Source: Anaeramoeba flamelloides (taxonomy: Eukaryota; Metamonada; Anaeramoebidae). Taken from it: a stretch of DNA of 64,000 nucleotides. The translations under genes and the position numbers were made by a program. The stretch is from positions 8,184,001 through 8,248,000 of the forward strand of contig JANTQA010000023.1 of the NCBI GenBank assembly GCA_027625915.1, in the 5' to 3' direction. The notes under the pieces were generated by a model that was not told the DNA's origin, ran no database searches, and saw nothing but the letters and a program-made list of their open reading frames with translations. Shown here piece by piece: positions 1 to 64,000 of the stretch. The stretch's first letter is position 1. Every line of letters begins with the position of its first letter.

Positions 1-668
1 ACTATTTATAGAAACCAATATATTAATAGAGTGGGAAAGTTATTTTTATTATAAGAAATTAATATAATTATTATTATTTTTTTAATTATATTACTTGGGA
101 ATACCAAATCTTCAATAATTATTTTTTTTTTAATTAACTAAAACAAGTTAAATTTGATTTTAAATTTACTTTATTCTATTTACCTTAGTTATTCAATTGA
201 GTTTGAAATTTTATTAATTAATAATATGCCGGTAGCATTATGAAACAAAAATTATTAATAATAAATTTTTTATTACTACACATAAAAAACTAATTTGTAC
301 CACACTAGATATACAATTGACTTTGTTAATTCAAAAAAATCCATTTTTAATTGTCAAGATTATCAAAATTGAAAATTAAAATACTTCAAACACAATTCTT
401 ATATAATAAGATTTTATCCATTAAGAAATTAAATATTTTTTGTTTAATTTCTGGGTTTTACTAATTAAAAACATTGGAAGAAAAAGCTTAAAAAATATGA
501 ATTGACACATCTTGTTCAAAATGGAAAATTTTTACTCATGATTATCTCTTCCTGTTAAAACTTGAAATCAAAATACTTTATAAAAAATTGCAAATTTAAG
601 ATATCTAGAAATATAAAGGATAAAGAAAATTTGAGTAATTTTTTTTTTTTAAAAAAATTTGTAAAAAT
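1..668. other. Gene-free A+T-rich stretch
   Basis: I see no open frame with protein-like composition and no clear repeat arms here. The stretch is homopolymer-rich A+T sequence. It ends where a dispersed inverted-repeat element begins. Confidence 0.6.
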
Positions 669-671
669 AAA

Positions 672-1195
672 CCATTTTCTAGTCAAATAGGTATAGTTGT
701 GGTGAGTGGATAATATGTGTCTAAAGGGTTTGAATGGATATTAGAAGAAAAAATTAATTATTTTGGAAATTTCAAAATTCAAATCATTTTTTTTTTTCAT
801 TTTGATTTTTTTTTTTCTATAGCCTAATTTGTTTTTCAATTTTTTTTTTTATTGCAAGATCTATAGTTACAAAGTAAAAACCTGGTATTCTAATGTTACT
901 TCAAACAGTGGAAATGATTGTAGAGAAATGATATTGATTTCTATTGGAATTTTCTTTGGATCTTTAATTGAAGATCAAAATGTACATTGCTGTTTTTCTC
1001 AATGGGATACCTAAGAATTTGGAGTTTTTCTATTTTCAAGAAAATATATTGATTTATTAGTTTTGTTTCATATGGATACCAAATATTATCTGATGTTTAT
1101 TATTTTACTTATTTCTTATTTGTTCTTTATAGATCAATTATAAAAAATAATTGGTATTTGAAAAAAAAATGTTGGGTGACTTTGACTGAAACAAA
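672..1195 (-). mobile_element. Dispersed TIR element, family R, copy 1
   Basis: On the minus strand this copy matches the elements near 36.2, 41.7, 48.1 and 54.4 kb. Shared landmarks are a TTGAAGATC-type core word, a segment reading TTCTAATATCCATTCAAAC, and ends related to CAGTCAAAGG and its complement. The short open frame inside it (829-1014) is not protein-like. No transposase is visible, so this looks like a non-autonomous DNA element. Boundaries are approximate because the copies are diverged. Confidence 0.5.
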
Positions 1196-2148
1196 GTTTA
1201 GAATTTGATATAAACTATTGCAATTTGAAGTTATTATATTTTTTAATTTTGATTTGAATAGTCTCATTTTTTTATTTATCATTGACTAATGACAATATAA
1301 ATAATGTATTTTTATTTTTGATAGATAAAATTTTAGATTTTATTTCAAATATTTTTTAAAATAATGAAAAAAATAATTATAATAAATTCGAGAAAAAGAA
1401 AAAGGAGATAAACAACAAAATCAAGAAATTGTACTTTTTTATATTGGTTGTGTAGGATCGAAAACAAAGTATACAAATCTTTTTTACTGATCTCATATTT
1501 TAGAAAAATAGAAAAATGTCAAATCAAGACATAAATTCGAAAAAACAAGAACTTTTAATACTATTTTAACAATTAAAACCAATTTTACAATTTTTTTTGG
1601 GATTGTTTTTTTTGAATTTGAGAAAAATTCTTGAAATGTAAAAAGTGATTTCTGAATTTTTGAAGTTTTTTTGAGAAGGTTTATTTTTCATTTTTTTATT
1701 TTTTGGGAATTGAGATGTGATGGTATTTGGTGAAAAAAATCTTCATTATCTTTATTATACATCACCTGATATTGAATTCTCAAGCCTTTCCACATTACTG
1801 TAATTTAAATTGATATAAAACAAAAAGATTTAAACATTGTGAATGGAATTCCTCTATTTTGGTTTATAACTGATTTATTATTACTTTTGCAATTCGCCAT
1901 ATTAAAATGACCTTTCTTTTTGATTCTAAAAATTTTCAAAATTGTTGAGTTTGACTTGAATCGAATTTTGTAAAATATTTTACGAATAAAATAATTCCAG
2001 TTTCCTAGTTTGTGCTTAATGAGCTTTATCTTTTACCAATGCCAAATTTGAAAAGATAAAAGCAATAAGGCTCGAAAAAATAATTAATGTGGGGGGGCGT
2101 TTTTGAAATCTAAAAATAAATAAACAAATAAATATTTAATGAAGACCA
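1196..2148. other. Gene-free A+T-rich stretch
   Basis: No gene or RNA is recognised. The stretch includes a G7 run near 2091, which is unusual in this base composition. Confidence 0.5.
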
Positions 2149-4199
2149 CAGCACCCATAATAATTCGTGTTTTGATAACTGTTTTGTTTTTTTTTTAAAA
2201 AATAAATGTTGTTTTCAGATTTAAAATTGAGATAAAGTTAGAATAATTATTGTTTTTGAAGTAATGTTTGGTTTTCAAACTGTTTTTCAAAATATTAGTT
2301 TGTACTGATAAAGCAAAATTCTTTTAATCTGAAAAGATTGGAATTTTGAAGATATTTTATCTATTTTTTTTGGATCTCTGAAAAAAAATATTGTTGTCTT
2401 GATCAAGGTTACAGTATCAGTAAATCTTTCATACACCCCCCACCCTAAAGTCAATATAATGCCAAATTTCATAAATATTCAATTGAATTTGGTAAACAAA
2501 ACCCTTTTATCAACTTTAGAGAAATGGATTATCATTTTTAAAAAAATTCATTTTCCAATGAATTAAATTTCCTATAAAAAGATCTAATCGTTTTTGTTTG
2601 AATTTTTGAATCCAAAACCAAATAAGAAAAATTTTAAAAACATTTTTATTTTTTGGAAATCTCACTTTTAGCAATTATTGAGGGTTTGTATTACACTAAC
2701 CCCCTCGACAAAAATTCAAGAAAAAGAAAAAGAAAAATAAATCAAATATTCAGAGAAAATGTAATTAAGTATAAAATACTCCTATGGCTGTAATTAAAAG
2801 ATTCTGTTTATTCACTCTTTGAATTAGAAGTTACACAACTTTAGTTACTTCAAAATTCTCTCTTTAACGGATTAAGTGTTTTTCCTTTTAATACTTTTAA
2901 CCCTTAACAATAAATATTATAAATCAAATATTTAATAAATTTCTGAAAAAAAATTGATCTTTTTTTCGATTTTCAATTATTTATTGAATTTTGTGAAATT
3001 TAAGAGTTTAGACAATATTCTTTTTTCAAATATTCAAGAGTATAAACAAGGAACTGTTTGTATTAAAATCAGTTATTTGATAATATCTAGTATTTTTTTT
3101 TTTATTAGATTTATTTATTTGAATTCTATTTTATTTTTTTGAAAATCTTTAAAAAATTGAGAAATAATTGTAAAGTCTATTGATACATTTAATTTCTGTG
3201 TTGTTAATAACTCACTGAAACAATTAAGATTGAGTTATTATTTATATTGATTGAAAATAATCAAATTAAAAATTATTTCTTAAGATTATAAGTTGAATTT
3301 TCCAGGTTTCAAATAGTATTTTGGGATTCTTTTTGTTTCATGGTTTGGTTGTTTTTCTCAGATTTTTTTTTGTCAACAAAAAGAAAAAATTGATTCGAAC
3401 TGTTCTTTGAATATGGAAATTAGATTTTTTTCCAGTTGAAAATAATTATTTTTAAATAATTTTTTGAAATTACACATTTTTTTTATACCCGAGTTATTCC
3501 AAAAAAGTGGTTTGATTTTAAAAGTATAAATTTTATTGTACATTCTCCTTCACAGACAATAAGATTTCAATCTTCTTCAAAGAAAATAATTGTTTTTTGA
3601 AATAAATCAAGAAATTTTTTACCACCTCTTGAAATTTCAAAATGAGATAAAATGAATCAAACTTTTTAAAAACAAGAATTCATTTCAGAAAATAGCTTTA
3701 AAAGTGAGTTTAGTTTTAGAGTAATCACATTTTTATTTTATTTTGAAATTTCAAGAGGTGGTAAAAAATTTCTTGAATTATCTAATAAATTTACAATCAA
3801 GTTTTTTTAGTTTACTATCCACTCAAATTTGATCAATATGGGTTTTTATTTTTGTTTTGTAATGTGTAATTGTTTTTTTGAATTTTATTGGGAAGTTGGG
3901 CTAAGAGTTTGAGTGGTACTTTTGAGATTTGATTTTACTTTTTTTGTTTCTTGTCTGATCTGGATCTTTGAGGAAAAAGGAACAGAAAATTTTGGAAAGC
4001 GACAGAAAATGAACTGTTGTGCTAAGAGTTTGTTTTGTTTGGGTGTTTTTTAGTAAAACACTGAAATAAAATTTTTTTAACAACATTAAAAAAAAAAAAA
4101 AACTCTTGTTAAAATTAAAAAAAACAGCTATTTCGAAACAACAATTTTTTTTCTCAAAAACACAAACAGTTATCAAAACACGGGTTATTGTGGGCACTG
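2149..4199. mobile_element. ~2.05 kb element with terminal inverted repeats (Tc1/mariner-like ends)
   Basis: The left end (2149-2220) and the right end (4135-4199, read on the minus strand) are inverted copies of one another. Both read through CGTGTTTTGATAACTGTTT. The right end closes with CACTG next to TA, which resembles the CAGTG...TA ends of Tc1/mariner transposons. No transposase-like frame is seen between the arms, so it is either decayed or non-autonomous. A second, smaller palindromic element is nested at 3607-3776. The element stops about 110 bases from the last recognisable G-alpha exon, on that gene's downstream side. Confidence 0.55.
3607..3776. repeat. Palindromic mini-element, arms ~48 bp
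   Basis: The left arm TCAAGAAATTTTTTACCACC and its continuation through TCTTGAAATTTCAAAAT are mirrored on the right as TTTTGAAATTTCAAGAGGTG, with about 70 bp between the arms. A related single arm lies at about 38985-39036. It looks like a small fold-back element inside the larger 2149-4199 element. Confidence 0.65.
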
Positions 4200-4308
4200 T
4201 AAAGCTAATTTATCAGGTTTTTGACATCTTTAAAAAATGAATTGTTTCCTTTGAAAAGGTGTATTGCGTTTTCAAATCGTAATTAAAAAAAAATAAATTA
4301 TCAAAGAA

Positions 4309-5222
4309 TTAGAAAGAATGAAAAAGAAATTCAAACGTCCAAGGTGTTTCTCCAAAATTGAACGAAATTTTGTTCAAACCAGTTGTTGGGATTCGACAGA
4401 ACAAAATATCTTTGTCAGTTGGAGAGTATTCTGGGTCTCCGATTCGGTCTATGCTATCAAGATAACTAATTTGGTTATTGAAAAATATAAAGTAAGAAAT
4501 TTCATAAATATTTTTTCAAAAAAGTTAAAAAAAATAATTCAAGACTTTTTGGATCTCAAATAATTGGTAACCAAAAAGCAAAAGAAAATGAAAAAGCCAA
4601 GGAAAAATGACTTACTGGTTTGAGGAATCAGGAAGATGGAACTTGTGCCTATTCTTGTAGGCAGTCTTTAAAGCAGGATCTGCCCATAGTTGTTTAATTT
4701 TTTTCACTGTCTCTTTTTTCAATTCTTTTATTTCACTTGTCTTGATATTGGCAAACTCACGGGCCAATTCCTTTTTTTCAGAGGAAGCAATTTAATTCAC
4801 AAATTTAAAACAAAAAGGAAAATGTGGAATTTAAAAAATAATGAATAAAAAAAGTTAAAAATATACAAAGGAAAAAGAAAAAAGGAACAAAAAACAAGAT
4901 CGAAACAAACATGATTCTTTTTTTCAAGCTTCCAGCCAAACGATTTGCAGGCGTTCACCATTTGAACAATATGTATCACCGCGTTCTTCCGAATAGTGGT
5001 AAAATAGGTTTCACGATCGGTCTGCCGGAAGCCACCTTTGTGCAAAATTAACAATTGCTTGATAAAGGTGGATTTACCTGATTCGCCTGTTCCTAAGACA
5101 AGGATGTTGACTTGGTTCCGAACTTCTTCTTGTTCAATTTGTAATTCTTCTTCAATTTGTGCATTTTTTTGTTTTTTGGCATTCTGTTTCTTTTTTGCTT
5201 GTTTTGATCCTTTTGGTCCCAT
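4309..5222 (-). CDS. G-protein alpha subunit, N-terminal half only (three exons)
   Basis: The P-loop reads GTGESGKSTFIKQLLILHKG, the hallmark of heterotrimeric G-protein alpha subunits. I propose exon 1 at 5222-4911, exon 2 at 4770-4616 and exon 3 from 4465. Donors are GTTTGT and GTAAGT, and the phases agree (0, then 2). Exon 2 gives a helical-domain piece with LPDSSN. Exon 3 gives YLDSIDRIGDPEYSPTDKD and the switch I region (CRIPTTG). The next expected block, DVGGQ (switch II), NKxD and the C-terminal receptor-contact helix are not found on the minus strand down to base 1. The open frame simply runs to a stop at 4309, giving 207 residues where about 350 are usual. The start MGPKGS is chosen because it fits an N-myristoylation signal; upstream codons are low-complexity. 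Either the 3' half is lost, or it lies beyond the window across a transposon-filled intron (a possible GTTTGA donor lies near 4341). Confidence 0.8.
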
Positions 5223-7589
5223 TGAAAAAAAAAAAAAAAGAGAATTATAAAAAATTTGGGTAAAAGTTGTCTTGGTAAAAAATAAAAAATGATCCAAGTT
5301 CATCAGAAAAGGGAAATTTTGGTTTTGAAATGAGGAATTAACTCAAATTAAATGATAAAAAGTCTTATGTGTTGTTGCTCCTTTTTTTTCTTGACTTTTA
5401 ATAGGTCTAATTCAATAATCTAATCAATAAATTTCAGAATTGATTTTCTCTTCAGTTTTACAAAAGTGAAATAATTTTTCAGAAGAGTAATTTATCTAAA
5501 ATTGTAGATTTTGTGATTAACTGTAAAATCTAAAACGTTCAAATTTTCATAAACCCGGTATTTCCATTTTTGATCAACTAAAAAATATAAGTAAAAATTC
5601 AGAAAATTAGAATAATTTTCTGATAAAGATATAAATTAAAGTACAACTTATAACCATTCCAATTGGGGTGTTGGTTAAATATTCTGAGCCCATCATTTTT
5701 AAACCTTTAGTATATGTATAAATCAAAAAAAAACCAAATCTTAAAATTTTATTGAAGAGATGACTGAAAATTAAAAATATAATTTTGGTTTTAAATTTTA
5801 AAATGTCTAACCATTTTTTTCAATTTATAATAAACTAAATTTAAGATTAAATAACCCAATTTTTTTTTATAACTTTTTTTTATTTTATTTTTAGACAAAA
5901 AACAAATCTACCTAATATATAGAACTGGATATTAAAATAGTAATTTTTTTATTTTAATAGATAACTTCAATTTATAAAAATATTTATTTTCAAAATTTGA
6001 TTTTGAATGGGTCAATCATTTTGAAATAGAGTTTATATTTAATAAATTTTAATTTGAGAAAGGAGTTTGATTATTTTGGATTTACATTAAATTAACAAAA
6101 ATTATTTGATAAAAAAATATATCCTTGGGGGTTTTCAATTTATAATTATATACGCAATTTAAAAAAAAATGTTTGATAAAAGTATTCAAATAAAAGAGTT
6201 CAAAAGTAAATAAAATGTTTCCTAATTATTTTTTAAACATAAAATTGTTTTTTTGTGAGATTTTGAGTAAATAATTTTGTAAAAAAATACAGATAAGAAA
6301 GAAATTAGAGCTCTTATAAAATTTAAGATTATTACACTGTAGTCAATGTGGAATGATTTAGAGAATTCCTTATATTTTTATTTAAAATTTGAAAATTTTC
6401 TGATATTCTTATTTTAACTTCAAACAAAGGAAAATAAGAATTGTTTTCCTAATAAAAATTGTTTTTAAATATGATAATAAAAGTTATTTTAGAAGAGTTT
6501 GTCAAAAAAATTATTTACAAAGTTGTTTAATTGATAACAGTGTGATTTTCAAATGTCTCAATTTCAAACCAGTTGAATAGCATATTTTGGTCCTAGGAAC
6601 CAAAAAAATTGTCCAATAAAAACTAAAAAAAAGTGCTTGATAATTTGGGAAATGTTTAGAAAAAGAATAAATTTCATTTCTTTATTTAAAAATAATGTCT
6701 ATTTCTGAAAATTGTTTTTCGTTTTTCTTCCAAAGTAAAAAAAATATCATTTCAAAAAAAAAATTAAAAAAATTTTATTTCTTTTTTTTCATTTGGAAAA
6801 AGGAGAAAAGAAACAGTTTATAAGAGGATTTCAAAATTAGAAAAAAAAGATAATTATAATGAAATAAAAATCTTAAATAAAAACATTTTTTTTTCTCTAT
6901 CAATCCAAGAAAATTTTAGAGGAATGTTCAAAATCATTCATTGTTAAAAAGACCAGGTACAGGTAAATTTTTAAGTTTGATCGTTTTTGAGAAATGGTTA
7001 ACAAACCGGGATCAAAAGAGGAAATAGAGACCTATTGTTAGGATGGACAATCTAGTTTCTCTTAGTAAAATTGAAACCAAGTTTTGTCTCAAATGTAGAA
7101 AATATAAAATTTAACTTCAATACTACAGTTAGCTACATTGCAAGAATGAGATCCTTTGAAGGATATTTTCTTCAAAGAATCATTAAAAAAAAACAAATTA
7201 GTGCTTTTGGTTGAATTTGTTTGGTTGGTTATTAGTTTCGACGAGTTAGAACCTGAATTGAAAAAATAAATAACTTTTCATATTGTTTCATTTATTCAAA
7301 AATCCCCAATTTATAATTCTTCGTTTTCGATCCCCTTCCAGACTAAATATAATAATATTTTTCTGGTAAGAAGATTATATTAATCCTCCTTCTTCAAACT
7401 CCTCAATATCATCTTATATCACTTCAAACTTTCACATTTTTTTTCTTTTTTCAAGTAAAAACTTATAATATAACAAGGAAATTGTTTCCAAATCAAAACA
7501 ATAAAGACTTTTATTTTGTTAAGGTAAAAAATAAAAGTAATTTTTATAATTCAGCCCTTTTCCTAAAATAAGCACTTTGGTTTTTTAAA
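5223..7589. other. Intergenic, no gene seen
   Basis: A+T-rich sequence with no supported gene. A patch at about 6945-7130 is less homopolymeric than its surroundings, but I could not read any protein family or RNA fold in it. Confidence 0.5.
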
Positions 7590-8530
7590 GCTATATTACA
7601 TAGTAAACTATTGTATCGATTAGAAATATTTGATTTAACAAAAATATATTTTAAAGATATCGATAGTTGGATTAATAAAAAAAGTTATAATTTTTTTATT
7701 AATCAACCCACATTCACTAAGGCTTATTTATAAATCAGGTGCAAAATTGTTCCTGTCAGAATAACAATATATAATAGAAGATTTTAGTTAATTCAAATTA
7801 ATAATCAAACTCCTTGGTTTTGATGAATTAATTAATTACCTTCATTTTAGAGAAAAAAGAATTTGAAAATATTAACTGGTAATCAAATAACTTAAAAGAA
7901 ATAGAATTTGAACTGAATAAAAATCAAATTAATCAATTAGAAAATATATCAAGTTGAAAATGTCGTTAGGTTTTTTTGAATTTAAAAGAATTGAGTAAAA
8001 TCTAAGATTTTTCGTTATTCTTTTGAATTCTGGAAAAGCTAGGCACTTGATGGGCACTTTCGTTAGGTTTCCCAGAATTCAAAAGAATTGATTAAAATCA
8101 AATATTTTACTAAATACTTTTCTTTTCGTTTGTGAATTAAAAACAACCTAACAAAAAAATATATTTAAGTTGGAAATGTTCAACTTCCATTTTAAAACTT
8201 TGAAATTTTACAAATTATTTAAACAGTTACTCTTATGTTATGAATAAAAATAAATCAAAATATTGAGATCTATGTATAAGAAAAAATAATTTAGATATCA
8301 TTGAAGTATTGTACCATTTTCTTTGGAATTGCTCGGTCAATTAAAATAATCTTAAAATCTGGATATCTGAATGAAAAAAATAATTAATATATCTAATATA
8401 TTCAAAAATAATAATTTTCTTAATAATATTATAAAAAAAGACTCATCAAGTTTTTTAGCCTTAGTGGAAATAAACTTCTTTTTGAGTCTTTAATAAGATT
8501 CCTAAATTTTTATTTAGGAATTTGGGCACA
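7590..8530 (+). mobile_element. LINE (non-LTR) reverse-transcriptase C-terminal remnant, copy L1
   Basis: Broken reading frames give pieces such as LLYRLEIFDLT and INQPTFTKAYL, and end in FLALVE. They line up in order with the remnant at 49.93-51.1 kb (same orientation), which supports a common LINE-type open frame over its last few hundred codons. Several stops show it is dead. Two palindromic units with GTTAGG boundaries (7964-8043 and 8061-8152) sit inside it. Assignment to a LINE rests on the linked copies at 32 and 57 kb, which retain a Cys/His knuckle near the C terminus. Confidence 0.5.
7964..8152. repeat. Palindrome cluster A (two units, CGTTAGG-bounded)
   Basis: Unit 1 (7964-8043) folds on AAAAGAAT/ATTCTTTT and TTGAATTCTGGAAAA-type arms. 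Unit 2 (8061-8152) opens with CGTTAGG and closes with CCTAAC, but its inner arms are degraded. Between the units is a GGCACTTGATGGGCACTTT spacer like the 10-mer spacers of the other clusters. Confidence 0.6.
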
Positions 8531-8613
8531 CAAGTGGGGCTAATAGCTCCTCCCTTAAATAATAATAAAAAAAAAAAAAACTTAACTATTTTTTTTTATA
8601 GTTTGATTATATA

Positions 8614-8615
<2 letters not shown>

Positions 8616-8655
<40 letters not shown>
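8616..8655. repeat. (TA)n microsatellite
   Basis: An almost uninterrupted TA run of about 40 bases. Confidence 0.9.
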
Positions 8656-8657
<2 letters not shown>

Positions 8658-8658
<1 letters not shown>

Positions 8659-9150
8659 AATGTATCCCTTAGCACCCCGGGTCTGCCTAAATTTCATCAA
8701 GTTTAAAATAAAAGATTTAAAATGGTATTGATCTACTAATATATTTATTTTATTATTTTTCTTTAATCCAGATTTGGATTATAATACAAACTCAAAATAG
8801 TTCAAAGATAAAGTAGTTATATTTTGGTATTTTTTTCGTTTTTGGAAAAATAATAATAATAATTCATTTTTACATTTTCTTTAAAGATTTTTATTTTTTT
8901 TTGAATTATTTAAATAAGAAATTTGATTATAATAATAGTAATTTAAAAATCCAATACATTGATTTATTAATAATTTCAATCAAAAAGATTTGTTAATTTT
9001 AATTTAAAAAGATAAAAAAAATATATTTATGAGAACTTTTCATTATTTGTTTTTAGATATAATTTCTATGAATATAAAAACAAGAGAACAATAAAATTCA
9101 TTTATTTAGGTCAAAATAAATAATTTAATATGAATAATTTTCTTCAACTT
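8658..9150 (+). repeat. Dispersed ~500 bp repeat, inverted relative to 43160-43660
   Basis: It begins with TTAGCACCCCGG and runs through AATCCAGATTTGG, TCAAAGATAAAGTAGTTAT and TTTTTACATTTTCTTTAAAG. The same words occur in the same order on the minus strand at 43660 down to about 43160. No coding sequence is apparent, and the family is unknown. Confidence 0.6.
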
Positions 9151-9801
9151 TTATTTGAGCTTTAGAAAATATTAAAGTTTTTACTATTTTTTAAAACTCC
9201 TACAGTGATGGATAATATTCATGTTCGGAGTCATAGAACTTGCGTTTCAAATGTATCCTTGCTTTTTATCTTTTTCTAGTTCAAAATCATTATATAATTA
9301 ACTACTGAATAGTATATAGACATTTAAATCAATTCTAAGGGTTAAATTCCTTGATCTTTTCAGAATATTTGATATGATCAATTGAATTTGATGAATATTT
9401 TTTCTTAATTTTTTCAGATAATTTTTTCGATTTTTTTTTATTGTATCTAAAAGTTTTCTCAAGTTGTAAACTTATTTTTTTCAAGAAATTTTCCACTTTT
9501 TATCTATTATTTTTAAAGTTTTATTTTTTAAAAAAAGAACCTCAGGAGACCAACACTATCCTCGATTATTGTTTATTGTTGGTTTTTTTAATCATTTGAA
9601 GTATATATCTGCAATAAAACTGAAATACTTGGTTTTTATTTTATAAGATCAGTTTTATGAATCTGCATGGGTTATTTTAATAAAAGGAATCATTATATCT
9701 TTTCCTTTTTTTTACATCATAATTTCTAAAACCAATTGATCAATCTAACCAGAGTCAATTTTAAGGTCTCCTAGTTTTTTGAGTGATAATTCTAAAATCT
9801 C
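9151..9801. other. Intergenic, no gene seen
   Basis: A+T-rich sequence, with nothing supported. Confidence 0.5.
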
Positions 9802-10197
9802 TTGATCACAATAGTAAATATGAATGTTGTAAAAAATAGATTTTTTACATTTTTCGAGATAAATAAATAGTTCCATGTAATTACCCTCAATTTGGTTTTA
9901 GTATACGAAACCAAACTACCGTTTTTATTTTTGGGATCAAATGGATTTTAAATTTAAAATCTAAAATCGTTTAGTAAATACCAATACATTGTTTGGAAAA
10001 TGATTTTTTTTTTAAAATTAAAAGATTGGTATTTACCAAACGATTTTTTGATTAAAATTTTTATTAGACTATCAAGATAATTAGATATTATATTTACAAT
10101 TACCATTTCTAATAAGTGCATGAAACTCTTTATTTATCTCGAAAATTGTAAAAACTCTCTTTTTTACAACATTCATATTTACTATTGTGATCAAAAA
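9802..10197. mobile_element. Fold-back element with ~70 bp inverted arms
   Basis: The left arm begins TTGATCACAATAGTAAATAT and runs on through ATGAATGTTGTAAAAAA to CGAGATAAATAAA. It is mirrored at about 10128-10197. A second, inner inverted pair (ATCGTTTAGTAAATACCAAT at about 9968, mirrored near 10030) is nested inside. There is no coding capacity. It is probably a non-autonomous DNA element. Confidence 0.65.
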
Positions 10198-11293
10198 ATT
10201 ACCTACAAGTTAGTCTTGGAACTTTCAAAGGTATATTAAGTCAAAGGTTATATTTTCACAGATTTATTGAGTTTTTGTGTTTTACCTCCGAATTTTCATC
10301 TTTTGCTTATTTAAGAGAAATTGAATATAAATGTTTCTCAGAGAAAACATATTGTGTAAAAAAGTATCAATATCTTGTTTTTTTTTCCAAAGTTAAAGAA
10401 AGGAGTTATTTTAATGTTATCCAAATTTTTCTGTAATGGGACGATTCAAAAAATTATTTGTTGTTTAGCAGAAAAAGCATCAAACAAAAAGTTATAAGTC
10501 TACCATAATTAGTGAAAAATAACTTTTTTCCATCGTTTTGAATTTTGATTAATACTTATTTTCTATTTTATCCATATTCGATGAATCTAAATCATTTTAT
10601 GAAAATAGAAGAGTGAGACAATATTGTTTTTTTTAAAAATAAATATACGCGATATTTGATGAGAGAACTATTGGAGGACTTGGATATTGTGAAAAATTCA
10701 AATTTTTTCAAAAATAATTAATTAACGTATATAAATAAATTGTGATTTTGAAAAATTAAAATAAAAAAGCCTAAAAGAACAAAAACTTATAAACTAAAAT
10801 CAACCACAAACCTGACATTCCTTTTCAGCCAAGTTGTTTTTTTGTGGAAAAAATAATTATCTTTGTTTGAAAAAGTTAATTCTTTTGTTTGTTTATTAAT
10901 CAACTTTGTAAAAATTACAGAACTCTTGTATTTCTTCTTAGAAAAAGGCTTTTATTTGTAGAAAAACTTTTATTTAAGAGTTGTCTTGATTTATAATTCA
11001 CTTGTTTTATATAACAATAATACCCACAATTTTTGTGAAAATCACAAATAACATTTTTACGATTCACAAGAACTTCTTTCTCTTGAATTTTCAATTTTTT
11101 TAGAAATTTGGAACAAGTTATAAATTTTTACATTTTTTACTTTTTTAAAGCATTTACCTTTTCTTTTTTTTCAATAACAAAAAACAAAAAAAAACTAAAG
11201 AAAAACAATCAATTTTGTCACCTTACTTAATCAAGACAACCCCTTTTTTTTCAATTTTTCCAAAAACCCAACCCTTTCACGTTTCCTATTTGA
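10198..11293. other. Intergenic / upstream region of the kinase
   Basis: No gene seen. The last ~150 bases turn A/C-rich on the plus strand, as also seen in the kinase and Lon introns, and may hold the kinase promoter and 5' UTR. No specific promoter element could be assigned. Confidence 0.45.
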
Positions 11294-12990
11294 ATGACTT
11301 TTGAAGGAGGAAATTCACAATTTCTAAATCCTAATTACTTGGGAACAACATCACTTTTAGAATCAAGGAGAAGGCTTAGTTGCCCTTCTCCAAAAAGAAA
11401 AAAATCACCCAAGATTCAAAATTACCAAACAACACCAATCCTTTCACCAATGACCGAAAATAGAGGTAATTAAATTCACCAAACAAAAACAAAAACAAAA
11501 GCAAAAACAAACACAAACAAGCAAACAACAATTGTTAATTGCTTGTTTTCTTTTCCGACTCAAAACAGGACCTAACCATTTCCAAAATTTAAACCAATTA
11601 TTAATTGTAACAAAAACAAAAACAATAACAATAAAAATAAAAACAAAATAAACATAAAGTCCTAACTATTAATAATTATAAAATTAAAGATGTTATTGGA
11701 AGAGGTTCGTTTGGTACTGTTTATAAAGCAAGGTCCATCAAAACTGGAAAACTTCTTGCGATCAAAAAAACAAACCAAGAATATTATTCCCTTGGTGATC
11801 GAAGAAGAAAAATCAATAAAATCAAAAAAATCTATAAATTACTATACCAAGGAAACGAAATATCTTCGGACTACATTGCAGAAATACAAGAGTCCTGGGA
11901 AGAAAATGGATGTGTGTTCACTGTTATGGAATTTTGTGATGGGGGTGATCTTGAATCGTTTATTAATAACCATCATCTTCTCAATAAACTATCCAAAGAA
12001 AAGAAAATTGGGTATGAAAATGAAAATGAAAATGAAAACGAAAATGAAAACGAGATCCAAATACAATTCGACGAAGAATTTGACCAAGACGAAGAACAAA
12101 TACAATTAGAGGAGCAAGAGGAATTGGAACTAGAACAGGAACAGGAACTAGAAGAAGAACAAGAACTAAAACCAATTCCTGAAAGGGTCATTTGGGGTTT
12201 AATTAGCGATATTGCTGTTGGTCTTCAAAGCATTCACGGCAATGGCTTTATTCATTTAGACATTAAACCAGAGAATATCTTAATTCACAAAAAAAGATGC
12301 AAAATTGGCGATTTGGGATTGATCATTGAAATCGGGAAGCGTATTTCCTCTGAAGGCGATTCCAGATACATGGCACCAGAGTTGATGAATTTATTGGCCC
12401 TTGAAGAACCCGAAGCACAAACGGAACTGGACGTGTTTAGCTTTGGCGCAACCATATATGAGGCCTCTTCGGGGTATAAAATGCCCAAAAACGATGAAAA
12501 CTGGCAGTCCTTTCGTCAGATTGATGAAAATACAGATCTGCCTTACAAATTTGAAAGAACTGAAAAACTGAAAAAATTGATTCAAAGCATGATGTACTTT
12601 GATCCAGAATCTCGGCCCACAATTAAAGAAATTTTACAGCATGAAAAGGTCATTCAGCACTCTCGAAAGAAACCATTGTTTACAAATAAAAAAAATATTA
12701 GATACAAACCAAAATCTAAATATTTTAATAGTGTTTCGAAAACGAGAGAAAGACCAATAAAAATCATCTTGAACAGCGAATTTGAAGACAACAAAACTAG
12801 CTTTTCAGATCCATTGAAAATTCAATTAAAATATGAAAAGCCAGAGAAATTTGGTTCGCTGACGAGTATCAAAAAAAAATTATTTGCAAATAATTTACTA
12901 AATTCTCAAAATGGTAACATGTTTGAAGAAGAGATGGGAGAAAGCGATGATGACGATAACTTTTTTGAGAATTTTTCAGAAATGAATTAA
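11294..12990 (+). CDS. Wee1/Myt1-family protein kinase (two exons, 500 aa)
   Basis: Predicted cell-cycle inhibitory kinase that phosphorylates the glycine-loop Tyr/Thr of a cyclin-dependent kinase. I join exon 1 (11294-11465, phase 1) to exon 2 (11660-12990) across a GTAATT...AAAG intron. This removes an in-frame stop and leaves one open frame. Visible landmarks are the G-loop IGRGSFGTVYKA (about residue 70), Lys93 in AIKK, HLDIKPEN with Asp258, DLG instead of DFG (Asp275), and the family signature EGDSRYMAPE (about 289). PKNDENW downstream also fits Wee1. An acidic low-complexity insert (NENENEN, then many E/Q, about residues 177-230) lies between alpha-D and alpha-E. The N terminus is short and has Ser/Thr-Pro sites (SPK, TPI, LSP), plausible CDK targets. 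The C-terminal tail is Lys-rich, then acidic. Confidence 0.85.
11466..11659 (+). other. Kinase intron, A/C-rich
   Basis: A GT-AG intron of 194 bp composed largely of CAAACAAAAAC-type words on the sense strand. The intron and the boundary codons agree in phase (1/1). An alternative cryptic exon around 11570-11625 was considered, but its phase does not match exon 2. Confidence 0.65.
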
Positions 12991-14424
12991 ATAAAAAAAA
13001 AAATAATAAAATTAAATAAACCAATGTTTTTTTTTTTTTTTAATCTTTCTTTTACTTTAAATTTTTACATTTTCTCAACCTTTCTTCTTCTTATTTTGCC
13101 AATTGTTATTTGATTTCTTTATTTTTATTTGTGTTTTTTATTTATTTTCATTTGACATAAATAATAAACGGAAAATTAATTCGGAAGGAATAAAAAAATT
13201 TTAATTTATTTTACTTTTATTTATTTCCGTAATGACTATTTGGATTTTGGTTATTATTCTTATTATTTTTTTTTTTTTTTTGTAAATGTTTACAAAATAT
13301 CAAAAAGAAAAAAGGATCACAAAAAAATAATATGTAATTTGAAGAAAAAAAAACAATATCTTTTTGAAATTTTAAATTATTAATATTAATAGTTTGATGA
13401 AACATTGATGAATTTTAAAAACAATCTAAAAATAAACTTTTTTTCAAAGAAAAGTGGTACATGAAATTTTCAAGAATTATTCATAATTAAATCAATTTAA
13501 TTGTAGTTTCATTCTAAAATATAAAAAACACTTTAAAACATACAAAAACACTCAACTTTATATTTAAAACTCATCAAAACAAAACATTAAAAATTAAAAT
13601 TTAATATTTTAAAAAATTGTTGTACGTTTTTATTTGAAATGAGAAATCTCGTTTTGAAAAATTGTAAAGAAAAAAAATTATATAATCGTTAACAACATTG
13701 GGATAAGGTGAATTGGGAAAAGGCCCTTTAAAACTTTATTGATAACTCTTTACATGTCAAACTTTTATTCTTTAAAGTCTCACTTTTCAGGTAAAGCTTC
13801 AATTCATCTCAGTATTTTGATAGGGGTTTTTTTTTTTTTTTTTTCTTTATTTTCTCTTTTCTTTGTTCCATGCATCAATCCAATAATGGTTTTTCTTAAT
13901 TCCTACAGCTAGCTCATTTGAAATCAAACTTATACTGTTTCCATTTTTATACTGGGTGATTATACCAAATTGTTTTATACTTTTCTTGTTTTATTCATTT
14001 TCCAACTGTTCAATATCTAAAAATAAAAAAACAAAAAATGAAAAAAATGAATAATTTAAATGAAAATCACCAATAAGTAATTATCTTATTAACAATCAAA
14101 TTCAATGGTATTGATGATTTGACATGCGTCCTTTTGTTTCAAAAAGAGTTTATATTTATCAACTGTTCGAAACTTAGAAAGTGATTTATGATAAATTGAA
14201 ATTTAATTTTGTATTATGTTCATTGCTTTATACTTATAAATTTAATAAAATGATGTAAAACAATTTTATGTCTAAAATTCCAAAATTTCAATATTGAAAA
14301 GCGAATTATGAGCAAAGAAGAATAACAAAAATGATTAGGTTTTAATATAATAAGTACATTTTACAAATTTTTAGTACCCCCGTTTATTCGAAACTAAATC
14401 ATTTAAAAAATTTTGTTTAATAAA
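12991..14424. other. Intergenic, no gene seen
   Basis: Kinase 3' flank with long T tracts. No protein-like frame or RNA gene was found. Confidence 0.5.
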
Positions 14425-15012
14425 TATAAGGTATTTCCAAAAAAGTGGGGCATTTTTTTTTACATTTCATAAAAAATAATCTTTTTTAGTGATGGTAATC
14501 ATTAATCAACTATACCAAATTAAGTTTGATATTTATACTGATTGAATCAACCAATTATGTATTTAATTCAAAGCATGTTAGTTGAAATATTCCCAAAAAA
14601 TGAAAAAAAAAATAGCACTTTTTTTGGTGAAAGCAAAGTACGACCAATTTCAATAAAAAACCGGAAATGTGGAAAGAGAACAAATTATTTTTTATACACG
14701 AAAATGCATTTATATGTTTTTAATTATATTGTATATTTTGTTGAGATTATACAAGTTATGAAAATATTTTTTTCGACAAAAAAAAAATAATTAACACCAA
14801 TTTTCACCATAAAAAAAATCCGATAAAATCGAGATCATAAATTTTAATAAATTTTATTTCTGCAATACAATACTAAGAAACAAATTGAATTATTATCAAG
14901 AATTTATCAATGGTGGTTAATGATTTTATATTTTTAAATCCTTTTTTGAAGAATGGGTTACATAAATATATTTTAAAATAAATTTGCCCCACATTCTTGG
15001 AAATAGCTTATA
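14425..15012. mobile_element. TIR element with GTGGGGCA ends (588 bp)
   Basis: The left end TATTTCCAAAAAAGTGGGGC is mirrored at the right by TGCCCCACATTCTTGGAAAT. The outer bases TATAAG and CTTATA are also inverted, and TA flanks are likely. The 82-codon frame inside (14542-14790) does not resemble a transposase. Related ends recur between 39.97 and 42.4 kb. Confidence 0.65.
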
Positions 15013-15126
15013 TTTTAATATATAATCATGTAGAATATTAACAAATATAATATTATTTAACAATTAAAAACTCAAAATCAAGATAAATAAAATAAATTAA
15101 TCAAGAAAAAAAATCATATAAAAATA

Positions 15127-15177
15127 ATATATATATATGTATATATATCTTATATATATATATATATATATATATAT
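15127..15177. repeat. (TA)n microsatellite
   Basis: A TA run of about 50 bases with a few interruptions. Confidence 0.85.
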
Positions 15178-15404
15178 TGATCTTATCCATAAAAGTTAAT
15201 ATATTTTCTTCTTCTTTACTTGAATTTTTTTTTAATTCTGAATTTTAAAAAAATAATAAAATATTTCAGAAATAAATTACTTTGATATTTCTAATGAATT
15301 TTCCAATATAAATATCTATTTCAATTTTGATTTATTTGTCTAATTTAGATTTAGTTAAAAAAAATGGGAAATGTTTCCAATACCTCTTTAGAAAAATTGA
15401 TTTA

Positions 15405-15599
15405 CAGTCATTTCACTTTTAAGGTACAAACTTTCAACGAAATTTAAGGCACAATAAAAATCTCAAATTAAGGCACAAAATTTAGAATTTTTTTTTACAA
15501 TTTATTTTTCCTAGAATTTGAATTTTGTGCTTTAATTTGAGATTTTTATTGTGCCTTAAATTTCATTGAAAGTTTGTACCTTAAAAGTGAAACTGACTG
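15405..15599. mobile_element. Palindromic MITE, family M, copy 1 (195 bp)
   Basis: Starts CAGTCA after TA and ends TGACTG before TA, consistent with a TA target duplication as in Tc1/mariner. The two halves are near-perfect inverted copies carrying ACAAACTTTCAACGAAATTT and AAGGCACAATAAAAATCTC, so the whole element can fold into one hairpin. There is no coding capacity. Confidence 0.9.
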
Positions 15600-16179
15600 T
15601 ATTATATTTATTTATTTGCTTATAAAATTTTATATTTCCAATCAATTGACAAAAACCAAAATAATTAATCTTCTTGCTTTAAAATTTTCATCATCTTTTG
15701 TTTTTTTATTGAGTTTAACTCTTTGAAACTCTTTTTTAAGTTTGATTCTAATAATTCAACCCTTTTCATTTTAACGTTGAAGTGTGTAACCAATTTTTGA
15801 CTTGTTATTTTAAAGTTAATAATAACAGTATTTCAATATTTTATAACAGTAGATCTAACCATACTGTGGAAAATTCAAAGATATAAAAATCAATTTTTTA
15901 TTAAAAATTTTACACACTATGAAAAATAGTAAATAGTTAAATATAGATATCATAAACAAGATAAATTATAATAAAATTAAGAAAAAAATATTTTATCTAT
16001 TTTTTGTTTCTTTACATTAATAGACAAATTTGGATAATAATTACATCAATTGAATGTTTTTGATTTCCAAATTTATAATAAGCACAGTTTTTTACAATTT
16101 AAAGTAGTTTTGACAAAATATTTTCAAGTTTCAGTAATTTCTTCTCATTTGAACATCAGTTTTCAATTTTCTATAACCC

Positions 16180-16219
<40 letters not shown>

Positions 16220-17192
16220 TTTACTATGATCTTATCGAATTGAAATTTCTATCTTATGATATATATTGTATTTTCTATTCATATAAGATAATTTTATAAT
16301 AGTTAATTGAACTGAATGTATTATAATTTTTTATGGCAGGGCGGGTTGGCAGATAAAATTTATTAAAATATTCTCTCAAAATAAAACTTTATAAAAAAAT
16401 TTAAAAACCAAAATACATATGAAAAGTCTATTTAATATATTTTTATTTAGAAATATTCTTTTTAAAAAATATGAAATAAATATTGTTGTTTGAATGAGGT
16501 TGAAAAAATTATTCAATATATTTTTCTTGATGGATAGTATTTTAATATTTATCAAAAAGAAAAATATATTGGATAATTTTAAATCCTGAATCAGATAGAG
16601 CAAGTTATTATAAGTTTGGAATTAAATTCCTATTAAATTTAACAAAAAAAAATATAAAATTTGAAAATTAAAAATAAAAATTCTTTTTATTAATTTTTAT
16701 ATTTACTTTTTATTATCAAGAAGGATTACAAATTTTGAATCAATAGATTCAAAATCTACGAACTAAAATAATAAATTGAAAGTTTCAATATTAAAACACA
16801 TTTACAAAGTTATATATTGTTTCACCCTCTGGGCATCCTAAACCAATTTGGTGGCCAACATAAAAACATCTTTAGAATCTTATTTTTGAAAAAAAAACAA
16901 ATTAATAACCAATTATTAAAAATCAAGAAAAAACCCCCATTTTTAAAAAATTCCTTTATCCAATCCATTTTTGAAAAATAGGAACTTTTTCAATCCATCA
17001 AAATGATTATCAAAAATAACAATTCCCTTATTATTCTAAATTATTAGAGTATAGACGAACAAAGATCTTTGATCAAGAAATAATCAATATAATTATGTCT
17101 GAAAAAATGATTATTTTGTCATTTTTTCTTGATTTAATTCCGAAAAATACAATAAAGCAAGCTATTTTAGTGAATTCGAAAAAAAAAATATG
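15600..17192. other. Intergenic with a 37-base poly-A tract
   Basis: No gene seen. The A37 run is at 16181-16217. The open frame at 16376-16603 (minus) is A+T-driven and has no family resemblance. Confidence 0.5.
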
Positions 17193-17248
17193 CTGATTAT
17201 AATTCTCTCGGGGTGATATTAAAAAATCACCATCAAGAATTATAATCA
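17193..17248. repeat. Isolated strong hairpin
   Basis: CTGATTATAATTCT at 17193 pairs with AGAATTATAATCAG at the right edge, and GGTGAT pairs with ATCACC next to a short loop. It lies about 1 kb past the 3' end of the ankyrin gene. Its function is unknown. Confidence 0.6.
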
Positions 17249-18247
17249 GTTTATTTTTGAGAAAAGAACACAATTATAAGAGTTATTATTTGAAACTGGC
17301 GAGTTAATAACCATGATTAAACTAAAATTAAAAACAATATAAAAAACACAAAATATATTTCCGATTTTACATAGAAAATAAATAACAAATATTGTAAAAA
17401 ATTCGACCAATTTTTTTTAATAGTTTTGAAAAATTTTCTATAATACAGAATTTCCCAAAATTATCTTTAAATTACCAAACCCAACAATATTAATCAATTT
17501 GATCTCGAAATTTTGTACTCATATTTTTTATTATTATTGTTTGTTAAAAACATTCAAATTGGACGAGTCAGATGATTAAAAGTCTTTTTTAATTTTCACT
17601 TTTTTCGAAAATTAGTATTAGCTGTTATACTTGATCTACATAAAATTTACTAATTTGATTTATTCCACAACCTTTCTAATTTTGATAATTAGAAACTCTC
17701 ACCATCATCCTAAAAAGTTATTTTGAATAAAAAAAAAATAACGTTCACATTTTGAAAATATCCAAAATTGAAAGACTAAGCAAGCAAAAAGAAGTTGATC
17801 TTGAGTATAAACTAATTATTTCATCTTTGTAGATATGTTATTTTTTTGTCATTTTTTTAGCCTAGCCCAGAATAAAATGATAACTTTTTTATCTGATATC
17901 TTGGTAATAATAGTGAAAAATTAAGTTTTTGAGATCTTAACAATTTCCAATCAAAAGTAAATCCAATTTATATAAATAATTTAATCTAATTAATGTTTTC
18001 CAATACAATAAAACAAAAAATAAAATAATAAAAAAAGAAAAATAAAAATTCTTCGATTTCAAAAATAAAAAATTCTCGATTTAAAAAATTCAATATTCAA
18101 AATTTATAAAAAACCCAATTTTGTTTTTTTTTTTCTAATTAAACCTTTGTAGAGTGGTGATATTGAATAAAAAACCTGTTGATATAAAATATTATGAAAA
18201 AATATTATTTTATTGCGACATTAAATTTAATAATAAAAAAAAAAAAA
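17249..18247. other. Intergenic / 3' flank of the ankyrin gene
   Basis: Nothing recognised besides A+T-rich sequence. Confidence 0.5.
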
Positions 18248-21200
18248 TTAATTTTCAAAATATTTTTTTGGGTTAATTATTTGTAATAAATCACCATTAT
18301 AATTTTGTTTTAAAATCTTATAAGCTGTACCTTCTAAAGAGTTTATTGATAAATCAGCACCAATATCAATTAATTGTTTGATAATTTTTTCATTTATTTC
18401 ATTGAATGAGCATAGGATCATCAAAGGTGTTTTCCCATTTACCTTTGCATCCCAATTCAATTGGTCTGGATAGTTTGATAATAAATGTGATAAAACATTA
18501 TAATTTTTTTGAATGGAAGCGATATGTATAACAGAAAAGGAATTATGATTTGATTGTTCGAATAGCCGGGTTAAATCAATCCGATTTTTTAAAAAATCAA
18601 TAAGCAAAAAAAAGATTATATTGTTTATTTCTAAATTATGATATAATAAACAAGCCTGAAACAAATTTAGATAATTTTTCGACAATGTAAACCAAATTTC
18701 ATTATCAACCTGTTTCTTGTTGATTAATTCTCTTTTTATGATTTCATTTAATAACAATTTCACAATTTCAATTTTGCCAAAGCATATAGAATAAAACAAT
18801 GGTGAGCAATTAAAGGCATCGTATTCAAAAATTTTTATTTTTTTATTTTGTAATAATTTTTCGACAATTTTAATTTCCCCATGTTGACAGGCCGAAGATA
18901 GCAAGGATCTTCCATATTTATCTGTAATATTATAATCCGTTAATGGGTATAATATTTCAAAGGCATTTAGCAACTCGGATGGTTCTTTGTGCCGGTCTTC
19001 AGGAATTTCAAAGCAATTTACTATGGGCTCTTCTGTAATGTTATATGATAATAAAGAATTGGTTGTATTCATTGAACAAAATGAAAATTGATTTGATGGT
19101 TTCATTAAATAATTATTTTTTAAATCATCTAAACTACCCATACTGCCTCCACTACTATTATTGTTGTTCATATTCTCTATGTTGTTATGATTTAAATAAA
19201 TGCGATGGTGGTTAATTTGTTTTTCATTATCGTTATTAAAAGGTATATCGCCATATTTACCAGAAATTAAACTATGGAGAGCAGTTTTACCTTCTTCATT
19301 GACTTGATTTGGATCTTTTCCAATTTTGATTAAAAATTTTATTATTTCCAATGAATTATTTTCGGCTGCAATAGATAATAAGGGAACACTTACTGTTTCT
19401 TTGAAATATATTTCATTTTCTTCTTCATTATCAATGAAAAAATCATTTCCATTCACCTTTTCTTCTTTATTCCCTTTTCCTTCTTTTTTTTCTATTAATA
19501 ATTTCCCATCATTTTCCACGATTTTTTTCTTATTTATATTTTGATCATCATCATCATCATGATAATTAAATAGTATTTTTAAAAATTTCAGATCATTATT
19601 TAATATTAAATATTGATAAATATTCAAATGCAATTTTCCAAAATAAATATTAATTAAATTTAAATGAAAATTTAAAATTAAATTAAATTTCTTTTTTTCA
19701 AAACACCTAGTTAGCAAATTTTCAATTATAGTATTATTTAAAATTTTAAAATCAAAATTTAATAATGTTAAATTTTTTAATATTTTAAAAAATAAATTTC
19801 TCATTTTCCAATAATTATTGGAAAGAAGTTCATTAAATATTTGATCAAATAAACCTAATAAAATCCAACTTTTCGTGATATTCTCAAAACAAAGATCCTT
19901 AATGTCGTAAATTTGGCCAGATAACAATAATAATATATAATCCGAGCATTTTATTTCAAAAAAAAAGGCAAGTAGATCGGAAGGGGATTTCGAAAAGTTT
20001 TTTGGTATTAATTGATTAATGTAATAAAATAAATTATTATCATACTTTCTACAGATTTTTTGGATATTTTGCTTGTTAGTAAAATTATAAATACTACTAT
20101 TATCAAAAGATTTCACAAAAATTTCTGATTCTAACAATTCTTGGAAATTAATCCAAAATAGATTTAGGCAAGAAACAATTGTTAAATTGTCAAATATAGT
20201 TTTCTTTGCTATAATCGATAGAAATAATTCATAAGTTTTGGAATCCTTTTTTTTAAGATTGCTAATATTACTACCGCCGCTACCATCATAATCACCGCCA
20301 CCAATACCCCCATAAAAAGAATTATATACATTAACTTGGTTATTGCAATTATTAACATTATTAGTATCGACATTGAATTGATTATTATTATTATTGTTTT
20401 GAAATATTTTCAAGATGGCAATTTCCAATGGTGTATAGCCCAAATTATTCCGATGATTAACACTTAGCCCGGTTTCAATTAAGGGGTAAATTTTGGATAA
20501 ATATTCATTTTCAGAATTAATAATAAAATGATGAATTAAATTGTTCCCATTTAAATCAATAAATACATTTAACTCTTGGCCAGAAATTAAAGAACCGAAA
20601 ACACCATTTAGGCATGATTTTAATATCGGGGTAAAGTTACGCACCGTTGAAAATAAGGTTAAACAATATTTGATCATTGAAATCCATTCAGTGACTTCAT
20701 TCGGGGACTGGGCAGATAAAATAAAAATTCTATTTGGTGTTTCAATGGAAAACAAATTTGATTTATTATATTTTTTTGTTGGTATTCGATATACAGATAA
20801 AATGGAATCTATTCTAATAGTTTTTATTCCAATTAATGATTGCTTCTTTGAAAAATAACTAATACTTTTATCTTGGAGTATGAAAAATCTCCGTTTCCAA
20901 TTTTTCACCTTTTCGCCTTGCTTATTCAGGTATCCAGATTTTCTAATCAGATATCGTTGATTAATTTTCGGTGCACTATTAATGGGCGAACCAATTCTTA
21001 AATTGACCACTCTCCAATTATTTTTCCAATATTCCAGATTTTGTGTTTGGGTTGATGTGTTGATAGTCGTGCCACTCCCATGGAAATCACCATGACTAGA
21101 TGTTAAAACATATCTATTGACATTATACATCTTTTGCTTTTTAATTAAGGTGATTTTTTTAAAATTAATTAAATTGAATTTTTTTTGCTTTTTAATTAAG

Positions 21201-24200
21201 ATTTGCTTTGCCTTTTCCCTTTCTAGCTGCCTTTTTTTACTCTTTTGCATTTTTTGAAATAGTTTCTTTTTCTGTTTAGTCGAGATATTATCTTCATTTT
21301 CCATCAATTCCTTTAAAATATCATTATAGCTATTATCATTTTTATCATTTTTCTGAAAATTATTCAAATCATTTTGATTTGAATTGTTCTGATTCTCATT
21401 ACTGCTTTCTCTTAACATTATTTTCTTTTCATTTTTTTTTATTATTTCAAATTCTTCCAATTTAAAATATTTTTTTTTTAAATTTTTTATTTCCTTATTA
21501 TATGAAAATTTTGAAAATATTTTGATTAAAAAATCAATCCCAAGACATCTTATCGGGTTAATTTTTATATTATTAAATTCATTTTCTTCATTATGATTAC
21601 TCTTCTGCTGTTTTAGATTTTTTCCTTCATTATAATTATATGTTTCTACATTGTATTCTTTATTTTCATTTTTATCATCATCATTATCATCGCCGCCACC
21701 GCCATTATCATCATCATCGTCATCGTCGTCGTCGTTATTGGTATGGACATGATAATAATAATCATTCCTATTTTGAGTTTTATTTTCTGAATTATTTAAG
21801 AAATATTGGTTTATATTAAAAACAAATTTTAAAACATAAATAGAAATTTGCACATCATTCTGTAAATGGAATATTGCAGAAATAATCAAATCAACAAGAA
21901 ATTGATTAAAATATTTTTTAATTATTTGATGGTTTTCAGTAAACAAGGTTAAAATTCTACAACAATTTTTTTGAATAATAATATTTTTCGGGAAAATTTC
22001 CATAGAATTCATTATTATTTTAATGATATAATATACATTGATTTGTAATTTACGGGGTGGTAATAATGGTAATAGTTTAAGGCCAACCTTTTGAACAACA
22101 AGATCGGTTTCATACCTTTTTAAATAAATAATAATGACCTCTAACAAATTAATTTTTTTTGATTGCAATGCATTTGTATTTGTTCCATTGCTAAACAAAG
22201 AATACAGCAATTTAAACCAAGCAATTATTAAGTTTTTATTGTTTCCTTGATATCTATTATAATGTTTGCAAAATAAATTAAACATTTGATTTAAATTAAT
22301 TTGCTCTAATATTTTTTTTTGAATTTTGTCAATTTCTTCATGATTATTACTACTATTTGTATTACTATTTTTTTTTTTGGTAATTTTATATGAATAATTA
22401 TCATTTATAATTCCTGAAATTGATGTTATAATTTTTGATAATAATTCAATTTTATTACTATCATAATTCTTTTCCTTGCTACTTTCTTTTTTTAATTTGG
22501 ATAATTTTGTGTTTTCCTGCTTATCTTTTTTTACAAATTTTTTTCCATTGATATTGTTATTAATATTAATATGATTATGTGTATTGGCCTTGGATTTATT
22601 ACTATCCTGCGTGTTGTTATTGTTTTTATTGAAATTAAAATTGTTGTCAATTAGTGAATTTGAATCATCATCAAGGATTTCACAAATATATGGAATCGCT
22701 TTATCTTTATATACCCGTTTCAAATGATCTAAATTAATAATTGATAAATTACGCAGTGCAATTACTGAAGAGGCAACTAAAGACAAATCTTGAGAAAAGG
22801 ATTTGATTGCAAAAATTGATGTTGTAATACCAAAGGATAATAATTTTTGGATCTGTAAAGGATTGCCAGTTAATGGGTTGATCGCAAGACTGGCAAACAC
22901 CCCGCATAATGCCTTTTGGATCGGAACCAACTCGTTTTTCGATCTTTCACTGGTCTTTTTCAAAATATCAATGCCGCCGATTTGGGTGACCTTGGCATAG
23001 ATTAACTGCCTTGTATTGGAAAAAATCGTAGAAAGGGTTGTTAAGGAGGCAACAATTATCCTTTCGTGATCACGAAATAAGGATAGGTTTCCAAACAGCC
23101 TTTCCAAGCCGCCGTTTTTAACTGCCGTCTCGACAATTTTTTTGCTATGGCAGCACCAATGTAGGATCCCACAGCACGATCTTTGAATAAAGCAATTTTC
23201 ATTATGCTGATCCATAATCTTTAACGTCAACTTGACCAGCTTGCTTATTAAAGTTTCGTGTGTGCTAATGGCGCCTAATTCAGAGAGCCTTCGAAAGATC
23301 CTACTTAAAGATCCTAACGTAATAAACATTAATTTAAAGCTATCAGCATTTTGACAATAGTTTTCCAAGCTGTTTCCAGAATCACTATTGGCAATTCCAT
23401 TTTGTTGGCTATTGACATTTTGCTGACTCTTGGTGCTCTGCTTACTAATGGTGTTTTGGTTCTCACTGTTCTGGTTTGCTGTTTTCTTTTTATGACTCTT
23501 AAAGAAATCATTGCTTTGAAAGCCGAAACGGTTTTTTTTATTAATCTCACTATTGGACGCAAACAATATTTTGAAACAAAATTGTGTGGCATCTAAGAGC
23601 TCATCGATCTTACTTTCTCCAATGGAAACTAAGCCGATGACATGGATAATGTCTTGAAAGATTCTGGCCTTCAATGGCCTTCTTTGTTTGTTTTGCTTGG
23701 GATCTGCATACACCATTAAGGCGCGAATTGCTCCTTCCTTTGCAGAGTGTTTTCGGTTTTCCTTTAAAAAGGTTTTACTCAAGTATTTCGATTTTTTCGT
23801 GACTTTTAATTGCCTTTCATTTTTGTTTTGACTCGAGGTGCACAAGCCTCTTAATAATAAGACACACAAATATTTTAATCTCTCACTTTGTTTTTTTGAT
23901 TTTGTTTTTGTTTTCGTTTTTGGTTTTGTTTTTGTTTGTATGTTTATTTTTGTTTGTGTGTTTATTTTTGTGCTCGTTGTTTGGTTATGAACAGTATCTG
24001 AACAAATCAATTGAACTAATACTGAAATACCTTGACATTGAACAAAAGTGTTTTGTACTTGTGGCCATTTTTGAAGAAGTTTCCTAATAATTGTTAATTC
24101 CAAAAGAATTATTGATTGTGAATGGCAATGGAAATTACGAACAAGTAGCTGGGTTAGATAAAAAATGATACTATGAACAATGTTTTTATTACTTGGTGGG

Positions 24201-24319
24201 TTTCTCTTGAGAAAATTGGATAAGGCCTTTAATAAAATTTGTGTTTTGGTTGGATAAATTGTTAAGGATCGTAGAATTTCTAAAAGTTGTTGCAGATTTA
24301 ATTCTTTTGGGTTTTCCAT
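18248..24319 (-). CDS. Giant ARM-repeat / PH / ankyrin-repeat protein (2,023 aa, single exon)
   Basis: The start is taken at the ATG giving MENPKELNLQQLLEILRSL, because the upstream in-frame codons (IFLFLFLFLF) look like non-coding A+T sequence. Residues ~1-580 are helical armadillo-like repeats (for example GGLERLFGNLSLF and GGIDILKKTSERS). Asn/Lys/Asp-rich low-complexity runs follow, including a D9 run and a GGGG patch. A PH domain spans about 1123-1222 (GYLNKQGEKVKNWKRRFFIL to TEWISMIKYCL), with the basic beta1-beta2 loop that binds phosphoinositides in many PH domains. From ~1250 to the end are ankyrin repeats (GYTPLEIAIL, GKTALHSLI, GRSLLSSACQHGE, GKTPLMIL), again interrupted by low-complexity loops. 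There is no catalytic domain, so the likely role is a membrane-associated scaffold. The N-terminal third is visibly less A+T-rich in codon choice than the rest. No introns are needed over 6 kb. Confidence 0.85.
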   Translation of the reverse strand: MENPKELNLQQLLEILRSLTIYPTKTQILLKALSNFLKRNPPSNKNIVHSIIFYLTQLLVRNFHCHSQSIILLELTIIRKLLQKWPQVQNTFVQCQGISVLVQLICSDTVHNQTTSTKINTQTKINIQTKTKPKTKTKTKSKKQSERLKYLCVLLLRGLCTSSQNKNERQLKVTKKSKYLSKTFLKENRKHSAKEGAIRALMVYADPKQNKQRRPLKARIFQDIIHVIGLVSIGESKIDELLDATQFCFKILFASNSEINKKNRFGFQSNDFFKSHKKKTANQNSENQNTISKQSTKSQQNVNSQQNGIANSDSGNSLENYCQNADSFKLMFITLGSLSRIFRRLSELGAISTHETLISKLVKLTLKIMDQHNENCFIQRSCCGILHWCCHSKKIVETAVKNGGLERLFGNLSLFRDHERIIVASLTTLSTIFSNTRQLIYAKVTQIGGIDILKKTSERSKNELVPIQKALCGVFASLAINPLTGNPLQIQKLLSFGITTSIFAIKSFSQDLSLVASSVIALRNLSIINLDHLKRVYKDKAIPYICEILDDDSNSLIDNNFNFNKNNNNTQDSNKSKANTHNHININNNINGKKFVKKDKQENTKLSKLKKESSKEKNYDSNKIELLSKIITSISGIINDNYSYKITKKKNSNTNSSNNHEEIDKIQKKILEQINLNQMFNLFCKHYNRYQGNNKNLIIAWFKLLYSLFSNGTNTNALQSKKINLLEVIIIYLKRYETDLVVQKVGLKLLPLLPPRKLQINVYYIIKIIMNSMEIFPKNIIIQKNCCRILTLFTENHQIIKKYFNQFLVDLIISAIFHLQNDVQISIYVLKFVFNINQYFLNNSENKTQNRNDYYYHVHTNNDDDDDDDDDNGGGGDDNDDDKNENKEYNVETYNYNEGKNLKQQKSNHNEENEFNNIKINPIRCLGIDFLIKIFSKFSYNKEIKNLKKKYFKLEEFEIIKKNEKKIMLRESSNENQNNSNQNDLNNFQKNDKNDNSYNDILKELMENEDNISTKQKKKLFQKMQKSKKRQLEREKAKQILIKKQKKFNLINFKKITLIKKQKMYNVNRYVLTSSHGDFHGSGTTINTSTQTQNLEYWKNNWRVVNLRIGSPINSAPKINQRYLIRKSGYLNKQGEKVKNWKRRFFILQDKSISYFSKKQSLIGIKTIRIDSILSVYRIPTKKYNKSNLFSIETPNRIFILSAQSPNEVTEWISMIKYCLTLFSTVRNFTPILKSCLNGVFGSLISGQELNVFIDLNGNNLIHHFIINSENEYLSKIYPLIETGLSVNHRNNLGYTPLEIAILKIFQNNNNNNQFNVDTNNVNNCNNQVNVYNSFYGGIGGGDYDGSGGSNISNLKKKDSKTYELFLSIIAKKTIFDNLTIVSCLNLFWINFQELLESEIFVKSFDNSSIYNFTNKQNIQKICRKYDNNLFYYINQLIPKNFSKSPSDLLAFFFEIKCSDYILLLLSGQIYDIKDLCFENITKSWILLGLFDQIFNELLSNNYWKMRNLFFKILKNLTLLNFDFKILNNTIIENLLTRCFEKKKFNLILNFHLNLINIYFGKLHLNIYQYLILNNDLKFLKILFNYHDDDDDQNINKKKIVENDGKLLIEKKEGKGNKEEKVNGNDFFIDNEEENEIYFKETVSVPLLSIAAENNSLEIIKFLIKIGKDPNQVNEEGKTALHSLISGKYGDIPFNNDNEKQINHHRIYLNHNNIENMNNNNSSGGSMGSLDDLKNNYLMKPSNQFSFCSMNTTNSLLSYNITEEPIVNCFEIPEDRHKEPSELLNAFEILYPLTDYNITDKYGRSLLSSACQHGEIKIVEKLLQNKKIKIFEYDAFNCSPLFYSICFGKIEIVKLLLNEIIKRELINKKQVDNEIWFTLSKNYLNLFQACLLYHNLEINNIIFFLLIDFLKNRIDLTRLFEQSNHNSFSVIHIASIQKNYNVLSHLLSNYPDQLNWDAKVNGKTPLMILCSFNEINEKIIKQLIDIGADLSINSLEGTAYKILKQNYNGDLLQIINPKKYFEN

Positions 24320-25336
24320 TATTTTTGTTTTAAAAGACCAAGAAGCGAATGAAAATTTTATTTTGTTGATGGGTTTTTGTAACAAAGAAAACAAAAATAA
24401 GAACAAAAATAAAAAAATGTCAATATTATCAGATCGATACAACAAGAAGAGCTCAAGAATTGTGGTCACTTGTTCAAAATTCCATAAAACTTGTGTTTTT
24501 TTTACATTATTTCAAATTTTGAAAGAAATTAATGGATGAAAATCAAATTTCTTTTGTTTTAACATTTTTACCATTGAACTTATTCAATAAAGTTCATTTT
24601 AAAATAACTTTCAGATAGTCGATTTTCATAAAAACAGTTTCATTCTATTGAAGGCAAACAAATCTTTTCCTTTGGATAACTTTGAAACATTTCAAATAAT
24701 TAGTAAATATTTTGATTTGATAAAAGCTATTTTTTACCCCTTTTTTGAAGAACAAACGTTTATTGAGTTTTTAAAATGTTGAAAAAACACAAGAAACGTT
24801 TTCTTATATATATTCGTGAGGAACTTGAAAAACTCCTGAAAAAATTTTTCGGGATTCTATTTTCTTGATGTGCTGAAGATCGATTAGATTTCTCTTATTA
24901 TTTCAACTATTACCAAATATTTCAGAGTCTTTGTCTATAAATAATACTTTTGTGATTTTTTATCTTACAATGAATGACATTTATTGAAATTCACAATTGA
25001 AATACTAATATAAAAAATAAAATTGTTTTGTATAACAGAAAGAAGCAATAAGGGGAGGAAATACAAAAATAAAAAAAATCATTTTTTGTAAGATAAGTCT
25101 AAAAAAAGATTATAAATTATGTGATTTATGTCAATTTGTTTACCAATCATGAAAATTTTATATTCTCTGCATGGACTGAAGACCAAGGCTATAAAGAGAA
25201 AAAAAGAATTTAAAAGAATGACAGTTAACTAAAAGAGAAAATATTAGGTTTTCTTAAAAGATAACAAAAAAACATTTTTTGATCCTAAAAATTTTTATAA
25301 AATTCTCAAATGAATTCCTGATAATTTAAAAAGTTA
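24320..25336. other. Intergenic, upstream of the ankyrin gene
   Basis: No gene seen. The gene's 5' flank should lie here, but no promoter motif could be assigned. Confidence 0.5.
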
Positions 25337-25533
25337 CAATCAGTTCCACTTTTAAGTCACCAATCTTCAACAAAATTTAAGGCACAATAAAATCTCAAAA
25401 TAAGAGATAAAATTTGGAATTTTTTTTTTTACAATTTATTTTACTAGAATCTGAATTGTGAGCCTTAATTTGAGATTTTTATTGCGCCTTAAATTTCTTT
25501 GAAAAGTTTGTTACTTAAAAGTGGAACTGGCTG
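25337..25533. mobile_element. Palindromic MITE, family M, copy 2
   Basis: Same inverted halves as copy 1 but more diverged (for example TAAGTCACCAATCTTCAAC on the left). TA lies on both sides. Confidence 0.85.
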
Positions 25534-26027
25534 TAATAAAAATTGGTGATTATGGGTAGAGTTGAAAAAAATAGTGGGAGATCAGATAAAAAACAATTAT
25601 TTAGTTCATTTAATTGTTTTATGTATAAGTCGAAATGTAATTTATAATATGACTAATAATTACTAATTGTATTTTATAAGTTAAGATTTTTGAAAAAAGT
25701 TTTAATTTTTGAAGTGAATAAAACATCTTAATTTTAAAATATATTTTTTTTATTTATTAAGAAATACTATTTTTATATTTGGTTAATGATTCTAACAAGG
25801 TGTTTGAATTATGAAATTAATCTTGATGAAATAAACTATAATTAAAAATACGAAAAAATGAAATCCCCCAGTTACAATTCTTTTGAATAAAAAAAGTATA
25901 ATAGTAATTTATTTTATCTTCCTGTGAAGAATATTTCTGAAATTTCTAATAATAATTCAATTTTATGATTATTTCATCAAATATTTGTTCTGAAATATGA
26001 ACTATTATTTTTTAATGTCTTAATTTA

Positions 26028-26227
26028 CAGTCAGTTCCACTTTTAAGTCACAAAAATTTCAACAAAATTTAAGGCACAATAAAAATCTCAAATTAAGGTT
26101 CAAATTTTGTAATTTTTTTTTTTTTAAAATTTATTTTACTAGAATCTCAATTTTGTACCTTTAATTTGAAGTTTTTTTGTGCCTTAAATTTCGTTGAAAG
26201 TTTGTGCCTTAAAAGTGGAACTGACTG
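26028..26227. mobile_element. Palindromic MITE, family M, copy 3
   Basis: A 200 bp copy bounded by TA. The left half contains CAACAAAATTTAAGGCACAA, and the right half mirrors it and ends GGAACTGACTG. Confidence 0.88.
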
Positions 26228-27755
26228 TATTAAATGATAATATTAAATTACAATTAGTAATTTTTTTGTAACAGAAAGGGCATGAACTAGAAAATCAAAA
26301 ATCTGGTACTTTGAAAAAATTTGAAATTGGTTAAAAATTACAATTATTATTTTTATTTCAGTAAAATTAGTAAAAAATTTACTTCAAAAAAATTAATTAA
26401 TTTTTTCAATTTATAAAGTTTCTAATAAATCAATTTATTCTACTTTTTACCTTTAAATATTAAAAAATCAAATTATTTGTATTGTTTTTTGGTTTTAAAA
26501 TACCCTAAAAAATATAAAAATTACAAATTGTTTGAATTTTACTCACTTCCAAATTAACTATATATAACAAATGTAATATAATTATGCTTAGAGAGTGTGA
26601 CAAAAAAATTTTCAACAATATCTAAAAAATCAGAGACAAACTCCATTTTAATTATATTAATACTTTATGAATGAAATATTTGTAATAATTTCTTTAAAAA
26701 AAATTATTCACTTATTTTCATTTTTATAACAAATTTAAGATGTTTTTAGTTTTGTGAAAAAAATATTAGAACAATTAACAATTTTAGTTTGTTTTTTATT
26801 AGATCTTTTAATTTTAATTACAAAAGGGAGTCAGAAGTACCTACAACAAAAATCTTTTAAGGATTGATTTCTATTAGTCGTTGGTTGCAGTTAATTTAAC
26901 TCCAATAGTTTGATCGTAAAAATACTTTATTTTTTATATGACATTCAGAAGATATTTTTTAAAAAATTGTTTCTGTTTCCAACTTTTGGAAGGTTTTGTA
27001 TTAGATTTGTTGAGTTTTAATTGTATTCCATTAAGGCAATATTTTTCTGTTATGATTTTTATCAAGCCTGGTGTTATTTCAATGATTTTAAAAATTTTAG
27101 TGTTTTTTTTTTTCAGATATTACGAATTTATAAGTGTTGAGGCATACATATCAACTGGTAGATATTTATTATAAAAATCAAAGTTTTGTGTTTTAAATTG
27201 GAATTTTTATTTTGTTTTGTTTTGTTTGAGTTGTTTTAAAACAAATTTTTACCTCGTTTTTTCAGTAATTGAGAAAAAGAGAAATTTAAAAAACAGTCGA
27301 ATACCCAAAAAAAAAAAAATTTATTATTAAATATTTTTGATCTTATTTGTTAGAAACTCTTCCTTTCAGATTTTGGATTTAAGTAAATAAAAGAATAATT
27401 GACAAAAATCGCCTTTTAGTAACAACTTTTATATTCAATACAAAGTTAAAGATTGATCTTTGAGAATCAAAATACAATACCACCCACACATTATACAAAA
27501 TCATGGTTATTAATTCTTTTGGTATTGTAAACCTTAAATCAAAAAAAAATTTTGATTTTTTCTGATCTTCCTTCTTGGTTTGTAAGAATTTTTGTCAATC
27601 CAGTAATATTTGTGAGTGGAATAGATTTTTCTTCAGCAGTAAGTTTCTGTAATTAGTTGTACTTTTTTATAACACTTCAGCCTTATTTCCAAATGATTTT
27701 ATTCACAAACAAAACATTTTTTTTTATTTTAATTTCTTGCTTTGGTAATTTTACA
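26228..27755. other. Intergenic / eS24 5' flank
   Basis: No independent gene is supported; the frame at 26938-27174 is not protein-like. The last ~150 bases contain GTAAGT near 27640 and several CAG acceptors, so a 5' UTR intron of eS24 is possible but unproven. Confidence 0.45.
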
Positions 27756-28454
27756 ATGTCAACAAAAATTAAAAAAGAAGGAACAGTTACTGTTCGTACA
27801 AGAAGAGTTATGAGCAACAGATTATTAAGAAGAAAACAAATGATCATTGATATTCTTCACCCAGGCCTCGCTAATGTATCAAAAGAAGAGCTTAGACAAA
27901 GAGTTGGAAGAGTATGTTATTTTTAAGTTCTTGTTTTTTTATTTCTTTTCTCCTGATAAGTTTTTGTTTTTTTTTTCTGAATGGTTTTTCTTTTTCTTTT
28001 TGCTTTTTTTTTTTTTTTTTCAATTTTCTCTTATGCTTTTTTTTCTTTTTTTCAAAAACAAAAAAAAAAATTTTTCTTTTTTTTATTTTCCATTTTACAA
28101 AATAAAATCAAATAAAAACAAAATTAACACAAAAAAAAAAAAAAACTCTTTTCTTAATAACCTGTCTTCTTGAAATAGATGTACCATCTTAAAGATCCAA
28201 AATGTGTTCAATTGTTTGGATTCAAAACAGTTTATGGTGGTGGAAGAAGTTCAGGATTTTGTTTAATTTATGACGATGCTGAGTCTATGATGAAATTCGA
28301 ACCAAAATACCGTTTGATCAGACTTGGTCTCTTAGTCAAACCAGAAACAAACAGAAGAGCCAAAAAGGATCGTAAAAACAAAGGTAAGAAATTCAGAGGC
28401 AAATTCAAATTTGTTGGTGGAAAGCCAAAAAAGAAAAAGAAAGATGATGATTAA
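27756..28454 (+). CDS. RPS24: 40S ribosomal protein eS24 (two exons)
   Basis: Structural protein of the small ribosomal subunit. Exon 1 (27756-27911) gives [20 protein letters not shown], then [17 protein letters not shown], the conserved eS24 N-terminal block. Exon 2 (28179-28454) gives [20 protein letters not shown], matching the [20 protein letters not shown] block of the family, and ends in a Lys-rich tail ([10 protein letters not shown]). The intron is GTATGT...ATAG, phase 0, 267 bp, and T-rich. Total is about 143 residues, normal for eS24. An AATAAA lies about 70 bases after the stop (28526-28531) and could serve as the polyadenylation signal. Confidence 0.95.
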
Positions 28455-29539
28455 TTCGTTCCCTTTCAAATCACCCCAAAACCAAATAATAGAGAAATTT
28501 ATATTTTATCAGATACTAATTTAAGAATAAAGAATTAAGAACAAAGAATTCATTTCTTTAAATACAAACATTAGGTATTCCTAATTTTCTTATTAATTAA
28601 AACAAAAAAAAAAAAAAAAAAAAAAAAACAGACATTTCTTTTACTTAAATTAACACAACAAATAAAAAAAAAATGTCAATAGAACATTCACCTTTGAAGA
28701 TCCTTTCTCTTCTTTTATTCATTTTTTTTTCCATTTTTTTTCTCAATTGCTGTGAAACTCCAATCATCAAACTCAAAATTTTCTCTCAAAGTTTAATAAG
28801 GAAACAAGCTTAATTTAAATTTCCGAGAAATGTCATTATAAATTTGATTTTGAGATCTTTGGTTTTATTTAGCAAATAATTAATTATCAGAAATATTTGA
28901 GAACTTGAGATAAATATTTTCATTTATTAATTGAAAAATAACAGTATTGAAGAATTATGGGATAAGAAATTCAAATGTGACAAAAATTTCATCTCATTTT
29001 TCTTTTATCGTGTTCTGTTTTGTTCTGTTCTGTTCTAATATGTTCTACTCTAAAAAATATTACAAAAATTTGAAATGATAATGTCAAGATCTTAGTTTTT
29101 CTTCATATTCACTAGAAAATGAGAGAAATAAATTTAACATTTATTTTTTGAAAAGTTATTTTGTAAATAGAGTTTGGAGACTACAAATTTTTCCTGTTTT
29201 GTATTCTATTTACAGTAATCATTGTAAAACATTAACATAATAATTCCATATGTTTCTCAGAGTGGCTAATGGCTTTGTTTATTCAAAAAGAAACTCGACA
29301 ATGTTACTATTAATTTGTTTTTAGAGTAACAGCTCAATAATTAGAGATATTTCACTTATTCTCAGATTTCCTTGATATTTTCAACTTTTTAGATCAACAG
29401 TAAAGTAGTGAAAAAAATACCCGACATCAAAATAATCCCTGAGAAAATTTTTAATTGTTAATAATAGCAAAAAAGTTGTGTAATTTCATTTATTTAGAAT
29501 CAAATTCCTTTTTTTAAGAATCAAAATTTTAAAATTATA
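28455..29539. other. Intergenic, poly-A tract
   Basis: An A25 run at about 28604-28628, then A+T-rich sequence with TGTTCTGTTCTGTTCT near 29015. No gene seen. Confidence 0.5.
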
Positions 29540-29880
29540 ATTCACCCACTTATTAGAACGATGATTAATGAAATTACACTTGTTCAAAACACCATACAAT
29601 CAATCAAAAAAATAAGAATACAAATAATCATTTTCCAAGCTCAAGTAAACCTCTATAAAACTCTATTATTTTTCAAAAATAGTTTGATCAACTTATGCTA
29701 TCAAACAATTACTTGAGTATTTTAGAGAAACCCTACTTTAATACACTTTAAGTAGGTTTATTACTTGCTTCATAAAAACAATTGGTTATTTATAAAAAGG
29801 ATTTGATTCTATATAAATGAAATTACTCAACATTTTTACTAATATTCACAATTAAAAATCTTGTCTGGGATTGTTTTCGT
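29540..29880. repeat. Diverged copy of the repeat at 33.05-33.51 kb
   Basis: CCCACTTATTAGAACGATGA and AATGAAATTACAC at the left, and AAAAGGATTTGATTCT with TTTTACTAATATTC at the right, match in order with 33.17-33.46 kb. The terminal repeats seen in that copy are not clear here. Confidence 0.45.
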
Positions 29881-30777
29881 TCAAGGTATTTTTTCCCCTA
29901 TTATATAAAAAATATTATCAAAAATGAAAACTCACATTTGATACTCTCATAAGTTTGGCATTTCTAATGTTTAATTTTGTTCTGAATCAAATTTTATTAT
30001 GAATCTTTATTTTAAAGCGTTGAATCAAAGAGTAAAAAGTTAATATTCGATAAAAATTTGAAAAATATGTTTATAGGAAATTTTATTGTTTTATAACTTC
30101 AGATAAAAAATTTGGGATTAGAATTTGCTTTAAAAATTGAAAATATTAGAATAAAAAAAATGGTTTTATATCTAGATTAATTCTTGACTTGTGTTTGATT
30201 GTTTCTCTCCAGCTGGCTACCTCCATTTTTTTTTTTCTTAGAGTTAAACATTGCTCAGTGGTTTTTTTAATTTCATCAATTCAATCATTTTATATTTAAT
30301 CTTTGAAATATTATTCTTTATTTCGGTTTGGTTAAATAAATAATTGAAAAAAGAACTTTAAAAACTAATTTGTAAAATAATATTATGTATAAATCATAAT
30401 AAATAATAATGGGAAGAGAAATACAATACAAGTAAAGGATTTATTACTCTCTTTTAATTTAAGAAGATAAAGAAGAATATATTTAGAAAATATATATTTT
30501 TTTCATTTTTGATTTCAATAAGTTTATTTGGAAAGTGATCTTTGATTTTTGGTCTTCTAAAGAAAAATTTTTTTTTAAAAATACACATATCCTTTATTTT
30601 TTTTTTTATATTTTGGTTTATATTTTGATTAATTTCAACAATCCACTCTTAACCATTCTCAATTCAAATGTAAATTTAGACAATACTCAACAAATAATAA
30701 AAAAAACGTTTCTAAAAAAATTAAATTTTAAGATTCAACTCTTGGTTTATTTGATTTGTTTTTTTTTTCAACAAATA
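29881..30777. other. Intergenic, no gene seen
   Basis: A+T-rich. The frame at 30535-30789 is compositionally driven and overlaps the MITE. Confidence 0.5.
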
Positions 30778-30971
30778 GAGTCAGTTTGACTTTTAAGGCA
30801 CAAACTTTCAACGAAATTTAAGGCATAAAAAAATCTCGAATTAAAGCACAAAATTCAAATACTAGAAAAATAATTGGTAAAAAAAAAATCCCATTTTTGT
30901 GCCTTAATTTGAGATTTTTTTTGTACCTTAAATTTCGTTGAAAGTTTGTGCCTTAAAAGTGAAACTGACTG
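30778..30971. mobile_element. Palindromic MITE, family M, copy 4
   Basis: Begins GAGTCAG after TA and ends GAAACTGACTG. The inner arms (ACAAACTTTCAACGAAATTT) are well preserved, so it is probably among the younger copies despite edge changes. Confidence 0.88.
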
Positions 30972-31639
30972 TCTAGCAAAGGTATGATATTTTGATTTCA
31001 TTGTTTCAATATCGAGTTGTACTCAAAAAATTAATTAATTAATGTTTCGATAAATGTCATCAGAATGAACAGTTTTAAAAATTTCGAAAATGTGTCTTAC
31101 ACCTTACCATAAATTGATTCTTTATATAATAAATAATGTATTATCTTATATATTCAGGATTGCCCTAATTCCTATTTAAATATCAACCAACACGTCGTTT
31201 TTGATTGGGATCTTAAAAAAATAACAGTGAAAATCAATTATTTTTTTTATAAAAAAATAGTTGAAAAAAATTACTAGATTTCTATAAAAACAGATTTTAC
31301 TTTCAGTTTAGTCTTAATCCCCCTCGTTAAAAAGTTTCACTCTATAATACTTTATGATACCTCTTATAAGATTTTCATCTTCAGTACTTTAAATTTTTGA
31401 AATTAGTTTTTGTGAGAAAAAAAATCAAACAAAATAATGACTTTATCCTACTTAAACTTTATAAAACAATCACAAGTTATATATATATATATATATATAT
31501 ATCAAATTAAATTGATTGTGTACTGAAATAGAAAAATTGTTTTAGATTGAAGTAATTTAACAGTATAGGAAATAAAAAAAAAATGATAATATTTTTTTTT
31601 TTAAATTTTAATTATTTGAAATTAAAATAGATTGCTTTG
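30972..31639. other. Intergenic with (TA)n
   Basis: No gene. The TA run is at 31479-31502. Confidence 0.5.
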
Positions 31640-32039
31640 AAACTTTTTTTTTTAAATGATTTTTTTTTGAAAATAATTCCTGATTATTTTTTTTTTGATT
31701 TTTTGAATTTTTTGAAATTAAAGAGAATGCATTTTAAACTTTTTTTTTGTTAACAGATTTTTGAAATTTAGAATACTTGAAACTTGTTTGTCAATTTTGA
31801 ATTTTTGTAATTGAGATCACCTTTTTTTCTTGTTAATTGATTTGATTCCCATTGAAACAATGATTATTTTTTTTTTGATTTGTGAAATTTTTTGAAATTA
31901 AAGAGAAAGTTTTTAATTTTTTTGAATTTTTTGTTACTAAAATTGATAATCCTATAACTTCTTGGTTACTATATGAATTTTTTGTAATTGAGGATCCTAA
32001 GTTTTTTTTTTGTTAATTGAATTGATTACCATTGAATTA
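31640..32039. repeat. Tandem ~190 bp repeat, interrupted by a LINE
   Basis: The block TGATTATTTTTTTTTTGATT, followed by AATTTTTTGAAATTAAAGAGA, begins near 31681 and again near 31861. Both lead to TTGTTAATTGATTTGATTCC-like text. A further partial unit appears at about 32960-33045, after the LINE remnant, so the LINE appears to have inserted into the array. Confidence 0.6.
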
Positions 32040-32965
32040 AAGATTATTATTTTTAAATTAAAAAATTTATCCCTCCCATATTTAGAAAAATTAATAAAAT
32101 ATAATCAACAAACAAACAATAAAATCAATTGGAATTTAAAAGATTTAATTGAATTGAAAGAAGAAATTTACAAATATACATATATTGAATTATTGAATTA
32201 CAAGAGTGAGAAAGTCATTAGGTTTTCCAGAATTTAAAAGAATTGAGCAAAATATTTGATTTTTCTCTATTCTTTTAAATTCTGGAAAACCATCGTTAGC
32301 TTTTCTTGAGTTTTCTGTTTATTTGAAAAATCGATAGATTTTCGTTAGGTTTTTTTTTGATTTTCGAAATAAACCGAAAATTTATTAAAATTTTCGGTTT
32401 ATTTCAAAAAGTAAAAAAAAAACCTTGGAACACTTAACAGAATAAACAGAAAACTTCAAGAAAACCTCGGCACTCTAAGCACTTGAAGACACTTCACAGT
32501 ACTTGACGGCACTTGACGACACTTTACAAAAATATTTCAAAATAATAAAATATCGAAACTCTTTATTTAAAACTCAAAAATATTTAAGTTATCTTTCAAG
32601 CTCAACAATCCTGAAATTCAGAACATTTATTAACCTCTTAAATAGATATTACGATATAATAAATAAAAACTCAAATAAATATTGTTCTTTATGTTTAAAA
32701 TATGAACATAAGGAAATAATAGAAAATATTAATCATTTTTTATGGGTATGTCCTTATTATGAAAAAAAAATAGATTAATTTTTCTTAACAAATTAAAAGA
32801 AATAAATCTTAATGAAAGGTTTTTAAACTGTGATAGTTTGAAATTATTTTCATTAATTAATAATCGTGAAATCTATGATTTCGCGCTTTAATTTCTGAAA
32901 GGGTGTTTGTGTCTAAGGGCAACTAAAGTATAATTTACACTTCTTCAAAAATAAAAAAAGATATT
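32040..32965 (+). mobile_element. LINE 3' end, copy L2
   Basis: Coding remnants at 32040-32210 (IIIFKLKNLSLPYLEKLI, INWNLKDLIELKEEIY) and 32503-32890 (TLQKYFKIIKYRNSLFKTQK, then CSLC and NHFLWVC). The Cys/His cluster C-x2-C-x13-H-x4-C resembles the knuckle that follows the reverse-transcriptase domain in many LINE proteins. The two parts are separated by palindrome cluster B (32216-32467). After the frame comes a 3' UTR-like tail ending in AATTTACACTTCTTCAAAAA. The minus-strand copy at 57.8-56.9 kb matches part by part. Only this 5'-truncated tail is present. Confidence 0.7.
32216..32467. repeat. Palindrome cluster B, one hairpin nested in another
   Basis: Unit a (32216-32294) folds on TTTTCCAGAATTTAAAAGAA. 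Unit b has arms TTTTCTTGAGTTTTCTGTTT (32298-) and its partner at 32441-32467. Unit c (32343-32428), with AAATAAACCGAAAATTT arms and a CGTTAGG start, sits inside b. GGCACTTGACGAC-type 10-mers follow at 32478-32523. Confidence 0.7.
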
Positions 32966-33048
32966 TATTTTTTTTGATTTTTGGAATTTTTCGAAATTAA
33001 AGAAAGTTTTAAATTTTTTTTATTTGATTTGAATTTCTTTAATTAGAT

Positions 33049-33510
33049 CACTGTTGAGAGAAAAATGTTGGACAAAGAAAAATATTTGGACAGCAATTTT
33101 AATTGTGAACCTTAATGAAAATGATTTTTAATTTCTTTTGTTTGTGAAATAACTAAAGAAAATAATAATAATCTACTTATTAGAATAACGATTAATGTAA
33201 TTCTACTTTTTCAAAACCTTATCTTCTATAATCAAAAATAAGTTTAAAAATTACCAATTTCAGAATTAATAGTAAACTTTACCAAAACTTGGATTTTTGT
33301 TAAAATAGCATGATCTACTTTAGTTATCAACTGTTTAAATGAGTATTCAACACACACCACAGATTAATGAACTTGTAACACATTTAAACCTGGATTTATA
33401 TAAAAGCCACCTAGTTATCAATAGGATTTGATTTTCAATTTTACTAATGTTCCCAATGAAAAATGGTTGGAAACCATTTTTCAGTTTCAAACATTTTTCT
33501 CTCAACAGTC
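33049..33510. mobile_element. TIR element with ACTGTTGAGAGAAAAATGTT ends
   Basis: The left terminus ACTGTTGAGAGAAAAATGTT is mirrored at 33490-33510. About 460 bp long, no coding capacity. A diverged interior copy lies at 29.54-29.88 kb. Confidence 0.65.
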
Positions 33511-33578
33511 AAATGAAATTTATTTGATAAAGAAAATTTGAAATATCTTTGTGTAATTTGTATTTTGGCTTTGTAATA

Positions 33579-33773
33579 CAGTCAGTTTCACTTTTAAGGA
33601 ACAAACTTTCAACGAAATTTAAGGCACAAAAAAATCTCAAATTAAGGCACAAAATTTGAAATTTTTTTTTTACAATTTATTTTACTAGAATATGTATTTT
33701 GTGTTTTAATTTGAGATTTTTATAGTGTCTTAAATTTCGTTGAAAGTTTGTGCCTTAAAAGTGAAACTGACTG
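33579..33773. mobile_element. Palindromic MITE, family M, copy 5 (195 bp)
   Basis: TA-flanked, CAGTCAG to CTGACTG, with full-length inverted halves. The open frame spilling out of it (33740-33928) has no family resemblance. Confidence 0.9.
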
Positions 33774-34285
33774 TACTTTTAGATCTTTCATTTGCGTATT
33801 TGAATCTTTTTCATTTCGATCCTGTGATTTTTCTCCCAAAGATGGATTTTTTCATTAAAATAGTTTGGATAAATGAGATGATTTCCTGTTGGTTTGATTT
33901 AAAAATAAACAGTTTACTTTCTCAGTAACTTTTTGAGAGAGTAAGTAACCCCTATAGTATAAAGATATTTGACAAATCTGACTTTGCCCTTAACACAGAA
34001 AAAAAATTTTTGTTTCTGAAGATTCTGCCTTGAAATACATTAAAATTAAAATTGAGAAACTCTTATTTTACCCACCACTAAAGTTCTGTGTAAATTATTT
34101 TTGATGAAATAAAATCAAATAACTCACTATTAATCTTTGAAATTTTGTTAAAGAACCTTTTTTTCAACAATAAGTTTTAAAATGTTTGACTGGTTTCGTT
34201 AGAGAATCTACAATGAGAATATTCAAGTGTCACAACTCTAAAAATAAAAAGAAGGAAAAATTTCGGTTTGTCATTTTTTACAAAT
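33774..34285. other. Upstream region of the membrane-protein gene
   Basis: Nothing assignable. It presumably holds the promoter of the plus-strand gene starting at 34286. Confidence 0.4.
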
Positions 34286-35236
34286 ATGAAATATTCAAAT
34301 TTTCTTTTATTTTTGGTGTCACTGGCCTTTTTTGAAACCATTATTTCTTTAGAAAACAAAGAAGAAACCAACATTCAAAAAAAAGGAGGAGAAAAAGTAG
34401 AAGGAGTCAATGAAGAAGCAAAAAAATACGAAGAAGAAGTAAAAGAGGAAGAGGAAGAAGAATACTTTGTGTTTGAATCAGAAAAACTGAATTGCACAGA
34501 ATTTGGGATCTATGATCCACCAACAAACTCGTGTCTTTGTGCTCTTGACTATACTGGTGAAACGTGTTCCGAAAAGAGGAGCATTGATTGTAACATCACT
34601 TTAGAGTACCCGGATCTTGATTGTAAAAACTATGTTGATGGCGATGGCGACGGATCAAATCTAAATAGCTGTTTAGACACAAGCCCATCAAGGCCGTGTT
34701 TAATCGAAAAAGAAAAAAATAAGGTGCTTTTTGGATTTAAATTGAGCTGCAAATTTTCAGAGAGCAGGAACCAAAGCGAAGCAAATTTTGACTATTATGT
34801 TGAAAACGGTGATCAAAGCTTCGCCTTGTCTGAAGAGCCAGACGATGCCGATTTTTATCTCCAAGTCTATGATTTATTGAACCCCTACAAAAAAACAAAT
34901 CTTTTATATCAAAGCGGCGTGTGGACACAAGAAAAGCTTCTAGGAGAGCAAGTAATTGAAATTGGTGTCGACCTTTCAACCTACCCAGATAGCCTCTGGA
35001 CCGGTGGGCGTCTTTACACAGAAACTCAGATCGGCTTTGAGGGCTGTAATAATTGCCAAGTGTTTCAGCAATACATCGATGTGTCTGGGCTTTTAGACAT
35101 TGAAAAATTGCAAAAAACTTCACCCCTGAACAAAGCTGCTTTAATTATACCAATTGTTTGTTTGGTGTTATTTATCCCTCTTTGGATTTGGAAAAGAAAA
35201 AAGGTTACAAAAAAAAGAAAACCCAAGACTGACTAA
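34286..35236 (+). CDS. Single-pass type I membrane protein with an EGF-like segment (316 aa)
   Basis: Starts at the ATG giving MKYSNFLLFLVSLAFFETII, a typical signal peptide; the preceding in-frame codons begin with TTG and are ignored. An acidic Glu/Lys-rich stretch follows (to about residue 70). Next is a Cys-rich segment with EGF-like spacing (NSCLCALDYTGETC). The ectodomain of ~180 residues has more Cys pairs and N-glycosylation sites (NCT, NIT, NQS). Near the C terminus is one hydrophobic helix (ALIIPIVCLVLFIPLWIW), followed by a short Lys/Arg tail that fits an inside orientation. Codons are less A+T-rich than the surroundings, which supports a real gene. The ectodomain family is not recognised. 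It is probably a cell-surface or endomembrane protein of lineage-specific type. Confidence 0.75.
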   Translation: MKYSNFLLFLVSLAFFETIISLENKEETNIQKKGGEKVEGVNEEAKKYEEEVKEEEEEEYFVFESEKLNCTEFGIYDPPTNSCLCALDYTGETCSEKRSIDCNITLEYPDLDCKNYVDGDGDGSNLNSCLDTSPSRPCLIEKEKNKVLFGFKLSCKFSESRNQSEANFDYYVENGDQSFALSEEPDDADFYLQVYDLLNPYKKTNLLYQSGVWTQEKLLGEQVIEIGVDLSTYPDSLWTGGRLYTETQIGFEGCNNCQVFQQYIDVSGLLDIEKLQKTSPLNKAALIIPIVCLVLFIPLWIWKRKKVTKKRKPKTD

Positions 35237-35942
35237 TCATTTTATCCAATCAATTAATGACGGGAGTAGTATAACGGGATTATTTTTAATCCCTAAAAAG
35301 CCCAAAATCCAACGGTGATATCAATGAAAAATTAGATTCTTTTTATTGATGAGTACTATTGATTTTTCCAGTTTAACAATGGGCTTTTTAATAAAAAAAA
35401 TGTGTGAATATGTGAGTTTTTTTTTTTGATCAAAACCCCACTCTTAGTTTTTTCAGATTTTTGTTAATTCTGTGAAAATAAAGTTAGATAATTTACTGTT
35501 ATTTATGGAATTTTGATCAGGAAGGTGGGGTTTTGAGAAATCGCAAATTTGTTTTTTCATTTTTTTGTTTTTTTGATTTTTTTTTTTGTTTTTTTGATTG
35601 CTAAATTTACTAAAGGGTTAAACTTGATAAATTTATAATATCAAATCAATATCCAAATTTGAACGGTTAATGACTACATGATAATTTAGATATTTATATA
35701 TGAAATTGGAATATATTTTTTCATTTTTTACCAATATTTTCAAATTGATCAGAAAAAAAAGAATTTCTGGGGCTTTTGAAATTTAATGTATTTTAGTTTT
35801 GACTTTCATTTTATAAAACCATTTTCTGTTATCCAAATTTGAAACAACAATAAAAAATAATGATTTAATTTTGAAAATTTTTTTTGATAAATTTGAGGTT
35901 TTTTATATTATATTACAGGTATGGTATTACTTTTTATTATAT
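35237..35942. other. 3' flank with a small inverted repeat
   Basis: CAAAACCCCAC near 35433 and GTGGGGTTTTG near 35525 are inverted copies about 100 bp apart. Otherwise the stretch is featureless. Confidence 0.5.
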
Positions 35943-36025
35943 AGAAGAGTTACTAAGGGGAAAAAATCAAGTTGTTACTTACTAATACTGAGATATTGAA
36001 ATTTTCGAGTCAAAGTAACTTGAAT
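35943..36025 (+). repeat. Dispersed repeat shared with 58.45-58.53 kb
   Basis: GAAGAGTTACTAAGG, then ATCAAGTTGTTACTTA and GAGATATTGAAA, match the order of words at 58448-58530. No function assigned. Confidence 0.5.
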
Positions 36026-36229
36026 TTAATAAAAAAAATGCAGGGAAACAATCATTAACTGTTAAGGAAATTTAACTTTCTTGTTGCCAAAGGTGAATTT
36101 TTTTTTTTTAATAATCAATTATTTTTTTAAAATTTTCCATTATGATTAATAGGAAATACGTAGATTAATATAAAAATTGTGAGAATAGTTGATATTTTTA
36201 TGAAGTAGATCTAATCAATTTATTTATTA

Positions 36230-36600
36230 TCTTGGAAATTGAAAATCTCAAATTCTTAATTAAGCAGTGAGAATAAATAATAATGACTGGTTTTGATCTC
36301 CAATTGAAGATCAAATGAAATTTCATTAGGAATCAAGATGATATTTCTAAAAACAAAATCACACTTTTGATAACATTGAAATAACATATTTTTCCTATAT
36401 GACAATTTATCTTGAAAAAAAAAGAAAAACAAACAAGATATCAAAAAAAAAATAAGAAAAAAGAAAACAGTAAAAAGTAAAATGTAAAAAAATTATTTCA
36501 ATTTGGAAATTTTATAATTAATTTTTTTTCTTCAAATATCTCTTTAAAACCCTTTAAATTCAGGTTATTCACCCCTTACAACTACCCCTTTAAATTGATT
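36230..36600 (+). mobile_element. Family R element, copy 2 (partial)
   Basis: Contains TTGAAGATCAAATGAAATTT and ends with a CCCTTACAACTACCCCTTT-like terminus, as other R copies do. The left end is unclear. Confidence 0.45.
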
Positions 36601-36961
36601 ATGATTTTATTTAAAATAGCAAAAGAAATGACATCTGACAAACTGCTCCTTTTCAACTAGACATTCTTGAAAAATAAAAACTCTAAAGTACAAATTGCTT
36701 AATAAAAAGGTTTCGGTTTTGATTGTAAGTATCCTTAATGGAAATCTGTGGTTTTTTTTTTTTTTTATTAATTTTTGTTTTTTAAAAATTACAAAATAGA
36801 TATTAAAATGAACCCTATTCCAAAATTTGGACACGCCCAAAAATCAGTAATAGGCAAAAAAATCTCAATATATTTAATTTTTCGAAAAAATATTTTAACA
36901 CATTGAAGTTACCCGATAATTATTTTTTTATAATTAATCAATTTTATAGAAATAAAAGAAT
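36601..36961. other. Intergenic, no gene seen
   Basis: A+T-rich. The minus-strand frame at 36607-36840 is not protein-like. Confidence 0.45.
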
Positions 36962-38219
36962 TTATTAGAGGTTTTAATGATAACATATATTATCATGATA
37001 TTAACAATAAAATCGCAGTAATATTAAAAAAATCGCGATTAGTCCAACTTGATCGCGAAAAACCATAAAATCGCGATAAACAACATTATCGCGAAAAAAT
37101 GAAAAATTATTTTCATTTCATTTTTAAAAAAAATCTCTTGACTTTTACAAAACCTAAAGATTTTTACAACACTTTCCCCTTTAATAATGTCAGAAAGTGT
37201 TTGTAAGGGTTATGGACTGTCTTCGAGTGTTTGAAAGTTTTGAAAGACAGAAAACTTTTATAAAGTGAATGAGTTTGGTTTGTTGTGGAAAAAAATTTTA
37301 TTCTTTTCATTTTTTTTTTTTAACAAAATATAAAATCTCAAACAAATTTTATGATCAAACTAATAATTACCCATCTCATCAATACACTTGAATACGAATT
37401 ATGTGTTTTCTTAAAATGGAGTTGTTACCTTCACAATTTTAAATAGCCAAAAAGAATAAAGAATAATTTGACTTCTTATTGGTGATCGATCAACAAAAAC
37501 CTCTATGATTCTAATTGTGTTTTCTGTCCAATACAAAGATATGAGTAGAAAAAGAAGAAGAAGACAAGAATTGTCTAAAAAATCTTAATAATTGGTGATC
37601 ATCTGGCAAGGATGTTGTGAAATCTTTTGAAGAGTTATCCAACTCCTTTTAGCTTTCTTAGAAAAAATGAAAATATTGTAACCCAAGAAAACATTCTTTA
37701 AAGAAAAGATTAAGGGTTGGTTGTTTTAGAAGCTAATTATTAAAAGCATTTTCCAACACCACCATTAACTGAAAAAATATTTATTTCACTTTAGTTCTTA
37801 TTGTTGTTGATCTAAAAGGATCGATCGGTTTGTCAACCAACCAAAATGAAAACACAACAAAACTCTTTGATCTGATCCTTGATTGGATCAAGTATCTTTT
37901 TTGTTGTTTTTTCAAAAGAATGACTTTTTGTCACCTAATCTATTTTTTGATCAAAAAAAATTTTTTATTCAAAATATTTCTCAATTAGCCCAAAAACCCA
38001 TCAACTATTATATCGCGATTAAAAAGTAATTACGTTATTTTGGTATTTATCACGATTTTTAAATAATTATAGCGATTTTATAGAATATCGAGATTTGTTA
38101 TATTATCATGATAATATTGAATTATCGCGATTTTCTGATATATCGCGATTTGATGAAAATTATCGCGATTTTTGTAACTTTATCGTGAATTATAGCATGT
38201 TATCATCAAAACCTCTAAT
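36962..38219. mobile_element. TIR element with TCGCGA-rich ends (~1.26 kb)
   Basis: The left TIR TTAGAGGTTTTAATGATAAC and the right TIR (its inverse, ATCATCAAAACCTCTAA) are clear. Just inside each end lie clusters of TCGCGA-type words: about five at 37005-37110 and about eight or nine exact or near copies at 38010-38200. CpG-containing words are otherwise rare here. The interior (37130-37980) has no transposase frame. Such subterminal motif arrays are typical of transposase-binding regions in some DNA transposons. The family is not recognised. Confidence 0.7.
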
Positions 38220-38447
38220 ATGAAACAAAATAAAAAAAAATCAGTTTTTGAAAATGATGAAAAGAGAAGAACAAAAAGGAGTTTGAACAAAAAATGCATC
38301 AACCTATTTGTTAAAATTTTACAAAAGATTATTGATCGATCAAATGTTTCGACATCACCACTATTCGAATCCGATTTTTCTATTGATAACAAAACCCAAC
38401 ACAAAATTAACTTTCTATCAACAATTGAAAAAAAATTTCTGATCTAA
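38220..38447 (+). CDS. Small hypothetical protein (75 aa), abuts the TCGCGA element
   Basis: The frame begins ATGAAACAAAATAAA directly at the transposon's right edge and encodes a basic, helix-friendly protein (KKCINLFVKILQKIIDRSNV, then SPLFESDFSID). The composition is more protein-like than that of neighbouring spurious frames, but no family is recognised. It may be the 3' part of a gene cut by the element, or part of the element's own cargo, or chance. Confidence 0.25.
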   Translation: MKQNKKKSVFENDEKRRTKRSLNKKCINLFVKILQKIIDRSNVSTSPLFESDFSIDNKTQHKINFLSTIEKKFLI

Positions 38448-39967
38448 AAAAATGGATTACTCAGCTGGAAATATGAACTTTAATCAAAATAAAAATGATA
38501 ATAAATGAAATATTTATTTATATTTTCAAAAATATTCCTGAATTGAATGTTAAGTGTATTATTGTTTTTCTTTCAACTGTTGGAACTTTGTCAAATATTT
38601 GGAATATAGTTTAATTCTTGTTTTTTTTCTTTTTTTTTTTTTTTTTATTTTTTTAATATATCTTTTTGCTATTTCAACCCATAAAAAAACTTTGAACTTG
38701 TTATATTTTAAATATTTTTATTAGTTATTATCTAAATAAATAATTCAATGTAAGGAATTAGACTTTACATAAGTCTTCCCCCCCAATAAATATAAATAGA
38801 AATATGTTTTTTTTTATTTGGATATTATCGTTTAGTGTAATTGAACTAATTTTAAAAAACCAAAATATAGATTGTAAAAAGTCATGAAAATTTGATAGGT
38901 CTATTATTGGTGTTTTAAAATTGAAAACCGTTTAAAGAGCTTGTAAAAGAAAACAAAAATTAAAGTAAATTTAATAGTAAATTCCAAGAAAATTTTTTAC
39001 CACTTCTTGAAATTTCAAAATGAAGTCAAAATCTGATTACTACAAATATCAACATTAATTTAAATGAAATTTTCAGAAAGGAATTATTATTTTTAAAAAT
39101 TTTGATCCATTTTTACCCTTTTGAATAATTCCAAGTCCAACATATTTGAAAATTATTTGAAAAAAACAATTATTTTAATTGATAAAAGAAATCTTAATTT
39201 CTCTAAATGAAGTGCTGATAAAACACATTAATAAGAAAACTATTATTTTTTTTTAAAAAAATCAATATTAAAAATAGACCTTTAAATTTCAAAAAAAAAT
39301 CAAAAATTATTTTGTACTTTAAAAAAAGATAAATTTACTTTTTGATTGGTTTTTTCAGAGAAATTTTTTTATTTTTTTCTAACAAAATAATTTACTTCAA
39401 AGTAATCAAACCATTGAATCAAAAAAATTTTTTATAATAAATTTTAAAGCTGTAAAAATATATTTATCATTTATAGAAATTAACTATTTTACAAAAATTT
39501 TGACTCGATTTATTATGTTAATAGAATATTTTGAAGGTTTAGCTTCGATTCTTATCGAAAATATATTTTCAAAATTTAGGTTTAGTTACATTTTTACTAA
39601 TTTTGTTTTTTTTAGTTTTGTTTTTTCAAAATTTTGTTTTTCTTTTTCTTTTTTTTTTGACAATTTTAAATTTTTGTATTTTTTCGATTTTTTTTTCTTT
39701 CTTTTAATTTTTTTTTTTTTTTTTTTTTTTTATCAAAGATAATTTGGAAAACAAACGAAATTTGCAAGATAATCAATCATTAAGAAAATTGAGGTTAAAC
39801 AATTTCTTTTAAAATGAATTTAATTATTAGTAAAAATCTTTATGTTAACTTTTTTTCAGTGAAAGTTCAGTAAAAAAAATTTGGTTATGCTCATTTCAAA
39901 AATTGGACTTTCGCTTTTTTTGATTTTTTGGTTTTAATTTTTTTTAATTTACAAAATAACAAGTTTT
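38448..39967. other. Intergenic, with one arm of the 3.6-kb palindrome family
   Basis: A single arm (TTTTTTACCACTTCTTGAAA) lies near 39001. A C8 run sits near 38779. No gene supported; the frame at 39500-39742 is Phe-rich A+T noise. Confidence 0.5.
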
Positions 39968-40460
39968 TATAAGCTATTTCCAATAATATAGGGCATTTTT
40001 TATTTCAATATTATTTCTTAATATTAATTCAATTATACAAAATGTACAACAATAATATGTTTTTTAACATATCATACTTAATTTCTTGTATTTTGAAGTT
40101 TTATTAATGGATTCTAAATATTTTTTTTTGAATTAAAATTATTTTGCAAAATTTTTAATTTTGAAAAAATAATAGAGTCAAATTTCTCATTTCATTATTT
40201 TTTCGAATTCTTTATTTTTTTCATTTTCACTTTGTTATTATTATTGTCCAAAATTTAACAAAGTTCTGAAGAGATGTGATAAGAAATCAACCAAAAATTC
40301 TTTTGATTCTAAACAATTGAGTTGAATTCGATGGACTTTGGTGGAAAAATTGCTCAGAACAGTTGTACACTTCAATTAAAGAGGTGAGATAAACAAAAAA
40401 AAAAAAAAATAAAAAGGTTTTTTTTTTTTTTTTTTTTCATTCAGTTTGCTTTTTTTAAAT

Positions 40461-40491
<31 letters not shown>

Positions 40492-41175
40492 CACAAAAAA
40501 GTTAATGGGAAAAACAAAAAGTTAATGATCAAATGAAAAACAAAAAATCTAAAGATCAAATCAAAAATATATTGAAGTATGATTTTACACATTATCAAAA
40601 AAAAAAATTGAAAAAAGATCGAACTAAAGATTGTTAAATAGACATTACTAATTTTGGATATTTTTCCAAAAATTAGGGGCAATTTTTTTTTTTTTATTTT
40701 TATTTTTTATTCTTCGAACTTTGATCAATAAACACAAATTTTAATCAAGAGTTTTATTATTATTAATGGATTCGTTTTTTTTTGTCTAAAGTTTTAAGTT
40801 TAATAACTGAATAAAGAATTTATTCTTATATTGATGGATATTATTTTGCCCCACATTTTTGGATGGAGCTTATGTGTATAACAATTTAAAATTGAATCAC
40901 AAACCAGATTTAATTATTTGTTGTTCTTGAATAATAATATATATATAAAAGACTATTTTCAAAATTAGTGGCAAACTTTTTTACTATTATTTTTTTTGTT
41001 TTTTTCATTTGTCTTTAAAACAATAAAAGAATTATACAACATTTTTATTTATTAATCTATATTGGTAATTTCACATAAAATTTGAGTAAAATCTATTGTT
41101 ATTAAAAAAAAAAAAAAATTAAATAATTTTGTTTCTGATGTAAAATCTGCCCCTATTTTTGAAATTTAGCTTATA
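39968..41175. mobile_element. Cluster of GGGGCA-ended TIR elements
   Basis: Ends of the 14.4-kb type occur at 39968 (TATAAGCTATTTCCAA), about 40655 (CCAAAAATTAGGGGCAATT), 40848-40872 (TTGCCCCACATTTTTGG), about 40951 and 41143-41173 (CTGCCCCTATTTTTGAAATT). The pairs 40655/40872 and 40951/41173 would each make elements of about 220 bp; the partner of the 39968 end is unclear. No transposase seen. Confidence 0.5.
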
Positions 41176-41419
41176 TCCCTGAGAACTCCAAATATACTTA
41201 TTATTTTTAAAACAAAATATTTAATTTGAGTTGTTATCAAAGGATTCTAAGATATTAAATTTATAAAAAATTATCTTTAAAAAAAAATTTTTATAATCTA
41301 AAATTGTATATTTACTTACAATTAAAAAATGAAAAAAAAAAAGTTTTTTCAACCTTTGAAAAATTTTCTTTGTTATTGTGATTTTATTATTTTTTGATTC
41401 TAAATTTTGCCAAAAAAAA

Positions 41420-41640
41420 TTTTTTTTTTTTTTTGAAAAGTTTGTCTACACATCAAAAACTACTTAGTTTTGATGATTAAAGCACATCATACTTTACTGG
41501 GATTTTTTTGGCGCCCTTTGCACACCAATATTGCCTAAAATAAACACTCATAAATAATTTAATCTTTGCAAAAAAGATTTTGACATCACATCTAAATTTT
41601 GTTTTGTATATTTCTAATTATTTAATGATAATATTTAGAT
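41420..41640 (+). repeat. Direct repeat, copy 1 (pairs with 42400-42620)
   Basis: TTTTGATGATTAAAGCACAT and CATCATACTTTACTG are identical in the two copies. Both continue to a GACATCACATC/AACATCACATC word about 130 bases later. Confidence 0.65.
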
Positions 41641-41654
41641 ATATATAAACTCTG

Positions 41655-42335
41655 TTTCAGTCAAAGGGCCCAATGTTTTTTTCAAATATCAATTATTTTA
41701 TATAAATGATCTATAAAGAAAAAAAAAGAAATAAGCAGAATAATACAAATCAAAGAATTGTTGATATATGTCCGAATGAAAACTAATTAATCAATAGATT
41801 CTCTGAAAAATTGAAAAACTAGAATTCTTAGTGAACTTTAAGAAAAACAAAAATGTGAAATTTAAACTTCTACTGGTAGTTGAATAATAAATAGAAAACA
41901 ATTTTCACTTCATTTTCCATACTTTTCTTCTAGAAATCAAATCTCCAAACAAAGTTTGTTGGTATTTGAGATCTCTATTGGAAAAAGGAGATGAAAATGA
42001 AGTGAAAATTTTTCACATTTATTAATCAAATATCAAGATCAAAGATCGAATAGAATTCTAATAGAAATCAATATGATTTCTCAAAAATCTTTTAACAGTT
42101 TCAATAACTATAGAATAATACATTTTTACTAAGTCACTATTGATCTTGCAATAAAAAAATTTTTTTGCTACTGAATGAAGTTTTCAAAAAAAAGAAAAAA
42201 AAAACAAAAATGTGCAAAAATGTAAAAATATGATTTCAATTAGCAAAATAAATTTTTTTCTTCTAATATCCATGTAAATACTTTTAATACATGTATTTCA
42301 CCCATTTACAACTGGGTCTTTTTGAATGATAAAAA
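41655..42335 (+). mobile_element. Family R element, copy 3, with a nested palindrome
   Basis: Starts TTTCAGTCAAAGGGCCCAAT and ends with an inverted relative near CAACTGGGTCTTTTTGAATG. The core words AATCAATATGATTTC and CAGTTTCAATAACTATAG fit the family. A ~110 bp fold-back (TTTTCACTTCATTTTCCATA mirrored at about 41990-42012) sits at 41900-42012 and explains the extra length. Confidence 0.55.
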
Positions 42336-42338
42336 GAA

Positions 42339-42640
42339 ATATATATGCAAAATTTCAAAAATAGGGGCAGATTTTTCATCAGAAAAAAATTTGTTCGATT
42401 GTTTTTTTTTTTGAAAAGTTTGTCGAAATTCAAAAAATTCTTAGTTTTGATGATTAAAGCACATCATACTTTACTGAGAATTTTTTGGGGAACTTTACAC
42501 CAGAAAATTGCAATAAATAGTTTATTCGATTAAATAATTTATTCGTTATAAAAGATATTTTAACATCACATCGAAAATTTGTTTCATCTATTGATTACAA
42601 TCTAATAGTAATATATATATATGATTCTAAATAATTAAAA
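42339..42640 (+). repeat. GGGGCA-type end plus direct repeat copy 2
   Basis: AAATTTCAAAAATAGGGGCA at 42345 is the exact inverse of the end at 41143-41166. The stretch 42400-42620 duplicates 41420-41640. The right end of this element was not found. Confidence 0.5.
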
Positions 42641-43159
42641 AAAAAAAAAAAATTAAATTAAATTAGAAAAAAAAATAATATTTTTTTTCAGAAAAACATT
42701 TGTCAGTTTTTTCAACAAAGAATTTTTTTTCAAATTTAATTGAATTAGTTAATAGTTTGAGTTCGATTTATAATTGATTTTTTTTAATTCAACCTATTTT
42801 TTAATTTTTGAATTTTTAAAATTTAACATAAAATAAACGATAATATTGGATAATAGACCATAAATAAAAACTTATTTTCTAAGATCTGGATTAATTTAGA
42901 AGGGTAAAACCCAATTTCCCTAATATATTATTCAAATTTTTACTAATAGCGTAATTCAAAAAAAATATGTAGGTTTCAAAGATTTTTTTATTATCTTTGA
43001 ATAATATTTAAAAGTTTTTTTTTTTATTTTTATTTAAATTTAGGGTTGATTACTTTATCAATTAAAAAAGTTTTTACTTATTTAATGTCAATGTAATAAA
43101 TGAAATTATTTTGCAATTTTTGTATTTTTTTGTTTGTTCAAGTCTTACCTATTACTTAA
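42641..43159. other. Intergenic, no gene seen
   Basis: A+T-rich homopolymer sequence only. Confidence 0.5.
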
Positions 43160-43660
43160 ATAAAATTTTTTAGAAAATTATTCATATTAAACTTTTAATT
43201 TTGACCTTTAGAAATGAATTTCATTTTATCTCTTAATTTAATATTTATTAAAAATCTATCTTAAAAAAAAATTAAATTTTGAGTAATATATTTTTTTATT
43301 TATTTTAGATAATATAATTAAGAATAATATTTTGATTCTTATTATTAATAAATCAATGTATTGGATGTTTTAAATTATTATTATTGTTTTAAAATTTCTT
43401 CTTTAAAAAATTAAAACAAAAATAAAAATCTTTAAAGAAAATGTAAAAATGAATAATAATAATTATTTTTTATTCCAAAAACCACAAAAAAAGAATATAT
43501 ACCATAACTACTTTATCTTTGAATTATTTTGAGTTTTTATTTTAATTAAAATCTGGATTAGAGACAATTTAGAAAATAAATATATAAGTACATCAATACC
43601 CTTTTAAATCTTGTGTTAAATACTTGATGTAATTAAAGCAAATCCGGGGTGCTAAGGCTA
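43160..43660 (-). repeat. Dispersed ~500 bp repeat, inverse of 8658-9150
   Basis: On the minus strand it begins TTAGCACCCCGGATTTGC and runs through the same ordered words as the 8.7-kb copy, ending near AATATGAATAATTTTCT. Confidence 0.6.
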
Positions 43661-44292
43661 ATATACAAGATAAAAATCCCTGAAGGTTTAATATCTCTAA
43701 AATGAAAAAATATTTATCGTAAAAAAAAAGACTTTATTTGATTTATTAAAATTCTTAACAGGAATAGAATCTGTATACAAAAATAAAATACTATAAAATG
43801 AATTTGTTTTTTTTTTTTTGCAAAATTGTAGTAAAATTAAAAGTGTTTCCAAAATATTTTCAAAACATATTTTTCTCTGATCAATAAAAAGAGATCTGAT
43901 CTGAAATTCCTCCAAACCTGGACTAATACCTATTTTTAAAATCTTAAAGCCTATTTCAAGTGAATAGAAAAATCATAGTGATAGAAAATCTCAAAAAAGT
44001 TTATTTTATAGATGTTTACAATCAAATCTCAAGTTGGGCAAATTGAATCTCTTTAAATTTTAGTTTTATTGTGATATTTTTGGTTTTAATCAGCGAATTG
44101 ATTTTTAAAGTTTAGATTTTATTTTTGGAAGGAAAAAAAAATTAGTTTTAAATATATTCGAAAATTCGAAATTTTTTGATCTTTTTTTTACAAAAAAATT
44201 AAAAAAAGTTTTTTCTTTTAATTAAATCATAAAAAAAAAAGCATTAAATTGATTAACCACTTATTAGTTCTTGCAGTTTAAGAGTTATAAAT
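43661..44292. other. Intergenic, no gene seen
   Basis: Nothing supported. The minus-strand frame at 43697-43915 is A+T noise. Confidence 0.45.
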
Positions 44293-44300
44293 AAAAAAAA
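44293..44300 (-). terminator. RNA polymerase III terminator of tRNA-Leu
   Basis: A T8 run on the tRNA strand, beginning three bases past the discriminator base. Confidence 0.8.
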
Positions 44301-44302
44301 CA

Positions 44303-44383
44303 TGCTAATGACAGGACTCGAACCTGCGCGGATACTTCCACTGGGACTTAAATCCAGCGCCTTAACCACTCGGCCACATTAGC
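44303..44383 (-). tRNA. tRNA-Leu(UAA)
   Basis: A class II tRNA of 81 nt on the minus strand. The acceptor arms GCTAATG and CATTAGC pair over 7 bp. The D-arm region reads GTGGCCGAGTGGTTAAGGC (A box). The anticodon loop TTTAAGT gives UAA. The variable arm pairs GGA with TCC. The B box GGTTCGAGTCC follows. No intron; the 3' CCA is not encoded. One A-C mismatch sits next to the anticodon loop. Confidence 0.95.
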
Positions 44384-44624
44384 TTGTGTAAAATGCTCAT
44401 TTTTAATACTTGAGTAAAAATTTTCAAGAAAAAAAACGATTAGTAAAAGAAAAATAAAAATAAATCACCAAAAGACGATAAATCAATCTCTGATTTAGTT
44501 ACGAAGTTCACTGTTCAAATTAATTTTTTATTCCAATTTCTCTCATTCAAATAACAAAATCTCGACAATTCAACCTTTGAAAAATAATAAAGCTGTCATT
44601 TTTTTGAGTTTTATTCACAAAATA

Positions 44625-47600
44625 ATGTTAACGCTGCTGAACAAAACATTCAAAAAACAAATTGTAAACAAAACCTATTTTCTGTGTCTTGTGAAAACAT
44701 CAAATCGATCCCAAGCACGATCCTTTCACAACAAACAAATAAATAGTCAATTTAAAAACAGAGCATCTCTGAAACGATTTTACACACAAACACCCGAAAT
44801 TCAAGATCTTTTAAACAAAAAAGATCGTTATTCAATAATTGAGAGTGATCAAACTGTAACTTTAAATTTTTTTCCATCTTTTTTTCCTTTTTTGTCTTTT
44901 CTTTTGGAATAACTTTCGCATCATGAATGAAATTTTTTCTTTTTTCTCTTCACAAAAACGAAACTCTTTGAACGCACCAAACAAACAAAAAAACAAACTA
45001 TATCACAAACACAAAACAAAAAACACAAAACAAAAAAACAAACAAAAAAACTAAACTCTTCGAAGGCAAAAAACAAACTTAACCACAAAAAATAACAAAA
45101 AACAAACTATCTCACAAACACAAAACAAAAAACACAAAAAAACAAACCTAATCAAAAATTAACCTACCTTAATGTACCCTACCAACAAAAAACACAAGTT
45201 AAAAGAGCACTCAGCCCAAGAACAATTAGCTTTCCCTATGCGGGTACCGCTTGTGCCACTTTTAAATCGGCCGCTGTTTCCCGGTGTGACAATTCAGACG
45301 ATTTTACCACCGTTTCGGCGCACAAAGGAGAACCCAAACCAAACGGTTGCCTTTTTCTTTGTTAAGGACTACCAATTGCAACCGGAAACTCGCCGTGGTG
45401 ATGAGGGCTTTGCAAGGGAGCACAAGCATAAAAAAACATTACGCCAAAAGTTTAGTGATTTTTTCATTTCCAAAACAAGCAAAGGTAGCGCATTAGAGAA
45501 CTTGCCAAGCATTGGAACCTTAGCAGTTATTAGCCCAAGTGATGTATCGCAATCTCCACATTCGTTTGTGAGTTGCACGGGGCTTGAGAGGGTGAGAGCC
45601 CGAAAGATTATTCCAAGCAACAATCATTTTCTCATTGACATTGACCACGTAGCTGCTGACAGTAGCACGATCAATGATGACAGCAACTCTTCTGGCGAAT
45701 TTGTTCTTGATCCTGAACAAGTGCTCATATACAAAAAGATCATTTTTGATTTACTAAAAGAGCTCATCGCCCTCAAGCCATATTTTGCTGAGGGCACACG
45801 GTACTTGTTGCAACACATCAAAAAATTTTCGTTATCTTCGCTCTTAGATTTATCGTGCTCAATAACCACGTCTCGGGGAACCGAACTCCAGCGCGTCTTG
45901 GGCACCATTCCAACAGGCAAGAGGTTTAATCTTGTGAAGGAATTGCTTGATTACGAGATCAGATTCAGCAAGGCTCGGCAACACGTCATGAAAACGGTAT
46001 CCCAGCGCTTGCTGATCGAGCAAAAAAAGATCTACCTTGAGAAGCAGATGAAGGAAATCAAATCCGAGCTGGGCATCCAGGGCAAGGGCAACTGGGACAT
46101 CATCCAAAAGTTTCGAAAGCAAATGGAGGGGAAACAATATCCCAAGCATGCCTCGGATGTAATCGAAGAGCAATTTGAAAAGCTAACGCAATTGAACGTT
46201 TCCTCTTTAGAATTCAACACGACAAGAAACTATTTAGATTGGTTGGTCAAGCTGCCATGGATGACATATCAAACGGAAAACTTGGATATCTTGCTAGCGA
46301 AAAAGATTTTGGACGAGGATCATTATAGCCTAACCGATGTCAAAAAAAGAATCTTGGAATTCATTGCCGTCGGAAACCTGAAGGGATCCTTGCACGGTAA
46401 GATCTTGTGTCTGGTTGGCCCACCGGGGGTTGGTAAAACCTCGATTGGGAAAAGCCTATCGCGAGCTCTGAGCAGAGAATTTTTCAGATACTCCCTGGGC
46501 GGGCTGTCAGATTCTTCGGCACTAAAGGGGTTTAAGCGAACCTATATTGGCGCGTTACCTGGCTTGTTTATTCAGGGAATGAAAAACTTGAAAACTTCTA
46601 ATCCTGTATTTGTTCTTGATGAAGTCGACAAATTGGGCGTATCGTATAAAGGTGACCCATCGTCCGCCCTTTTAGAGGCCTTGGATCCAGAGCAAAATTC
46701 TGAATTTTTGGACCATTTCTTAGATGTTTCTTACGACCTTTCAAAAGTCCTATTTGTAATGACAGCTAATGTAACAAGCACAATACCTAGTCCTCTGCTA
46801 GACAGAATGGAAGTTATCAGAATTTCCGGTTATGTTGAAGAAGAAAAATTGCAAATTGCTAAAAAATATTTAATTAAAAAGGTCCAAAAGGAAACGGGAA
46901 TAAAGGAAAATCAAGTTCAAATTACAGAAAACGCAATTCGAACTTTGATACGTGATTATTGCAGAGAGGCAGGAGTTAGGAATTTACAAAAAAATCTGGA
47001 AAAAATTCATCGAAAAATTGCTTATAAAATTGCTATTTCAAAAAACAATTCGACTGATTCAACAACAAAAACAGCAACAGCAACAACAGCATCATCATCA
47101 TCATCATCATCATCGCCTTCTCGTCAGAAAGAAGTAGAAGAACAACAAAAAAAACAAGAAAAGCAAAATTTAATTAATTTCCCAATAATAGTAGAGGAAA
47201 AAGATTTACAAGAATATTTAGGTAAAGCAATCTTTTTAGGTGATCGAATCTATAAAAAAACAGGAGTGGGTGTAGTCACTGGATTAGCGTGGTCGCATTT
47301 TGGTGGGGCCCTATCTTATATTGAATCGATCAAAACAGAATTTGATGAATTTGATGAAGAACCATCACGAGATAAGAAAAAAGTTTTAAAAAAGGGATCA
47401 CACAAAATTACTGGGCAATTAGGAGAAGTGATGAAAGAAAGTTCGCTAATTGCTTATACCTTTGCGAAAAAATTCTTACGGGAACAACTACCAAATAATA
47501 CCTTTTTAGACGAAAACAAGATACATACACATTGCCCAGAAGGCGCAATACCTAAAGATGGGCCAAGTGCTGGTGTGACAATAGTAACCAGTTTAATCTC

Positions 47601-47847
47601 TTTAGCCTTGCAAAAACCAGTTAAAGAAGACTTTGCAATGACAGGTGAAATCACGTTAAGCGGTAAAGTTTTGCCAATAGGCGGACTTAAAGAAAAGGTT
47701 TTAGCAGCTAGAAGATCAGGTATTAATCAACTAATCTTCCCCAAAGAAAATGAACGCGATTGGTTTGAATTAGAAGACTATATTACAAAGGGAATAACAC
47801 CCCATTTTGTTCAAAAATACGCTGATATTTATAAAATTCTTTTTTAA
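44625..47847 (+). CDS. LON: Lon-family ATP-dependent protease, probably organellar (two exons)
   Basis: An AAA+ serine protease that degrades damaged matrix proteins. Exon 2 carries the Lon N domain (FPMRVPLVPLLNRPLFPG), Walker A GPPGVGKT (46417), Walker B VFVLDEVDK, and the protease domain with the catalytic Ser in PKDGPSAG (codon at 47566) and Lys in GGLKEK (second Lys, 47695). A Ser/Thr/Gln-rich insert (Ser run at ~47090) separates the AAA+ and protease parts. I propose exon 1 at 44625-44855, giving MLTLLNKTFKKQIVNKTYFL and then an Arg/Lys-rich, acid-poor stretch (NRSQARSFHNKQ, SLKRFYTQ) that looks like a mitochondrial-type targeting presequence. The GTAACT...AAG intron (44856-45198) is phase 0 on both sides; the total would be 959 aa. 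If exon 1 is not used, Met at 45172 starts an 891-residue, leaderless form. The first ~1.5 kb of exon 2 is much more G+C-rich than the rest. Confidence 0.88.
44856..45198 (+). other. Lon intron or 5' UTR, A/C-rich with direct repeats
   Basis: The sense strand is built of ACAAACACAAAAC-type words. A ~45 bp block starting AACAAACTATATCACAAACA at about 44993 recurs at about 45102, and CTCTTTGAACGCACC near 44962 has a degenerate partner CTCTTCGAAGGC near 45056. This suggests a ~100 bp tandem duplication. Confidence 0.55.
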
Positions 47848-47993
47848 TTCATTATCTTTTTGTTTTATTTTTCTTTCACTTTTCACTTTGTATTCTCTCT
47901 TATTATTATTTTTTTCATTATTTTAAAAAATATTTGAAATAAAATCAAAAATTTTATCTGTCAAAAATAAAAATTGAATTCATATTTTATATC

Positions 47994-48039
<46 letters not shown>

Positions 48040-48109
48040 CTTTTATTGTTATCTATTTAATATAAATCATAGAAAAAATGTGAAATTTTTTTATCGTTTT
48101 GTTCTATTA
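47848..48109. repeat. Lon 3' flank with (TA)n
   Basis: The TA run is at about 47997-48037. Nothing else recognised. Confidence 0.7.
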
Positions 48110-48690
48110 AAAAAAAAATCATTAATTATTGTCTATGTTTTAGTTAAAGGGGTAAAATTAAAAAAAAATCCTTTTTTTCCAATATCAAAAATTTTTTCCA
48201 AATGAATTTTGAACATTAAAAAAGAAATAAGTAGATTAATGAAAATCAAAGAATAATTGATATCCGCCTTAAATAAAACTAATAAATTAATATTTTTTTG
48301 AAAAATAGAAAAATACAAATTCTTCTGGATTAATGAGAAAAACAACAATGTTAATTTTGATCTTATATTAAAGATCAAATGAAATCCCAATAAATAACAA
48401 AATTATTTTTCTAAAATGATTTCCATTTTTATCAATAAACTTAGAATAACATTTTTTTATCAAGTGACTATAGATTTTGCTATAATAAAAAAAAAATTTA
48501 CTTGGAATTATTTCTCAAAAAAAAAATAGAAAAAAAAAAAGGAAAATGTGTAAAAATGTGAAAAAATGATTTCAATTTTGGAAAAATCCGAAATAATTTT
48601 TTTAATTCTTATATCCATTCAAACCCTTTAAACACGTTTGTTTACTCATCACCTATAGAGGAGTTCATTTGACCTTAAAATGCTTTACTT
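48110..48690 (+). mobile_element. Family R element, copy 4
   Basis: Contains AAGAAATAAGTAGATTAATG, AAAGATCAAATGAAATCCC and AATGTGTAAAAATGTGAAAA in the family order. The terminus near TCACCTATAGAGGAGTTCAT is diverged. Confidence 0.5.
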
Positions 48691-49204
48691 TTTCTTTCTT
48701 ATTATTCTTTATTTTTCTTTTTTAAAGGTAATATTTCTTTCTTTTTTACATATCAAGAATATTAATAAACTCTTTTACAGTACAAAGGAACTATTTTATT
48801 GAAAAAAACAACAAGTACCATTATTTTAATTTATTATTATATCAAAAAATAATTTTCAATTTTTGGACTATTTTTTCTAATTTAGTCAATTGTTTATTTG
48901 GTTGATTTTTACTTTTTTTTTATTTTTATTTTTTTCTTTGTTCTTCATGTTATTTTTTCTGTTTTTTTTTTATGAAAAAGTTAATTTCAAAAATAAAAAA
49001 AATGTTTGAAAACACCAAATCAAGATCAAGAAAATTGAATCTTTGGATTTTCTTCTAAAATGAATATTTGAACTTATAAAAATCTATTGGTCAATAATAC
49101 CAAGTTTCTAATGAAATTGAGAAATTTTACACTAAATGTTCCAATGAAAATGGCCTAAAATTTTTTCAACATTTTGAAATATAAGGTTCTTTAAGATATT
49201 TCTA
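48691..49204. other. Intergenic, no gene seen
   Basis: A+T-rich, nothing supported. Confidence 0.5.
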
Positions 49205-49398
49205 CAGTCAGTTCCACTTTTAAGGCTCAAACTTTCAACGAAATTTAAGGCGCAGAAAAATCTCAAATTAAAGAACAAAATTTGAAATTTTTTTTTACAA
49301 TCTGTTTTACTAGAATCTGAATTTTATGACTTAATTTGAGATTTTTTTTTGTGCCTTAAATTTTGGAGCAATTTATGTCTTAAAAGTGGGACTTATTG
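49205..49398. mobile_element. Palindromic MITE, family M, copy 6
   Basis: Begins CAGTCAGTTCCACTTTTAAG after TA. The right end is eroded (GGGACTTATTG). The most decayed edge of the seven copies. Confidence 0.85.
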
Positions 49399-49929
49399 TA
49401 TTATGAATATCAATTCTAATCCAAAGTTTATTATTTCTATAATTTCTAAACAATTGCAGTTGGTTGATTCTTTTGAAAAATTAATTTTTTATTTTTGGCT
49501 GGCCACCTTTAAGTGAAATGGATTTATGTGTAATCCTACCTTTTTAACAGTAGATCTACAGTTTGTATATTTTTTCACTTAAATAAAAAACTATATCTAG
49601 CACAATTTCCATTTTTCAGATTATTTTTAGGTCTTTTTAAGTTTACCTTTTAATTTTTTCGATATCAACTTTGTTTTTTTGATTTCTTTTTTTTTATAAA
49701 TATGAAATTTCTTTTAATAGAAGATCCATACAATCACCTAAACCGATCATAAATATCAATTATATATGATATTTTATTTTTGAAGGATCGTCATTAAAAA
49801 AAGAAAGTTGAAAATTACAGGATCAAATGGAAAATTTATCTAAAAAAATTATAGATTTTGGATAAATTTTTTAAATCAATCAAAAAACATAAATTTAATA
49901 AAAAAAAAATAAAAAATTGAGTTAATTGC
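49399..49929. other. Intergenic, no gene seen
   Basis: A+T-rich, nothing supported. Confidence 0.5.
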
Positions 49930-50600
49930 TATATTGATTCGAAATATTTGATCTGAAAAAAACAATATTTCAATTCAAAGGGTGTGTGGATTAATAAAAA
50001 AAGTAAAAAAATTTTTATTAATAAATTCATACTCTCCAAGACTTATATATAAAACTGAAGCAAAAAATAGACTCATGAAGATTAACGATATAAAAGAAGA
50101 TTTAAACTAATTCAAAAATTTTATATTTTTAGATTTTCATGAAATAGTTAAAAATATTAAACTCAGAGAACAGAAATTAGAATATATTAATTGACAATCA
50201 AATACCTTAAAAGAATTAGAAATTGATCTTGATAAATATCGAATTAAACAATTAGAAAATAGTTTCAGATCAAAATTTTCAAAATATTTAAAAATAATTT
50301 CTATTCAAAATAATATATCAAAAATAAAGATATTTAAAATGGAAAGGCTCAACTTCAATTTTAAAACTCAGAAATTTTAAAATTATTTAAATAGATATAT
50401 ACGCATGTTATGAATGAGAATAAATCAAAATTGTGTGAATTATACAAAAAATCAAAAAAATTAGATATCACTCAAAATTTGGATCATTTTCTCTGGAAAT
50501 CTCAAGCTTGAGAAAATAATCGTAAAATCTAGATATCTGAATTAAAAAAATAATATTTCTAGTATATTATAAAAAAATATCATTACTATTTTCGATATTA

Positions 50601-50797
50601 CAGTCAGTTTCACTTTTAAGGCACAAACTTTCAACGAAATTTAAGGCACAAAAAAAATCTCAAATTAAAGCACAAAATTCAGCTTCTAGTAAAATAAATT
50701 GTAAAAATTAAAATTCCAAATTTTGTGCTTTAATTTGAGATTTTTTTTGTGCCTTAAATTTCGTTGAAAGTTTGTGCCTTAAAAGTGAAACTGACTG
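50601..50797. mobile_element. Palindromic MITE, family M, copy 7 (197 bp)
   Basis: TA-flanked, with nearly identical inverted halves. It is inserted in the L3 LINE remnant. Confidence 0.9.
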
Positions 50798-50904
50798 TAT
50801 TACAAAAAAAATATCCATCATATTTATTAGCCTTAGTGGGTAATAAATTTATTTTTGAGTCTTTAAAAAAATTTCTATATCACAATTTAGGAATTCGACG
50901 AAGT

Positions 50905-51075
50905 GTAATAGAGTGCCGTAGAGTGCATAGGTTTTCTTGAGGTTTTCTGTTTTATTTGTTAAATCTATCGATTTTACAAAGAAACATAAAACTCAAGAAA
51001 ACCTAACGGCTCTTTTCCAAAATCAAAAATAATATAGAAAAAACTAAGATTTTACTTAATTCTGGAAAACCTAAC
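50905..51075. repeat. Palindrome cluster C
   Basis: GAGTGCCGTAGAGTGC spacer at about 50911. Unit b (50927-51008) folds on TTTTCTTGAGGTTTTCTG with CTCAAGAAAACCTAACG. Unit a (51010-51073) is partly degraded and also ends in CCTAACG. Confidence 0.65.
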
Positions 51076-51561
51076 GTTTTATAAGAGAAATTAAAAACTC
51101 GTCAGTTAAATAATAATTAAAATAAACATAATAATAAAAATTTATTAAAAAAATCGAACATTTTCATACCTAATTTAAAATTTGATTAAAATATTAAGGT
51201 TTTTACTTTCAAATTTAATATGAATTTAGATATAATGTTGGGTTGTGAATTAGAGATTTCATTATACCTAGAAGAAAAAACATGAATTTTATTTTGAAAA
51301 AACATTTAGAATACTTTCGCTATTATTTATTCCATACCGTTTAATTATTTTTTTAAAATTGAACAATTGTTTTTCTATTGAATCTACAATTTACATGAAC
51401 AATTTCTAATAATGAGAGTTTTTTAATTAAACTATATTTAATAGAAACTTTTTCAAATCTTCTCTCCTCCCTTAAATAAAAAAATCAAAAGTCAAGAAAT
51501 CACTTTATTTTCCTCAATCATTTTTCAACAGAGACTTTTATTTTTGTAGCTCCTGAAAAGA
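51076..51561. other. Upstream region of the LC8 gene
   Basis: No gene. A TTTTTGTAG just before the start codon could be the acceptor of a 5' UTR intron. Confidence 0.4.
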
Positions 51562-51831
51562 ATGACTGATCAAAGAAAAGTTGTAATCAAAGCAGCGGAT
51601 ATGCCTGAAATCCAAAAGGAAGTAATCGATCTTACACTCCAAGCATTCAACAAATTTACAGTTGAAAAAGATATTGCATCTCATATTAAACGTACTCTCG
51701 ATACAAGACACGGGCCAACCTTCCATGTAATAGTCGGGAGAAGCTTTGGTTCATATGTCACACACGAGTCTAAATATTTTATTTACTTTTATGTTGACCA
51801 ATTTGCTGTTCTAATTTTTAAATCAGGCTAA
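51562..51831 (+). CDS. Dynein light chain LC8-type (89 aa)
   Basis: A small dimeric hub protein of cytoplasmic and axonemal dynein that also binds many short linear motifs. The whole protein aligns with LC8: VVIKAADMPEIQKEVIDL, EKDIASHIKRTLD, then GPTFHVIVGRSFGSYVTHE and FYVDQFAVLIFKSG. The length matches the family norm of 89. It is intronless, and the start is the only reasonable Met. Confidence 0.96.
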   Translation: MTDQRKVVIKAADMPEIQKEVIDLTLQAFNKFTVEKDIASHIKRTLDTRHGPTFHVIVGRSFGSYVTHESKYFIYFYVDQFAVLIFKSG

Positions 51832-53279
51832 GCAGAATACTCAAATCAAAGTACCCATTCTTGAACCCTACTGATAATGTTTTTTTCCTTTATAAAAAAT
51901 TTGGATCGATTTTAACTTGAAACGATCAAGCACGAAAAGCAATTAAAAAAAAGGAACTAAACAAAAAAATTTTTTGTTTTTATCTCTTTTGTTTTGTCAT
52001 TTTTTGAAGAAAAACCCTAAAAACCAATTTAATAATAGCCACGTTAATTTCCAATTCCAATTCGTCCAATAGACAAAGACTAAAACATAATTTTTAATTT
52101 GCCATGCAATAATTTGAAGGAAAAGAGATCCTTTTAAATTCTCTTCAGTTAAATATAGGCGAAAAATTTTTGTTCTAATTTTTCATCAAAGCAAATAAAA
52201 GCTAAAAAAATTATTATCATTCCTTCTTGTATCCAAAATTATGAACACTTAATAATTGGAACTTTAATAGAAAATAGACCATTTTTGAATACTATTGTTT
52301 CATTAAAGTTGAGACTTTTGTTTTGTTTTTTATTTTTTTCCATTTTCTTTGTTTTTATCATTTGGGTAGTTAAAACATCTATGGATTATGTTACTTAGAA
52401 TGGGAAAAAAGATTATACATTTATCTTCTAATTATCACTCTTCCTATCTACTACTATAAAACAACCATGTGCCAAACAGCTTAAAAATGTTTTTATCGAA
52501 AACAAAAGGAAGAAATCAGTCAAAATTATCAACAATTGATTTTAAGGGATCATTACTCGACTACAACAGGTCAAATTTTCAAAATATGTTATTAGTGATA
52601 TTATCTGCTTCAAACTTTTGTATATAGACAATTGTTAAAAAATTCTGATCTCCAAAGAAAGCTCAGAACAGAAAATTTTTCTCAGCGAAATCTATTTATT
52701 TATTCCATTTTTTATGAAAAAGAAAAAGATTTAATTGATTTTATTTCTGACATCACACAAGTTTTTTAGGCTATTTATTACTATTTTCATCATTCTTAAT
52801 AAATTTCAAGTCTTTGTTGCTCGGAATATTAATATAAAGAATTTTTTTCATTTTTAAGAGAATTCTTTTGTTTAAAAAAAAACAAGTTTTATTCAAATTA
52901 ATGAAAAATATTGGTATTTTTTTAGAAAGAATAGTTATAACCATTTTTAAAGTTTTAAAGTCATTTACAAAAATTACAATGAAATTGTTTTTTTGTTTTA
53001 AGATAAAAATTTGATTTTTCAAAAGAAAATTTTGTTGAAGATATTTGGGAATTGAAATAATTTTATCCATAAAATTTCAAAAATTAATTTTTTTTTCTGA
53101 CAAAAATGATTTAAGTTTTTATAACAATTGTTTTGAATAAGAATAAACGATTTATTAGAAAAAATTTGAAAATGATTTTTTTATTTTGAAAACCAAAAAA
53201 ACAACTTTTTTAAAACTGAGGAGAATAAAAAATTCATTTTTTAATTATTTTTGTCAATAATAATCCTTTTAATATTATA
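51832..53279. other. Intergenic, no gene supported
   Basis: The 99-codon minus-strand frame at 52771-53070 is Ile/Lys/Asn-rich with no family resemblance. No RNA or clear repeat. Confidence 0.45.
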
Positions 53280-53670
53280 AATAAAATAAATTCAATATCT
53301 TAACTATCCCTAGTGGATAATAAAAATATACTTTGAATCTTTAAAAAAATTCTAAATTCATATTTAAGGATTTGGTGAGGTGCCGTAGAGTGCCGTTGAG
53401 TGCCTAGGTTTTTTCTAATTTCAGAAATAAAAAGAAAATTAAATAAATTTTCTTTTAATTTCTAAAATTAAAAAAAACCTAACGACTGTTTTCTTGTGGT
53501 TTTCTATTTTATTTGTTAAATCTATCGATTTTACATAGAAACAGAAAACTCAAGAAAAGCTAACGACGTTTTTCCAAAATTCAAAAGAATATAGAAAAAT
53601 CTAAGATTTTACTCAATTCTTTTAAATTGTGAAAAAGCCACCGGCATTTTATTTCAAAAAGTAAAAAAAC
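53280..53670 (+). mobile_element. LINE 3' fragment, copy L4, with palindrome cluster D
   Basis: The short left part matches the 3' tail of L1/L3 (CCCTAGTGGATAATAAAAAT, then ATTTAAGGATTTGG). It is followed directly by three GTGCCGTAGA-type 10-mers (53379-53404) and palindrome units c (53404-53484), b (53488-53565) and a (53567-53640). Confidence 0.55.
53404..53640. repeat. Palindrome cluster D, three units in a row
   Basis: The clearest array: CCTAGG-started unit c with AATAAAAAGAAAATT/AATTTTCTTTTAATTT arms, unit b with a CTATCGATTTTA centre, and unit a with AAAAGAAT/ATTCTTTT arms. CTAACGAC words separate the units. Confidence 0.75.
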
Positions 53671-54394
53671 TTAACCGAAAATAAGATGAATTAAAACTTC
53701 TCACTTAAATGACAATATAAAAAAAGAATAAAAAAAAATTTGCTGAATAGATATTAATTTCCTTGAGAAACTTGGGTTAAACTTTTATCAAATTTTATAT
53801 TTATTTAATCGCCTATATATCAATTAATTTTATTGGCTGAGATTTGAATTGAAACATAAAATTATAAAAAATACATAAGAAAATTAAAAATTTTCTTTTC
53901 AAAATCTAGAATTTTACAAGCATAAAACTAAAAATATGACACAGCATTTCCAAGAATTAACAAAAATATAAATAAAAATAAAAGATTATTTTTTTTTTTT
54001 CGTTTTATATTCGAAAAATGAGAATTTGTAAATTCAGAAAAACAACAAAAATTAATAAATTATTTAAACTAAAGTTATCTCATCTATTTCATAAGCCAAA
54101 ACACAAATTTCAATAAAAAAAAAAAAAAAATAGGATCCCACAAGATTTCTTTTTATTTTTAAATAATACTGGTTTCTTAGTATTTTGAATTTGATCTAAA
54201 TAAAAAAAGAATTTTCTTTTTGTTTAAAGAATCATTTTAAGGCAAAAAGACTTTTTCTATAACAAATTTTATATTTTTTCTAAAAAAGTAGCTCACATGT
54301 TAATAAATTTTTTATTGAGAATTCAAAATAGCAAAATAATGAAAAATATATAAATGAAAAACAGTGTTTGTTTGATTAATTTTAACATCTACTT
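53671..54394. other. Intergenic, no gene seen
   Basis: A+T-rich, nothing supported. Confidence 0.5.
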
Positions 54395-54930
54395 TGTTTC
54401 TTTCAAATAGTGGTCCAGTAACTTGAAATATCATTTTTTTTTTAATTGACATTGAAAAGAAAATAAGAAATAAGTAGAATAATACAAATTAGAGAATAGT
54501 TACTATCAGTGTGAAAATAATATATTCAATCAAAGCTTTTTTTCTTTGAAATTGAAAAACTCAAATAGTTCGAAACAACATCTACGATAAAAAAAAATGT
54601 TTATTTTGCTCTTCAATTGAAGATCCAAAGAAAATTCCATAGAAATCATTTAGATTTTTTTTAGACGAATCCTTTTCACTGTTTCAATAACATTAGCTCA
54701 ACATTTTTTTGGTATTGATTATAGATCTTTACATATAAAAAAAAGTTTGCAAAGAATTATACTTTTTAAAAAAAAAATTGAAAAAAAGAAAAAACAAAAG
54801 TGTGAAAAAATTTTTCAATTTTGATTACAATTTTGAAATTTCCAAAATATAATCTTACTTCTAATAACGATTCAAACACTTTAGACACAAGTAATCTGCC
54901 CATTACAACTGGACTCCTTCGACTGAAAAA
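54395..54930 (+). mobile_element. Family R element, copy 5
   Basis: Contains AGAAATAAGTAGAATAATAC and CTTCAATTGAAGATCCAAAG, and ends CCATTACAACTGGACTCCTT then CGACTGA. The left end is TTCAAATAGTGGTCCAGTAA, a diverged inverse of the right end. Confidence 0.55.
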
Positions 54931-55150
54931 AGGTTTATTTGGGATATTTTTGTGTTAGAGATAAATTATACAAAGTTTTAGAGCACAATTTATAATAAAA
55001 AATTCTGGTTTTCTGAAATATTGCAAAAATCTCCTCTGTAAACAAGTTTAATTTATTTTTTTCTTCACTAAATAACTTTTACAATGTCTTTGTGTAAAAA
55101 ATAATTATTAAATAAAATCTCTTTTTATTGGACAAAAATAGTAGAAAAAT

Positions 55151-55216
55151 AAAGAGAAGAAAAGAAAAAGAAAGAAAAAAAAAGAAAAGAAAAGAAAAGA
55201 AAAGAAAAGAAAAAAA
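55151..55216. repeat. (GAAAA)n microsatellite
   Basis: A tandem GAAAA run of about 65 bp just downstream of the RGS-DUF547 gene's 3' end. Confidence 0.85.
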
Positions 55217-55285
55217 TCAAAAAAGATTCTTAGAAAAATAAATATTTTATTTTTAAATTAATAATAAAAAAAAATCAAAATATCA

Positions 55286-58200
55286 TTAATATTTGGATTT
55301 AAATCGAATTACAGGTGAAATACGAGATTTATTTGCGATTACTTGAAAAAAATAAATACTAAAGGGATCTTTAAAATCGATAAATTCTCTAATCCATAAT
55401 AACACATGAGAATATGTTTTGCCAAAATCTAAAAACGAATGTCTGAAGACGTCTGGTAAATAAATTTGCTTCTCGATGACATTTGTTCGTACATAAGACT
55501 TTAAAAATTCTTTTGTAATTGAAGATAATTCTTGTGATAAACTTTTTGAATGTATTGGTGCCAATATTGGACTTTCGGTTTTAAATGTAAACAAAGCAAA
55601 ATGAATTCTTGGATCACCAGTATCAAGCTGAAGCATTTTTAAGTGTTCTTTAAATTTATATTTAGCATGATTTTTATCATTTAGATAATAGGAGAGTTTG
55701 AAAATGCCATACTTGATATCTGCTAAGGAAAATAATTTGCCACCTATATTATATTTGGTTTCTATTAAAAAGTCTTCTAGTGAATTTTCATCGGTTGGTA
55801 TCGGGTTTAAAATCAAAGAATGGATGCTCATTGTATTGAAAATATTTATGAAAAAAGCTTTTTGATGGAAAGTGTCCTTATAAGCAAAATCGTCCAGGTT
55901 TATGGATTGTAATTTCGTCGTCTCTATTTCAAATTTTTGAAAAATTTTTGAATTTCGTAATTCTTCAAGAATTATTTTATTGTATTTCTGTGAATAATAG
56001 ATTCTAATGATGTCCAATAATATTTCCAATAAATATTCGCTAAAAACGCACGTATCTGTTATTTTCTCTTCAGATAAGATCTCGATATTCAAAGTTTTAA
56101 AAAGTCTGTGTTTGTGAATAATTACCCCCTCAAAAGTTTTATTTGACTTTGACTCCGTGTTTGAAATATGGTCACTTTCTAATAATTCAGCCATATAACC
56201 GCTTTTTTGAAAATTTTCATATAATTCTTTGCTTAATAATGTTTCTGTTTCTTTTGCAATTTCATCAAAAATTGTTGAGATCTTGCTTTCATTTTCAATT
56301 TGTTTCATGATTTTTTCATATTTTTCCGATTCAAGATTAATTGAAAAAATGCTATCTGGTTTTAAATACGTTGAAATTAAATAATTTATTAACGATTCAG
56401 AATTCTGAATTTTCAGAGAATTATTTATTTATCAGAGAATAATTTATTTACCAGAGTAATTAAGAAGAATGAAAAAAAGAAAAAGTTGAAGAATAATAAC
56501 ATGGAAAAAGAAAAAAAAAGTTAGATCATTAACTATATTGAAATAAATAATTGCAATTAAAAAAAATTATTTTTTTGGATTAAAAATAAGAATAAATTTT
56601 TTTCTTGATCTGATATGTTTTTTTTTTAATTATATCAAAGTGATTTTGTTGAAACATCAAATTGTTTTGATAGCAGAATTATCAATGTTTTTAATTTTGT
56701 TTTATAATTGATTTTCATTTTAAATTATAATTGATTTTAATTTTGATTTTATAATTGATTTTCATTTTACATTTTGGAATATATTTTTTGTAATGTAAAT
56801 GATTATCTTAATTTTTAAAACACTTATTTAATAATAATTCTAAGAAAAATAAAAAAATTGTGATTTTTATTTTTTATTATTGAAGAAGTGTAAATTACAC
56901 TCTAGTTGCCCTTTGACTTAAATTCCCTTTCAGAAATTTAAATGTAAAATTATAGATTCCACCTTTATTAATTAATGAAAATAGTTTCAAATTATCACAG
57001 TTTAAAATTATTTCATTAAGATTTATTTTTTGTAATTTGTTTTTGAAATATTGATCTCTCTTTTTTCATAGGAAAGGACGTACCCATAAAAAATGATCAA
57101 TATTTTCTATTATTTTCTTCTGTTTATATTTTAAACATAAAGGACAAAAGTTATCTGAATTGTTATTAATTAAATAGTAATATCTATTTAAGCAATTAGT
57201 AAATGACCTGAATTTTAGAATTGGTTGAGCTTGAAGGATAACTTAAATATTTTTGAGTTTTGATAAAAAGTTTTGATTTCCAATCATTGTGAAATATTTT
57301 TGTGGAGTGTCGTCAAGTGCCGTAGAGTTCTTAGACTGATTATAATTTTTGAAATAAAAAGAATATTTATGAAATTTTCTTTTTATTTCTAAAATTAAAA
57401 AAAAACTAACGAAAAGTGTCGTAGAGTGCCGTAGAGTGCCTAGGTTTTTCAAAATTCAAAAGAATAGAGTAAAATTAAAGATTTAACTCGATTCTTTTGA
57501 ATTCTGGAAAATGTAACGGCGGTTTTTTTAATTTTTGGAATGTAAAGAAAATTAAATAAATTTTCTTTACATTTCAAAAAGTAAAAAAAGCCTAACGACA
57601 TTCCCAACTTGTCGAATTCAGTTACTAATTATATGTTTATTTCTTATATATTTCAATTTTTAGTTCAATTAAATCTTTTGAATTCCAATTGATTTTGTTA
57701 TTCATTCGTTTGTTGAGTTATATTAATTTTTCAAATAAAGAAAGAGATAAATTTTTTGAATTAATTTTTGAATTTGAATTTTTTTTTATTTACTGAAATT
57801 ACCAATTTATATTTTTATTATTTTTCCTTTTACTTTTTTGGAGTTTCCTTTTTTTTTTCTTTCTAAAAAATAAAATTTATTTTTTTTTTGATTTTCATTA
57901 AAAAGTAGAGCAGAAGGAAAATAATCAACCATGGTGTTCTCTTTTGGTTGGCAAGGTATTGAAGATGAGAAATGGTGGTGGAAATTTAACTTCTTCTTCT
58001 ATATAATTGCCTTGTAATGGTGTTAACTTCTTGTTAGTGCAGTAATGATGGGTTTTTTTGTGATCATCTACTGTCAAGTATGGAATTACGCAAACCAGAT
58101 GAAAATGATGGTGGTGATTTAGAAATTCATGGCATAATGGACATAAAAGGAAGCAAACAATGGCACATTAAACACTTGGGTTACAACTTGATTTTTTAAA

Positions 58201-60047
58201 ATTAATTTTTTTCTTTTTTTGTTATTTTTTTACTCTCTTTTTTATTTCTTCCTATGACTTCTCTTTGTCTTGTCTTTGTTTAAAAATTAAATTTTTTATT
58301 TTGTTTTTTTGATTTTCTAAATTTAGTTTTATAAATCTGAAAAGAGATTCATAATTTGATTTATCATTAATTAATTATCAAATAAAAAAATGAAATTTTA
58401 TTTTTTTCAATTTTTTCATTGTCTGAATTTTCTTTTTATCTTGTTAAGAAGAGTCTAAAAGGAAAAAGATCAAGTTATTACTTAACAATGCCAAGATATT
58501 GAAACATAAAAGTAGGAGCAACTTTTAAATAAAAATCTAAAAAGGCAAAGGCAAAAAATATCAAGAATCAAAAAGAAAAAAGATTTAACAACAATTAAAC
58601 AAAGACACCCCAAATGAACCATTCATGATCAATTATTAAACTAAAACAAAATTAACCAAAAGTATCGTGGTTGTGATTTTGGGTATTTTTAATTAAACAA
58701 TAGTATTGTTTGGTTTTATGCTATTTTTTACGAATTACTTATTATAAAAATCTATTAAATTTTGATGTTTTTTTTTTATTTGTTTTTTTTTTTTGTTTTC
58801 AATTTTTTGCTTTTGATTTTGAACCATAAAAATAATTGGGTATATTCTTCCTATTTATAATCATGAAATCTATAATTTTATGCTTATATTTTTGAAATAA
58901 ATATTTAAGTTTTAGGAAATCTAGAGTGTAATTTACACTTCCTCCTTAATAATAATAATGAATTAAAATTTTTAAATAAATAGTGTTAATCGGTTGTTTA
59001 AATCGCGTCTATTTAGTATTTTATAAAAAATATTTCCAAGTTTCTGGTTTTACCATTGCTTTATTGTTATTGTTTTGATTGGTTCTAAAACAAAAATATT
59101 ATTTTTGAAAGCTTTTTAAGACAATTGAATTAGAGAAAATTTATTAAAATACAAATTTAATACATCAAGATTGATTTTATATAATTCAGGTAATATTAAA
59201 TTGTTGAAATCAAATTAAAATAACTTTTGTTATATCAACAAAATTGCTCAAAATCTTGAAAAAAACTATAAGAAAATATTTTGTTAATTATCCTTTGAGA
59301 TAATTTATTAAAAAAATTCAGTTCATCATATTGATTTCTTGTTAAAACTCGGTTTTTTTGTTTTGTTTTATTTGATGAAAATGGAATTACACAAATTATT
59401 TCAAAATTTTGTTTGTTAACATAATTATGATCGGCGATATCAAGAAAATGGTAATATTGAAATGAATTATTAAAGAACTATTTTAAAACAATAAAAAAAG
59501 AAGAATAAAAAAATAATAAAATGGCTGAATAAAATAAAAATAAAATGAAAGAAAAAAAAAAAAATAAAACAAACCAAATACGAAAAAGTCTTTTTAAATT
59601 CTAAATAATCTTCATAGAAAAGAAGGTATTCTGAAATATTTCTTTCGCTTAAATATTCACAATAATATTTGAAGCCAATTGGATGCTGTACAAGATCTTC
59701 AAATTTTGAAAATTGGGTTATTTCTTTCATCTTGGTAATTTTATTTGTACTTTGATTTTGATTCGAAAAAAAATTACTTTTAATTAAAAATCAGGATTAA
59801 TAAATAGGTAAAATAATATTAATTATTAAATTTAGAATGAATGGAAATAGTTAAATTAAAATTTCTTACTTTGATAAAATTGTATTTTGTAACTGTCCGT
59901 ATTCTTTTTCATCCTTTAAAAATATTTTAAATACAAATAAATTAATAAGAAGAAAAAATAATAATAATAAGTTAATATAGATATTATAATTATAAACAAT
60001 ACATGTGTATTTGTATGTAGGTACGTGTGTGTGTATATGTGTGTATG

Positions 60048-60084
<37 letters not shown>

Positions 60085-61453
60085 TTAAATTTGGAAATTT
60101 ATCACTTACTAATAAATGGTCTTTTTGAAAATTAGGATTCTTCATAAACTCTTTTAAATTCTTAATAAAGAATTTCAAAAAAAAAATATTATTTAATAAT
60201 TTTTTTAATTGAATTTTAATTGTAACAATTTCATTAACTAAAAAATTTTTTTTTGAAAAATTCACGATATTCTCTTTAATTTTATTGCAATTCTTCAATA
60301 GTAACTGAATTTGTTCCAATAACTCATTTTTTTCCGATTGGACTACCTGAAATTCTTTTGATTGTTTGATAATATTGGTCACTTTATCTTGAGCAATTTT
60401 TAATTCCTCTTCTTTTTCCGATAATGATTCTTTGAAGTTTTGTATAATTTTGATCATATTCTTTTGTTCGTTTTGTTTTTTTTTTAAATTGTGGACTATT
60501 AATTCACGTTTTGATGCAAATGTATTAGACCTTGATTTAAATCTTCCTTTTTTCTCCATTAATGCCTTTTTTTGTTCTGTTTTGTTTAAATCGCTTATAT
60601 ACTTGTTTATATCGGTGGCACTGATTTCCGTTATTGATTTCAACTTGTTTATTTGTAAATTAATCGTCTTTAGATCGTTTTTCATCATATTATTTAAAGA
60701 CGCAGAATCCTTGGTATGTTGGAAGATTTTTTCTGTGTCTTTTTTCATTTTTGTGTTATTTGCTTTCTTTTTAATTTCTTCAATTTCCTTTTGAAGCATT
60801 TTACATTTTTCATTTATTTGGTTAATTTCATTTCTCTGGATGAACAGTTTTTGGGGTTTATCAATTTTATTAATCCAAAGTTCATAGAAGATTTGTTTTC
60901 CTTTCACCATGGGAAAAATTTTGACAGCGCACCATATTTTGAAGATTCTTTTTTTTTCTTTTTCTTTTTCTTTTTCTTTATCTTTATCTGTTTCAATTTC
61001 AGTTTCAGTTTCGTTATCCGTTTCAGTCCCTGTTGTTGTCCCTGTTACTGGAAAGTTTACGTACGCTTCGTAATACTGACTTTGAACACTTGAAAGTGTT
61101 TCGTAACGAACTTGAACTTTTTTCTTTTTTTTTATATCAAAACGCCAAATGACATCCAAACCCTCTTTCTCGTAACATTTGTCTGAGTTTGAATAATCAT
61201 AAATTAAAGAAATTGAAGTGTTGTTTAAATGCTTTTGATTAATTGGGCAATGTAGCTCAAGAGGAGTGTTCAAAATTGTGGTGCTATCGCACCTGAAAAG
61301 ATCCAGAAGTTTTTCTGAGACGTATTGGATCGTTGTAAAATCATTGACAACCATGATACAATTTTCGGTTTTTAGGATTTTTTTGAAATGTCGCACCAAT
61401 CCTGATCTTTTGTATTGCTTTGGTATCTCTTTTAACCTCAATTTGTTTCCCAT
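55286..61453 (-). CDS. PAS-like / coiled-coil / RGS / DUF547 protein (four exons, 893 aa)
   Basis: Exons: 61453-60110, 59913-59870 (44 bp), 59749-59575 and 56404-55286. Donors are GTAAGT, GTAAGA and GTTTGT, acceptors are AAAG, AAAG and TCAG, and all phases agree (0, 2, 0). The N terminus MGNKLRLK may be myristoylated. Residues ~25-170 look PAS-like (ENCIMVVNDFTTIQYVSEKL). A repetitive Glu/Lys insert follows, then a long coiled coil (~205-440). The RGS domain is split: FEDLVQHPIGFKYYCEYL and EYLLFYEDYLEFKK in exon 3; NYLISTYLKPDSIFSINLES and IFDEIAKETETLLSKELYEN in exon 4. Then comes DUF547 (FHQKAFFINIFNTMSIHSLI, IGGKLFSLADIKYGI, DPRIHFALFTFKTESPIL), without the Cys many DUF547 members have after HFAL. 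Inferred role: GTPase-activating off-switch for a G-alpha, tuned by the PAS sensor. Intron 3 is ~3.17 kb and full of LINE pieces. The combination is confident by domain, less so by exact exon ends. Confidence 0.82.
56880..57810 (-). mobile_element. LINE 3' end, copy L5
   Basis: The minus strand gives INWNSKDLIELKIEIY, then palindrome cluster E, then YFTMIGNQNFLSKLKNI, CPLCLKYKQKKIIENIDHFL and a tail ending with AATTTACACTTCTTCAATAA. Every part has its counterpart in L2, including the position of the palindrome cluster. Several stops are present. Confidence 0.68.
57301..57598. repeat. Palindrome cluster E
   Basis: Unit c (57331-57411), a GTGCCGTAGAGTGCC spacer (57414-57441), unit a (57440-57519) and a second c-type unit (57520-57598, AAAGAAAATTAAATAAATTT core) ending in CCTAACG. 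Confidence 0.7.
57930..58190 (+). pseudogene. Unidentified gene-like pocket inside intron 3
   Basis: Less A+T-rich than its surroundings. Short frames read MVFSFGWQGIEDEKWWWKF and, in another frame after 58078, MELRKPDENDGGDLEIHGIM, then DIKGSKQWHIKHLGYNL. The frames do not join without stops. No family recognised; it could be a decayed gene fragment or cargo of an element. Confidence 0.25.
58448..58530 (+). repeat. Dispersed repeat shared with 35.94-36.02 kb
   Basis: GAAGAGTCTAAAAGG, ATCAAGTTATTACTTAA and CAAGATATTGAAAC are in the same order as in the 35.9-kb copy. Confidence 0.5.
58850..58945 (+). mobile_element. LINE 3' tail, copy L6
   Basis: About 95 bp matching the last bases of L2 and L5 (ATAATCATGAAATCTATAAT to GTGTAATTTACACTTCC), followed by AATAATAATAATGA. 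A very short 5'-truncated insertion, as LINEs often leave. Confidence 0.55.
60024..60084. repeat. (GT)n microsatellite in intron 1 of the RGS gene
   Basis: A GT/AT run, on the sense strand (CA)n, just inside the GTAAGT donor of intron 1. Confidence 0.85.
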
Positions 61454-62285
61454 TTTGATTTTTAAAAAATTCTCTTTTTAAAGAGAAAAGTTATTTATTG
61501 AATAAAAAATGAACAAAAAATGAATTTCCCTCAATTAAATATTTGGATTAAATTTTCCTCGATTTTGAATCATTTTGAGTTTTTTGTTAAGAAGTGAATC
61601 AGCGAGTAAGTTTCTTCTATTTAATGATTTGATCAATAAAGTAGGGAATTTTTTTTTAAATCAAACAATTTTTAATTCTCGAATTTTCAATTTTTAGTGT
61701 TTCTGCATTAGGTAATAATTCCTCTTATCTTTGAAATATTTCAAAACGATTGCAATACCTATAAAGAGGTGTATTGTTACAGCTGTTGTTTATCAAGATT
61801 ATTTTCATTGTCTCTCTTTGAAAATTTTGTTTCTAATGGTTTTTTTTATTTGTTAAAAATTACTTTTGATTTGTAAAAAAGTTTTTAATTTGACAAATAA
61901 ATATTTAAAATAGAATTTTGGTTCAATAGAATACTCAAAATGATTTCTATTGTGATGAAATTGACTTGAAATATCACAAGAGAATTATTCCAGATGTCTA
62001 AGAATAAAAATTATTGGATTTTTTTAAGATTGACAAATAGAATTATTTTTTTACAATAAAATCCCTTTTAATTAATATTTTGAACAACTCACTGATCCGT
62101 CATTTTTATTTTTATTACTCAAGTAGTGTTTGGGATAATAAAATCAAGTAAAATATTTTTTCACAATTGGTTTCCTATGAAAGAATTTCCAAAAAAAAAA
62201 TCTTGGTTGGTACAATGAAAAACACTTTTTTCTTCAAAAGAATGTGAGACTCTATATCGTTTTGTTGATTGAAATTACTTGGTAA
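61454..62285. other. 5' flank of the RGS gene
   Basis: A+T-rich, no promoter element assigned and no gene seen. Confidence 0.45.
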
Positions 62286-62542
62286 CACAAATCTTGTTTC
62301 TTGACTGTCCAATCCAAATTTATTTGTAGTCAAAGAAGTATTAGCTCGTTTGATCTTATCATTCAAAATTATCTTTTTAATGATAAAATACAAATCCAAT
62401 ATTTAGCTAATAATAAGGATTGGGAGATTTGTTTCACTTTCTTCTTCTCTTTTATCAAAGATCAAGTCAAAATCCAACTATTTCATAACCAAGCAAGTTT
62501 TATTAATTTCCTTTTAGAAGGGACTTTTAAGAGTTCTTTGTA
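62286..62542 (+). CDS. Possible exon fragment, unidentified
   Basis: An open frame without a start Met encodes SSFDLIIQNYLFNDKIQI, NNKDWEICFTFFFSFIKDQV and ASFINFLLEGTFKSSL, with more mixed composition than random A+T frames. TTTGTAG at about 62319-62325 could be an acceptor. No upstream exon was found and no family is recognised. Confidence 0.22.
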
Positions 62543-64000
62543 ATCTTAGAATTTTGTTTTTTGGAAAATAGAACATCACTTAAAGTCTTTTGTTTTCCAG
62601 TTGCTTGGTTTCAATTCAAAAATTGAAAGAAATCAAAATATTCAATAAGTTTTGATCGTGTGAAATATCACTTTGTCCTCTTTTTTAATTTGAATTCTTA
62701 AGTACTATTCATATTTTATGTTCCAGACATCTTGAAATAAAGTGTAATAACCAATAAAAATTATTTACAAGTTTAACAATTTAGGAAAAATCAAGATATT
62801 GTAATTTTGGATTGTTGATAGAGATGAATTCTTGAAAAAAAAAAAAAAAAAAAAAAAAAAGAAAAAAAACAACTATAATAAATTTAACTCAAAGAAAAAG
62901 AATTCATTTTAAATAAAAATCAAAAATCTTTCCTTATTGTTTTGGTTTTAACAGATCTGTTAGAAAATAGATAATTTTAAAAGCAAATAAAGATTTCCAA
63001 TAAAAATATTTTTTTTTCTTTAGTTTTAAATTTAAAAAATATCCTTATTTTCTTAATATAAATATAAATTAAATAAATTATTTGAAAATGGGTAATAAAA
63101 TTCATTTTGAAATTTGTTCCAAAATATACAGTAAAAATGTTTCTTAAAAATTTTTACAATAAAAGTTCTTCTATTAAGAAATAAAAATAAAACGGTTTAA
63201 AGGAGGGATAACTTTCTCAAATATTACATAATATGATTAATATATAATTGATTTTTTTTTATTTTTTCTTAATTATTTTTTTTATTCTGTTGAGTTCCCT
63301 TTTTAAATTAATTTATATCAAAATATATTCTATTAATATATATTAGCATATATATTTGTTTCAATATTAAATTGTTCAGTTAAAGATATGATTTTAATAA
63401 TTCAGTTCTGAACAAACTTACACTCTCAAAATTCGTAAAATGTACTTTTCAATTAAAATACTAATTTACTTTATTTTATTAGTTATTTATTTATTTATTT
63501 ATTTTATTTATTTTATTTTATTTTTTTTTATTTAATTTCTTAATTTTTTGTTTTTTTTTTTTTTTGGGGGGTAACATCCTCTGAATTAAATTTGGAGAAA
63601 TAATTTAAAAACTTTATTGGAAGTCATAAAAAGAAAAAAAAAAAGAAAATATGAATTTTTTTTTGTTTTACAAAATAAAATCAAAAAATTAAAAAAAAAA
63701 AATCAGGGTAAATAGAAAAAAATATATAAACAATTTTCTTTTTCTTCGGATTTTATTAATTAATATGATTTTATGGGATTATCAAGATAAAGTGGATTAA
63801 CCAGTGTTTTAATTTATCATCAAGAATTTATTACTGATATCGTGATAATCCGTGTTAATCATAAAATATCAATTATTTCATATTTATACATATATAAACT
63901 CTATTTTGCTAAAAGTATCTCATCCAAAAAAAAAAGAAAAATTCACTTTTTTTCATAAGAATCAGCAAAAATACGACTAAACTATTTTCCAGTCAAAGGG
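62543..64000. other. Intergenic with poly-A and TTTA-type repeats
   Basis: A26 run at 62835-62860 and a TTTA/TTTTA-type run at about 63483-63530. The last bases of the window (CCAGTCAAAGGG, 63989-64000) match the terminus of family R and may be the edge of a further copy. Confidence 0.45.

What the first reader, a model, noticed from the sequence alone, without database searches (positions are those of the whole stretch)
53379..53640. Modular palindrome arrays with fixed CGTTAGG/CCTAACG boundaries and 10-bp GTGCCGTAGA spacers
Five clusters (7964-8152, 32216-32467, 50905-51075, 53379-53640, 57301-57598) are built from three interchangeable hairpin types: (a) CCAGAATTCAAAAGAAT arms, (b) TTGAGTTTTCTG arms around CTATCGATTTTA, and (c) AAATAAACCGAAAATTT or AAAGAAAATTAAAT arms. 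The types occur in different orders and in one case nested (c within b at 32.3 kb). They share outer heptamers and are separated by repeated 10-mers. Every cluster lies in or directly beside a LINE remnant, and at 32 and 57 kb at the same point of the element. This may be a self-propagating family of hairpins, a LINE-borne structural RNA, or an insertion hot spot with its own target rule. I know no named family with this architecture.
Basis: partly seen in the sequence, partly recalled or inferred. Interest (0 to 1): 0.72.

Follow-up and report, generated by a model that had tools for sequence, protein, structure and literature searches.

The report
Shuffling palindrome arrays inside transposable elements
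Short runs of three or four kinds of DNA palindrome sit at a few fixed points inside LINE-type and other transposable elements of an AT-rich eukaryote genome, and the run differs between copies, so it looks like a passenger module that is reshuffled as its carriers spread.

Summary
The arrays are real and recur genome-wide: exact diagnostic words occur 1,460, 1,369 and 666 times, against 0 for the reversed control words. One end is a run of 10-mers (AGTGCCGTAG). Then come one to several near-perfect palindromes of about 70 nt, joined by a CTAACGGC-like spacer. The other end is CCTAACG. In the window three arrays lie between the RT-side region and the zinc finger of a LINE and two in its 3' UTR; elsewhere some lie in a ~730-bp repeat. 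Eight recurrent host sites were assigned to 90 of 107 sampled arrays. Empty sites exist at two LINE-A sites and in the ~730-bp repeat, so the array is an insert, not an obligate LINE part. At the 3' UTR site occupancy largely tracks LINE lineage, so most copies look inherited with the carrier. Unit number and order differ between copies of one carrier, and similar arrays occur at different sites. Best reading: a transposon-borne, hypervariable mosaic of palindromes, reshuffled unit by unit and swapped between carriers, probably by reverse-transcriptase template switching. The shuffling mechanism is inferred, not shown.

The parts
7964..8152 (-). Array 1: two a-type units with a two-10-mer head between them; in the LINE between the RT-side region and the zinc finger (site S3, by eye)
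   Evidence: site read by eye
7580..8570 (+). LINE-A copy carrying array 1; its own 3' UTR site (about 8520-8530) is empty (by eye)
32216..32524 (-). Array 2: a, then b with c nested in its loop, then 10-mer head 32468-32524; site S3 of a LINE (family E)
50905..51076 (+). Array 3: head, b, partial a, CCTAACG; in the 3' UTR of a LINE-A copy (site S1)
53379..53675 (+). Array 4 (the finding): 10-mer head 53379-53408, c 53405-53481, b about 53489-53559, a about 53569-53637, right arm of a further c about 53647-53672; site S1
57306..57597 (+). Array 5: head, c, second head, a, c; site S3 of a LINE on the minus strand, same junctions as array 2 but other units
49930..50594 (+). LINE-A copy with sites S3 and S4 empty (reference empty site, 50260-50345)
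50807..50904 (+). LINE-A C-terminal end directly before array 3
56814..57305 (-). LINE family E: zinc finger to 3' end, downstream (LINE sense) of array 5

Best explanation
The arrays are a non-coding passenger module of transposable elements: a 10-mer head, one to several palindromic units (a, b, c, d) joined by CTAACGGC-like spacers, and a CCTAACG end. SHOWN: it is a discrete insert at a few fixed points (S1 3' UTR, S3/S4 between RT side and zinc finger, S5 in the zinc finger of LINEs; S2 in a ~730-bp repeat; others), with empty sites, and about 0-1 bp of target duplication where filled and empty letters could be compared (S1, S4). SHOWN at S1: occupancy goes with carrier lineage, while unit number and order differ between copies; similar multi-unit arrays lie at different sites. 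INFERRED: unit gain and loss and exchange between carriers happen mostly when the carrier RNA is reverse-transcribed, the LINE enzyme slipping or switching templates at the hairpins and repeated spacers. It predicts the chimeras seen, in which an array joins parts of two carriers or stands where a LINE segment is missing.
For: Empty S1: L101 reads through ..GGAATTCGG|GCAAATAAGAGG.. while L099, L100, L105 and L107 carry an array at that point. Exact empty junctions 190, occupied 100, controls 0. Empty S4: 40 of 40 best-scored matches run across it (of 1,349 candidates); empty S1: 40 of 40 at 96-100% (of 1,941); both samples are biased towards empty copies because the query was an empty copy. 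Inherited at S1: only 2 of 190 empty copies have the base C typical of the occupied ones read, and 8 of 100 occupied have T. Hypervariable: S1 arrays read in full or part are a; c; c-a; a-c; a-d; b-a; b[c]-a-c; c-b-a-c and others. At S2, five copies whose left flanks are 94-96% like the query have inserts of 88, 89, 176, 176 and 265 bp, about one, two and three units. Mixing: an array's best partner lies at the same site for 28 of 88, 18.6 expected, 34 of 1000 shuffles as high. Chimeras: L028 1904-2422 has an S2 left flank and an S4 right flank; L093 matches RT and RT-side pieces but not zinc finger or C-terminus, and its right flank reads, by eye, like a LINE 3' tail.
Against: No RNA data, so template switching is untested; DNA recombination between arrays would leave the same chimeras and unit losses. 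Same-site partners are slightly enriched, so transfer between sites is not free. S3 arrays lie antisense to their LINE, which plain RNA template switching between sense arrays does not explain. At S2 the carrier has inverted-repeat-like ends and no known LINE part, so it may not be retrotransposed at all; and the right halves of its filled copies are only 82-86% like the query, no closer than the empty copies, so lineage tracking is not shown there. Only two chimeras were noted.
Confidence: 0.45

Rival explanations
1. Same passenger module, but reshuffled at the DNA level: unequal exchange, gene conversion and replication slippage between thousands of palindromic units, with no role for reverse transcriptase.
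For: Palindromes with repeated spacers are prone to deletion and exchange (general knowledge); L011 shows a b unit fused to a c arm at a shared TTTATTT stretch (read). Chimeric flanks (L028, L093) fit ectopic exchange. Arrays at different loci share long stretches, e.g. 92.7% over 288 bp for L024 and L098.
Against: Does not by itself explain arrival at several separate host sites with loss-free junctions (S1).
Confidence: 0.27
2. A true non-autonomous mobile element: hairpin cassettes inserted independently, without target duplication, at preferred sites, by an enzyme not yet seen; nested copies in the b loop are self-insertions.
For: Empty sites; single-unit inserts of 84 and 87 bp (L099, L100) and 88-89 bp; opposite orientations at the neighbouring sites S3 and S4; c or b nested in b. 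Of the 40 S4-empty copies, 3 are S1-occupied and 21 S1-empty by coordinate match with the printed rows; 16 are undetermined from those capped lists, one of them the window's own 50-kb copy, which is occupied by array 3.
Against: Occupancy at S1 follows carrier lineage; few arrays (17 of 107) got no site label; the sites share at most a weak RMAAA-like right flank (by eye); no gene for it was found or looked for.
Confidence: 0.2
3. A functional structured RNA of the LINE 3' end, kept by selection for recognition by its reverse transcriptase.
For: Strong folding on both strands; position S1 directly before a shared 3' tail; c arms co-vary (0 of 2000 shuffles).
Against: Many near-identical LINE copies lack it at S1 (40 best matches to an empty copy, 96-100% identical); it also sits antisense inside the LINE and in another repeat; a arms do not co-vary (294 of 2000).
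Confidence: 0.05

Closest known systems
GC clusters of yeast mitochondrial DNA (and other organelle palindromic repeats)
   Same: Short mobile palindromes that merge and shuffle, as described in PMC4478555 (passages read).
   Different: Organelle DNA, GC-rich, AG target dinucleotide; here AT-rich palindromes in multi-megabase contigs with a 10-mer head, fixed transposon host sites and no AG rule seen.
BIMEs / REPINs of bacteria
   Same: Mosaics of palindromes with short tags and linkers (PMC2817692 and PMC3733652, abstract starts in the listing; PMC3116915 abstract).
   Different: Bacterial, extragenic, 20-40 bp units, tied to RAYT transposases; here eukaryotic, ~70-nt units, inside other transposons, no enzyme found.
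Composite retroelements with variable tandem cores (SVA) and LINE template-jump chimeras
   Same: Unit number varies between copies; chimeras by template jumps are proposed for a fungal LINE (PMC2104539, title and abstract start only). SVA features are recalled.
   Different: Here the variable part is a set of different palindromes with a common spacer, present in several carrier families.
Foldback elements / MITEs (recalled)
   Same: High copy number, palindromic, nested.
   Different: No clear target duplication seen, no common terminal inverted repeat for the whole array.

Membership tests
Fixed 3' UTR of a LINE | Same array in all copies of the element | tested here: not met
   Different units in the LINE-A copies read; empty copies abundant
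MITE / DNA transposon | Target-site duplication around the insert | tested here: inconclusive
   Filled and empty letters compared only at S1 and S4: 0-1 bp; not tested statistically
MITE / DNA transposon | Terminal inverted repeats of the whole insert | tested here: not met
   One end 10-mers + TAGG, other end CCTAACG, by reading
REP/BIME-like mobile palindromes | Mosaic of palindrome types with conserved tag at the foot | tested here: met
   Types a-d with CTAACG foot in 107 parsed arrays
REP/BIME-like mobile palindromes | Associated single-strand (HUH/Y1) transposase | not tested
SINE | Pol III promoter and own 3' tail | not tested
   No call
Known structured RNA | Match to an Rfam family | tested here: not met
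   At gathering scores only a tRNA at 44303-44383 in the whole window

The most novel reading that the evidence does not exclude
A eukaryotic counterpart of bacterial mosaic palindromes: hairpin cassettes with their own unseen enzyme that insert without target duplication at a few transposon sites and into their own loops, building arrays unit by unit.
Probability: 0.18. Interest if true: 0.75.

Novelty: new variant of a known kind. Interest (0 to 1): 0.5.

Why it matters
If the arrays change almost every time a carrier is copied, they are a built-in recorder of reverse-transcriptase slippage and template switching in a genome with hundreds of LINE copies. They would also show how non-coding modules pass between unrelated transposons. 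The empty and filled copies of the same LINE junction make the question directly testable with related strains.

Tried and rejected
Local duplication: rejected, units are genome-wide. Fixed LINE part: rejected. I first read the data as arrays flanking a LINE fragment as inverted repeats of one transposon; dropped when LINEs with RT-side matches on the far side of the array were seen (L078, L085). I then favoured independent insertions; (occupancy follows carrier lineage) went against that and moved it to a rival. Reading all S1 arrays as subsets of one master order was dropped because nearly any short order fits it. Helitron-like, CACTA-like and integron-attC-like ends were considered from memory; none was tested beyond reading the ends, and no such filing is made. 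Strand preference of folding: 69 of 105 arrays fold better on the strand with the head at the 3' end (2 of 107 left out as too long or with N); too weak to use. One exact word each was absent from viral contigs and from the bacterial and archaeal genome set. Literature: the listings of searches (at most the first 8-20 rows each) showed no paper that I recognised as being on such arrays; one search failed on a sign. A suspected amoeboid metamonad host (Anaeramoeba) is my recall from protein style; no call shows it.

Limits: 98 of the loci are the first-listed hits on contig C1, not a random sample. Site labels are fuzzy flank matches: 86 of 107 by script, 90 after I set 7 by hand, of which 88 entered the shuffle test (two S3 arrays had no partner); some labels are doubtful (e.g. 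L087, called S3 by script, whose flank reads more like S1). Tokens for hairpins include some false ones in A/T-rich flanks. Overlapping loci were merged (133 clusters to 107). An earlier merging by shared 40-mers (90 to 57) was too strict and was not used further.

Full report
What is there. The window is part of a 254-Mb, 76-contig, AT-rich genome (G+C 18.5-35.9% per 2-kb step). The five clusters were read directly. Each consists of near-perfect palindromes. The majority consensus palindromes are about 67-78 nt: a (CCAGAATTCAAAAGAAT arms), b (CTTGAGGTTTTCTGTTTTATTTG arms, ATCTATCGATTTT loop) and c (AATTTTAGAAATAAACCGAAAATTT arms). A rarer type d (AATTTTTGTTTTGATTAGAAAATC arms) is seen in e.g. 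L022 and L098. Typical units begin G(G/C)TTTT and end AAAA(G/C)C and are followed by TAACGGC or a relative of it (by reading). One end of an array bears one to six 10-mers (AGTGCCGTAG and variants) that run into TAGG; the other ends CCTAACG.

Not chance and not local. Exact words for the head, for a and for b with its foot occur 1,460, 1,369 and 666 times, and the reversed words 0 times. In 98 loci from contig C1, nine small fetched stretches and the window I parsed 133 clusters, 107 after merging overlaps.

Where they sit. Flank signatures label 90 of 107 with eight recurrent sites (86 by script, 7 labels set by hand): S1 33, S2 20, S6 9, S3 9, S5 6, S8 5, S4 5, S7 3. S1 is the 3' UTR of LINE family A/A2, just after the ORF end and before a shared tail (GCAAATAAGAGG..CTCC..AATAATAAA). 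S3, S4 and S5 lie between the RT-side region and the zinc finger, or in the finger, of the same kind of LINE; an RT domain is present in L037 (RVT_1, E 1e-18), whose array follows its C-terminus. S2 is a ~730-bp repeat with inverted-repeat-like ends that matches none of the LINE pieces tried. In the window, arrays at 50.9 and 53.4 kb are at S1 and those at 8.0, 32.2 and 57.3 kb at S3; the 53.4-kb label was set by hand and the 8-kb one is my reading by eye.

Insert, not part. The LINE-A copy at 49.93-50.58 kb has no array where the 8-kb copy has one; that alignment is only about 75% identical and the empty copy has some 40 extra bases there. L108, a copy from another contig, gives an empty S4 (TTAACAAACA|ACAAAGATATTT); filled copies L068 and L085 show similar edges around the array. 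L101 gives an empty S1 (GGAATTCGG|GCAAATAAGAGG); L099, L100, L105 and L107 are filled at that point. Filled plus empty letters agree with a 0-1 bp duplication; at S1 nothing is lost. Best-scored matches to the empty S4 and S1 references were contiguous in 40 of 40 each, a biased sample of 1,349 and 1,941 candidates. Exact junction words give 190 empty and 100 occupied S1 sites. For S2 a joined-flank query found 29 of 45 rows contiguous (empty, 78-89% identity), while filled copies gave half matches.

Inherited, yet changing. Against independent insertion: among exact S1 junctions, 2 of 190 empty copies have AATCAC before the junction, and 8 of 100 occupied ones have AATCAT. The remaining copies may differ in other bases of those seven, so these are lower bounds for each class. 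At S2 the filled copies found are 94-96% like the query's left flank, the empty ones at most 89%; but that left flank came from a filled copy, and the right halves of the filled copies are only 82-86%, so lineage tracking at S2 is not established. At S1, then, carriers mostly bring their array along. Within one carrier the array still differs: L099 has a, L100 c, L103 c-a, L106 a-c, L107 a-d, L105 b[c]-a-c, 50.9 kb b-a, 53.4 kb c-b-a and part of c. At S2, five half-match pairs are separated by 88, 89, 176, 176 and 265 bp. The 32- and 57-kb arrays share both junctions but not units. Of the 40 S4-empty copies, 21 are S1-empty and 3 S1-occupied by coordinates; 16 cannot be told from the capped lists, one of which is the window's own copy with array 3.

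Mixing between carriers. Multi-unit arrays at different sites are often close relatives, e.g. S5 L090 and S1 L098 (90.8% over 249 bp). The best partner is at the same site for 28 of 88 against 18.6 in label shuffles (34 of 1000 as high), so site explains little, though more than nothing. The arrangement head-b[c]-a-c appears at S1 (L105), S2 (L040), S6 (L095, L003) and S7 (L092), and the shorter b[c]-a at S3 (32 kb) and S4 (L076). Adjacent pairs favour b-a (44) and a-c (43) over a-b (19) and c-a (27); c-b (20) and b-c (19) are even. Nesting is mainly of c or b in the b loop, in both directions.

Chimeras. L028 joins an S2 left half through an array to the LINE-A zinc finger. L093 joins the RT side through an array to what reads by eye like a LINE 3' tail, with no match to the finger or C-terminus pieces. 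These are what switching or exchange inside arrays would give.

Structure. All five clusters fold far better than shuffled sequence (z -5.1 to -16.0; -82.3 kcal/mol, z -7.65 for array 4). Arms of a within one unit match no better than arms of other units (294 of 2000 shuffles reach it), b weakly (124 of 2000), c clearly (0 of 2000), which can reflect c subtypes. No selection on RNA structure is shown.

Reading. I conclude that this is a transposon-borne, hypervariable mosaic of palindromes. Inheritance with carriers (S1) and differences between copies are shown; reverse-transcriptase template switching is the inferred cause, with DNA-level exchange a close rival and a dedicated hairpin transposon a third. 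It works like yeast mitochondrial GC clusters, for which merger and shuffling are reported (PMC4478555, passages), and like bacterial BIMEs (listing), but is a member of neither on the evidence here.

Noticed in passing
window 15403-15605, 25335-25535, 26026-26232, 30774-30980, 33570-33775, 49203-49404, 50595-50806: A ~205-bp palindromic repeat with seven copies in the window (73-94% identical); six of the seven were also listed as matching themselves on the opposite strand; the copy at 50.6 kb splits the LINE-A end before array 3.
   Followed up: no
L037 about 1297 (same place as L084 about 1050): The LINE zinc-finger site holds a run of the 10-mers with no hairpin at all, next to LINE letters that themselves read GTGCCTAT; the head may have arisen from LINE sequence by tandem growth.
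   Followed up: partly
L026, L029, L058, L096 (S2 carrier): The ~730-bp carrier has ends like CACTAGCATGAAAAAAT and ATTTTTTCATGATCGTGTTGT (inverted-repeat-like); its end ATCGTGTTGT resembles the start of arrays at S4 and S5 (ATCGTGTCGTC).
   Followed up: partly
L068 1560-1640: At the array's left edge a short inverted copy of the LINE target letters (TTAACAA..TTGTTGTTAA) suggests a fold-back event on insertion.
   Followed up: no
genome, e.g. C70:2124480, C61:4134931, C1:4232945: A young LINE-A burst: the 40 best matches to an array-free 3' end are 96-100% identical.
   Followed up: partly
window 45163-47847: Single-ORF, complete-looking Lon protease gene at clearly higher G+C (0.34-0.36) than its surroundings.
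   Followed up: no
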